DNA from: Terebella lapidaria | Lineage: Eukaryota > Annelida > Polychaeta > Terebellida > Terebellidae | DNA: 64,000 nt | Reading direction: 5' to 3' | Assembly: GCA_949152475.1 (NCBI GenBank) | Contig: OX424569.1 | Span: 23,977,950 to 24,041,949 of the forward strand | Part shown: one piece after another, positions 1-64,000 of the stretch | Layout of the letters: each line of letters begins with the position of its first letter | Position numbering within the stretch: position 1 is the first letter of the stretch | The notes under the pieces: generated by a model | The model's database searches: none | Seen by the model: the letters and a program-made list of their open reading frames with translations, nothing else | What the model was told of the DNA's origin: nothing | Position numbers and translations under genes: made by a program

Positions 1-457
1 CTTCGAAACCAGTCAATATCTTTTGAAAACTATATTTCATATTAAACATGCTAAACTAACTGAATGAAACATACTCATATCAAATGTAATGGAAATAACC
101 AGTCCTCAGGGAAATTTTGTTCATTTGAACAGGCGGTTCTCGCGTAAATACAGGAACTGTATTCATCACACACAGATGTAAACAAAGCATAGAAGTGCGA
201 GATAGACTGACAATTCCACGCACATCATGGTATATCACTGATTATTTTCTCACAACTACACTATATATACACATATGAACTTGAAAATGTAATCGATGTG
301 GACTTTTAAGCGTGATTTGAGCATTTGTTTACATTCGGGTTTAATGGATACACTTCGTTGGATTATTTACAAAACCGGTACAAAATCGGCACTAAAACGG
401 ATGAAAAGTCAACTCGGACGACTTTTATCATCAAAATCATTGAGCACACCTTGTCTA
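1..457. other. Intergenic, no gene recognised
   Basis: AT-rich non-coding sequence. I see no splice-bounded coding exon, RNA gene or repeat structure before the MITE that begins at 458. Confidence 0.5.
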
Positions 458-887
458 TAGTTGGCGTCATTGGTCTGTGAGCGGTGGTTTTTCGGCGATT
501 ACTTCGTCAATATCTAAGATAATCCAATGGAATTTTGACAGGTATGTTATCTCTGAACCGCCTAACTAAGAATGCAATTTCGAGAAGATTGGATGCGAAG
601 CAAAAAAGTTGGCTCATCTCGTCCATAGTAAAAATCTGGTGAAATCGGCCGTGGACCGCACCCGATCGCCGTAGCATTTCTATAGATAACGTTTTGACGT
701 TTTCCTAATTCGTTATATATAGGCCAAATAGACTAACTTTTTTGTTTACCCACCAATCTTTCCAAAAATGTATACACTATTAGGCGAGTATAAAATAACA
801 TTCTTGCCAAAATTCCATCGAAATTTACGAATTACTGACGGAGTAATCGCCGAAAAACCACCGCTCACAGACCAATGACGCCGACTA
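458..887. mobile_element. MITE with ~55-bp TIRs and TA duplication
   Basis: The first ~55 bases (TAGTTGGCGTCATTGG, then CTGTGAGCGGTGGTTTTTCG) return as their reverse complement at the end of the element with only a few differences. A TA lies immediately outside both ends (456-457 and 888-889), as expected of Tc1/mariner-type insertion. The 430-bp length and lack of any coding capacity make it a non-autonomous element. The TA duplication alone does not fix the superfamily. Confidence 0.75.
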
Positions 888-987
888 TAGTATTGCATTA
901 GATGTGTTTAACAAAAATTGGTTTCGAAAAAAATATTGCATACAATCGAAGACAGCTGCTTTGATGTATGCATATGGGTGTAATTTA

Positions 988-1418
988 TGGTGGCTGATAG
1001 CGTCCATCTGACAATCTCGCTCCCTCGCGGCGAGAGAGCGAAGCGAGGTAGCGAAAGAGCGATGCGAGGATGCGAGGGAGCGATGCGAGGGAGCGAGTGA
1101 GCCATACGATATTGACATAAATCCACCTCGCTTCCTCGCATCGTTCTTTCGCTATCTTGCCATCCTGCATCGTTCTCTCGCTCACTCGTTCTCGAGAGAG
1201 CGATGCGAGGAAGTGAGGTCATCTATATGAATATCGTATCGCTCACTCGTTCCCTCGCATCGCTCTCTCGCTACCTCACATCGCTCTCTTGTTATCTCGC
1301 ATCGCTTCCTCGCTCCCTCGCATCGCTCTCTCGTGCACTCGCATCGCTCTTTCGCTGCCTCTGTTCGCTCTCTCGCCGGGAGGGAGCGAGATTGACAAAT
1401 GGACGCTATCAGCCACCA
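988..1418. mobile_element. Fold-back MITE with GA/CT-rich satellite arms
   Basis: The outer ~50 bases (TGGTGGCTGATAGCGTCCAT and on through CAATCTCGCTCCCTC) are inverted copies of each other, and TA flanks both sides (986-987, 1419-1420). The inside is built from variants of a GAGCGATGCGAGG unit, purine-rich on the left arm and mostly pyrimidine-rich on the right, so almost the whole element can fold on itself. Every open frame across it, on either strand, is a by-product of this short-period repeat and is not a gene. Confidence 0.85.
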
Positions 1419-2523
1419 TAGTAATTGGCTATATTCTATGAAAGCATATTGCGCCAAGCTTGATTTTTTTTTATTCCAGCCTATTTGGGGAAAGGCCTAC
1501 TCTACAACCTGAGGCTTGAGTTTTCACATGTATCTCAAAATTTGAGGTGTTAACCCAAAATTTCTTAGATGCTATATTAAATCAAACTCAGGTATATATG
1601 TATTATTATCTCAAAAGTTAGAGTTAGTATCTTTCAATATTTTGATTAACAAGAAAATGCAGCAAACTGCGGAAGACGACATTAGAGCTCGAGCACATCA
1701 CCAGCACCACGACAGCTGAATATATCTTACACAACGTTAGGCCTACCCCCCCCCCCCCAAAAAAAAAGAAAGAAGAAGCCATAATTTCATCCCCTATGTG
1801 ATTCCAATTGATTTCCGTATACTAGGATGAAAAACATGGCCTACTTCATTCATATTACTAATAAGTAAACATTTATTTTAAAATCGATCAATGGAACAGA
1901 TATGCCTGCTAAAATGATATGGAACCTCATTAAAATATCCTCAAAACATTGGAAACTATGAGGAATATCTGCATCTGATAACATCAGATATAGCCTAACA
2001 CATGCCTTCACTGGGCAAATTAAAATACCAGTTAAGAATAAAAAGACTTCGCAATCCAGCACAGAACACCAGCTTAATTGTCATGTTATAAAATACGTCA
2101 AATTACGGTAAATGTAGCCGTGGCATCGCAGACGAATCGCTGTGTTTACTTCATAACGCCAAAAAAGTCCACACGCAGATGCCCACAATAAACACATGCA
2201 TGTATGCATACACGAATTGCTGAAATACGCGTCATTGTGGTAAAATTTGCTTTGCATTCTGGGAACGTCAATTTCCATCGGCTCCGCCATTTTGGGACGT
2301 TTCTAGATAATTTGAACATTTACGTTATTTTCTCAAACTTGGCACATCGATTCATGCCTCATATATCTGTGGAATAGTCAAAGTTTCCCATCAATTCGAG
2401 AGATTTTATGTCAAGGACAAAGAAAATCCTCACTTGAAGTCGGTATCTAAACGTTTACTTGTCAAAACGTGCGTCGATAGGTTGGCATGAAACCTCCATG
2501 AAAAAGTCAGCACATAGACATGT

Positions 2524-2554
2524 AGAGGGTTGGGGGCTTCGCCCCCAACGCTCT
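2524..2554. repeat. GC-rich hairpin, 14-bp stem with 3-nt loop
   Basis: Bases 2524-2537 pair with 2541-2554 with one mismatch around a TTC loop; the core stem is GTTGGGGGC/GCCCCCAAC. It stands in otherwise AT-rich DNA. No adjacent gene explains it. Confidence 0.7.
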
Positions 2555-3316
2555 AATGTCAAAAAAAATTGATATGTTATTCTGAGACATGGTCTGCTAT
2601 TGCTCAGCTCAGTACCATTTGACAACACACTGGAAAATTGATATCCCACAGTACTCGGCTGGCGAATTTTCGTCATTATTATTTGTGTGCTACATTGTAT
2701 TTGCATTTGATTTTTGCCCGCGAGAATTTATCTGAAAGACACAAACTTACATGTAGGAAATATTGATCGATGGTCTACGTTACTAGAACAATATATCAGA
2801 GGCTGAGAAAATAACTACAAAGATGACTATAACGTTAACAGTACATTATTCGTCACCCAATAAACTATCTGAATTAAAAATACAGCAAATATAAGTGTCA
2901 TCTCTCCAATAATCGGATTTGACACTGCATCATTCGTGCCTTTCGCAGTGGGCAGTCATTACACGCTGTTGTGGTTCCTCATACAAGCGCACAAAATCGC
3001 TCTAATGGTCCCACGAGATCGAAACAATCTATAAATCGAGGGTACTGTTTAGCAACAACATTTTACATGGTTTTACCAAGGAATTATAGGATCCTTGGTT
3101 TTACATCTCCCATGTGTAAGCATTATAGAAATGGCATCTGTTTGCCCTCTTCGTTATATATGTACATGTATAGCAACTCCCTGCCATTCGTAGGCCTATA
3201 CACTGGTTACCTAGTTCTTGTAAGTGAGATGTGTACCATTGTCTACGGGGAAACAAATATAGGTTAATTTGGTACTTTTTTCTGCACGCGTTTCCATAAA
3301 TCACAATAGCACAATA

Positions 3317-3357
3317 GCTCTCTCTCTTTCTCTCGCTCTCGCTCGCTCGCTCGCTCG
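3317..3357. repeat. (CT/CTCG)n simple repeat
   Basis: A pyrimidine microsatellite that grades from TCTC into CTCG units. Confidence 0.8.
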
Positions 3358-5558
3358 ATCAAATTAGTGTATTATATCTTGTACAGAACGAAATACAACA
3401 ATGATTGTTATGAATTGATTGGCTATATACCAGTCTCAACATAACATACGATTACAGTCAAACAATTACAGTAACACAATTAACAAACTATAATACACAA
3501 TACATACATTTAACAGAATGAGTGGTTCAATGACCGTAATTTGTTACGAAGGGGTCAATTTCTATTAAATGTATTCAGACGACTACACAGCGGGCATAAA
3601 CTTGACCTATTCAAAGGAAACAACAATTTTGTTTTTGCCACCGTGTAATTTAAACAATTTTTGTGTCACTAGCACACGACGATAATGACAGCACGCGCGT
3701 CGCCAGGGAACAGGTTGAGCAGACGTCGTTATCTAACCTGACGCGCATGTGCAGTCAACCGTAAAATATCATTTACTGACCTTCAAATGCTCTTAGAAAG
3801 TCAGTTTGAGTTGATATGTGAAAGAAACACCTCAGTTAAGTGTAGCAATATATATAGTGTCAAAATATTCAACAAAAGTGTGAGACAGAATTTCTCAAAG
3901 TGTCAAACCATTATGACCATGGCGACAGCTGACATGGACAGTTAGCTTCAAACATGAGTCATGCCAACAGCTCATGAGATCAAGTATCAATTGTCAAACC
4001 CACAATCAACGAAAACACCCGACTAATCTATGGTAGAAGCTATGGTAGAAGAAACCAAGTAATTCAACACGGTAAGTAGGCAAACAAACAAGCGATCATC
4101 ACTCTGAACATTTGAGTATATCGTTACGACTTTGTATAGTACTCACTTGCGACACCACATGTAAATGACGTAATTTAACCAGGCCCCTTTTTGACGATTG
4201 TATAACAAAGCTACTCAGTGTCAACAACATACATGGGCATGGTATTAACCGGACAATTGTGACAATATTGTTGGTGTGAATACCTCGACCTGTTTTGGAC
4301 TATGCATTCAATTCCATTGTCATAATTAGGGCCTATTTATTTCAACATCTTCCTTTGTCATGAAATCGCCCAATAAATTTATCTGGATCTGTACAAGGTG
4401 GGATAATGTTCTTTTGTGTTCTTCCATTTATGATGACTCAACAAGAACAATATATTGGAATTTAATACATTTTAGATCAGGCATACAACACGTCATTTAT
4501 ATCAATATTGCATACCCATGTGTAAGATATCAAGTATATCATATTTAGTATATGCTTGACTACAAGAGTTGTACCATCAATTCCCCCGTTCTCAAATACC
4601 TATGCGACAATAGAAAAACACCTGTTAAAGACTTTGATATATGTGCTTTTGATCTTGCAAAAACAAAACGTAACAAACGCCCGTTCGAAAACAAAAGACC
4701 ATTCAGTAGATCACATGTTAAACACCGGCGGTGTCCACTTTTCGGCACCTGTTGGTCAACTTCACCTCACAAAAGCCAGTCCTTCACGCATACAATAGGC
4801 TCAAAATACTGTCCAAATGGTCATTAGCAAATCGTATACATCTTTTCATGGCCTTGGGCGATTTTCGCAGCCCATTCAGTGGAGCTGAATAGACTGACCA
4901 CAAGTGTATACTTGTTCATAACAATCGAGTCCATCAAGTTCCTCAGCACCCCAAGTTTTGCCTTGAATGATATACAGGCATGACGACGATATGTGCGATT
5001 ATTGAAGGCTGAACTACGATGAATCTTTACTAATGAGCTCCTGATATCGTTCGGGCATCATGATCTCAGGCTGTATAGCAGATAAAACACAAAGGATATA
5101 AGTATATCATCTAACACCTGTATACCGGTGATTCTGCCGATGTTGTGGAAGCGATGTTGTGAAAAAGACATGATAGTTATAGTTTCTTGACGTTCAATTT
5201 CCCACTCTTATAGAAACGCTTTCGATGATTGGTGGAAAATGAAAATTTATTTTTTCATTGAATACTTCCTTCAAACCAGTCATATGTACCGGTTATATAT
5301 GATCCATGTATATGGTTTCAGGCTTGACGCGAGTGATGTAAAAAAACAACAACAACAAAAAGCTCAATGTTCTAATTTTAATGCGTACTTCATCAAATGA
5401 AGATCAAGTTCATACATCGAATGTGATTTATAACAGAGAGCAAAACTCATAACAATACACATTGGACTAAATGCACAAACAAAACAGAGAATAACATGAT
5501 AACGAGGCAAATCTATTCGTTTGGAACTGCGCAAGCCCAGGAATAAATATAGCCAACC

Positions 5559-5564
5559 TTTATT
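5559..5564 (-). terminator. Polyadenylation signal AATAAA of the zinc-finger gene
   Basis: TTTATT on the plus strand reads AATAAA on the minus strand, about 234 bases past the stop codon of the C2H2 gene. Position and orientation fit a short 3' UTR; this is inference from the motif. Confidence 0.5.
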
Positions 5565-5797
5565 TCACCTAACAAATACACGCTGAATCAGTGAATGTGT
5601 TCTTGAAGTGTTTGATAAACACTATATGTTTATAGTTTGATTCATTTTCAAACGTTCATATGTACGTGACATGCAAAACCTGAGATTAACCCAATAGCAG
5701 ATATCTTCCCATATAAAGCAAATGTCCGGAAGAAATGTTTCTTTTTTTTTCAAAAGAAAACATGCATGCAAGATTTCTCGGGAAGTTGTCGCACTCA

Positions 5798-8700
5798 TCA
5801 CTGTTGCTCCGGTCGTCCCGTGTGACTGTATGTGTGGATTTTCAAGTCCACTTTCTGGTTGAAACTCTTCCCACAGTACTGGCAGATGAACGGCTTGAAG
5901 TTGGCGTGAGTGCGCATGTGCGTATGCAAATTAGATGCGCGGTTGAACGCTTTATTACAGACGGGGCAGACGAAAGGCTTGACAGTCGTGTGGGTAAGTC
6001 TGTGACGCGTCAAGTTCCCGGGCTGACGGAAGGCACGGCCACATACCTCACATTTGAACGGCTTCTCTCCAGTGTGGATTCTCTGCAAATGAAGAAGAAA
6101 ATATATTCAATCTAATACCACTATTAAGAGCATGATTTCAATGTGCACTCAAATGCGCCGAGAGTTTCTCGTTCAGCGAATTATACATTTCCTTAATACT
6201 GTGATTATTAGTGTTTTTGTACCTTTCCTGACACTAATTGAAATCTAGTTTTGGACAACGAATAAGCCTAAGCCGATGAATTATTAGAAATAATGTATGT
6301 GTGAATATAACTTTTTGCTCCTAATATACTGATCAATTACAGATGTGTATTGGATATTTTGTGGTTCAACCTTATGACCTTTATGAGCAAACCGCTCTAT
6401 AGGTGAATATACTATTTGTTTAATATTCCTAGTTCCATCAAGGGTCATTATGAGCTTTGAAAGGCAGGAAAAGATATGTGGCAACTTTCTTGGTTAGTTG
6501 CCAAATCATTGAGCAGGTAGTTGGGATTATTAACAAAAAACACTTTGTGTTTATCAATATCATGGACACCCGCACAGTTTGTTCTGTCAAAATGTGAAGA
6601 TAAGCCACATTATCCTAGGATTATCTCTGATATATCTCTAATCCTCCCATAATTTCTGAATGATTTCGCTATAATAGAAGAATTGTGTTTGATACTCAGA
6701 GTTCTTACTCAACTGACAATCACTGTTGCCATACTTTCCAAAGGCAATCTGCTTACCGAACGGATCACTATCGTTGTTTTTTTCTGGTATTTGGTCATTG
6801 AAATCTAAAATAGCACCATTAATCCCCGTGTAGCGTGATATATACTTGGTATGTTTCAAAAGTCACTTATTTGTTTGACCACTTTTTAGGGGACTGTCTC
6901 ACACCGTGGAACCCTGGATGATGCCAATAAATACCCGATGGCCCATGTACTGTAAATAATGACCATAATTGGCGATAAACTGTGAAAAACCCACTGTTTG
7001 GTATTTACAAATACCCTACGCTTGTTTATTGATATTGACAGTGATTGGGCTGCATGTGACGTCACCACAATGATCACAGACAGTCGAGTATTTGTAGCCG
7101 TTTCGAGTTTCAGTGTCCCTTTTGTCGTAAATTCGCATTGTAGGTGACAATTTACGGTATTTAGTATTTACGGACTGTTACATAACTGTGTACTCAACGA
7201 TCTACGCATTGTTCACGCCCCGTCTCTAACAATTACATATAGCGCACTGGGGACACAAGTCGTGCAAATCTGTCTGATCTTTTGTCGCTACCTCGGGCAA
7301 CTTGTGTTTTATATTCCACTTGTTTTTAGGGGAAACACTACTTGATCTTTCTGTGGGTTCCCAGTGCCGAGTTAAGCACCCCTTATAAACGCCCCATCTA
7401 CTGCTTTCTTCTCCCACTCGTAGGCATTGTCTTGAACCATCAACAATTAAATACCGACTAATTGGTATTATGCGCTCTGACTGAGCATTCGTATTTATAC
7501 CGATTGTTTCACATTGTATCACCACAACGATGATATTGTTACAAGTAGAGGAAATTACTGAATGAAGGAAGGTACTTACATCCTAGATCAAAGGGTTTCA
7601 GGGGATTAATTCGGTCCCTTTCCTGTCTTAACTTTCCGTGTTTGGAAACTACAATGTTGATTACCGACAACATATTTTTTCAAGGTATCAGTTACGCTAC
7701 TTCAACCCAAATATTGCGTGTAATTTTGTCACAATCACCCCAGGGCAAGTCTGCTGCGTCGAGTCAATATATAACATACTATAAACGCAGGTGTAATGGT
7801 GATAATATTCCTCTAGTTTCAAAATAATGTCATAACATTCCTATAGACTAAAAATGAATCTCACATAATTAGATTGTAATGTTATGCTAATCTCGAGTCT
7901 TATATTTTATAGGGAAAAAAATATATTTGATGTAGTAGCCTATAACGTAATCAATGCCACCAAATTTGTATATTTACCCTGTGAGTGACGAGAGTGTTGC
8001 TCCTGGAGAACGATTTGCCGCACAGGTCACACTTGTATTTCTTGAGGGGTGGGGGTTTGCTGGGGTCTCTAGGACGACGTCCGTTGCTGGGAAACGGGAA
8101 CATTCCCGGGTGTGTGGCTCCAAGTGAAGTATGTGCGGGAGGCAGGCCAATTCCTGGAACAGGACGAGCGGCAGAGGGCGGAGCGTAGAACGGCATAGCG
8201 GTGGAAAGCGGGAGGCGTCCGCGCGGTAGATAAGCCGCGCGCAGCGCCGGCGGCGCGCGCTGCAGAGGGAGGGCGAGAGGCGGGCTGTTCCCTGGACTGT
8301 GTGTTGTTGTGTCCGGGCTCGATAACTCGGCAGGGGGCTGGCGACGTCTCTCGCTTCTGGACGTCGTCGGTGTCGACGTCACAGCGGTGGTTGTCGGGCT
8401 AGAATCGTCGACGTCAACGCTTATGTCTATTTCTTCTTCGGAATCTGTGTCTTCTGCTTGGACACCACGCGATGAGCACGTGACTTGTCGTTCATAGCAA
8501 CGCCCGGATGTCGGTGGTGTGTGCATATCGTCCGACTGGCGGCGGCGACTGATGACGTTATCGATGCTTGTTTCTGACGAACTCCCAGTGCTTCTTCTCG
8601 GCGCCCTGAAATCGCTGGGCATTGGTTGCATTGCTGACGTCATCAACATGGGTGGGATCATATGCGGCGCCATGGATAGGTAGGGCCTTAGGAGGGGGTC

Positions 8701-11093
8701 TGCCAGGGCTTGGGAGTACATGAACGACTGGAGTTGGCGCGCATGTGCCTCTTGAAGATCTTTTATATGTCGCGTCCATGTCTCGGGAGGAAAGGCGACT
8801 CTGGGATCCATGTAGGGAGCCATGTTGAGCTTCAAGGGTGACGGGACATCGTGGGTGAGTGGTGATCGCTGGTTTGACGGCTGTCGCTTTGTGTCGGGAA
8901 TTGACGGCACGCCGAAGAACGACATCGAAAAACTGTGAGCTTCAGGGTCCGGTCGAAGTCGTGACGTCATAGAATCGTGCGTCTTCAGTGGTGCCGGTGC
9001 ATGTGCCGTGATTCCTGGAATACTAAAGCTGCCTATGTCTTTGCCATCTTTCCCAATTTTCATGAAGGCTGAGTTTCGCGACGGTTGGAAACTGTCGCCT
9101 TCCCGTCTCCTAACCCTGGGCGGAGAGGGTGACCTTGACTTTGACCTTGACCTCGATCGGGACCTTGACCTTTTCCTGAGGAGCTGCTGGATGTCGTGAC
9201 GTCTCGGGTGAGTGGGCTGGCTGTCCAGGGCGGACCCTTCTGTGGAGCTCTCGGCGCTGGATCTTCCTGAAGAAAAGAACGAAAAGTTATTATTTTTAGA
9301 GCTTGTTGATTAATGAATATATATTATGTAATATCTTTAATGGAAATACATGAGCTGTGATATGTTAATTATATCATTTGTTATTTACAAGCGCAGCATA
9401 CAGTGATGATTTTCAATGAGAACCTTCAGTGATTTCAGCCAGAATTGTTTTGGATCGTCGGATGAATTGGAAATTTTGTATTCTATCCTAATATTGCTTT
9501 CCAGTTCTGATATGACATAATATAGCGTTTGATTGGAATACATACACCTCATTAGAAAAATAGGTGTTTCTCATTCAATATAGGCATGCACAATCGTGTG
9601 AAAATTCATCAAGAGACATGCTTGAATTTCTAGGTCCCATTCTTGGCCGAAATTAAACACCAGCACAGACTGCTGGGTTTTTTTTCAGTTTATACGGTAA
9701 GTTTGATAATGGCCTAATGATTGGTTTTATGCCAAATAGAAGTCAACAGTTGAATTGAACATATAAATCATTGTTAGGTATACTTGAACTTCAATTCAGT
9801 GATTCCACAAATATATAGATCTATGCATGTATAATGAAAAATTTCAACACAATTTTTTAAACAAAGTACCATATATTTTCCAAATTCAGATCACCATCTT
9901 TAATAACGGTCCAGGTTAATTAGCACAAAATAGTTCGACTGTGAAGGGCACGCGTCCCACCTTACTGGATTCTATTGGCGTTATTAAATAATTATCACCG
10001 TTTGCGGCATGGGCCATAGCAGCTTCCATTCGTGTGTTTTCAGCCGATCAAAAGGTGATTATGGCTGTACGAATAGCTGCTTTTGTTTGCGGTGGTTTAA
10101 TTTCTGTGTGTTCTCTGTACAGATTGTGTGAATATCCCTGATTAGTTATGATTTGTTCGATGATTGGCATGAAGTATGTCGGTCATTTGGCAGCAGGTGA
10201 CGGTTCTGTTACAAGTTACCACAACTAGCCGGTCGATAATATGTGATCAAGCGAGAGCGGTTCAATTTCGTGAGGTATACAACATACAGCATTGATAACT
10301 TTAATATGCAACCCTGGATTTGTATCTTACATTTTGCAATAATATTGCGCAATGTAAATGTCGCATATTAGATTTGTTGTATGAAATAATACTGAACTAA
10401 TCAAGTTAGAGTGTTGCAAAAATAATGAGCCATAACAATTTGACCCTCTACATCGCATGCGACACCATGCATGATACTAACACTTTAAATAATAAATAAT
10501 GTCAACTTTTTCGATTTTGTTTTATGTAGAAGTCTAAAATGTAGTAGAATATAGTCGTTCGACTCTCTCGCATTTACAGTGCTGCAAGAAACGTGACGAT
10601 AAATGAACTAACTAAACTATTAAGGGCTATTATTGAAATCTAGGTGTACACACGTATTGGACAGGTTAGAATATTCGTATGGAATCGGATAGTCCATCAT
10701 AGCTGAAATAAACGATTCAATGTTCTAATATCTTATCAGGGCTCTATTTCTTTTATAATGTCTGTTTCTCTTACGTTTCATGAATAACATGAGACACTTG
10801 AGTAAATTACGACTTTCCCAAGCAAACTTTTATCCTCGCTCCACGTAAAAAGGTGAGAAACATTTCGAAATTATAATATCAGAAAAACGAATTTAAAAAC
10901 AAAAACTTCTCACACTTAAAAATAACCATATTTACACACAGAGCGAGTTGCCAATGTGTACTGATTAAAGTCATGTGAGAAATAATGTCGCAATAAATCA
11001 TTTAAAATTAGCGAAACCATATAACAGTTTAATAAATAAGAAAGCAAGGATATACTCACGTCCAGGAAGACATTCCGACTCTGGTGCTTCCAT
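5798..11093 (-). CDS. Four-finger C2H2 zinc-finger protein (Gfi/Fezf-like fingers), 3 exons, 535 aa
   Basis: Probable nuclear DNA-binding transcription factor. Coding exons: 11060-11093 (ATG in a good context, [11 protein letters not shown], donor GTGAGT), 7978-9266 (acceptor after a TTCTTTTCTTCAG tract, donor GTAAAT) and 5798-6082 (acceptor TTTGCAG). Phases match at both junctions: a CGA codon is split at the first, and the first finger is cut cleanly at the second. The spliced frame has no stop. Residues ~50-75 hold an Arg-Ser dipeptide run after a DIQQLL motif. Residues 75-420 are low complexity, Pro/Ser/Thr-rich with an acidic [12 protein letters not shown] patch. Four fingers lie at 424-444, 452-472, 480-500 and 508-528 with strict 28-residue spacing and all Cys/His present. 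Finger 3-4 wording ([14 protein letters not shown], then [10 protein letters not shown]) recalls the Fezf and Gfi families, but I see neither an N-terminal SNAG motif nor Fezf's six fingers, so orthology stays open. Confidence 0.85.
9900..10260. promoter_or_regulatory. Candidate intronic regulatory element
   Basis: Within the first intron of the C2H2 gene this stretch is more complex than its surroundings. It contains homeodomain-like ATTAAATAATTATC and a TCF/LEF-like GATCAAAAGG word. No alignment was possible, so enhancer function is only a suggestion. Confidence 0.2.
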
Positions 11094-11529
11094 CTTCTGG
11101 TCCGCTTTACTCAAATGTCCGCCGATGTCAATATTTTGCCCCAATTTTAGCATTTTCAATCAATTTTGTTTTTCTTTAAGACTAAATAACTATTATCATG
11201 TCGTCTCTATGTACACAGTCTCAGCAGGCACAAGAATGCCTTGTTTGTCCTCCGGCTTACGTTAATTGCAATCAACAGTAAGAGGGATTTCAATGTCAAA
11301 TTTCAATTTTCCACAGGAAATTACGCAGATTTCCAACAATTTCTGTTGTTTTCCACAGAATCAACATATACATTAATTGCAGAGTTTTCGTTTAACTTCT
11401 GACTTTCCTTGAATGCGGTTTCTTAATCTAGTGGCCAGAAGCTATAAGTTCCACAACTTTAAATACCTATGCATACAATTGGTCAGTGCCGCGCAAGGAA
11501 TCGCAAGCAGCGGAAAGATCAGAAAGCCT

Positions 11530-11740
11530 TTCACACCTGAAAGCAGCAGTGGTCAGTCGCGCTGATTGGCCGATGCGCTGACGGTACAAAACTTTTCCGT
11601 GCTCACCTCTGCGAAGCGCAAAACTTCAAGGGGCCAAGCCGCGCGCTGATTGGCTGATTCGCGCGGTCGCACGTGCAAAGTGGCGGTCAGTCCGCGCGCT
11701 TCTCGCATTGTGACGTAACGCTTACGTCTTGCCGCTTTCA
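11530..11740 (-). promoter_or_regulatory. CpG-rich candidate promoter with two CCAAT boxes
   Basis: It lies 440-650 bases upstream of the C2H2 gene's ATG and is GC- and CpG-rich in AT-rich surroundings. It reads AGCCAATCAGC and GGCCAATCAGC on the minus strand (NF-Y type CCAAT boxes) and has a CRE-like TGACGTAA near 11,710. The motifs are seen; promoter function and the start site are inferred. Confidence 0.5.
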
Positions 11741-14700
11741 CATCGACACCGGATAGAAACGGTGCAAACAAACTGTACCATAATATGACTGGGGGTATAC
11801 ACCTGCCATAGAGTCGCCAAGCCTTTGGCAATCTGTGAAAAACCACACGGGGAATAGCAAGGGGCGGCTGTAGAAATAAGGGAATAGGTCGCACGCATAA
11901 TTGATTACTTTGGATATTTATCAATAATGCAGTGTCCAGTTAGCGCCTAGCCGCATACATAAACAACACAGCTCTGCGCTTTTGTTTCTCGCGAAACGTG
12001 GAGGAAATGAAAAGATTTGCCAAATGGCCCCTTGTTGGTAGAACACGTTTCACGTCTGGTCACAATGCAAGAACAGGTGTTATATAGGACATGTATCGGT
12101 ATTACCTAGATGCAATTCCATTTGCATAAGTAATAAGACCTCCGCATTCCATGGAGTATCATATTCCCTAGGTCCCTCATCAGATCAAGGAATTGATCGT
12201 ATTTCATTGCTATAGATTTCGATACTAGACCACATTGCCATTTTCGGAAACTTTATCAAATTTCATAACACCATTCACATATGGAACTTATTGTCACAGG
12301 AAATATTACTAATAATCCGTCTGCCAACTTTTGCTCCTCATCAAAATGAAATGAGCTGGAAATTGCCGCAGTGCAAGTGTCAAAATGTGTCGTTGGACAT
12401 AGGCGGATCAAAATATTCGCCGAATATTAATCCATTCAACATTGCATGGTACACTGATTTTTTTTTTCGAACCCTAAGGCTTATTGCACATAAAACAACA
12501 GACATAGAACACTTGCCAAACTATATAGAAAGATCATATTAGTATTTACGATGCGGCAATGATTCTGCCAATAAACCAACATATTCTCTTTTGAGGAGAC
12601 TACCTTTGAGTAGTTTAAACAATATATATATATATATCATATGAGTACAGATCCAAGCAGAAATTAATTTTGCATTGAGTTGTTTTTCATTAGTTGATTT
12701 TGTACCCCAAATCACAACATATTTTCACAATACAAACATCTTTAATAATTGCATGTTTTCAAAGTAGATCTCGTGTATGTGTCAATGTCACTATTTTTCA
12801 TTTCAAGCACTATAATAAGTTGTCACTATCATGGCGGAATAAGTAAACAAGAGCGACCGAGCAAATTCGGGAATTTATCATAATAATACAACTCGCAGAA
12901 ATCTTAAAATAGGGCTTGCCCTGCTGATCAATGCTCATTTTTGAATAAAAAATAAAAATAAAAAATGATTTAAACCAATAATACAGGTAAATTCAGACAG
13001 TTCATTCTGTAAAGTTTTACGATTAGAATCTATTTCAATCTATGTATATATAAATGATCTTTGTGAATTGAATACATGTTTATAACATAATATCGATTCG
13101 TGTGAACATGACGGGGGTCGGAAGTGTGAACAGTTATTGAAATATTACCCCTGACATAATTACACGCCGCGTGAAAAATCAGGGAGCTTTAGCAAAATAT
13201 TGTACCCGCTACGGTTCTTGTATATGGAGAAATCATAGCAGGAATAGAAAACAATCGGAAACACACAAATAGAGACCCTACTAAAACTTCAAACAAAAAA
13301 CTATCGCGGCTTTCCGCTGGGTCGAGTAGTGGTCTGTAATTAAACATTGTGGCCAAACCCCAATATTTTACTTTCTAAAATGGAAGAGAGGATTTCGAGG
13401 CATTGTTTCGTTCTTAGTGGGATTTGATTTGTTAATGACAATTAGCGAAAAGTCTTTGAGCAATCTCATATTATTATTACCTGGTGCCGTTATGCATAAT
13501 ATACATACCTATGTATATGCCTCATATACGATCAGTTGTAAACATGGGAGTAATGAATTTACAGATAATTGTTTCCAAGTATTCATCAAACTCATTACGC
13601 TTTAGATAACTATGTGAATTAATATTATTATTATTATTATTATTAGTAGTAGTAGTAGTATTACTATCTGATGCAATGTGCCGGATTGTTGATATAAGTT
13701 GATAAAGCACACAGTTCATTGGGTTTTTTTTTGCGGGAAAGTTTCAGGACTCGCGGTATATATGTTCAGCTATGAACAAGGAACGCAAAGGCACGTTCCG
13801 AATTGTGTCACCCATCCATAAATGACATCACAACTTTAATCACCCATACACGGGGTCAACATAGACATGCAAACGAGCAGATTGCCTTCCCAGGGAATAG
13901 GAAATGGGACCAACGAGCTCATTAACGTATTCCCCAGTCGAGCACCCACGAGTCACAAATTGTGCTGCGCACAAAGGGCGCATAATGCATCCCCACCGTG
14001 TAACGCGCAGTTTGGTTTGGCGACAACGTGATATTACATCAAAGCGCGTGCGGCGAAGATTTTCGCAAATACAAATTATGTCCGTAGAGGCCACTGTTCA
14101 AGTGAAAGTGACACCTATTGAAGGCAAAGTAGGGCGAATGGTAACACTTTTGCGTTATTAAATCAAAAGCACCGTTATGCGCTAGCAGGTGAAAGAAACT
14201 ATTTCATGTCGCGAAAGTGAAAGGTTTGATCGTTAAACCGTGTAAGATGCGTGTGTGAAACTGTTCGAGATTTCGCCAACAGCGCATTTCACCTACACTT
14301 CTCATAATTTGATTATCTTTTTTTAAAAAAAAAGTCTGTGCTTCTCTATTATTGCACCGGGGAACTAAAATGTCGCATAACGATATCTATTGCTATTGTT
14401 TTCAAAAGCAATCAAAAGTTTTATTGCTGTTTTAATTTGGAAAATGCCACGTTTTAAACAGATTCTTCATCTTTGTTCGCGCGATATAAATGTCAAAAGA
14501 ACACATCCTATATAGATGTCGCCTATCTTCTACATTTGAGCAATAAACTAAAGTTAAGTGGATTTTACTCTTCGGCCACGCGCATTGTGTAGGCAGACTC
14601 AGGCTGAGTTTGTTTGTAAAAACGAACAAAAGATTGACGACAGAGCACAAGATACAATAAACATGTAATTAAAACCGCAACCAGACATCAGTTTGGCCAC

Positions 14701-14954
14701 ATTACAATTCAACTGTAATTATTACAATGTTGCGCAACATACAGTGTGTCGTTTTCTTTCCGTGCATAATAACCGCGCGAAGTTTCGAACAATTTAACCC
14801 TCAATTGGGCAGGGGATGTCTGTCATTTTGATCTAAGCTTGACACCAGTAAAATATTCGCTACTATGTCAGGGATTATGTGTATTGCAGTGTGACTTGGA
14901 GAAATGTGAGGTAATGCGGCTTTTTACGGGGAAGATACGGCATAGAAAACAATG

Positions 14955-14982
14955 ATACGATACGATACGATACGATACGATA
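14955..14982. repeat. (GATAC)n microsatellite
   Basis: About five tandem copies of a pentanucleotide, GATAC/ACGAT depending on register. Confidence 0.85.
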
Positions 14983-15935
14983 AAAGCAATCAATGAGGAA
15001 ATGACATACAATACATATTGAATGGCATACATACGTGTTGAAGCAATGGATGGCTAATATTTATCGTTCACGTGTAGGCTAAAATGAATATCGGTGGATT
15101 TATCTCAACCCCCTTATTATTCGAATATTGAAAGTTGGACCTTCGTCGAAAGCATTTTTGAAGGCTATAACTATGACTGATGCATAATTAGTTTTATTTA
15201 ATTAGTTCACCTGAATTTAATAGTCTGTTGGCCTTTGGGCCTTTTGGGCAGTGCAAGGAAAGTTATCGATGAAGAATGTCAGAAAAATAGGAAAAACCAT
15301 TACAAGAAATTGATATTTAGCTGTAACCGTAATAATATTATTCCATATGTTTAGTTTCGAAATGCAACATTATCCCGTTCAAACACGCCTGATGTTCCTG
15401 TGAGGAATTGTTCAGGGGAAAAACAGGTGGTTGTTTTGTGATATTTGCGCGTACTTATATTGTACCTCCTTTTGTCTCGTTGTGAGATCAAACAGCGTCA
15501 TATTACAAACAAAAGGGTTCGAGTATGTACTGAACACATGTTTCGGTATTGTTGGTTTTCCCTCTTTGTGGCCGAGCTATTGAATTATGATTACACATTT
15601 CCTTTACAATAGCTCGGAGAGTGAACAAGTTTGAGAATTCATATCTACAAGGACATGGAGTTATAAAATTTACATTGAATGAATAGTTTTATAAATTCTT
15701 GACGGAGTTTCCGTAAAATGAAATATATGACAAATGCAATGGCAAGCAAAAAATAAAGTTAAAATTTCCAAGCACTAACTATATACTAATATGAATACAC
15801 AATACAACCATATACTCATATCATGTTATAGAATACACTTATAATCTAACTATACGCTGAATATATTAAGGTTCGCATTATACGTGCGTTGCCTGAACAA
15901 TCGAGTGATAATTTAGTTAATGCAATGAATGCATT

Positions 15936-15976
15936 GGGGGGGGGGGGGGGGGGTTAGGAGGAGGGGGGGGGGGGGA
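15936..15976. repeat. Poly-G tracts
   Basis: Two G runs of 18 and about 12 bases separated by TTAGGAGGA. Such runs can form quadruplexes and are also prone to assembly length errors. Confidence 0.85.
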
Positions 15977-17040
15977 GGTGGCAGGACACATGAATGGTAT
16001 TATGTGTGTAAGTAATATCTTTTTTCGTTTCTGCTCTCGAAATCAGCATCAAGTGTCTCCAGTCAAAATAACGTAAACCTACAAACAAATTAAGCCACGG
16101 AAAATCAGTGATAAAAGTATATTTATCCTGAATATAATCGTTAATCAACACAGCGTTAAGGATATATTCTTACTAATTAAAGCATAACGATCCCTAGTAA
16201 GCACGTCTTCATTCCATTGAGAGCTAATTACCCATGATGTGCGTTATCCCCTTGATATCTATTAATTGGCCACCATGTTAAATTTGTCCGTCATACTCTG
16301 ATGAGGGATATACCGTGACCAATAGAATATGCGCGATTTACCTCGCAGTTTGTTCGCATGAGACACATCCACTTGTATATGTCTTGTGCTGAATGTCGTT
16401 CTGTTCTTGATGTTGATATCGTGAAAACCCATGGTTATGCTCTCCCGCGTTGAGGTAATAAATACAGATCATGTAGCCGAACTATCAATTTATCCTGTTG
16501 ACGTACAGATTATATTTTAAAGCATTTCGCTTAGATTTGAAGTAATCTACATAATCTGGAAATGATTTGTGATTCAGGCATTGGGAACTACCCAATGTAC
16601 GTTAAGAATACTCTGTATACTGTAACATATACATTAAGCTTCTCGTTCTTGGATTTTTTCACTTTCGGTTCGGCGGTTCAGTAAAATAACATACCGGTAG
16701 GACAAACTATAAAACTGAACACATCATTTTTGAACACATCATAAAAAGTATTTGTTGACATACAAACGATAAGATTTCAGCGAAAAATCATTGCAGTAAA
16801 TTTCTAACACTATTCAGTAAATGTATTGCGATGATAAGTACCGAAACGTTATGATAATCAACATGCTCATTGTGCGGCGCTAGCCGTACTATATCTGTTA
16901 GTGTAATTTTGACCCCATGGTACTACTGGTGAGGAACTTGTCCATGCGTGGACTTATTGCTACCGAATTAAGTCAGCGATGACATTATCCATATTTCATG
17001 TCACAATCTCAGATTACAACAAAGTTAAGTAGCAAATATT

Positions 17041-17470
17041 GAACAAAGAAAACATACACCTTTGTCATTTGTGGAAAGTGCAACTAAAACCCATTTTGGC
17101 AAGAATAATGGACGAATCGACAAACAAATGCGAGTAATAATCAATTTTCGCATGGACAAGCTCTGCACCAGTATTGGAGGTATTATGGTAGTGTAAGACC
17201 ATCTACGAGAATTGTTCTCTGTGAGAGGGAAGTAGAGAGTTATTACAATACGAGTTCGAGTTACAATACGATTCGAGTTCATTGTTTCATATTGTTATCA
17301 AACTAATCAATAGGCTTTAAGTTGATTTGCAAATATTGTGTGAGTGAAAACACACACCATAGTCCTTTGTGGAAAGTTCAACCAAAACACATTTGGGCAA
17401 GAATAATGGGCAACTCAACAAAAGAGCAGGTGAGAATCAATTTACCCATGGACATCAAAATATTCGACAG
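17041..17470. repeat. Diverged direct duplication, ~120-bp units 311 bp apart
   Basis: The stretch starting near 17,041 and that starting near 17,352 share long blocks such as TTTGTGGAAAGT, GGCAAGAATAATGG and a closing CATGGACA. They differ at roughly one base in five. This could be two copies of an unknown interspersed repeat or an old local duplication. Confidence 0.6.
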
Positions 17471-18754
17471 GTTGTCATAACGTTCAGGTTCACAATTATA
17501 ATTTTTATATCACATGGAAACAAGACCCACAATATTTTGTTTGGTTGTTTAACCAAGAAATGTGTTTCGTGTCTACTTATCCTTGATTTTTTTTTTGTGT
17601 TCACTCAGCCTCGAGTACTGGTTCTACTCTCCTTTGTCCCTGTGGCCGCACACGTAACCTCAAGTTCTGCTGTTGTGATGCTTGTGATAGACTTCGGTTA
17701 TTGCAAAATGTACCCGATCACAATATAATATGCATTAAATTGATGCATGCACCAGGGTGCCCCAGTGACTTTGATGCCATTTATGTCGAGAGCCAAGTCA
17801 ATCGATTTATCGGGAGTGTTTTTTTTTCTCTGCATGAATATATCTCTCCTGATATGATAGACTAAGTTGACCTAGAGAAAAACAACTTATTTTTTCTTCG
17901 TTTTGAGCCATACCTCTTGAAACGAATAAGGTGTACACGCCTCAGACATTTGGGGAAAAAACTTCTGGTGATACAAAACAGAACAATGAACGATCCTTGA
18001 TAACCATCAAATGTTTTGGATCAACAGTGACTGAACTCGAGTGAATAAAGTGCATATCCTCGATTCTTTATTGATTTCAGTCACCTGAATAATTACCAAA
18101 CGAAACCCAGCAACACCTGTCATAATAAATTTTGTTCCAGCAAATGAAAAAAAAAATACTTAGGCATTGCATGGTAGCTTGGTGGAAAAGATAGGGCACC
18201 GTGACAAATAAACTTATTGTCTTATTTTGTGGATAATTCATACAATATTGAAACACAAATTCGACAGTTTTCTGTCTACTCATGTGCAGGGTGACATGGG
18301 GCAGGACGTCCCCCATTTCCATTATTTATAATTTGGTCGTGTCCTATACTTCCACGAGTAGTTGTGTAAGATGGTCAGGACTATGGGCAACATAGAATAG
18401 ATGAACTGAGTAAGCTGAGCACACAATTTTGTCACGGGAGCTTTAAAACTTTACATTTTGGGTGGTAAAATTATCAATAAATAAAGTGACGGTTATATCA
18501 CTCTTTAATAGGGCACAACAAATAACACATACGTGTTTGTTTTGTTCTGAACATTATTATATTGTGTCACCAAAGTGAAACTAACTTAGTTTTGAATGAC
18601 AGTAAGACTGTATTTCTCAGAAACGAAGTCTCGAAGTTTGGAATGAAACAATGGAAAACAAATCCTTATATGCAGTGTTGTTAAAAAGATGCAGTGAGTA
18701 GGTACTAGGTAAATGTTCTCCTCTCAAAATGATGTTTGTCAAGTGGACAATCCG

Positions 18755-18993
18755 TTATGAGCATTGTTGCGATTCATAGCGATAACGTCCAAACTTTGTA
18801 AACCGCCTCCTCCCTGAAGTATGCCTAGGCGCCCTGTGATACGGCGTTCTCGTTATATCGGAGTAAATCATTGGTAAGTCTGCCATGATGGCCAGTAAAA
18901 ATACCCCACAGATCACAGAAGCAGATGTGATGCCCATGATATGAGCACGTGACCACTCCACCGGTACCATGTCACGGGATATTGGAGTTCTCT
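18755..18993 (-). CDS. Last exon: transmembrane segment and cytoplasmic tail
   Basis: Part of the PAN-mucin-sushi gene. Acceptor is AATTTCAG at 18994-18995. Residues 1075-1094 form a hydrophobic span (IMGITSASVICGVFLLAIMA). The tail carries YSDI eight residues beyond the membrane, then RRRF and RYRYES, and ends QQCS. YSDI fits a YxxPhi sorting signal; it is only ITIM-like because Met rather than Ile/Val/Leu/Ser stands at -2. Confidence 0.85.
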
Positions 18994-21900
18994 CTGAAAT
19001 TGAGACATGTCAGATATGTACATACAATGTATCTATCGTGTATTCTGAGGATGTTTGACAATAAACTTGTCTGTATTTGACAATAAACTTGTCTGTATAC
19101 TCACATTGGGGATAGTTTTTATAGCAAACTTCATATGGGTTATTACATGTACATACAAATCCAAACTAATTGATTACTATAGTTAAGTACCATGATCATT
19201 ATTCTTAAATTATGGCGAATCGTATAGGCCTATAAAGTGTTATTTAATTCTTTTTTTTCTAGGCAGTAGGGATTCCATTGTGGAGTTTTTTCACATGACA
19301 TTTTCAGCAATATTTTATATATTTACTGGTGTTTTTGTAGGATTATGATATGTTGGCATGAACATATTTCTATTTTTATTGTTAGGCCTACATATAACGC
19401 ATGTAAACTGACCAATGCACTTGGGTATCTGCGGCGACCAATCGCCGGCTCCGTTACAAACGGTCACGTGACTAGTCGCACGTCCGGTCTCAAACACGTG
19501 GTCATCGTCACATGTAGCATTCACTGCACTTCCGGTATGGGTGGCGGTGGTGTTCAAAACCAAACCGGCCCAGGACGGAAGCGGAAGACATGTGATTGCT
19601 AGAAACGTCGTAATGAGCAAACTGTGATTTCACAACATAATCCAGAAATAGACTAACTATTGAACAATTAAATCCTGAGATCGGATTTACTAGGATGACA
19701 CTGGAATGTGTATCAGCCTATTACCCTTGAATTAATACCATAATGTCCTGAATTATGATGATTTACCTTGATGAATTTTCTTTTCGTATTTTTTCTTTTA
19801 CAATGTTATTATAACCTACTAGCCTACATGCGTGTTAGTACACGTCCCTTCATTATTGATTACCGGAATAAAAAAAAAACATTTACTGATGCAGGTGTTG
19901 GGTGCAGACCAGTGCCCGTGCATTGAACACACTGCAGTGAAGTTGTACGCGTTCCTTGCGTACCAGAACCCTTGTGTACAGCGGTACTCGACCGAGTGTC
20001 CGTATGTTGTGTCGTCAGGATAACTGGCTATGGTGTTTGTGTAGAGAGGCGGGGGTCCACAGTCGACAGCTGTTAACAGTGCCGGGTTGGAACAATTAGT
20101 TTATGACGTGTTTTGAATGCGATTATTGGATAAATACATATTCAAATGGCTCTTGAACAATATGAAATGGTGAAGTCGATAATTTCATCTAGGTTCATTG
20201 ATTTTGCTGACCTATAATATTAGGTTACAGTCATTTAACGAGTACTCATTCTACATGTATGCAGAGTTCAATGAACTGTACTACGTAAGCATCTGCACCT
20301 TGACACCCTTCCATTGAAGACCATGAACCGTTTGATAAACATTCCGTTATTTTCGAGAGATGTCCATCGGTGAACACGTGTCCAGCGACACATGTGATAT
20401 TGACACGTGACCCGAATTCCGTATTGTTATCAGACGCAACCACGCCACTGTAAAAATCCTCCACGCGGTCGCAATTTATCTCTGAGAAATCAAAAACGGG
20501 AGAAACATTAATATACGAGAAACACAACCTAATTCCCAACTCATCGCTAATTGCTTTAAATAGTTCGGTTCCATTTACTGATCATAATTAGGTCAAAATC
20601 ACAGGCTTCACCAACTTTGACACGGTAATAGGTCATCCATTCCTAGCCAGTCCTGGGTCGTGACGTCACATACGACTGTTTGTGTCACGTGACCAGTATT
20701 GAGGGTATATCCAGGAATACACGTGTATAGAATGACAGATCCAGGGTTCGCAAGACTCGTATTAGTTATTGTATTCGCCACACGGGGCGCTGGCAGGCAA
20801 CGTCCAGCTTGGAATTAATAGAAATCAAAAAGTCAACAATGGAGTGAAACATTTCAACATTTCAACTGAGAAAAGTCATCACAATTCAAACCTTGACAAG
20901 AAAAAGTTCCTATATTCCACTCTTCACTTGCGATGCAGCGGAAGTCTTTCGTCTGAGTTCCATCTTCAAACCTGAGTCCTGGATTACATCTGTAGGTGGC
21001 CGTAGAATTGTACGACCGCCCGGTGTAAGCTAACTCTGCATTGGGTATGTCTTCTGGTACGCTACACGTAATGGCTGCAAGAAACATTCAGGAGTGGTCT
21101 ATCACAACTTGCTAGAACTAGGTGAACTTTTAGTGATACTAGGCTGCTCAGATCATTGGTTTGGAAAGATGGTTGAAACTTGAAACAATAGTCTCCAATT
21201 ATCATCATAAAGATTTTGAAAGTGTTGCAATAATTATGTAATTGAATATTGTGATCTGTTCCAAGAGTTTCAGTGAGATGGAGGAATGCATAATGAAACA
21301 CAGGTGCCACACACTCAAATACTCACGTGTGCATTCAGTCAGACTTCTGGTCCATCCTGGCAACCCCTGGCAAAGAGTGGACTGTTCCGTCTCCCCATTG
21401 GCTGTCTTGTATCCGGGAAAGCACGTGGAAATCACGTGACTACCGTATACATGCGACTCTGAGCTCAAGATAGCATTCTGAACAGTGTCCAAAGACGGGC
21501 ACACTTCAACTGTCACAATATTGAGCGAGGATTAATTTTGGTTACTTATCCCCAAACGTAAACTTCAACTGCAATTCTATAACACTCAAGTAAGACTAAC
21601 TCACTGATACAGTCGTCCGTGGGCTGCCAATGTGTATCTATACAGTATACATTCCTCTCTCGGGCCCCGTCATGGAATCTATACCCTGTCCGACATGTCT
21701 GTACCACGTGACTGACGGACGCTACGTCCTCAACGTTACTGATTGTGGAGTTGGGAAAGTACGGTAGAGGTCCACATTTGTGATCTGCAAAGTGTATTTC
21801 GGTCAATGAAACATAATAATGTTATCTTCATATCATGGATTATTCACTTTTTTCCCAGAACGATTTTATCATGAATTCTCTTACACATACACGTAGGGGT

Positions 21901-24900
21901 CTATGGATATATGATTTTGAAACTTTTGGCTTTTCATTTTTGACCGATTGCGGTTGCTTCCAAACCCGCACATTCAGTATAAAAAGACTAGCTGATACAG
22001 TGGTTGAGGTCAAAAGAAAAGGTTAGTGTTAGTGTTAGGGTACAGTGTAACACTGGAGTATGTATAACCCACGCATTTGACTTCAGGCCACAGTGTTAGT
22101 GTTTGGATGCAATCTTGGCGCTATTTAGTGAATTTGGTTGCGCTTGTTCACACCAGAGTAACGCTGGTGTTACTTCAACCTGAGCTATTCTCTCTACCGC
22201 TTTCGTTTGTAATGTATTTCTCCTATATCTTAACACTAACCTCTAAGGGTTAGCAGCTACTCGAGGTCAAATGTTAAAATGAACACCCGTGTCTAGCAGC
22301 CATTTTGCACACACGGTACATGTCGTATGTATACTGAATTGGCATCGCCAACGTAGGCCTAATGTTTTTGATACCAATGATGCAAGGACTTGCAGTTCGC
22401 CAGGATAACTTCCAAAGGGTGGCTGCAGAAAGTGAAGAGCCCATGGAAACACGGTTACGGTTGAACCCTGCTCAGTTTCAGGGAATTGTAACGGAATACC
22501 ACGCGTGGCGAAATACAACTGGAAAAAAACTGTTTCAGACTTCAGAGCGGAGAATGAGAACATTCTTGTTGTATTTAGCTGAAGGAGGTTACCATCGTCA
22601 AGCAGCCTATGCCCAAGGAATTGCGAAGTCCACAGCAATACTTCACAACCAAGAGTGTGCGGATTTCTTCATGGAAATTGCGCCTCAGCACATCTACTTA
22701 CCGAATCTGAATGAAATTACACAATTGTCTAAACCATTGATCGACATCAATGGGCATCAAATAAATGTGCTGGTTATAATTGATGGGGTAATCATACGGA
22801 TACAGCGTCCAGACCGTGCTGGAGATGCCTATTTCTGTGGAAGGCATGGAAAGTCATGTGACTCCATGAATGTTCAGTACGTTGTAGACAAAAACGGGAA
22901 AGTTCGTCACGTCATATCAGGACTGTCTGGTGCGACTCATGACAAGACCGCAGCCGAGTGGTCTCCCGAGCTCATGGACTTTTTCAACCACCTTCCTCAG
23001 GATATGTTGTTGTTCTCGGCGACTCAGCATACAGGAACATTCATCAATCCGTAATAGTACCATTTACTGGTCCAGCCCTAAATGTGGATGAACTTCGCTT
23101 CAACACCAGATTGAGTAGACATCGCCAAATTGTTGAGAGGAGCATCGGAGCGACAGAACTGAAGTGGCGAATGGATCAGCTCAAAGAAAACAGACTGCCA
23201 GCAAAATATGGTCCACTCTTCGCTGCCAAATGCACAGTAGCAGTTTGTGTACTACACAATAGATATACAAATTTCTTATGACCATGATGACTGGAAATAA
23301 TCCATGATCTTTGTCATGATGATAAAGATGATGCTGATGGATATGGGTCATGACCACTACGACAGAGCATAAGAGAGAATTGTTTTAATCTATAGACACA
23401 TAGGCCCAATACATATCTTTTTTGTACTTGTAAAAACGCATACAGACATGTTTATTTGCGTTTATCTATTTTCTAGGTTCGTACAGGTGGGATGTGTGTA
23501 TGTGTAAATGTATGTGCATACGTGATAAAAAAGAATAAATTTTTTTTTTCTAAATATGTTCATGATTTGCATGTCAGTTTTCAGACATCGTTTTCATGTT
23601 TTCAAAATATTACAATGGTAGTAATTCAACACTGAACAACACAGAGTAATTATATTACATATGATGCCGGGTATCAAGAAAATTACATGTGCGCCCCTCA
23701 CATTTGTACTGCCTGATACAACCATAACAAAACAGAAACATGACATTAAAATTATAAAGTACTAGTACGCTCCACATAATATAAAACACCAAAAATTTCA
23801 ACGTTCCTTCAAGAAACTTGTGATAGAAATATCACATAACAGAACGAAAGTGATAACGAACACGTCATATTGCACGCAGTTCTTTGCATTTGTCAAAAAT
23901 GTGGTTCTTTGGGTGATTCAGGCGCTACCCTTCTGAGTGGCTATTGATACATGTAGATCAACATCCGCGAATTCCAGATTGTGAGCTGCCATCAGGGCAG
24001 ACCTGACCAGTCGAACTTCTCCTGTTAGCTCTGTCAAAATTTCGTTTTGCTTTCTGAGCAGGTCGAGATAATTATCTTGTTTCTCGACCAAAGAAGATAG
24101 GAAATCAGACGTCTTCAGTTTCTTAGGTGCGTTTTCAGCCGACTCGGAGTCCAGTGTGCATTCATTAGAATCATTGCTTTCTGCAACATTTCTTGACGTA
24201 CTTTGTGACGACGAAGGACGCGCGCCTTTTTTCCGAGACCACCACGCTTGGCTTGAGAGTGCCACTTTTAGGAAAGTATAGTCCATAATACTCCTCGTAC
24301 TGGTTGAAAAGTTCAGAAGAGCCCCTCAGTCGTCTGTCAGCGGAATCAGTCTCGGCACCGGATGTTTTCATCTGTCGGTAGCACTCACGGTACTCCTTCC
24401 CAAGGTTTTTCATTAAGTTTTCAACAGATATGCCATCAACATCATTTTTTGTGCCAATATTCTTGTAGAAATCGTGTGTTTTACCCATTCGTTTCGCCTT
24501 TATATAATTGTCATGAGACTCCAAAAATGTCTGGATAACGGCCAGAACTCTCTCATTGGTCCATCTGATGCGTTTTTTGGTTGCATCCATACTTTCTGCC
24601 ATTTATGTTCTTGAGCAGACGACAGTGAGAATCTGTGACACTGGCACAACACTACACTAACACTGGTGTAACTCCAGTGTAACTCTCGAGTTACACATAT
24701 ATAACTCTAGACTATAGTAATGGTTATGTTACCCCAACTTGTACTTGCTCAACGTGTTTAGCAGTATAGGTTAACACTTTTTTTAACACTACCACTAATC
24801 TCAACACTAACTTTTTCTTTTGACCTCACCCATTGTCACGGTGATTGATACAAATCCCCACCCAATACCAAGGTTGCCGGTCCATTGAAACCATACCTTT

Positions 24901-27900
24901 GCAGCCGTGTCCGAGCCTCAACCACAACCCTGAACTCTGACACTCAATGACAGAACTACTGACTCCTGACGGTAGCACACCATCACTATGGCAACTGTAC
25001 ACCACCCTGGAGAGATGCGGGTGAGTACGGCCCTGGGTCAGGTCGTTGTCTAGACGACAGGTGCGAGCTGGAATTTACATAGTGGTTGTTATCAAATGTT
25101 ATTGAGAATACAAACAAATCTACATACACATGTATAATATTCATGGAATTAGGAATCTTGATATGATGATACCCTTGTACAAATGTACAAATTACAAGTC
25201 CCTGAATTGAACTCAAATTTGCAGTATTTTCTCTTGTGTCAGAAACACTACAGGAATGTGACGGGATTTATAGTGTACATTTTGTGATACAACGCCATGT
25301 GTTATTTCTATAAACTGTCTTTAATACTGTCATGACTATGAATAAAGTTGCAAGTTGCATAATCATATTGCTGATGCTTTTCGATTAATCAAATAACCAA
25401 TAATAAGTTGGTTTTGTTTATAACTACTTAGTATTCAATAATAGGTAATTAGTTTGTTATATTGATACATGTTATATGTAGGACACTTCGAGAGGCTCAC
25501 GTGAGAAAACAAGTGCTCGTTTCAGTTCTTTTTCTCCTAGTTATGAATAACGTAGGTTTCACATTGACAATGTCTCGGTTCCCGATGATGATTCTATTTT
25601 CCTGTCTTTTTATGGTGCCGAGAATGTGGGACAATATGAAAATATGAAGCGAATTGATTATAGGACTGTAGACCTATATCAAATATACTTGCCTATGATG
25701 TGACGGTATAATTGCTCCAACTCGGGCATTCAAAAAGAGTACCAAAGAAACTGAGACAAACACACATAATACCTCTGCAGAAGAAGCTCTGGCCGCCTTG
25801 CACACTCCAATATCCATTGGCGTCACAAAGAAGAGTTCGGATTCTGGAGCCATCGACAAAATCGTGACCACGTGAGCAAACGTACTGAGCCACGGATCCC
25901 GGCTTTCTGGAGGTGACAGCAGTGAGCTGACCGTTCATCAGGGCAGGCGGCTTCACACAGTACACTGGCGCTGGGGATGACGGAAATTGAGAGGTTGGAT
26001 TTGGTGACCACTTTGAAAACCATATACTAGTACGCCGACATTCCCAGTATCAAAACGATTCCCTATTACTACTAATGCAATGCACAACAGGATGAATATC
26101 AGCAATTGTGACATTATTTTCTCTCAGACAATGGCTCATTGTGCCATTTATGAGTTTGTTACCAATTAAAATAAATCGATACAAAACCCAAAACAAATTA
26201 CAGTTTGAACTACCCACACACCTGCATGTCTGGGCACCTCTGTGGTTATCGAGTCCGAACGGTCGAACTCGGTTGAACTGTGATATTCCTCACTGTCTTT
26301 CTTAGATGTCAATGCAGACTTGCTCCCGTCTGTTGTGGGAGAGTCCACATCTAATGTAACCTCAACAGTCTGTGTCATCGTCTGAAAGGGCGCTAAGCTT
26401 GAAGAAGGAGACGGTATCAAGATGTCCTCAGACGTTGTGTCCGTTCTCCTTACTGTAGTTGAGGTTGTTGCTGTTGTTGTTGTGGTTGGTGCTACTGTTG
26501 TTGTTGTGGATAGTGATGATGTAGTGTTCGTTTTTGCTGTTAGTGCTCGTGGGGTTTTCGATGCTGGCACCACAACAGAACCACTAGAGGTTGTGGTGGT
26601 TGGTGTTATGCTGATTTGGGTTCCTGTGACATTGTAGAAGTTGTTGTACATTGCAGAAGTTGTTATTCCTGTCGCTTCGCTATTCGTTGTTGTTACTGGC
26701 TCTGGTGCTATTGCTGTTGTTGTGACATCCTTCTGGGTTTGTGATGTACCTGATGATGTATTTGGTAGGATAGGTGAAGGCGTTGTTGCTGTTATTGCTG
26801 ATATTGTTGTTGCTGTTACGTCTGTGGATGTGACATCTGTCTCGATTCCTGGTGTGTTTATTGTTGTGCTCAGCAGAGCAGCTGTAGGTGTAGCTGATGT
26901 TGTTGTTGTTGCTGCTGCTATTACGTCTGTGGATGTTACATCTGACTCGGTTCCTGGTGTGTCCATTGTTGTGCTCAGCAGAATAGTTGAAGGTGTAGCT
27001 GATGTTGTTGCTGCTGTTGTTACGTCTGTGGATGTTACATCTGTCTCGATTCCTGGTGTGTTTATTGTTGTGCTCAGCAGAGCAGCTGTATGTGTAGCTG
27101 ATGTTGTTGTTGTTGTTGCTGTTACGTCTGTGGATGTTACATCAGTCCCGGTTCCTGGTGTGTCCATCGTTGTGCTCAGCAGAATAGCTGAAAGTACATG
27201 TGTATCAAAGTAAACCTAAGTGATTATTATCAACAAATTCATTATTGTGCTCCTCTCAGTGTATGTGGAGACATGAGTTAGGATCTATGGTATGGAGCAC
27301 GTAGACGACATAATTGTGGAGCGTTGATCACTTGTTGAAGGCCATATATTGTACTTTTCCTGTCATTGCAATAAAAGCTAGAAAGCAAATGGCTACCAAA
27401 ACTAAGAGCAAATGCCTACCACATGTGACCAAAGACCATCCATCATAGTCGAAGTCAGTTTGAGGTGTGAGATCCTGATCAGCGGCGTAGAGATGACACT
27501 TGTACGAGACGTAGTCGAGCGCGCAGGCCACACAGGTTCCCGAGGACTCGCACAGCTCCAGGCAGTGGGCGTCGTATGACGGGGTGGGACTGGAGTACGG
27601 GGTGCCGAGCGAAAACGTCGTGAACGGCAGGTAGATGAATGTATCGCAGTCTGGCGAAAAATTAACGAAACAATTGGATAGGCCCAATAGGCATGTTGGT
27701 ATATTTATGTGTAGTGTTTTTATGTGGAACAGTGTCCACCTTCAAAATGTAGTGTAGTAGCGAAAGAAATTGGATCTAGTTGGCCTTTTCATGCTCCACA
27801 TCTGGCACCTCACGTGATATTCCACTAGAGTAGCCAAAATTTACAGAATAACTTGTGGAATTCCACTCACCTCCACAATTGTACTGCTCAATGACGCTAT

Positions 27901-28406
27901 CAGCAGAGTCCCCGGCGTGGAACATTGAAGCGAACACGTCTTGGAATTCATCATACAGCTTGCAGAGTGAGTTGTCGCCATCGAAGAACATGAATTTACA
28001 CCCGAGAGTCACACATTGACCTTGACATTGTGATTCATCGCTCGTAGCAAAGTCCGCCATCGTAGTGACACCGTGGTTATTCATGCTGAAATGTTCTAAT
28101 GTCGCAATTTTTTCACCAGTGCAGGCAGCTGAAATCATTGACATTTTACATTTACTCACATTTGATTGTTTCCTTTAGATGTGTTTACACGCTGTTATTA
28201 CATATATTTACACATATATTTATATATTTTTTAGGTGGTAATAAACTTTAAATACACACATTTGTACTGTGTACACGCAGCCGTTTTTGTCAAAAAGTAT
28301 TATTTTGTCTTTACCCAATCCCAATTTGAACGTATTTTCATAGATACTTACCTTCTATGAGTGAAAATTTCACGACAATCGTCAGTAAAACTGTGACAGT
28401 CTCCAT
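18755..28406 (-). CDS. Transmembrane PAN/Apple-mucin-sushi protein, 14 exons, 1,135 aa
   Basis: Predicted type I surface protein for adhesion or recognition; no orthologue recognised. Coding exons (minus): 28352-28406, 27871-28128, 27420-27650, 26222-27187, 25773-25970, 24897-25067, 21605-21784, 21327-21509, 20892-21074, 20616-20807, 20299-20481, 19887-20069, 19413-19598, 18755-18993. Every internal exon is a multiple of three and all 13 introns are phase 1, so the joined frame is open throughout. Domains: signal peptide 1-19 (VTVLLTIVV core); six-Cys PAN/Apple-like modules 20-104 and 105-181; Thr/Ser mucin stalk 182-503; nine four-Cys sushi modules, one per exon, 504-1056; TM ~1075-1094; 41-residue basic tail with a membrane-near YSDI (YxxPhi type). 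Weakest points: exon 10 donor (GTTGGT) and a choice of two acceptors 6 bases apart for exon 5. One exon per module in one phase is the classic sign of exon shuffling. Confidence 0.88.
19054..19097. repeat. Perfect 22-bp tandem duplication
   Basis: The 22-base unit beginning TTTGACAATAAACTTG occurs twice head to tail in the last intron of the sushi gene. Identity of the copies suggests a recent slip. Confidence 0.85.
22362..23281 (+). pseudogene. Harbinger DDE nuclease (HARBI1-like), frameshifted
   Basis: The nuclease would cut and join transposon ends, working with a Myb-like partner. Reading from the ATG at 22,362: helical N-terminus, then VIIDGVIIRIQRP (first catalytic Asp), YFCGRHGKSCDSMNVQ and a GLSGATHDKTA block. 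The frame is lost around 22,990-23,010 and continues one frame over with VVLGDSAYRN (second Asp) and RQIVERSIGATELKWR (Glu), ending in CVLHN-RY. So all three DDE residues are present but a single-base change separates the first from the other two. About 305 residues if the two parts are taken together, somewhat shorter than usual for the family. Confidence 0.85.
23918..24602 (-). pseudogene. Harbinger Myb/SANT-like accessory protein, frameshifted
   Basis: The start at 24,602 gives MAESMDATKKRIRWTNERVL, a Trp-spaced Myb/SANT-like DNA-binding head (WTNERVLAVIQTFLESH, later GKEYRECYRQMK). An overlapping frame from ~24,240 carries the rest: a Ser-rich linker, a basic PKKLK patch and a C-terminal coiled-coil-like stretch (VEKQDNYLDLLRKQNEILTE). 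The switch falls at a run of six A near 24,230, so slippage or a sequencing length error is possible. In this superfamily such a protein brings the nuclease to the ends and to the nucleus. Confidence 0.75.
26222..27187 (-). CDS. Mucin-like exon with tandem Thr/Ser repeats
   Basis: Exon 4 of the PAN-mucin-sushi gene, 322 residues. The first ~135 residues (plus-strand 26,785-27,187) are four copies of a ~33-residue repeat running LLSTTMDTPGTESDVTSTD then an Ala/Thr stretch; alternate copies read TINTPGIETD, hinting at a two-unit higher-order repeat. The rest is Thr/Ser/Val-rich, ending in an acidic, Ser-rich part before the first sushi module. Likely a heavily O-glycosylated stalk. Plus-strand open frames across it are antisense shadows. 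Confidence 0.88.
27420..28128 (-). CDS. Two PAN/Apple-like exons
   Basis: Exons 3 (27420-27650) and 2 (27871-28128) of the PAN-mucin-sushi gene. Exon 2 has six Cys (ACTG, CQGQC, GCKF, LCKL, YNCG) and exon 3 has CDT, CLELC, CVAC, KCHLY and VTC. Cys spacing and the FMFF/CKLYDE and YKCHLYA strands fit PAN/Apple modules, which bind proteins or sugars. Exon 3 is the less certain one. Confidence 0.75.
28352..28406 (-). CDS. First coding exon: signal peptide
   Basis: ATG at 28,406, then ETVTVLLTIVVKFSLIE, and a strong donor GTAAGT. The hydrophobic stretch followed by Glu-Ala-Ala fits a short signal peptide. Phase 1 matches the next exon. Confidence 0.8.
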
Positions 28407-31400
28407 CGTATTCGTTGTCAGTGTCACAAATACTGGAAGCTAAATGATCTCCAAGCGCTTGTTTTAATTTTTGTCCATGCAAGAAACATCTTAGATAGAA
28501 ATGTGCACCCTTCTGGAACCTACATACTTCATCGATCAGCGTTTGAAACGGAAATGGAATACCTTCACCTCCGGTATTATGAGAGTTTTCATTTCTGAGA
28601 CTATCATCTTTCCTCTTTATATATTATGTTTTTCACTACATAAATATTGAATGATAGAGCATTATGCATGTTTGATTGCTGGCAGCCAGTACATTTGATA
28701 AACACACCCATGACGATAAGTTCGACCACTGAGGGACTCAAGACACTAATTTCGTTAACGGCGGGGTGGGGTGGGGGGAGGGGGGCAGTTAATACTTGAA
28801 CGATTCGTCTAAGAACTGTTCTTATATTCTTCGATGTTCTTTGCATTCTCAAAAACAGGGAAATGCGACCCAGGAACGAAGCTATCAATGTTCAACAATC
28901 GCGTTTGTCGCTAACCCTCCTATTATTCCATCCCTGGAGCGCCCTGCGAGAAGTTATAGATTTGGCCGAGAATGACAACCAGGTATCGAGTGAATTGTGG
29001 AATACTGGTAGATCATCGCACTTCTGAATATAATTTGTTTTTCCAGTGCCCAAGGTCGATGTATTGTGGCAAACCCGTACAGTTTCTACATTGTTTTACA
29101 GTTGTTCCCGTGGTTGTTTTCAATAGTGACGCAAAGGATGAAACTGAGAGGGTTGTTGACCGGCATGTTGATACACTGAACTTGACAAACAAAACAGACC
29201 AAAACAAACTATACGCGGTCAATATATGTAGGACATGAAGAGGTTTTGCAATAATTCATGTCAACGACATATGTAATTAGGTTTTATTGATGTTGGCCAT
29301 TTGTTGGGTGTCGGGTGTAGAATGCCGTGGTCGGTAACATTTATTTTATATATTTAGACATAGCCTACGTTTACTACATGTTTCGTTATCTACATGAATT
29401 TGGTGCATGAATGCATACAAATCGTTCGTGCCAAATATACTTTCAAACATTAAAAATAACTATTTATTCAGAATAAGAATCTGAATATGCATATGTGTCT
29501 TTCTTTTTTATGCGTTGAGCACAATAATCGTTCCCAGGCTCTGATGCTTTGGTCATTAAAGAATTATTATCATGGGTTATTTTATTTATCTTATTCTTTC
29601 GTATTTTATTGTGAAGTGGTGTAACCATTAGACGCTTTTGACGTCGCTTAAAGCGTGATCGTAAATTAGGAATGAGCTCGTTCACACGAGAGTTTACTAA
29701 TCAAAGACTATCTGTCAAGGGTTTGGACGTAAACATTCCGAAGATTGCATTGAATATGGTACCAAGTGGGCTAGTGATATTCAACACCGGTGATGAGTAT
29801 TTTTTTGACGAGCTACCCTTCATTGTCGTTTCCAGAGAGACATATTTTAGTCATATTTGTTGAATTATTATTACATACTAATACTAGTATTACCGCATAC
29901 AAGTATTACCCCAGTTAAGTCAAACTCATCGCAACGGATGTTCACAATGTAAGGTGAGCTTCAACTTTGATTGTATATTGGGTTTCTTCCTCTTCATTTA
30001 TGGAAGCATACACAACATGTCCAACCACAAACGTAATGAAATCTGTTCGGCCTAATGACCAAGTCTCACGTACGGAATATGGGCTTCCTGACTGCAACAT
30101 TTTATAATGGAAGAGAAATGCGGTAGTACGTAGAGAAAAGTAGAGTTATGTAAACAAACGTCCTGTTGCATATACTCTGATTTTACACCGTACTCATGGC
30201 ATACTTCACATGGGAGGCAAACGACAAATTTCTACCAAATTTAAGACTTCTAACGCAAAAATTGAAAAAGTTGACAATTTACCCCCAATGTTACATTTCA
30301 GCCCGAAACGACATTCAGGAATCTGAGCATTGTCTGGTAGTTCGTCGTGTATACATTCATCAGGGATGGAAGCATTGTTGTAATTTCGGACCAGAAGATA
30401 TTTGAGTGTATTCTACACAAATATGCTGCTCTTAAAAGGAGCTCTTGCACAACTACAAAAACATAAAATACACTAAATCGTGTGCGAACTAAAAAATATC
30501 CCATGGTGGGGCTAAAATTAACATTGGGGCTGATTGAGTTTAATTTTTTTTATGAAATTTGATAGGAAATTGCCGTTTGCCTCCCAGCTTTACTGTGTCA
30601 AGTAATACTACGATACCATCCAGCATCGCAATAATATGAGCGAAAAAATGTGTCAATGAGTTAGAAAGATCGGAGTATAGATGAAAGTGACTCGAAACTA
30701 TGTTGAACCAAATTAATATGTTTGTATATTCTACCCTCTACAGTCGTATACCATTACGTTATTGTCCGTACACACAGCGACGTAAACGTTGCGATAAGTG
30801 GTTACCTGGTATGTACACAGGCAGCTATACCCAAGTACCACAACGTCTACATATATACAAGACATTTGGCGGACTTCTAAGATGCGCATTCGCACAGAAA
30901 CATAATTAACTGTACTTATGTGTACGCAATTATGTCTCGCAACAAAATGTCATATGGACTGTACGGCACGAGTCACTTGACGTAATGTTACCCAATTCAA
31001 CGGATCGAACGACATATAGAGGATCATGGTACGCTGTGTAACCATACAACACCCCTGCTGTTGTACTGATGGTTACGCTGTGAAACTATAAATTTGGCAA
31101 CCAATAAAATGCTAGAATTATTTTTTGTTTCCACGATAACCAACGGCACGTGGATGGAAAACGATACTATATTGAAATAGCACACTATATTACGACTTTA
31201 TTTCCACACATAATTATTCTGAAATATGTATAAATAAAAATAATAAAAAGTATAGAAATCTTATCTATTCATACATGAATCGGCTCAGTACGAAGGCTTA
31301 GGCGTGGGTCAGTAGCGAAAAGGTTGAATGAATTCCCAATTTGATATCGAATTATTAAACGAGCCAAGGAACTGAAGCTTTTTGTGAGGTTTGGCGATTT

Positions 31401-32993
31401 TTTTGTGGGGGAACTTAACAAATTTGACATCAAATGGGCTCGAATTTGAGATTCTATTCATCATCTTGCGGCATTTTTACTGGATTTCCATTGGACTATA
31501 TAATTGTTTTGCACTTGATTTTGGCTTCTTGTAAGACCCTGTAACTACGTTATCACACATGTTGAATATATAATTTATACAATGAGTTCGTGTCACTGTA
31601 AAATTCCATGTTTCTCATGATAAATGGTAATAAACACTATGAACAGTGGGATTTCGTATTAAAATAATATCACATCAGTTAATGACACACTGGTTTATCT
31701 AAAAACGAACCAAAAAACAATAAACTAAAGTAGTGTATTTTACTTAATTTGAACAATCAGTTAGAAATATAGTTAACAGATTATTATTTTTCATACGAAA
31801 TTATATCAATGCGTACAAATACGTGTTAGAAAAACAGAATACACAGATTTTCACGGACTTTGACGTGTCTTTACGTTCTTACACGCGTATTATTACTGCA
31901 GTGAGACCGTAGCATTATTACACAGCTAAGCATAACGATCCATTTTTGCCCAGGTGAATCGCGCATGAAGCATCCTCACTCATGTTCGTATGACTGACTA
32001 CTTGTTCCCAAGTGCCAAAAACCCTCGCTGTTCGACAAGTGAAAGAATATCATCAAATGTCATATTATTGAACGTTTTCTACTAAAAAAAACTCTAAAGG
32101 AGCCATCGATAAAAAAAAAGCATTCAGACTTGAGGGTGGGAATCGCCTGACATTTGGGAATATCTTCAATTTTCTACTACTTCATGTTTGTATTGATAAC
32201 TTCGCCATATGAACACCAATTTATCCAAATTTTTGGACATAGTTGCTGCAACCCTGGTAAGTGAAGGCTGCGGTAACAAGTCTATAATTTGTTCGAAAAG
32301 ACAGTGAATACAGAGAGTTGAACATCACTGATAGATAGTGAGGTGGATCTTCCATTCATTAACATGCTTCGTTTCGAAACTTCCTAGAGAATTGGGCGAA
32401 ATGATCGATGATATAGATCACTAACCGAGACTTACTTTTGTGATGAAGTCAATGAATATGTAATATTTACCATTTCTTAACAAGCAATTTTTGCAGATGT
32501 GGCAATTTGTCCGTGGAAGCACGCGGCATACATAATATCTCACTCGCTGCAGCGGTCAGTGCACATGAGCGGATCACGTTGTATGCGTTCCAGTGACCGC
32601 GATTCTACTCAGGCGGATCAGTGATTGGACATTTCTCAGGTGTTAAACTCAACAGAAATCATGTCATACACTCAACTCAGAAAATTTAGCAAGCAAGCTA
32701 TTGATTGTTGCAGCCCGCTGCTGTCATTGTAATGCAATAACATATGTGGGTTACAAATTTGAAATAGTCAAAACTGTTGTCGCCGTGCGTAGACCTACTA
32801 CAAAAAGAAGTAACTGGATAAACTTGCTTATATGTTTTACATCAATTTTCGTATAGATGGTTTGCAGATGACGTCATAATCCTGAGAATATGATTAGTAT
32901 TGTATTGCCGTCCACCCAAGGTGTTGCCGTCCAGTCAATTCTTTTGTTAAATGGTGTTGAGTTGAGTAATAGCAAAGCATCTATTATGTATTA
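28407..32993. other. Intergenic; upstream region of the sushi gene
   Basis: No gene recognised. It includes a G-rich run at 28,761-28,787 and long AT-rich stretches. The promoter of the sushi gene should lie at the left end, but I see no clear TATA or CCAAT element. Confidence 0.4.
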
Positions 32994-33090
32994 GTTAAAG
33001 AATGAGACAGAGTGCCATCGCGAATATAAAGAACGACGGCCGAAGGCCGGAGTTCTTTATTAGCGATGGCACGAAGTCGAATTCTTTAAC
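32994..33090. repeat. 97-bp imperfect palindrome (hairpin)
   Basis: GTTAAAGAAT at the left pairs with ATTCTTTAAC at the right; inside, TGCCATCGC pairs with GCGATGGCA and AAAGAAC with GTTCTTT. The tip GGCCGAAGGCC is a second, perfect small hairpin. Only a few mismatches interrupt a ~40-bp stem. Probably a fold-back repeat or the tip of one. Confidence 0.85.
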
Positions 33091-33470
33091 GGACTTAAAA
33101 TACCTACGGTATACAGTCAAGTGGTCGAGTGCTGTGCTATACACATACTCGCATAATGCTCATGTGTGCATTACCGGATACAGCTCACGGTCCAAAGACG
33201 GTATGTTGGGGTTGCAATACAATAACCGTTCTTCATTTGCTTGAGTACACATATACTGAGTACTACTCAGTGTCAAAGTATACCACGTTGAGATTCCCAC
33301 ACGCCAGAAAATGCGCTCATTTTGAACGTTGGAACAACACAGGGAACGAGTGTACGACGCTATTTTAACAAAAGTATAGCAGGGAATGTCGAACGCACTG
33401 TTCCTGAACATGTGTCATGCAACACATCTACTGAAGAAAATTCGGACGAGGAGCTTACGCACACCGTTCT

Positions 33471-33558
33471 TTATTTTAGGTTATGCAGTGCCTTATTTTC
33501 GGTCTTGCAGTGCTTTATTTTCGGTCATGCAGTGCTTTATTCTAGGTAATGCAGTGCT
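33471..33558. repeat. 22-bp minisatellite, 4 copies
   Basis: Four head-to-tail units of TTATTTTCGGTCATGCAGTG plus two bases, 0-4 differences between copies. Confidence 0.9.
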
Positions 33559-34069
33559 TTAATTGCAAGTGATCGTTCTTTCGTTGATATAACGCACACA
33601 TTATACAATGGATACATCGACAAGATGTATTTTAATCGCAGTGAAATTCAATGAACCAATTCTCGGATCGTGATCACCAACAAAAGAAGTTATTATTGTG
33701 GAAGTATCTTCGCAAACAACACCATCAGGAAAAAGTTTTACCTTGTTATCTGTTGTGTATATTCTGCTATCTATATCTCGTAATTATCATAATAAATCAT
33801 CGTTATTACATTAAATACTCTACCGGATAGACACATAGCAGTCACACACAAATTTTGAAATAGATTTGATCAGAATTCGCGGAGTTATTGACAAAAACGT
33901 ACAACAGTATGGTTTGTCTGAGAAAAACGAATCCTTGCTAGACGATTCCCCACCTTAAAAGAAAATAATCCCTATTCACGGATAGTGCATGATTTGGGGA
34001 ATGTCCCATTGTTCTCAAGGGTTATTATCCATGTTAGGAACTCGGCATAGAGGTAATTGAATTAAATTA

Positions 34070-34390
34070 TAACCTCCCGAGAGGTTTCAGATAACCTTGT
34101 ACTTGTACTTGGGGTAAGGGGGCGCCATAACTCGATGATATGCCCCATAGACAAAAACCCGGGATCAGGGAAATCCCCTACTCTTTACGATAAATCCCAA
34201 GGGATCTTTTAGGTGCCAGATACCATAGACAGTCTCTGATACCACCCGGCCTTTGTTTTTACCGCCAGTCGGGCTGCACTGGCGTGGGAGGTTTTCATGC
34301 AGAAGTGGCGATGAGCGGACTCGAAACCACGACCTATAGATGTTTCAGATAACCCCTTGCCGCGTTCGCTTTTATAATGCTTCATGTGAG
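34070..34390 (-). repeat. tRNA-derived SINE (candidate)
   Basis: On the minus strand a tRNA-like head reads GCGAACGCGGCAAGGGG, TATCTGAAACATCTATAGG and then GTGGTTTCGAGTCC, a good polymerase III B box. A conserved-looking body follows (CCTCCCACGCCAGTG ... GGATTTATCGTAAAGAG). The limits and any flanking duplication are not resolved. Confidence 0.5.
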
Positions 34391-34533
34391 CAATACACAC
34401 AAACAAGTTACTAGGGAAACAGGTAACACATCCACTAGAAACATACTCGGTTGGACTAATTACATATAGTAGCCATAACAACAGAATGCTGACATGTCGC
34501 CATATAAATATCTGAGCTGAGCCGAAGCCGTTA

Positions 34534-36145
34534 GGCCTGTATTCTGAAAGCTCACTCACACTCACACTCATTGAGTCTCACCTCTTCCTCATTGAGTGTA
34601 AGGTCGGCCTCATTGAGTGGAAGGTCGACCTCACCCTCCAGGCATTCAAAGACGTCACTCATACTCAATTCATAGTTCCGATGATACATGAATATTTAAA
34701 CTTCCATATTTATTAGCCAATCACAGAATGTCAAATATTGCTCCACAACGCAGTGATGCGTATCAAGTACCACAAACAAACAAACCATCCCAGAAGTATG
34801 GCATTTTGTGGGACTTTTTCCGCGATTGCCAAGGGGGCGTGGCCTGTTGCTATATTGTCGGAACTATGAATTGAGTGCACGATTTAGAGTGAAGCTTGAG
34901 GAGAAGGTACACCTGCCTTGAGCCTTCCTCACTTGGGTAATGTGTGTATTATTTTGGTCGATAGGCGACCAGATACTTGCAATATGCATATATTGAAATG
35001 TATAATGGTAGTCACTCGAGAAGAGAGTTTAATTTTGACTTCGTAAAGGTCAGCGACGAGCAGTTGCGGATATGGTCCAAGATGACAGAGGACACCTTTC
35101 AGGGGCTATTGATACTAGTATCTCCAGCTATAGAACCACATAATTAGCGTAGATATCCAATTCATACAGACATAAAATTATTGTTAGCGCTACGTTTTAT
35201 GCTACAGGTACCTTTCAACTTCATATTTTCGAAAATATACGATGATGTCATTTACACAGTTTTGAACTTTACAATATTAGAGTGTTCATGATTACGATAT
35301 TAATGATAGTAATTCCTAATGAATCAGCATTCTTGAAAAATGATTACAAATTTTGAAATCAATACACATATCATCTCAGACCCGGGAAATGGGTAGACAC
35401 TATATTTTGTCGGCCAGCTTGCATTCATGTAGGTTAATATCGTTGCACTTTCGGGAGATATCATGGAATATATTCTGTTGCAATTAATAATTTGGTGGGT
35501 CATTTGGTGAATTGACACCTTTTATATCACTGTATATGAAATCTGAGTGTCTAGCTGGCTTCCTCAGGTGAGAAAATCTAGAAATGGAATCTTTTGTCTC
35601 GATATGTTAAACATTCGGAAAATTAAAATGACCATTTCAATATTTGGTCACGAGCGACGGTGGTCATCTTAGATTTTTCGTTATATTTCTGGAATCGGTC
35701 AATCTGGCTTTGTATTATAGCCAAATGGCCCAAGTATCATACACCGCGCCTTCATCTATATTCAATAAGTATTAAAAAGGTGACAGGCGGATTAAATGGC
35801 ATTCATTTAGTGGACGAGTAGTATTAAGGCGCAGGTTATGATACTTGGGCCGCTAAAATCAATATACATCTACTCGGTCTGAGTTGTACCAATTTTAACA
35901 CTTTTACCAACAAATCCACAATAATTCAACATATCTGCTGCACTAAAGCTTCCCTCCAGTGAGTAACACTCGAGTGAGCTCTGTGGATACCAAAAGGGCT
36001 AAATCAAACCGAGTGTGAGCAATACCTCAAAAAAAGCGAGGTTGACCTTAAACACACACTCCAGTGCTCCTTGAGCCCTACTTGAGTATACCTCACATGA
36101 GTGTGAGTGGAGGATGAGTATGAGTGAGCTTTCAGAATACAGGCC
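34534..36145. mobile_element. 1.6-kb non-autonomous TIR element
   Basis: The left end GGCCTGTATTCTGAAAGCTC, then ACTCA, and the right end GAGCTTTCAGAATACAGGCC are inverted copies. Flanking triplets are TTA and ATA, close to the TWA target of Harbinger-type elements but not identical. Inside are further inverted pairs: ACTCAATTCATAGTTCCGA (34,667-34,685) against its complement at ~34,858, and a complete 125-bp MITE at 35,727-35,851. No transposase. Confidence 0.65.
35727..35851. mobile_element. 125-bp palindromic MITE nested in the TIR element
   Basis: Ends GGCCCAAGTATCATA and TATGATACTTGGGCC are inverted, and the inverted match continues for about 30 bases (GCGCCTT). No coding capacity. Confidence 0.75.
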
Positions 36146-36349
36146 ATAGTGTTGAATAGCAAACACAGAATATGGCTGAGGGCATTTCATTATTGATTAA
36201 ATCAAGTGTTCTACTGACGTCAAATGTTTCTGACATAATTACAAAACTGAAACGATAATTACACATGTTTCAGCATATTTTCCAGATCACAGATGAGCCA
36301 AAAAAGAAAAGTGTTTTATAAACAAACCAAATATGCTACAGGCTGAGTG

Positions 36350-37600
36350 GCCATGACTGTCATTAGCACTTCCCGCATTTTACTCCATAGACGTATAACG
36401 AACTCGTGTCCACGTGGCTGCGGAGGTTTGTCCACGTGCGTGCGGAGCCGTGATCACGTGCATGCAGAAGACCGAGCATTGTTCTGCGCAGATCGACCTC
36501 CGGTTGGGATGGACTATAAAAGGAGACAGCCACAGCTCTCTGGGAGCTCAGTCCGGACGGGACACCACGGACGACGGATCATCCTGAGACGTTTCTGTCC
36601 TTTTCGATGGAAGGACTTAGACGTTTTCTACCTTCGCACTAGATGACCTCTGCAGTGCGGAGCCAGAGATTGAGACTCCATGTACGGGAAATGTAACGGG
36701 GAAAGGTGCAGGTCCCAATGATGAATGCGGTCCAATACCCTGCAATTTATGAACCCCGGCCCTCTTATTTTACAGCTGATGGCAAGGCGGTTCTCTCTTC
36801 TTGCACGGTAGTACAAGCGAAGGTGAAGGAAAACCCTGACGAAGACTCTGTACCAGCGGAGTAGTGAGGGAAGTCTACTGACGTGCGTAGACCCTCCAGT
36901 CTCGGCAAGTGACGAACGTCCGCATCCGTGGACGAAGGAAGTGTCGTAGACGTGCGGAGAACTCTCCGCAGTGACGAGGAAGCTCTGAAGAGCCGCAGGG
37001 CCCCGCAGCGAGAGACCCCCCGCAGTGACGAGGACATCCCCAAGACCAGAGAACCTTTGCAGAGGCGAGGACCTCCGCACTGACGGTACTTCCGCAGACG
37101 TCGACGACTGGACTCAGCAGCAACCAACCTCCGGAGACGGAAGAGTGCGGAGCCAGGGACCGTTCATCTCTGCATGGCCACAGTGTGGGACGAGACCAAC
37201 GCTAGATCTGATGTTGATGCTGAGCAGGGTCTTAGTCTAAACCTGGACCTGGTGTGACCTTACTACATTGTATAACCAACCTGGTGACTTAGTCTAAACC
37301 TGGTCACTGTGTAATCTGGAAATATTGCATATATTCTGTGAGTGATTATCTGATCGTCGTATATATGTTGGAATAAAACCGGTGTCTTTGAATTTATGTC
37401 TTCAGCACTTTTCTCTTCTCAGAGAAATACTATGGGGTTGCGGACGTCTCACCAATAAATATCTACACATGTATAGCGTTCGGACACAGAGACGAAAGAT
37501 ACTACAGAAGGACTATACGAAAAATAAACACAACGAGAGAAAACAAACAACATCTCTCTCACAGCACTAACACACAAAATCACTACAGAAGTTTGTGATT
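36350..37600 (+). mobile_element. LTR-like fossil, ends undefined
   Basis: A TATA box (TATAAAA, 36515-36521) and a polyA signal (AATAAA, 37372-37377) about 850 bases apart bracket a GC-rich transcript-like stretch with repeated CTCCGCAGTGACGAGG-type words. This organisation matches the long terminal repeats of the neighbouring fossils. Overlapping open frames on both strands here come from base composition. No flanking duplication was found, so extent and family are uncertain. Confidence 0.4.
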
Positions 37601-37612
37601 AATGTGGAGGCA

Positions 37613-38499
37613 TGTATCACCCATAGGGATTTCGTAAATATCATTTTCCACTCCCATGTGAGAATCCCTGGCGCACGCATTCCCTAACAGTACATTCAGG
37701 TTAGCTGATAGATATTGGCGCTACTTGGTCAAGGCCAAACCCTCCTGGATCTACGCATCCTGACAGCTAAACTGCCGATATTGACAAGGCGAATAATTCC
37801 CTTAAACTCAAGATACCAGCAGCTCCATTCTAAATCCGGCTACTTCTTGACAGGCCAGACATTGACTGTCTCATTTTGATTATTTTGATATTATGCAAAT
37901 TATACAGCATTTGGAGTCATTAAACTTTGTTTATGTAACAAGTCAAGTCTACTCTTTTGTATTATATAATTATTGCATACTTTGCATTGGTAATTATTAA
38001 GTAATTGTAAGAATAGCCAAAATCCATTTATCTTGGAGCATTCCATGACTTTTTGCTGACGCGCGAACCTAAGCCCAACCCCTTGGTCTAGCCTTTGTAG
38101 TTTAAGACCATTTCCGTTATGTGAAATAAAGTTCCCTGATAGGATGATATTTTTGTAACATATTCACAGTATCAGTTACATGTCTAGTCTGTATAAAAGG
38201 GTTTGCCGCCTCCGAAATCTTTGGAGTAGCCCGGGAGCGGCCCATAGACTGTTACTTTCCTATGGGGGCTATTCCCCATCTTGCGTTGTCTACATGACCA
38301 AGATGTATTTTGTATTATGTACTGTCTGTACGTAACACCTAACCAAGGAAATGTATCCATTGGACTACCTATTCACCTGATTGGATTGTCACGTTGTATC
38401 TCTACATTTCTTCAGTCATTTGGATCAATAAACCTGGAACTCAATATTGCATCTTGTTTTCATTATCACCAAGAACCCGAAAGGGGGGCTGGTGATACA
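37613..38499 (+). mobile_element. Solo LTR fossil (candidate)
   Basis: It starts TGTATCACC and ends GGTGATACA, with a TATA box at 38192-38198 and AATAAA at 38427-38432, all in the order expected for a solo long terminal repeat of 887 bases. The outer bases extend the inverted ends to GCA/TGC. I could not find a convincing target duplication, so it may be old. No coding part is present. Confidence 0.5.
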
Positions 38500-38574
38500 T
38501 GCTCGGTAGATGGACACACTTTATATTTATTCGACTAGTTAACCATACACGACGAAAACCATCCTCCCATAGGC

Positions 38575-38660
38575 GAACATCTGGCTTTGTTTTAGCAGAG
38601 TGGGATAGTAGAGAGGACGCGGGTTCGAACCCCGAATATGGCCGATGGTAAAGCACGGCC
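38575..38660 (+). repeat. tRNA-like SINE head (candidate)
   Basis: TAGCAGAGTGG fits a polymerase III A box and GCGGGTTCGAACCCC a B box. The spacing is too short for, and there is no pairing acceptor stem of, a working tRNA, so a tRNA-derived repeat is the better reading. Confidence 0.4.
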
Positions 38661-38840
38661 GATCCTAGGTTGAAGTGTTTTTCAGAAAATGGCTGCCAGA
38701 AACCAAAATTGGGCTTTTTTCGACAAAAAAGACCGTTTTGACCTCTCGAGGTAATAGAAAATTCAAAGTCACCACTGAAACCGCAATTATATATATGATT
38801 TCCCATTTGAATATGCCATCTATCTCGACGTTTTCAGTAA

Positions 38841-38926
38841 TAGAGAAAGTACCAGTAACTGTCCATTCGTAGATCTGAAAGGCTTCTCAGATCTACGAAT
38901 GGACAGTTTACGGGTGCTTTCTCTAA
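38841..38926. repeat. Long hairpin with a perfect 22-bp core stem
   Basis: 38857-38878 is perfectly complementary to 38887-38908 around an 8-base loop. The pairing continues outward with few mismatches to TAGAGAAAG/CTTTCTCTA. Confidence 0.85.
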
Positions 38927-39349
38927 CTAAAAATACACCACGCAGAGTGTCCATCCTTAGACTCAATAAAAATGGACTACAATATTGTATTTCTGCCTAT
39001 TCCAGAAAAATAATGAGTGAACAAACATTAGTGTGGCGTCACATGTATATTTTAAAGGAGTTTCTCCATACAAATCCCGTTACAAAAAGAAATCAATGGC
39101 GAATAAAAAAAATTATAGCTGGAAATGGCTCAAAGCAAATAATGACATGATTTGGTACGGAATTTTTTTGGCCGACCCATTGGAAAATTGAAATGGCCGC
39201 CACACACAGACCGGTACGGAGCACTTTAGGGGACACAACCAATAGTTAAGAAAAAAAAAGAATTTTTCGGGTTCCCTCGCATTTTTTCTTGCGTTCGAAC
39301 GCGATCTTGTAGCAAAACTTTCTCAAAAGTCATAGGCGTCAGCACAATC

Positions 39350-39377
39350 AAGTTTTCGCGTTCGAACGCGAAAACTT
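39350..39377. repeat. Perfect 28-bp palindrome
   Basis: The sequence centred on CGCGTTCGAACGCG with AAGTTTT/AAAACTT flanks equals its own reverse complement over 28 bases. A shorter relative (GCGTTCGAACGC) lies about 60 bases upstream. Confidence 0.85.
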
Positions 39378-39928
39378 CTTTTTTTTCTTTCACATGTGTG
39401 TCCTATTAGGGTCTCTGTAGACCGGCGATTCAATGGTAACGAAACTTACGTATATAAGATATACATAAGAGGAATCTTTTAAAACAAAAATAGCAAAACT
39501 GTCTGAACAGTTTTTGAGAAAATAACCGCCAGAGTCAGAAATTGGTCGTTTTTCATCGAAAATGGGCGCCATTTAGAGAAAAAAGCGTGAGAAGAAAGAT
39601 AGAAAAATTCCTCCTTCTTGAAATATTTAAAGCATCCTTGTGCAAAATTCCAGATATTTTCGATCGTAAACTTTAAAGATTAAAAGTAGACGGGCGTCGA
39701 CGGATGGATGGACGGACGACAGACGCAACGCAGCGGCAATAGTTGACCATAGGGTCGGCAACCTGAAAATGACTTTTCGGCTTTTTCTGGCAGTCTAGAT
39801 CCACATATTTAAGGCATTCCATTTTTATGCACCTTGCAAATGGCCTTGGCCATTATAAATAAAAATCGTAAGATATTTTGATAGAACGGTACGGAAGCCG
39901 AAAACTAGCCATTTTGTGTCGAGAATGG

Positions 39929-40973
39929 TGTAACGGATCTGGGGGTCAACCGGAGCTGACGGAAAATTCGAGACTGCTGCTACACGGTTAATACGGCTAG
40001 AGGTCTCTGAGGATTGGTAGCGTGGTCTGGAATGGACCTCCAACCGTTTCCGACTGCAATCTGCAACTGCACCTGAAATGTAGATTCCGGTTGCGTTTCC
40101 GCTTCCGGTTCTGCAACTGCTCCGTCAGGTACCGTCTCTGCAACTGCTCCGTTGTTCCCTTCGCCGCAACTGCTCCGTCAGGTATACAGTCTCTGCAACT
40201 GCTCCGATTATTCCGCTTCTTCAACTGCTTCGTTGATTCCGTCTCCGTTTTCTTCTCTGATGATCTGGGTTCTGGATCACCCTCAGACGATATCAGCTTT
40301 ATCTTTACCGACTTGTATATCTTTTCTCCGTATTTCTCTCTTTACCGATTACCATTACTTTATCATTCTCCAAGTTTCTTCAGGAACACGGAAAAATAAC
40401 CCGGATGATGTTTTCAAGTTTATTTTCTAAGTGTACAGTCGGAAGACATAAATTGTAATCATCTGCATGACCTAAGCCGGAGCCCGGGAGTACTCTGCTC
40501 TGGGAGAAGGGTCTGAACAGGTCGACGTCAGGACACCAACTTCACTGATCCTCGCCGGAGCGAGGGCTTTTATAGACCTCAGACCCGGTGTCACGTGACC
40601 AACTGATTGTGACGTCACAGACCGACAAAACACTGATTTTTCCGGAATTTCCAAAAACATGTTAGAACCGATCAGTGGCTGCCACGTCACCTTTTAAACC
40701 GAAAATGAGGCTGATCACATGACCTTTCGGATATTACGTAGTTTGACGTTTTTGTACTCCGGTGTCTCCGGCTCAACCGTCAGGGTGTCTGGCGGTTCCG
40801 TCTAAAAATTATTCTAAGTTCTAAGCCGGAACACCTCTCTAATACCAGTATGAAACTGTATGAACTGTTAAACACATAATACATTTTATTGAACTGTTAT
40901 TCAACCGTAATATCACGAAATAATGTACGAAATACTTCGGGGGAACGGTTGGGAACACCCCAAGTCCGTTACA
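39929..40973 (-). mobile_element. Solo LTR fossil, copy 1
   Basis: A 1,045-base solo long terminal repeat of a Gypsy-like family, in minus orientation. TGTAACGG/CCGTTACA ends are flanked by a 4-bp duplication, ATGG (39925-39928 and 40974-40977). TATAAAA (40568-40574) and AATAAA (40419-40424) lie in order on the minus strand. The part downstream of the TATA box contains many CGGAGCAGTTGCAG-type units. No internal coding region remains, as expected after recombination between two LTRs. An intact duplication suggests moderate age. Confidence 0.8.
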
Positions 40974-40977
40974 ATGG

Positions 40978-41698
40978 CTTCATTTTGAGAAAACATTCGG
41001 TTACCCGTGCTGATATATTCAGTACATGGACAATTATCATAAATGGCAAGAAGATACGCTCAGTCTTGAATTTTGATGAAAGTTGTGATATTGCTCAATG
41101 CTGCAGGGATACATCCACGATTAAGAGTATATATTCATGTACATGCATGTATACGCGTCGTTTTGCATGGTCTGCAAAGTACCAGTTAGATACATTTACC
41201 AAAAAAAAAAACAATAGCCCAAGGACTAGAAGAGTGAGTGTATTTTGTGATAAGCGTGTGACATGCCATCTTGTTATTCAAATGAGATGAAAATCTATAC
41301 CGCATTTCATTCTGCCATATATTCTAGCTGATCATCATTTATCGATCGGACATGATGCCAATACAGTAAGTGTGAAAATCGATGCGGCGGCTACCTAGTA
41401 TATGCAAATTAGTTCAAAATCAATACTTCAATACTATTGATTCCCATACTCTTGTTGTCTATCAATTTTCGTGACGATACAGTATGTCAAAGATGTTCAA
41501 GTTATCGATAGGACATCGTTCCAGGGGGGCCGTTTCTCGAAGCTGACGCAAATTTTGAATCTGCACTGGGTTCTGCGTGCGTGCGTTTCCCGACGGCCAC
41601 GCAAACCCCACGCTGAGCCAGTGCATACTGGCAAAATCTGCGAGGGGTCGCAGGTCATTCCTCACTTGCAAACGAACATGTTTACCATTGTAACGGTT
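40978..41698. other. Spacer between the two solo LTRs
   Basis: No gene. From ~41,521 it contains GGGGGGCCGTTTCTCGAAGC and CG-rich repeat sequence related to that at 54,250-54,480 (shared GTTTCTCGAAGC/GCTTCGAGAAAC word), probably an older MITE family. Confidence 0.4.
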
Positions 41699-42120
41699 TT
41701 GGGGCGTACCCAAAAGTTTCCCCTAGGTAATTCTATTAGTGTTTTGTGATATGATGGTTAAATAACCGTTTATTAAAATGTATATGTGTTTAAAGGTTCA
41801 TTCGGTTCCGTATTGATAATATTTAAAAGGTTTTCCGTCTCGGAACTTGGTATATTTGTGATGTTGGTAAAGCCGGAGACGGAGCCGGAGACGGAGACGG
41901 AACCGGAGACGGAGTCGGAACAATGGAGTACAAAAACGTTATGACGTTATTTCCGGAAGGTCAAGTGATCAGCCTCGTTTTCGGTTTAAAAGGTGACGTG
42001 TCAGCCACTGATTGGTTCTAGAGTGTTTTTACACTGCAAATAACCTGGACGCTTGACGCGTTCTGATTTACACGTCATGTGTTAATGACGTGTTCAATCC
42101 TACAATGCACGGGGCGCCTA

Positions 42121-42300
42121 ATTGAACACGAGTGTTCAATACAATGACACATTGTGTTACTGGTGTGTGTTCAAGAAGAAAAACTAACACTTGACGCGTT
42201 CTAGATTACGCGTCTGGTGTCAACTTCGTCTTCACCTACACTCAATTGAACATATGTGTTCGATAGAACCTTGACATGTTCTCAATATTGAATAATTTTA
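42121..42300. promoter_or_regulatory. Left subterminal palindromes of the CMC-type transposon
   Basis: ATTGAACACGAGTGTTCAAT at 42121-42140 has perfect 9-base arms, and weaker relatives follow (TGAACATATGTGTTCG near 42,245). The same motif recurs at 42,772-42,786, 42,805-42,820 and at the right end, so it is a probable binding site for an element-encoded protein. Confidence 0.6.
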
Positions 42301-42472
42301 CATATACGGGCTGATTAGATCTAGGCCTAATGAATAAAGTGATTGCTAACAGTGATTTGAAACAAACAAACTTGTCCCATGAACTAGTCATTAATGATCG
42401 TGCCCTGGGTTACAGCGTTTTATATAATATATATAATATATTTGTGTGTGAAGTCCTATATATTAACATCTC

Positions 42473-42772
42473 AGAGCTTGAACTCTAGCATTGAATCCAT
42501 GGTAACGGTTACCCCCGTACTCAAATGAAGGTTCCTTACGTCACGTCAATGGCAGCACCCACAGCACTGGCTAGAGCTTGAACACTGGCATTGTATCCAT
42601 GGTAACGGTTCTCACCGTACTCAAATGAACGTTCCTTACGTCACGTCATTGGCAGCACCCACAGCACTGGCTAGAGCTTGAACACTGGCATTGTATCCAT
42701 GGTAACGGTTACCACCGACCTCAAATGAACGTTCCTCACGTCACGTCATTGGTGGCACCCACAGTACTGGGA
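42473..42772. repeat. 100-bp tandem repeat, 3 copies
   Basis: Units start at 42473, 42573 and 42673 with an exact 100-base period and 3-12 differences. Each holds TCCATGGTAACGG, close to an RFX X-box half, and a TTACGTCACGTCA or CACGTCACGTCA CRE-like block. It lies about 0.9 kb before the transposase ATG and may be its promoter. Confidence 0.85.
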
Positions 42773-43243
42773 TGAACACCGGTGTTAAAGACATGTCCCC
42801 ATACTGAACACTGGTGTTCATCTATAGTACAAACGACGATGCACGTGCCCATCCTGGCAGCATAGGAACCACCATTTCCGGGGAGCACACACGAGGAAGA
42901 ACTGCTGAACAGAATTGGCTTGTTGAAATCCACGTTAATCTTAGTAATTTTCGGAGAGAGTTCACTGGAAAGTTTACCAAACGAAGCGTTCTTGAACACA
43001 GGTTTCTTGTTTATAGTTAAGTTCCGCACCAAACACGCATAAAGACACAGTTTTGATATGAACTGTGCATACTAGATCTACTCGAGACTACAGTAAATCT
43101 TTGACTTTCGTGCAATAGATTTAGCCTGGGTCAAGAGTTCCAAACTATACTTTATCTTGTTTTCAAAGTCATGCTAATTACGGATAGGCCCTGAAATGGG
43201 TATGACAAAATATATTCGGTTTTGATGTGACTTGTTAGTGCGA

Positions 43244-43475
43244 CTGAACACTCATGTACAAATCCTGAACACCCATGTACAACTCCTGAACACCTGTGCT
43301 CAAATCCTGAACACCCATGTGCAAGCCCTGAACACCTGTGCTCAAATCCTGAATACCCATGTACAACTCCTGAACACCTGTGCTCAAATCCTGAATACCC
43401 ATGTACAACTCCTGAACACCTGTGCTCAAATCCTGAACACCCATGTGCAAGTCCTGAACACCTATGCTTAAAATC
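43244..43475. repeat. 21-bp minisatellite, 11 copies
   Basis: Units of CTGAACACCCATGTACAACT plus one base alternate with CTGAACACCTGTGCTCAAAT plus one, giving a 42-bp higher-order period; the last unit is 22 bases. Each contains TGAACACC, one arm of the subterminal palindrome. Because 21 is divisible by three it is open in several frames on both strands; those frames are not genes. Confidence 0.9.
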
Positions 43476-43680
43476 CTGAACAAACACAAGAACTTTCAAT
43501 AATTCTCCCCACGTCCATATTATACTATTCAAATTTATGCGACACTGACACATAATGTTGATTGTTCAACACACAAAACATGTACAGTCGCTCACAACAT
43601 CTACAGGCTGGACCTTGAGTCTGATTCGTGCTTGAATTCGTATATAACTACACTTAGTCTAGACCTTGTTGTCAGTCAGG

Positions 43681-46133
43681 ATGGATGATAGACAAGAGCA
43701 GTTTCAATGTAACATGTGTGTTTATAACACTAACCTGTTTTCAGATTTTAGAAATCACTACGTGAGACTTCACCAACATGATCCCAAATTTTCCGTCGCA
43801 TGTTGTGTCCCGACTTGTGAATATGTCACCGGAAAATGGGTCAATTTCAAAATGCATTTGTCACGACGCCATAGAAATATTCTTGAAGAGGAAATTTTGT
43901 CTGAAGTGCCTGGTGGAAGTGACGATGATGATGACGGTACCGCTATGGATGCAGGTGGTCCTGAACCTGTTCCCATATTTGATGTCAGCCATTTCAATTC
44001 AATGTACACTGTTTCTTTGGAAGGCAAACATAAGTTATCCGAGGCAGCAGTGAACGGAATAGTCGATTCCACTGCTACTCTGGTGGAGGCCCACATCGAT
44101 GTCTTCAAATCGAAGCTAAAGGAAAAAATGACAAATCTAGGCATGGACAGTCATGTTGTTGACACCATTCCAGTCGAACACTTGCTGTCTGATTTTAATT
44201 CTGCAAGTAAACGGATTGGGAAGTATGAAAAGTGTCTCCCGTACGTCAAACCTGTCGAAGTGATTCTCGGTACCTATTACGTAACCAAAAATGGGATCTT
44301 AGAAGAGAAGTTTCGGTCAGGATACATAATTCCCTTGGTAGAGAGTTTGCAAAACCTCCTTGAAATGCCTGAAGTTTGGCACCACGTACAAATTCCTCAC
44401 TATAGCACAAACGAGTACATGCATGATGTATGCGATGGAGATTTCATCAGAAGTCATCCGATGTATGTTCGGAACCCAAAAGCCTTGCAAGTGGCTTTGA
44501 ACAACGATGACCTGGAAGTGGTGAACCCTATTGGCAGTCATGTTAGGAAGCATAAAGTGACAATTTTCTACTACACCCTCTTGAATATTCCACCTCAATT
44601 CCGTTCTACATTGTCCGCTATTCAGTTAGTTGGAATAGCAAAATCGAAAGATGCAAGACAAAATGATGGAGATAGGAAATTGCTTGCTGACTTCGTCAAA
44701 ACTGTGGACCAGCTTGCAGAAGGCGGAGTACCAATGACACTAGATGGAAACGTCCAAACAATTGAAGGTTCTCTTGTTATTGTTCCAGCTGACACTCTGG
44801 CTGCAAACTGGTTGGGAAGTTCAAAGAAGGGGTGTCTTTTGCTCTGAAAAACTGCAGAGCTTGTGAAGTATCAGGTGATGATATGAGCACCAAATTCGTA
44901 GACAGTCAGTGTCTTCCAAGAAATATCATTTCGCACAGACAAAGGTGTATCGAGCTGAAATCTCTATCAAAACAAGCAAGAGTATACTGGAGCAAACTTT
45001 GGGGTATCAATGGCCAAAGCTACTTGTTGGACATCTCATCTTTTGATATGGTATCAGGACTTGTCCAGGACCCAATGCACATACTGCTGGAAGGGGTTGT
45101 GCCTCATGAACTATCTCCGTTGTTATATGGGTATATCTTCGTTGACAAGTTCTTCTCCCTTCAGTGGTTGAACACAGCATTGAAAGGCTTTCGTTATTCA
45201 TATCTGCACACAAAGAACCGACCTGAAGAAATCACAAAAAGTCACATTGATGGAACATCAAACCTGAAACAGCAGCCACAATGTTGACCATGATCCAGAT
45301 CATTCCCATTGTGTTGGGGTCAAAAGTTCCCCAGGAGGATCCTCGATGGGCCAACTTCATACGTCTTGTGCAGATAGTTCTGCTGTGCACCTCTCCTTAT
45401 GTGACTCTTGAAACTTCCTCTGTTCTCAGAATTCTGATTGCACAGTATCTACATGAATTCAAGAATCTTCATCCCGAGTCACACTTCATCCCCAAAATGC
45501 CTGGTTCATCTCCCGATGCAGATGGTGAAATTTGGGCCTCTCAGGAATCACTGGTGCATGAGGTACGAAGCGAAGAACGGTTTCTTCAAAATGAAAAAAT
45601 ACAAGAACTTCAAAAACATACCCTACTCCATGGCCAAACACCACCAGATCGACATGTGTCATAGACAAGCAGGACAAGGTTGCACAAGGTCAGAAAACTT
45701 CTTGTATGCTGGTGACATCGTCAACGCAGGTACCATTCAAGATGTATCTCGGCTATATCCTCAAATCGTGAACAGGATCAGAGAGTTAACATCCACTGAG
45801 AACTCAGAATTCTACTTGACACAACAAGTCGCCATTCATGGTCTTCTGTATCGAGTGGAGTGTGCATTGGTTCTCTGCTACAGGGAAGCGGTACCTGTCT
45901 TCGTAATCGTGAAGAATGTGCTTGTGTTTGACCATGAGAAGTACTTCATCGTCCAGAAATGTGACACACTCGCACTGAACAAACACACTTTGTACTACAG
46001 CATACGACCGAAGGATGATGTGGATGTGATCTCATTCCATGATCTTCAGTTCAAATGGCCTCTCAGTGTGTACAACTTTGGTGGGAAACACCTCGTGATG
46101 GACTCTTGTGGTCATGCATGTGAACTTTTGTAG
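43681..46133 (+). pseudogene. TNP2-like transposase with N-terminal zinc fingers, ~3 frameshifts
   Basis: Main gene of the 42,032-51,518 transposon. From ATG 43,681 (MDDRQEQFQCNMC) two C2H2-like fingers occupy residues ~9-70 (CNMC...HYVRLH, CCVPTC...HLSRRH), followed by an acidic linker and a long alpha/beta region. Frame 1 runs to ~44,818, then NCRACEVSGDD...QDPMHILLEGVVPHEL continues one frame over to ~45,270. Next comes TMLTMIQIIPIVLGSKVPQEDPRW, then from ~45,500 KFGPLRNHWCMRYEAKNGFFK to the stop at 46,131-46,133. The DPMHILLEGV and W-MR-E-K blocks match wording I know from animal CACTA-type transposases. The breaks look like one- or two-base indels; no splice sites explain them. AATAAA follows at ~46,184. 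Confidence 0.75.
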
Positions 46134-47252
46134 CATGGTAGTATCTGTGTGGCGTACATGGAGAACTGGCGTTGTTTCAGTTGTTAATAAACTGGAGTTC
46201 ATAATTATCTCTTCATTGTCTGTTAATTTGCATGTGTACATGTAGTATAAAAATGTCACTTGATACAGTTAAACCGGCGCACTAGATTGCACATGCGCGA
46301 TATACCGAACAATAGGCAATCATATCCGACATATCTGGTTCAAAATTCAAAAAGTTGCAGGCACGTTTTTGCACATGCCCTCATTTCCTTTCAACAAAAA
46401 TTTTCGTTTTTCTGTTCCCACTATCATGAAATAGCACGTATGATTGATAAATACAATCATTAAAACTTTTTTTTGTATTGCTATTTATATATAATTATAT
46501 TATATATTAGTAAGTTTATTTATGCCCAAATATCAAATTGAATGATCTCGTAAAACGACAAATGTATGATACATTGTATGGTATAAAATTGAAAATGCAA
46601 ACACGGTAACATTATTCATACACTATACATGTATAGTAGTTTATCCTAATGACTTGCTTTGTTTACGATTGATCATAAATCAAAGTCTCATACTATATTC
46701 CAGACACAAGCATGCTTGTACGTATATCCACAAAAACAACTTCTTAAATTTCAAGATTTGGTACCAGAATCATGTGAACATGTACTACGCCATTTGTCAT
46801 CTCGTTTTTTGTTACTACATGTATCTCTTTTAACTGCTTGGCAAGTCTTCATGTTAAATTCTGAACAGTGGTGGTTAGTTGTACAATTTTCGAAGAGTTT
46901 CTCCCTTCGATTGATCCAACACATGTATATAAATTCACGTTTGCTTGAGCCTATATCTTTCTTCACATGAACTATCATCGTTTTAGATAGTATGTTATTT
47001 CTTGTCTGTATATATGTTGCTAATGTACGATACAAGCAAATTTTTTAACATTTCGGTAATAAACATTACCAACACGAAACATGAAGTTCAACAGCATGTT
47101 AATGTTAAAAATATTCACGGAAACTGTGTTCAAGAACGTTTTGAACATTCGGTACAATGCATGTACATATTAGTTAGTGTACATGCATAATATATTTAGC
47201 CATGTCCATAAAGATACATATTTCATGTGTGTATATGTGTCAGACGGGCGAA
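46134..47252. other. Spacer between the two transposon genes
   Basis: AT-rich, with a polyA signal near 46,184 serving the transposase and no recognisable exon. The promoter of the accessory gene should be here, but no distinct motif stands out. Confidence 0.45.
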
Positions 47253-50067
47253 ATGCCTCTGTACAAAGTATGGAACCACGACCGAACAGTGCGAAAGATG
47301 GTCGTTTGTGCGACGTTGAATGACCTGAAAGAGAAAGGTAAACAATTCCATTCACGTAAGTTATTACCATATGCTCTGATACTTCTCGTGTGCCAGGATT
47401 TCTCGTGTATAGTGAAACTGTCTTGTTTTTGCAGGGCTGGTTAAATTGAAGCTGCAATGTACTCCAGAACAACTTAGCATTGTAACCTCCTTGGACAATT
47501 CGGAAGTGGATGACGATGACGTTTTACTTGAAGCCGCTGGGGCCATACTACTCTTCCTGGAGCCAGGGCAGAAATACACTTCCGATGATTCTGTAATCAT
47601 TTTAATCAATTACCACTGTGATTAATTCTTTTGATGAAAAGTACGATCAAGTCAGTGGGGGTATTTCGGAACATAATCAGGGGAACACCGATTCACACTA
47701 TGGGAAAAACACAAGAGGACTAGTCTGTGGGATATTACTATTACCATCATATTATTGTTTCTGTATTTGAAATGCCTTCTATGGAAATATGTCTGCTTGA
47801 ACCAGGGAGAGTCACACCACGACGAAAGAACTCCAACTCGTGCAGCAGTAGCCACTGGGTCCACGATAGAGTCACCATCTTCCCAAGATGTCGGCAGCAC
47901 CCCAGTCAGAACTCCTGGACAGGAAACACACATTCCGGAAACACCACCCACTGGGTTACCGCGGTCAGGTGAGTGTAATCTACAGAAATCCGAAACCATT
48001 CCATTATCATTATTTCATCTATTGCCGCATGTTAATGAGTAATTGTGTGAGTAATTCACTTTCATATCAGATCAAATCTATCAAACAGTGACATATAACG
48101 ATAATGTTGCAGATGCTCTAGCCATTGCTAGAGAGATTGAGCAGGCACCACTACCGCCATTCGACGAGCATGTTCTGAGGATGCTGAAAGACGGTGTACC
48201 AGAGCCTGTGTGGAACAAAATCATAGGACAGAGTGCCATGTATTATTATGGGAAGTGGAAGGGCATCGGCGATTCCTCCCACTATCGTACGATAGGCCAG
48301 AAGATGTATTTTCAATACCCTGGCATTAAACAGGAAGGAAGCAGTCCATGGGTAATATAGCATCGATATTACATGTATCTGCTAATATATATGCTTAAAT
48401 CAACGTATCCTGGACACATGGAACAATATATCAGATCGAATTTTGATGTATAATTATTGATAGGGCCTATCCACTCGATTTCATTGAACGTATTGGATTT
48501 TGAATCCTTGAACAATACACACGTATGCGATATGTACGAAAATTTGACTATATCATGGCCAAAGATCAAAAACTGCATTTCAACTTTGCTGTCGTTTGCC
48601 TGATACGCAATTATCTTTATGCAACCAACCTACCCTCCACGTGTACTTTCAGTCGTTGTTCACGAAAATCTTGTCACAGAAAATACGTCACATGCGACAT
48701 AGTGACAAGAGAAAGAGTCTTGGATCTGCCCCGCAGAAGAAGCTTTTTAAGCCTGTGGATACCATCAACACACCTGGTACACCTGAGACTTCGTCTGATG
48801 AGGATATGGCGAGACATGTGTCGGAGAACCAGACCGAATGGTCGAGGAAGACGAGGAATAACCCCCACTTGAAATTGCTGTTGAAGCAAACAAGACCGGT
48901 GAGAGAGGCCATGCTCAAGGAGGACCACTCAGGTCGAATAAAGCCAATCTTCGACAGATTCCCCTGCTTCGAGGATGGTCTTTACGTATGTACAATGTAT
49001 CCATGTTCACTCTCGACTTGTCATTTAATTCAAATGCACATGAATAGTATGAGTTCCATTGTCTGTGTTCAGATCCTGTTCGAGTTCAGCAACGTCGTGG
49101 GCGCTGCAAAGGTCAAGGAGGTGTCATCCAACCTGAAGACCTTGATGTACGCAACTGAAGCCTTGATGGGTGGTCCAAGTGATTCAACAGTATGTACAGC
49201 ATATTGAAGTAACTCTCAGATAAGTATTTGTTTGGATGTCACGTGTGTACATGCTCATTTGTATATTATTTTTATGTACAGAAGGATCACAACGAACCCT
49301 TGTGGATCTTGCCCTTCATCCGTTACATTGAGGATGAAACAGCATTCCGGAAAGGCCAGAAGTCCATCGTCACAGTGAAACAGGTTTTTATCTGTTCCAA
49401 ATCATATTGTGTCATCCTATTGCAATAATCCTGCAACTGATACTTCCCAAACACCATAGATCCAACATGTTCGAGTTTTGAAGCCTTTGTGTATTCCTAA
49501 TTGAATATCATAAAATCAATGCCCATGTACCATAATAATACCTCATGAATGCACATGTACATTTATCCTTGCTGAAAGCCCTTGCCCAGTCAGGTTTTCT
49601 AGAGATATGGTTATTTCACATTATTGCTATATCGGTCGTTTGTTGCCCTCATGTTATGGAAGTCGTTCGCAGCTAAATTGAATGTCATTGATTTTATTTT
49701 GTAGGATGTGGCAGACACCGAGGTTGGGAAAGCCCTAGACACAGCCGAAAATCAGCCGCCTCACCTCGTCGTACTGACAAGCAGTGATATCGTGAGTGCC
49801 GTCTATATCGTTGGCGACAGAGTCAAAACAAAAGTGTCGATGAACAGCCTGATATGTGGCCTCATTGAATTACTGGCAGTGTACTACGTCTTCGACATAT
49901 CATACCCCAAAATATATTCTATGTTCATGGGGATCATACAATACTTTGTAATGGATGACCCATATAGGGGCGAGACGAGCAAGAAATTCAAATTCTTCGT
50001 CAAAGAAATGAAAGCTGCCATTCGGGCTATACCAAAGGCAGACCAACAAAGTGTTCCAGCTCAATGA
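47253..50067 (+). CDS. CIDE-N-like transposon accessory protein, 8 exons, 533 aa, intact
   Basis: Second gene of the CMC-type transposon; role unknown, perhaps end binding or assembly like plant TNPA. Exons: 47253-47337, 47435-47592, 47806-47968, 48071-48351, 48653-48985, 49073-49189, 49282-49383, 49705-50067. All junctions are GT-AG with matching phases and the joined frame has no stop; the least typical donors are exon 2 (GTAATC) and exon 7 (GTTTTT). Residues 1-78 (YKVWNHDRTVRKMVV, SEVDDDDVLL, LLFLEPGQKY) closely follow the CIDE-N pattern of DFF/CIDE proteins; a related PB1/ubiquitin fold is the alternative. Residues 82-135 are Thr/Pro/Ser-rich. Residues ~150-250 are a compact basic/aromatic region (YYYGKWKGIGDSSHYRTIGQKMYFQYPG). 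The C-terminal ~120 residues (VGKALDTAENQPPHLVVL, YVFDISYPKIYSMFMGIIQ) match wording I know from uncharacterised SAMD3-like proteins of fish transposons. Confidence 0.75.
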
Positions 50068-50108
50068 GATGTCTGTTGCCCGGCATGTACATGTAACCTG
50101 GCAACATA

Positions 50109-50996
50109 CAGGGTGTCCCAAGATAAAGTAGTCCCATGCAAAGTCATATGTGTGAACGGATTGTATGAATGAATCCAACGTATCTGAGGTCATTAAAGTC
50201 CAAATATTTTGGGAACCCATCACCATTACATCAGACTCGAAAGAGAGAACTTAAAGTGTGGAGGTAATAATGGTGTCAGTCGTGAACACTATTTTCCTGT
50301 ATCAGCACCTAACCTGTCATTCTATACGATTGTGATCTGGATAATATGGGCAGTAATGCAACCAACAACAGAACACCGAACATTTTTGTTGTGAAGATAT
50401 ATCTTCATATTAAACCCTTTGCCGGCTGGAGTTGCAATATCTTTTGACCTCTGGCCAACTGGAGTTGCATTTTCTTTGCGTTTTTGAGGCCCATGTATAA
50501 GTCATTGTCATCCTCACCAGAAAGAGGAGGACATTCTGTTTCCCATACAACAATAATCTGCATTTAACACTAAATAATTAGTTTTGTATGAAATGTCAAA
50601 CCCACTGATACCTAAGAATTCTCAAATTAATTCAGACTCTCACGGGTGCCTCCGAAATTAACTCAGCTAGCAAAGGGCCAATGTACGTCAGGAATATTTA
50701 GTATGGAATATCAATGATTAAAGGTTTCACGCATGCGCACTACATAGAAATTGATGGAGAACAGTTACTCCAAACGAACATATCCTTTTCCACATTATTC
50801 TGTAGCCTATAATACATCAATATACACAACTGCTTTGATCTACTTATTGCTACTTGATGATGTACGGTATTCATTGGGTGTCTGTATGGCTTTATTGATA
50901 TTTTACCCACAACTTGGACGATGTAGCATGCTTCTGCTTCTGATGGTTTTGTGTCATCGTTATAAACCAGGGGCTATTTTATCTTGGGACACCCTG
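50109..50996. mobile_element. Mariner-like 888-bp MITE
   Basis: CAGGGTGTCCCAAGATAAA at the left is inverted at the right (TTTATCTTGGGACACCCTG, two bases offset by an insertion), with TA on both sides (50107-50108, 50997-50998). Such ends are typical of Tc1/mariner elements. No transposase frame is left. It landed 42 bases after the stop codon of the accessory gene. Confidence 0.75.
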
Positions 50997-51259
50997 TACA
51001 TATAGGCTAGCGATGAATTATTTACGGCAGTTCGACAATAATATTCGTAGCTGTACATGTAGATAATTCCTGTACACAGATTTTTTTTTTCAGAATAATT
51101 AGATGTGCAACCAATGATACTGAAAACACTGAAAAAAACCAAACAATGTGAATAACTTAGCAACTCTGTTTCATGTCATATTGTGGTAGTATTGTTGAAA
51201 ATTGTGGAGTCAAGTTACCCGACCTTGCTTGGGTTTTGGAATGCATTTGAAATTGTCAC

Positions 51260-51513
51260 CAGTTTTCCTGAACATGCGTGTTCAAATGTTGTGATTTAAC
51301 ATGTATTTTGTGTTCAATAAACGTAACATTGCATTGAACGCCTGACGTGTATTCTTTTTGAACACCTGTGACGTGTTCTGTGAATCATTAACGGAGGGGT
51401 CGCCAGTCTGAACACCAGTGTTCTAATTTCACATTTGAACGCCAGTTACGCGTTCAATAAGTGTAACAACCAAGTGTTCATATAAGTGTTCTAGGATTGA
51501 ACATTTGAATTTA
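51260..51513. promoter_or_regulatory. Right subterminal palindromes of the CMC-type transposon
   Basis: TGAACATGCGTGTTCA at 51269-51284, then further TGAACACC.GTG..GTGTTC and TGAACACCAGTGTTCT copies, mirror the left end. ACGCGTTC words also recur at both ends. Confidence 0.6.
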
Positions 51514-52558
51514 CAGTGTAGAAATCCGGAAAATATCAGTGTTTTGGCGGACTATGACGTCACAATGGTTGGTCACGTGACCCTGGGTCTGAGGTCTATA
51601 AAAGCCCCCGCTTCACAGCGGACGGCGGAGTTGGTGTCCTGACGTCGACCTGTGCAGACCCCTTCTCCCATAGCAGAGTACTCCCTTGCTCCGGCTTGTG
51701 TCATACCAGATGATAGCAGTTAAGTCTTCTGACTGTGCACTTGGAAAATAAACTTCAACCGAGTTGTTTTTCCGTGTTGGTTAGGGAACTGGAATTTATG
51801 ATAAAGTTAGTTCACCGGAAAAGAAAGTAATACGGAGAAAAGGGAGATAAGTCCACAGTCGGTTAAGACCAAGTTGTAACGACGTCTTAGGGTGATCCAA
51901 GAACCCAGATCACCAAGGAAGGAGACGGAGACGGAGGTGGAATTCAACGGAGCAACTACGGAGGCGGTACCGGACGGAGCAGTTGCAGAGACGGGAACGA
52001 CGAAGCAGTTGCAGAGGCGGTACCGGACGACGGAGTAGCAGAGGCAGTACCTGATGGAGCGGTTGCGGCAACCGGAAGTGAGAACACTCCCGAGATTCTC
52101 CATTTCAGGTGCAGTCGCAGGTTGCGGTGAGGCGGAGCCAACCGGAGCAGTTTGCAGTGAGGCGGAACCTGGCAGAGCGGTTGCAGTATTCGGAAACGGC
52201 AACGTTCCCGGATTCTCTATTCCAGGTGCAGTCGCAGTTGCAGTAAGGCGGAAAACGACGGAGCTGTTGCAGTAAAGCGGTATCCCGACGGAGCAGTTGC
52301 AGTACCCGGAGACGGAAACGCCTCCGGATTCTTACTTTACAAGAGCAGTTGCAGATTGACAGTCGGACAACGGTTAAGAGGTCCATTCCAGACCACGCTA
52401 CCAACCTTCAGAGACTTCTAGCCGGAGTTCAACCGTACAGCAGTAGCAGTTTCCCGGAGTTTTACCGTTTCAGCTCCGGTTAAATAACAACTCACCCACC
52501 TCCCTAGAAAACCGGTTCATCAAGACGTCACAGAAGGGTGAAGAACCCGTTACACCAT

Positions 52559-54910
52559 AGAAACGTAAAATATGGTAGGGGAGGGCTATGCAGACCTACT
52601 CCTTAGGCATTCTATATGTGTAGGCCTACCAGTCTTCTGAAACAAACACAGGGTAGATATAGGCCTAATCAGTACATTTTTTCGACTCCTGTGGCAGAAA
52701 GTGATATCAAATATATTTACGAAAGTAAAAATGTTATGACTAATCATTATCATTAGGCCTACTGGTCAGTCAATCACCCTTGACAATTCCCTATTTCATG
52801 TAAAATGACAGCCCTTGTACACCATACGATCGCCCAATTGTGCAGATCCAACAAACGCGCCTATAGATATAATGACACAGTAACTAGGCCCATACAATCT
52901 AAGATACATCGATTGACTTTGTGAAAATAAACCAGGTCAATATAGATCTAATATAATATGAATATATATAAAACAGCCAATAATACCTTTGTGTCCTAGT
53001 TTATTTTGAGCAAGTGGATGTATCTAAGCTATAGTCCCTTACACGTCAAATGTGTTTGATGGATATGCCCTAGCGGCCGACCATATGGTGTACCAGGGCA
53101 GTCATTCTTGCATCATGTAATTCAGCGGGATAAAATTTTGACACTTGGGAAAATGATATTCATTACAAACTTGGAACCGATTATTGAAACCGAATAAATA
53201 TTATTCAAACTTGGAATATTGAATCTATGTATATATTATTTCAACTGGGAAGAAATTATTACAACCGGTATAGAAAGTATAAAATTATAGGAATCAGTAA
53301 TGAATATTTTTTTTTATTTAATTAATTCATTCTTGGGAATCCCAATTCGTTTCAAAATAAATAAATACTTCAGATAATAACTTATTGAAACGGGGTAAAA
53401 CATTAACACCATAACAGAAGGATAGACAAAAATTTATTTCTTATTTGAATATTTTTCTCAGTCTAACTTATTAGTGGTTTAAAAAATATTTCAGGTTTGA
53501 ATAATGTTTTCCCGGTTTATACTGTAACTTACTTATTCCCGATTGTTATTATATGTGTACAGCTTTACTAAGCTAGGTATTTAAAACTGAATAGGCCTAA
53601 CAGTAAAAAAGTGCCATATATGCCTAACATGACCCCAGGTCTTTTATTTCTTGCTTGACGGAGTGGTGTGCCCCATACTCCCCTACATATACTCACAAAC
53701 GCTTAAAACTCCGTGGCAGACGTCAAAACTATTTAGTGTGGTTCAGATCACTGTTCAGAGATAGATTTTCAGCTGTGAGCCTTTCAAAATGTCTCTTGAA
53801 ACAAGGTATATGTTAAGCAGCATGGTGCTGCAAAAAAGAATAGAATATCTGACTGTATGGTATTTAATAATAAATACACGTATTTAACGTTGAGTACACA
53901 TATTTAATATTGAGTACGTGTATTCAGCATTGAGTACGTGTATTCAGCATTGAGTACGTGTATTTAATATACAAATATGTATACGATGATGGTGAGCGGT
54001 TTGGTGTTGTTCATTTCTCACATACATTCTACCCTTCTATAACGGGCTCACGTCGTGTAAAATAATGTCATCATTAGATATATAAAGTGATATTGGCAGA
54101 AAAACTTTTTCTTTTTCTAAGTCAATTACACATATGCCTGCATGTGGTCTCATAAAAATAGGTTAAAAGACAAACTATGCTTGATCAGATGGATAAATCA
54201 AGCATATGACAGTACCAGCAGCCGCTAGTAGCAGCCGAAATAACAAAAATGCCAGTACGATTCAAATCTGCGCTGGGTTCGATAGCTCTGCGTGCAGTCC
54301 TTTCCACACGCAAGAAATTCTGCGCCTGCGAGGCCTCGCATATCGAGCGTGCGTGTCGAGAAACGGATTTTTCCCTCTGCGTCGGTTCAGCGACCGCTCG
54401 CAATGATCTGCGACCGCTCGCAAGGGTTGCGTGTGCTTCGAGAAACGGGCCACGCCTTACGCCTCACGCTTCACGCACGGCAACCAACCCAAAATAATAA
54501 CGAAAACGGAATATCACTCTTTATACCTCTCTATACCTTTGTAACGTTGGACGCCCGCTACCTAGGGCGCAAGCGCCCCGCGCGATGGCACGGTCACGGC
54601 GGGCGTCGTGATGACTGAAACTACAACCAGGCAACAGTCCGTCCAGACAAATCCGGCTGTCATACATCACATCACAATACATCATAGACATACAAATTAC
54701 ATTATACATCAGTTATGGTAATGTAGCCGTATGCGGAGCCTAAGATGCCATATGAGCGGCACCACTGCCACGGGGATGGAACCTGCGATCCAAGGACAAG
54801 CCCCCTCCTGGGCCCCCATTAGCAATTTTCCCCTGGGCTTTTCTGGCCCACTAGCCGGAAAGGGACGTTGAACCCATGGCCAAGTCACGATGCAAAAGAC
54901 ACAGACCTTA
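52559..54910. other. AT-rich intergenic sequence with repeats
   Basis: No gene recognised. It holds a 20-bp minisatellite at 53,889-53,968, CG-rich MITE-like sequence at 54,250-54,480 (related to 41,521-41,690), and a stretch at 54,720-54,900 that reads GGTTCCATCCCC on the minus strand, a possible but weak polymerase III B box. Confidence 0.4.
53889..53968. repeat. 20-bp minisatellite, 4 copies
   Basis: Units of ATTGAGTACGTGTATTCAGC; the two central copies are identical and the outer ones carry TATTTAAT ends. Confidence 0.9.
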
Positions 54911-57900
54911 GGGGCCGGTCATTATTTACTGGGTGAGGGGGGGGGGGGGGGTGGATGGTTTTTCCGAGAAATGAGTTTTCAAATTTTGACCCCCCCCCCC
55001 CCACCGATATCAAAAAACAATCTATGACACCCCCACCAAGATCCAAAATGAAAGTATGACCCCCCCCCCCCCCCCAATCCTCATTTCTATTGAAACAATT
55101 GTGACTTTTGTCGCAAATTTATGATACTATGAGGTCAGCGAATATTATGATTTATCCTCTTCGTGTAACCACCATTCATTCGCTTCAAGTGTGAATGCCA
55201 TTACAACAATTATTACTTGTAAGCATACTATATATGGGCACTTCATTATGACAGGTGTTAGCCAGACCCTCCCCCCCCCCCCCCACATCTCTATCCAGGA
55301 TCACTTTCCCCCGAATACTAGCATTAGACGTGGAATCAATACCCAGTATTAAGTATTCCGAGCAAACAAAACAGGGTCCGTTCAATATCCAATCTCATAG
55401 TCCGGGGACAGGAAGTCATTTCAGGCATACGAAGTGAGAGAAAACAAAAATGACAGGGAAACTCATGAACCCCCCAAAATGGCCATTAGGAGGTGAAATC
55501 AGGTGTTCCGAAAAGAGTGAGCATTTCCTGCCCCACTAGTGGCACCCGTCATGAATTCCCCAAAATTAACATGAAAATAGATCTAGTTGCATGGCAGACA
55601 TGGATTTGCTGTATCTATCCAAAAGATCATGATGACGTCCATAGAATTTCTTAAACGCAGCTATAAGTCTTGGTAAAACATATCCTTGTGGCAGCAGTTT
55701 AGAGACTAGCTGGGCACTTCGATAGACAAAGTCCTCATATTTGCAACTAGCTCTGGAATAGCGTATAAGTTGAGAAACAAACACACCATATGCCGGTGAC
55801 ATAGGAATGTTGCTGCTTAGAAAAGGAAATTGACTATGGAAAAATTGAAATCATCACGTTTGTCATATAATCTAGTTGATAGGTTAGAATCATTATCAAT
55901 CTCCAACCTCAGGTCTAGATAGTTGGAAAAATTAGTGGAGTCTGTAGTATCTTTAATTTCAAGTTCCTTAGGATATATGAATCCAAATAATCACCAAACT
56001 TGGGATTATTTAGCGACAATACATCATCTATGTATCGGAAAGTGAAATTAAAATTACATGTTAGTTTCTTAGAACCTCCTCGTTGTAAATGTTGGATAAA
56101 ATCTGATTCATATGAGTATAAAAACAGGTCTGCCAATAATGCTGCACAGTTTGTACCCATGGGAATACCAATAGTTTGTTGAAATATTCGACCACCAAAT
56201 TCCACAAAAATATTATCAATCAGAAAATTAACCATATTTACCACATCTATTTCAGTATATTTGTATGGGGCATCAGAGTCGCCTTTAACAAAATAAGCGG
56301 TATTATATTTAACTACAATATAGTGGTACCGACGTTGTCCCTTTTTAGAGAAAAATGAATTATAGATTAGTTTTTTAAGCTGAGACTTCAGTTCAGAATG
56401 AGGTATAGTTATGTACAAAGTGGAGAATTCAAATGTTTTGATAGACGTTACTTTTGAAAGTGTGTGAGCATGTAGATATTCCAATAAAGATTTATAATTT
56501 TTTAATATCCACATTTGGTTTATACCACTTCTAGAATAGATGGTTTTGGAGTATTTTTGGAGACCATGTTTAATTTTAGACAATATAACAGTTAATATTT
56601 TAGAAAGGGCTTTGGTAGAACATGACGCTGAACCTGAAATATATCTTTGTTTGTGTGGATTTTTGTGCAACTTTGGGATCCAATATAAGTTTGGTAGATT
56701 AGAATCTTTACATGGGGTAGTAATACCAAACGAATGCAATACAGACACATGATTTGATAAGATATCCTGTTTGGGCACAGTAATGGCTTGGTATGCACTA
56801 TTGGAATTAGTATTGTTGGCAATACCCAGTTCGTCAAACGGACACTGTATACAGTATGCTTTACAAACAAAAACAGCATTATTAGAAGCTTTATCTGCAG
56901 GGACAATGACGAACCTTTCTTGAAGTTTCAACAAACTATTAGTAACCACGGGATCATTGAAGACAGTGCCAGCGCATTTTCTTTCATGCGCATTTTCTTT
57001 TTCACTACACAGGCCATCGTTTCGGAGCCCACTTGAAACACTCGAGACCTCAAAGATCATTCCGTTGATTCTTTGAAATTTTTGATGGAATGGAAAAAAT
57101 ATATGAAAACCCTCACGGACTAACTGGACACCATAGCGAACTCGCAAAAATACAGGGCTCTTCCACATATCATTGATGAGTGCTCATGGATGAATCAGTG
57201 AATCGGGCCATTCAGAACTGTTTTTTTTCTAGTCTTGAATCCGGTCTGTGTTGGCTCTATGATGAGCTCATAATGTTCTGCCACCATCCGAATCATGTGA
57301 GTCAGATTCACTACCCGAATCATCCGGGCCGATCCAGGACTATTTCGCCATTCTGTGTGGAAAGATCCATGTCTTTTACATGGTGGTTTGTGATAGTCCT
57401 GCGGTTTTTGGGGAATATCCTCAGTGGGGTCATGTGTTGACAAAATTTTGAGTGGAAAACCGGTCTGTGGTTCTGACATGCTAGTTCGGGTTCATCGGAA
57501 GGGATGATATGTTGCTCAGGGTGGTATGGACTGGTTGATCCGTGGTTTGTTTGTGACAGGATCCTGCTGATCTGGGTTCGTCCTTGCTGGCACCGTGTTC
57601 AGCTGTAGTGCTGCTCCGTTAGGTCCAAAGTTGATTCTTGGTGACAATGTTCCAATCTGAAACATATCTGGGCTCAATATTGATACTTGTGGGTAGCCAT
57701 ATAATCATAACATTTCAGATTTACTCCCAGGCAATAGAGCTCACGAGCCAATTGGCTGATGAAAATCTGTATAACAATATTGAAATATGCAAATTGGCTC
57801 CTGAAAATTGTTGAATAGGAGCGAAATAGGAGCCTTTGGCTCGTGGATAAAATTATAGTTTTTAAGCCCTGATGCACACGGTGCGGCATCTCTTGATGTT

Positions 57901-58195
57901 GGTGTTCCTGGATGGTCCACTGCAGGATCCGGTTTCAGTGAAATTATGGTTTTACTGAAAAAAAACTCCATTGCGTACTCCAATCAGTCCATGTAGTTGA
58001 TTGTTTTCACCTAATTATTTAACTATTTTACCATTCAGATTTTCCCAAAATAACTCAATTTTAAACTCCGACCCCCCCCCCCCCCCCCCAGTCCCATCGA
58101 AAATAAAAGTATGACCCCCCCAATAATGTTGAAAATGAAAGTGTGACCCCCCAGTTTTTACCCAACCCCCCACCTGATAAATAATGACCGGCCCC
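54911..58195. mobile_element. Harbinger-like TIR element carrying a Penelope-like insert
   Basis: The left end GGGGCCGGTCATTATTTA and the right end TAAATAATGACCGGCCCC are inverted, with TTA on both sides (54908-54910, 58196-58198), the TWA target of PIF/Harbinger elements. Next to both ends are C-tract units of the form AAAATGAAAGTATGACCCCCC, in the same orientation at both ends. No Harbinger gene is present. The middle is largely a Penelope-like retroelement, so the element is non-autonomous and probably grew by insertion. Confidence 0.7.
55566..57168 (-). pseudogene. Penelope-like reverse transcriptase, broken
   Basis: Read on the minus strand from ~57,168: PADKASNNAVFVCKAYC, YWIPKLHKNPHKQRYIS, FEFSTLYITIPHSELK, then FGGRIFQQTIGIPMGTNC and FRYIDDVLSLNNPKFGDYLD. 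The palm Asp pair sits in YIDD. A second frame, 55,566-55,802, carries the end of the family (SPAYGVFVSQLIRYSRAS, KFYGRHHDLLDRY). The wording fits Penelope-like elements, which lack LTRs and a capsid. The frame is lost at least once between 55,802 and 55,920. I do not see a GIY-YIG endonuclease. Sequence to ~57,480 may be the 5' part. Confidence 0.75.
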
Positions 58196-58198
58196 TTA

Positions 58199-58385
58199 AG
58201 GGTCCGTTTTGGAGGAATGGGGAACGACCCCTGGACTTACTGACTATATTGAACGCTCCAAAATTTTGAATAAACCTTAATAAACAAGCTAAAATTTTGA
58301 ACGAGGTGTTCCAGAAAGGGTGATGACCTTGGAAGGTCATCCCCGAAAGGGACGGTGTGCCAGTCTTCGGTATACAATTACAGTT

Positions 58386-58388
<3 letters not shown>
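58199..58388. other. Short spacer between the TIR element and the LINE tail
   Basis: No feature recognised beyond GAAAGGGACGG-type words that also occur left of the TIR element. Confidence 0.4.
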
Positions 58389-58431
<43 letters not shown>

Positions 58432-58768
58432 CTTTATTGCATATAATCAGTGATGTACATAATATTGCTCAATTTTCACACCAAAATAGAATACAATATA
58501 TCTATAAATATAAAGCAATCAGATTCCACACAAATAAGAACATTATCGCTTGATAGTACATAATGCAGAGGGCATGCAGTCTTATACAGCAAGACAAGAG
58601 TTTAATTCGGCCACAGGGTACAGTGTCTTTACACACGTGAGCATGAATTATTAATAGTGACGGAGATATTATAGCAGAATGATATAATATTGTACTTACA
58701 TGCAAATATGTTCATACAATACGATTGTATCGAAACACTATGTGACGTAGTATTCATATTACATTTAT

Positions 58769-61700
58769 TCATAGAGAGGAAAATAGTTTTTCCATCGTGG
58801 ATTCAACAGCGCTAATTTCGTATTCACAATTTTTCATCAAAATATTTTTCTCGATAAGGATTTTTTCCTTTAACATCTGTAGATATTGCAGGAAGAAAAT
58901 GGAACGATCATATCTCTTACACAAGTAAATATAATATTTAGCTAATATTAGACAAAAATTCAAAAGGTTGATATTATGGTCGTTGCCTGGAAATCCAAAC
59001 AAGACAATTTGATCAGTGAGTTCTTCGACAACATAAAGATTTATATCGTTCCACCAGGTTTTGAAAGATAACCAGAAGTGTTTCACAGCTTGACATGATA
59101 TGAAGTAATGACATATATCATCAACCGAACCTTCGTCACAGCGTGAACAAACATCTGAAGATACTATTTTCCTAGTGTATAACCAACTATTGCATGGTAT
59201 GACTCGATGTATTATCCTATATTGGAATGATTGCAAATTAGTTTCTCTGCATGCCCTTAAAGGACATTCGAAGATATCAGTCCAGTTTGCTTTCGTACTT
59301 ATACTATTATATTTTTGTTCCCATTTGGGAACACAAGCAGGACTGTGGTTTCTCGTTTTCATATCAATGTAAATCCAGTATATACGTTTTGAAGTTAAAC
59401 TAGTTAAATCTAATACATCTTCATTGTATTTGATGCAAAATGTGTTTGAGTCTGATGAGCAGTTTGATATGTTTGTGTTGATGTATTCTACCCATTGTTT
59501 GGGAATTGCTTGCTTGATTTTAATATAATCGAAGAAGTTGATATGTAAATGAAAACGGTCATTGATTGCTTCCAGACCTAGAATGTTACCATCAGTATCA
59601 AACAGATCATGCACATATTTCAACCCATGGCGGTGATAATTCATCCAATTGATCGTATTTGGGTCTAATTTTATATAAGAGTTAAACCATAAAGGTTCTA
59701 AAAAATAGTCTTCTTGCTCTAAAGTTAACGTACTTCGTAGTTCAAACCAAGTTTTCAAAATTGTTCGATAAAAATTAGGTAATCGATCAGAAATGTATGG
59801 GTTCATATATCTACATCGTATCAAATAGTCCAGTGATATATTTATAAGGAGTTCGTCCAGAACGATTTTCCAAATGGATTCCGATTTGAATGATCTCCTT
59901 ATCCAGGAGAGCTGGAGGGATTTGATTTTACTATCTATATCGATCATTTTCAATCCACCATCTTCCAGCTTTTTAATAACAGTGTTTTTGGATATTTTAT
60001 TCACCTTACTGTTCCAGAGAAACTCTAGAAACATACTGTCCAATTCTTTGATAAATCTCACAGGTGTTTCCAAACATGAACAAGTATACACTACAAGTGA
60101 GGCCGCTAAGGTATTGATAACAGTTACTTTTCCTTTCAATGATAGATTTCTTTGTTTCCAAATTTTCAATATGGTTTTTATTTTCATCAGTTTTGGCTCA
60201 AAATTATATCGAAAGTTGTCTTTCTCGTTATCACATACATGGACGCCTAGCAACTTAATGGGTCCTTCATTCCACTGAACACCTGTGTCTTGTTTGAATC
60301 GCATATGTTTCCCGATCATGAAAGCTTGGGTTTTATCAATATTTATTTTTAGTCCAGAGATTTTATGAAATTGTGTAAAGAATTCCAATGCGTGTGTGAT
60401 GGATCCAGTGTCGTTTAATATTAGTGTCGTATCATCTGCCAACTGGCTTATTTTGATTTCTCGCTTCTTCAATTCAATGCCTTTTATTTTGCGGTTGCTC
60501 CTGATGCTATTGGCCATTACTTCGGCAATTAGTATGAACAGATATGCAGATATGGGGCATCCTTGTCGAACACCTCTCTCAAGATAAAAAAAGTCAGAAA
60601 AATAGCCATTATTAATAGTGGCACTTTGTATATTGGTATATATTATTTTTATCCATTTTCTAAATTTTGGCCCAAAATTGAAGGTCTTGATGGTTTCGTG
60701 TAGGAAATTCCAATTAACGGTGTCGAAAGCTTTTTCAAAATCTATCAGTAAGAGAACAGCGGTCATTTTTTTAAACTTACAGTAATCAATGATATCTGAT
60801 ATCGCACGGATATTTTCACCGATGTATCGGCCTTTGACATACGCATTCTGGTCGCTATTAATCAATCTCGGTAGTACCTTTGACAGGTGTATAGAGATGA
60901 GTTTAGTAATTATTTTATAATCTGTAGTGAGTAAGCTTAGTGGTCTCCAGTTTTTCAAGTAAATCTGTCTTTATCTTTCTTCGGTATCAAAGTAATTATT
61001 CACCGCTTTTGGTTAATTGACATTTCACCTTTTTCATAGGCATATTTGATGGAGTCAGTCACTAAGTTTTTGATATCGGACCAGAAAAATTTGTAAAATT
61101 CCGGCGGCAAGCCGTCAATGCCTGGTGTTTTTCCGTTTTTGAGCTCCTTGAGCGCTCTGCCACATTCACTTTCTGTGATGTTTATTTCGCACAATTCAGC
61201 GTCATCTGCACTTAGCTTTATTTTACTGCTTGCTTCAAATATGTTGATGTGCATATCGAGTTTGGAACTATCTTTCGATGTTGAGCTTTCAGAATAGAGC
61301 CTTTTGTAAAATAACATTTGTTCAGTCAAAATTTCGGGAGGGTTACGAATAATGTTTCCGTCTATATTCAGTTGCGTGATATGTTTGTTTTCATGATTTT
61401 TTTTTCTCGAGGTTTAGGAAGTATGAGGAGTTTTTTTCTCCTTCTTCAGCCCATTTAACCTTCGATCGTAATATTATTCCCGAAATAGGTTCGTCGGAAA
61501 TGCTTTTCAATTCCTGTTCTATGGCAGCTATTTCTTCTGCCTCGTTGTCTATGTTTGTGTTGTTCATAATATGCCTTTGTAGAGATTTCAACCTATTTTC
61601 CAACTGTTTCTCATGGTCTAATCGTTTCTTCTTAGCGTTTTTACAATAAAATATTGTGGCTGTTCGCACATCCATTTTAATCATTTCCCAAAGCATTCCG

Positions 61701-62566
61701 CTATTACACTTCTCGTGGGTAAGTTTGCTGGAGGCTATAGTATTTTTAATTAATTGAATATAATCATTTTCTTTAAGAATTTTGGAGTTAAACTTCCAGT
61801 AAGACGGTCCTCGTGGTTGAATGTGTGAATGAGTTACTGATAGTTGTATTAGGTTATGATCTGACAAGGTACAGGGAAGTATGTCTACGTTTGTGATTTT
61901 ATTAGCGATATGATCAGAGATTATCCAGTAATCTAACCTTGTGAAAATGTGCTTCTTTTTACAATGCCACTTGTACATCTTCCCTCCTTCATTCATAACT
62001 CTCCAAATGTCACATAGATTATAGACATCCATCAAGGCAAGAAGTTCTTTTCTGTATTTTATACATGTCATATGCGTAGATGTTCCGCCTTTCTTGTCTA
62101 TTTTGGGGTCAATTGCAATGTTGAAGTCTCCACCAATTATGATGTTATGGTCATCGAATTCGGATATTATACTTTTTATTTGCTGCAAAAGGTTTATTTG
62201 TTCATTTTCATGTCCTTGAGTTGGCGCGTAGATGTTCACAATGATGTATTTGACTTGGAAGCAATTGATAACGATGCAGATATACCTCCCGTTAGGGTCT
62301 ATTATTGTATCATCAATGTTATATTCAAATGATGAAGGTAACATAATTAACGTACCTCTGCTTCTTGAGCTACCGTGTGAAAAAATTAGGTCCCCGTCCC
62401 ACTCATTTTTCCAAATGTTTTCTAGCTCAGGTGTACTGTGTGTTTCCTGTAATAGCGCTATTCCTTTTGGTTTAGATTTAAAAAATTCAAAGACCTTTCG
62501 CCTTTTTCTGAAATCAGTTTTTAGTCCTCGTACATTAAGAGAATAAATGTTAAGATTGTTATCCAT
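58769..62566 (-). pseudogene. LINE ORF2: APE endonuclease + reverse transcriptase, three breaks
   Basis: Start MDNNLNIYSLNVRGLK at 62,566. The endonuclease has LNVRGL, LLQETHS, IIGGDFNIAID and TLSDHNLIQLSV, i.e. the expected Asn, Glu, Asp/Asn and His residues. The reverse transcriptase has KNWRPLSLLTTDYKI, YVKGRYIGENIR, LLIDFEKAFDTVNW, RGVRQGCPISAYLF and ISQLADDTTLI (ADD catalytic pair), then a long C-terminal region with CSRCDEGSVDDICHYFISC. Wording is that of the Tx1/L1 group. Breaks: a frameshift in an A run near 61,400; a stop where a Gly codon is expected (QKR-stop-IITLIPKKDK) near 60,992; and a one-base loss near 60,963 just before LKNWRP. About 1,265 residues in all. Confidence 0.85.
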
Positions 62567-63256
62567 AATTGCATAGATTATAATATATCCATAAACCTTT
62601 ACACAAGATGAAATGTGATTTGAGCGATAAAACGTACAATAACTGTTCAGTGCAACAAAGTATTTCAAGCATGATTATTACAAAAGAATACATGTGCAAA
62701 AACGTGAGCTGTAATATTTCAACTGTGATTTTGGCGACTTGCAGTATGTCTGAGTTTTGATAATTGTTTGCATGTTTTAATTAATCAAGGCATATGTTAT
62801 ATACAACTGCATGGACTATAAAATTAATGTTGCATACCATTTACGCGATCTGACTGTATATAAACTACATAAAACTTAAAAGCTTGGTTTGCCTTTTCCG
62901 CAATGATACGCAATGAGAAACAGGAACAATACAAGTGACGATACTCTATAAGGCTTGCATAAATTGAATGTTGTATTACATTATTAACTCATTCGGGTGC
63001 ATGATCAGAACATCTCAATCGGAGTCTTCAAGGCCAAGTACAAGCAAAAGCTCACCTGCAATCCCTTCAGACAACGACAGAGGCGCTCAGAGCATGCATC
63101 CGTGTCTATAAAACTGAACACAAATTATACATAATGGACATTGAAACGTCGTTGGTATGAGAGTATTTGTCATCAGAATTAAAACAAGGAGAATATTATC
63201 CACAGTACATGTAGTTCACTTACATTATCTGATAATGTGGAGCATCAAGCACCGCC
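62567..63256. other. Spacer between LINE ORF1 and ORF2
   Basis: About 690 bases with no recognisable frame or domain, long for a LINE inter-ORF gap. The ORF2 frame is open for 34 more codons upstream of the chosen Met, but that part is not conserved-looking. Confidence 0.5.
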
Positions 63257-63913
63257 TTACACACATACGCGTGATTTTAGCCGGATAACCGTTCCGTTGA
63301 AGAATGACTTTAGGGCAGCGGTGCCTTTGAAATTCAAATGTAATCCATCTGCACAAAACATAGATGTATCCAGTGTTTTATCCACAGAGATGAACGGCCT
63401 CCACGTATAGAGAAACTCACAGTTGTGTCGTTTAGCTAGTCGTCGCAGCTTGGTGTTGATCTGTTGTCTCTTGTGGTCATCAGCGATATTGTCCTTAGGT
63501 CGCGGGATAATTGCTGAGATGGCGATTTTTACGAGTGGTTGATGGCTTATGATCACGCGAAGTAGTTTCTCGTATCCAGAGATTATGTCATCTTCCGACT
63601 TCGACTGCAGATCGTTTGTGCCGACATGTAGGATAATACACTTAAAAGTGGATATTTTGGTACGGTTCATTTTTACACTCCATGTCAGAGAATTTATGTT
63701 AGCCCCTGGGTAGGCTTGGACACACATGTGTTTCGTGTTTTTCACAAATTTGCACATGCTGTCGCTTATTAACGTGAAATCGTTTGTTGTTTTCCCTGCC
63801 CATCTATATACATAATGTTTGTATGGACATTTTGGTCCTGTCATTCGTTCATGGATTTCATCGAAAACCGTACGCACTGGACACAATTTAACCTTCAACG
63901 TTTTGCGTGACAT
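63257..63913 (-). CDS. LINE ORF1: SGNH-hydrolase-like protein, 218 aa, intact
   Basis: An in-frame TAA lies eight codons upstream, so MSRKTLKVKLCPVRT is the true start. The SGNH blocks are all visible: LISDSMCKF (Ser nucleophile, block I), AYPGANI (Gly, block II), ILHVGTNDL (Asn, block III) and ADGLHLNFKG (Asp-x-x-His, block V). Esterase-type ORF1 proteins are known from CR1/L2-like LINEs; here the partner ORF2 reads as Tx1/L1-like. A role in binding element RNA or lipids is possible but unproven. The reading frame is complete. Confidence 0.8.
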   Translation of the reverse strand: MSRKTLKVKLCPVRTVFDEIHERMTGPKCPYKHYVYRWAGKTTNDFTLISDSMCKFVKNTKHMCVQAYPGANINSLTWSVKMNRTKISTFKCIILHVGTNDLQSKSEDDIISGYEKLLRVIISHQPLVKIAISAIIPRPKDNIADDHKRQQINTKLRRLAKRHNCEFLYTWRPFISVDKTLDTSMFCADGLHLNFKGTAALKSFFNGTVIRLKSRVCV

Positions 63914-64000
63914 CTTGCTTTTCCTCTCGTTGTTGTTTTAGCGAAGCTCGTATTGTCATAAACTTTAAATTTAGAAATTTTGTAAAACGACACACCGAGT

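Follow-up and report, generated by a model that had tools for sequence, protein, structure and literature searches.

Does a protein encoded by a transposon in Terebella lapidaria begin with a CIDE-N domain, and what would such a domain do for a transposon? The domain is familiar from apoptotic nucleases and proteins of lipid droplets, and some baculoviruses carry it as well. In the 64,000-nucleotide stretch of contig OX424569.1 that was analyzed (the window), we read an accessory gene of eight exons at 47253-50067 on the plus strand, encoding 519 amino acids with in-frame joins. Its ATG lies at 47253, its stop codon ends at 50067, and every intron runs from GT to AG; the splicing is inferred from these features. 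The accessory gene is open across all eight exons, unlike the neighboring transposase gene. Its exons are the following:

47253..47337, plus strand: accessory exon 1, first part of CIDE-N
47435..47592, plus strand: accessory exon 2, remainder of CIDE-N, to residue 76 at ~47577
47806..47968, plus strand: accessory exon 3, linker rich in Pro/Ser/Thr
48113..48351, plus strand: accessory exon 4, accessory core; C12, C15, and C6 loci match at 40.8-43.5 bits
48653..48985, plus strand: accessory exon 5, basic stretch and core
49073..49189, plus strand: accessory exon 6
49282..49383, plus strand: accessory exon 7
49705..50067, plus strand: accessory exon 8, encoding the conserved C-terminal region and the stop; 13 genome matches including its own

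Exon 1 reads MPLYKVWNHDRTVRKMVVCATLNDLKEK, and exon 2 holds DNSEVDDDD and LLFLEPGQKY. An earlier, sequence-only reading had described this N-terminus by an EVDDDD turn and an LLFLEPGQKY end, both of which are found as written in exon 2, and had likened the first ~78 residues to CIDE-N. Confirming this likeness, residues 4-76 of an 81-aa piece matched Pfam CIDE-N (PF02017) in hmmscan with an E value of 2.7e-12 and 47 bits, against a curated cut-off of 23.5 bits. The whole 519-aa protein matched at 1.3e-10 and 41.6 bits, and the match covers profile positions 4-75 of 76. In searches with E up to 10, the only other Pfam match of the 81-aa piece was FERM_C_FAK1 at 0.084, well below its cut-off, and the whole protein matched no other family. 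The comparison proposed earlier among CIDE-N, PB1, and ubiquitin profiles returned a significant CIDE-N match only; neither PB1 nor ubiquitin matched the piece or the whole protein in Pfam at E up to 10, within the limit that HMMER filters discard most matches above ~0.1. A PB1 origin of the domain was rejected because there was no PB1 match and none of the seven listed PB1 places in the genome lies near an accessory locus. In a phmmer search of PDB (E up to 10), CIDE domains made up 7 of the 11 rows, with DREP2 at 5e-5, CIDE-B at 0.0033, DREP3 at 0.0035, CIDE-A at 0.012, and, more weakly, ICAD at 0.2 and CIDE-3 at 0.37 and 1. All six rows with E below 1 were CIDE domains, and the non-CIDE rows (4 of 11) were importin beta-3 at 1.1-1.2. 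Likeness to these solved domains implies a predicted ubiquitin-like alpha/beta roll for the window CIDE-N. Past residue 76, no nuclease, DFF-C, or CIDE-C part was matched in Pfam. No DNA-binding domain was recognized in the accessory core in Pfam searches of the whole protein and of exon 8, and exon 8 by itself gave only DUF639 at 0.11, below cut-off.

The protein had also been called transposon-encoded, and its gene indeed sits inside a 9,487-bp element with defined ends:

42032..51518, plus strand: CACTA/EnSpm-like transposon, 9,487 bp, inverted termini CACTG[C/T]AAAT, empty-site match
42030..42031, no strand: left target-site duplication TA
51519..51520, no strand: right target-site duplication TA
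43681..46133, plus strand: transposase gene with a C2H2-like N-terminus, reading crosses several frames

The termini are CACTGCAAAT at 42032 and CACTGTAAAT as the inverted right end, so that the element runs CACTG...CAGTG overall, with TA flanking both ends. When joined with one TA, the flanks align as an empty site to the other arm of a surrounding long-inverted-repeat element, and homology to a copy on contig C17 starts at 42030. Together, the flanks and the C17 homology place the transposon at 42032-51518, inserted into another repeat. Our first idea, that the ~0.8-kb inverted repeats at 39948-40739 and 51519-52481 were the transposon ends, was dropped because the joined flanks match the other arm of that element, making the repeats its arms. 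This foldback-like element comprises 39948-40739 and 41944-42031 plus 51519-52481, with the transposon in its right arm, and one 24-mer from it occurs 76 times per strand in the genome. Just past the accessory stop codon, ~0.8 kb within 50107-50998 is enclosed by an inverted repeat of 29 bp (93% complementary, with outer TAs) and is perhaps a nested small element; the alignment with the C17 copy runs through it. The minus strand at 55915-57183 holds a 422-aa reverse transcriptase frame (RVT_1 E 2.9e-4, below cut-off), and a very similar one precedes the C12 accessory gene in L078.

Members of the CACTA/EnSpm superfamily have short inverted ends starting CACT(A/G) and a target duplication of 2-3 bp. 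The window element has CACTG termini and a TA duplication with an empty site. Its transposase moves between frames and so is interrupted in this copy, matching the C17 copy at 97% over query residues 2-386; related transposases are single open frames of 841-874 aa. Among five relatives scanned, L055 (3.7e-5) and L062 (0.0011) matched tnp2 (Transposase_21) and L068 matched DUF4218 (4.7e-4), all below curated cut-offs, and L050 and L058 had no tnp2 match. The window's own transposase pieces matched neither tnp2 nor DUF4218 in Pfam. We call the element CACTA/EnSpm-like, with reserve over the weak tnp2 matches.

When exon 8 was searched against the 761.6-Mb host genome of 438 contigs, 13 places were found, to which the whole protein added C4:29.88M, giving at least 14 core loci, a lower bound. 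The N-terminal regions were read at 13 of the 14, with C12:14.31M judged by match position; seven have CIDE-N, one has a SAM-like half, and none was seen at six. The CIDE-N carriers represent four lineages and one fragment in a fifth. Beside the window, C11:3.81M, C12:14.31M, and C12:14.40M form one near-identical CIDE-N lineage (5.9e-12 at C12:14.40M), and the domain is matched at C2:43.97M (5e-8) and C13:11.85M (6.9e-12); the C4:29.88M fragment (9.8e-5, 22.8 bits) falls slightly below cut-off. Within the domain, the four lineages share 27-41% identity. A transposon-borne CIDE-N, previously noticed at this one locus, recurs in other transposon lineages of the same genome. The distance between accessory exon 8 and the transposase match is 3-7 kb at C11, C2, C6, and the two C12 loci. 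At C13 the transposase match is 15 kb off, with a C-terminal transposase frame nearer, and at C4:29.88M frames resembling transposase were recognized by eye. At the start of exon 1, the C11 copy has an Ile codon in place of ATG. A deletion in the C17:10.89M copy removed the segment 45988-48312, including CIDE-N, and no CIDE-N was found at C15:19.43M, C12:22.36M, C15:26.66M, C4:8.10M, or C17:17.92M in the 2-2.5 kb upstream and the search loci. The window's own domain was not among the four CIDE-N places from a whole-genome Pfam scan, so absence from that scan means little. Viral contigs and phage records that we searched held no relative.

These loci bear on whether the CIDE-N exons belong to the accessory gene. 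They might instead form a separate short gene unspliced to the core, since the exon-2 donor, GTAATC, is not strong and the exon joins are read from the sequence. In C12, C11, and C2, however, the CIDE-N frame continues into a Pro/Ser/Thr-rich stretch resembling window exon 3, and we regard a separate gene as very improbable.

SAM is another head-to-tail polymerizing fold. At C6:38.48M, a SAM-like half occupies the CIDE-N position ahead of an accessory core that matches the window core at 43.5 bits and E 8.7e-12 in a seven-sequence comparison. Its Pfam matches (SAM_Ste50p 0.013, SAM_2 0.031, SAM_1 0.22) are all below cut-offs, and its PDB rows are Sfmbt at 0.011, SARM1 at 0.81, SHANK2 at 0.94 and 0.98, and one non-SAM row, the kinase PEPR1, at 0.8. 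A genome scan with SAM_2 found 58 places, all of them away from the C6 locus, so the SAM-like call depends on weak matches. Fish SAMD3-like proteins and human SAMD3 presumably have the same kind of core, with a SAM/PB1-like N-terminus.

Other candidate relatives of the core were rejected. The peptide downstream of a CIDE-N gene at C4:25.72M (65.7 bits) failed shuffle tests against the core, with 585 of 2000 shuffles scoring as high (187 of 2000 with one left out), so that this gene was not accepted as a further accessory fusion. The gene (L011, L083) has no recognized partner domain, and a related transposase lies ~15 kb away on the opposite strand. The L055 and L062 families likewise failed as the same core, with 296 and 666 of 2000 shuffles as high (31 and 702 of 2000 with one left out). 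Two related transposase families, L055-L057 and L062-L064, each have three near-identical open copies, of 849 and 874 aa, respectively, which suggests recent activity. In the one L055-family copy that was read further, the transposase is followed by a SAM-like half (SAM_1 0.029, below cut-off), and the 1.2 kb upstream of L062 holds the word CAAGGTCA/TGACCTTG seven times, perhaps a different subterminal repeat in the L062 family. A further CIDE-N gene or fragment, L012 at C8:35.22M, scores 38.2 bits, above cut-off.

A host CIDE-N exon pair could have been acquired by chance and have no role in the transposon. Transposons are generally known to pick up host exons, and the window and C17 copies differ too little to reveal selection; over exons 5-8, dN is 0.0074 and dS is 0.0054, and the changes are too few for dN/dS to serve as a test. 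Divergent lineages allowed an ungapped comparison of 27 exon 1 codons among four sequences (window, C12, C2, C13), which makes 162 codon pairs from six pairwise comparisons. Codon positions 1, 2, and 3 agreed in 81, 98, and 55 of 162 cases (50, 60, and 34%), and shuffled codon order gave mean agreements of 28, 28, and 26%. The observed values were reached by 0, 0, and 33 of 2000 shuffles, respectively, and the gap between second and third positions by 0 of 2000. These data show protein-level selection on CIDE-N exon 1 across the four lineages, as judged from codon agreement. With second-position agreement far above both the third position and the shuffled codons in four divergent lineages, a chance acquisition with no role is highly unlikely. 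Gapped protein alignments gave codon position agreements of 44.9, 57.2, and 31.4% over 701 codon pairs, which we rejected as evidence of selection: shuffled codons realigned by the same procedure agreed at 40, 51, and 29%, compared with 50, 61, and 31% observed, and the observed gap of 0.29 was below the control maximum of 0.35. Since the gapped contrast is largely an alignment effect, the claim of selection rests on ungapped exon 1.

The intron between the CIDE-N exons points to where the domain came from. An intron after KG, with a GT donor in phase 1, occurs at the matching place in the window, C12, C13, and C4:25.7M genes, and acceptors of matching phase occur in the window, C12, C11, C2, and C4:25.7M. 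As exceptions, C2 would need GC as its donor, and C13 shows no acceptor at the corresponding position. A host gene, L009/L093, has the same intron place and phase on both sides and reads FYKVWNRDRTVRKAVV at the window's LYKVWNHDRTVRKMVV. It is named DFF45-like from its CIDE-N match (2.5e-23) and a DFF-C match below cut-off (0.0079), and, of the rows compared, DREP2 comes closest to its CIDE-N (35/73). In the host DFF40 gene (3.6e-28), the intron seems to sit at another place and in phase 0. Window exon 1 and the DFF45-like gene have 15 of 27 residues in common and 5 of 27 third positions; by this comparison, it is protein rather than nucleotide sequence that is kept between them. The common intron place and phase indicate that CIDE-N was probably taken from a DFF45-like host gene. 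A CIDE-N tree that left out the complete host DFF45-like domain did not separate the relationships. Adding that domain grouped the window, C12/C11, C2, and C13 at 82/93 with C4:25.7M outside, but by the program's own mark none of the 10 inner branches, this group included, was firm. The simplest reading is probably a single capture from a DFF45-like host gene before the lineages parted.

In two reports on DREP proteins (PMC8647176, PMC6292858), the DREP3 filament sets K122, K132, K145, and K149 against D162, D165, D167, D168, and E170, DREP2 K13D is monomeric, and DFF45 is said to carry acidic interface charges only. In the matched PDB row, DREP3 position 165 is E. Window residues K5, K15, K28, and K32 and D49, E52, D54, D55, and D57 align to these nine interface positions, giving like charge at 9 of 9 in the window, compared with 8 of 9 in C12/C11, 7 of 9 in C4:25.7M, and 4 of 9 in each of C2 and C13, which retain mainly acidic charges. 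From the aligned charges, the window CIDE-N looks able to self-assemble; with 4 of 9, the C2 and C13 domains may not.

An acidic interface also suits a bait for host DFF40/DFF45 that would damp or redirect the apoptotic nuclease where transposition makes breaks. C2 and C13 would then resemble DFF45 as described in those reports, the genome holds both the DFF40 gene and a probable DFF45 gene, exon 1 and its intron place resemble the DFF45-like gene, and for the small CIDE_N proteins of betabaculoviruses a contact with host DFF has been suggested (PMC5245865). We nevertheless consider a bait unlikely, given that CIDE-N is fused to a transposon-specific core, that the window and C12/C11 copies retain both charged faces, and that one lineage has in its place a SAM-like half, from which no DFF binding would be expected.

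The sequence-only reading had further supposed arrayed sites at the transposon ends, and we found GAACACNNGTGTTC palindromes in both subterminal zones, with one 21-bp array:

42124..43469, no strand: left subterminal zone, GAACACNNGTGTTC palindromes and 11 looser sites from 43246 to 43469
51270..51423, no strand: right subterminal zone with two palindromes matching at least 11/12 and a weaker one at 51360

At one mismatch or fewer, GAACACNNGTGTTC occurs 10 times in the window, with 0.13 expected from shuffles; eight of the sites lie in the left subterminal zone, two in the right, and none elsewhere in the window. Looser sites (9 of 12) are split between the element (27 of 53) and its outside (26 of 53), so only the strict count serves as evidence of enrichment. 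In the left array, 11 sites that match at least 9 of 12 follow one another from 43246 in exact 21-bp steps, which correspond to two DNA turns, and the C17 copy holds the same array as 9.3 copies of 42 bp. The C12/C11 elements lack the window's GAACACNNGTGTTC palindrome array, and other words, such as GTGTTTAA, recur there.

En/Spm has TNPD as its transposase, and its subterminal repeats are bound by TNPA, which has little similarity to TNP1 of Tam1 (PMC2613891). We give an even chance to the accessory protein being, by analogy, a TnpA-like end-binding protein that oligomerizes via CIDE-N to pair the transposon ends. By this analogy, the protein would read the GAACACNNGTGTTC subterminal palindromes with its core as the putative DNA-binding part, and CIDE-N would link adjacent molecules head to tail into a coat over the arrays. 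The coated arrays could help draw the two ends together for the transposase. Phasing at 21 bp would place the accessory molecules on one DNA face, an arrangement suited to a head-to-tail polymer. We infer DNA binding by the core, polymerization, and the end-pairing role from these parallels.

With the evidence for the domain sequence equal, CIDE-N might oligomerize for another purpose, such as promoter repression or holding the transposase, with no polymer on the end arrays. Spm TNPA also acts as a regulator (PMC1636069, PMC2613891). Such a purpose would leave the palindromes at two ends and the 21-bp array unaccounted for, and we judge it rather unlikely. For the end-binding reading we count the recurrence of CIDE-N, selection on exon 1, the window charges, the palindromes, and the SAM-like swap at C6. 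Against it we count the absence of a recognized DNA-binding domain, the 4 of 9 charges in C2 and C13, the other repeat words in C12/C11, the 6 of 14 core loci with no CIDE-N seen, the Ile at the C11 start, the intron defects of C2 and C13, and SAM matches below cut-off. A fuller model, in which a CACTA-like lineage pairs its ends by a CIDE-N filament on phased palindromes, the domain was captured once, and its slot takes either CIDE-N or SAM, is possible but tentative.

If the polymer reading is true, it would offer a testable way for animal CACTA elements to join their repeat-rich ends and would link an apoptosis module to transposition. Invertebrate CIDE-N genes without a DFF partner domain could be transposon genes. 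One report lists CIDE-N among the domains enriched in Hydra, and this enrichment might reflect elements like the window transposon. Our literature search found no report of CIDE-N on a transposon among the titles and abstract openings listed.

Compared with known systems, the window domain resembles the CIDE-N of DFF45/DFFA, DFF40, DREP2, DREP3, and CIDE-A/B in its near-full-length, above-cut-off profile match, in the charged faces of the window and C12/C11 copies, and in an intron place and phase as in the host DFF45-like gene. It differs from DFF40, DFF45, and CIDE proteins in that a transposon core is fused to it instead of a matching nuclease, DFF-C, or CIDE-C part. Like maize En/Spm TnpA and Tam1 Tnp1, the accessory protein is the second protein of a CACTA-like element with repeated subterminal sites; the likeness is one of element layout, and its DNA binding is putative. 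SmTRC1 and other animal CACTA elements (TRC) share the 2-bp target duplication and a tnp2-type transposase, weakly matched in the window's relatives, but their ends are CCC rather than CACTG, and the part of the report seen has no CIDE-N (PMC1636069). Betabaculoviruses likewise have CIDE-N in a selfish genome, as in MyunGV#8 ORF38, although these are short proteins, mostly of 91-111 aa (PMC5245865), whereas here the domain is the N-terminus of a 519-aa transposon protein. Beside this viral precedent for CIDE-N, what is new here is an accessory protein of a CACTA-like element with a probably captured CIDE-N oligomerization domain.
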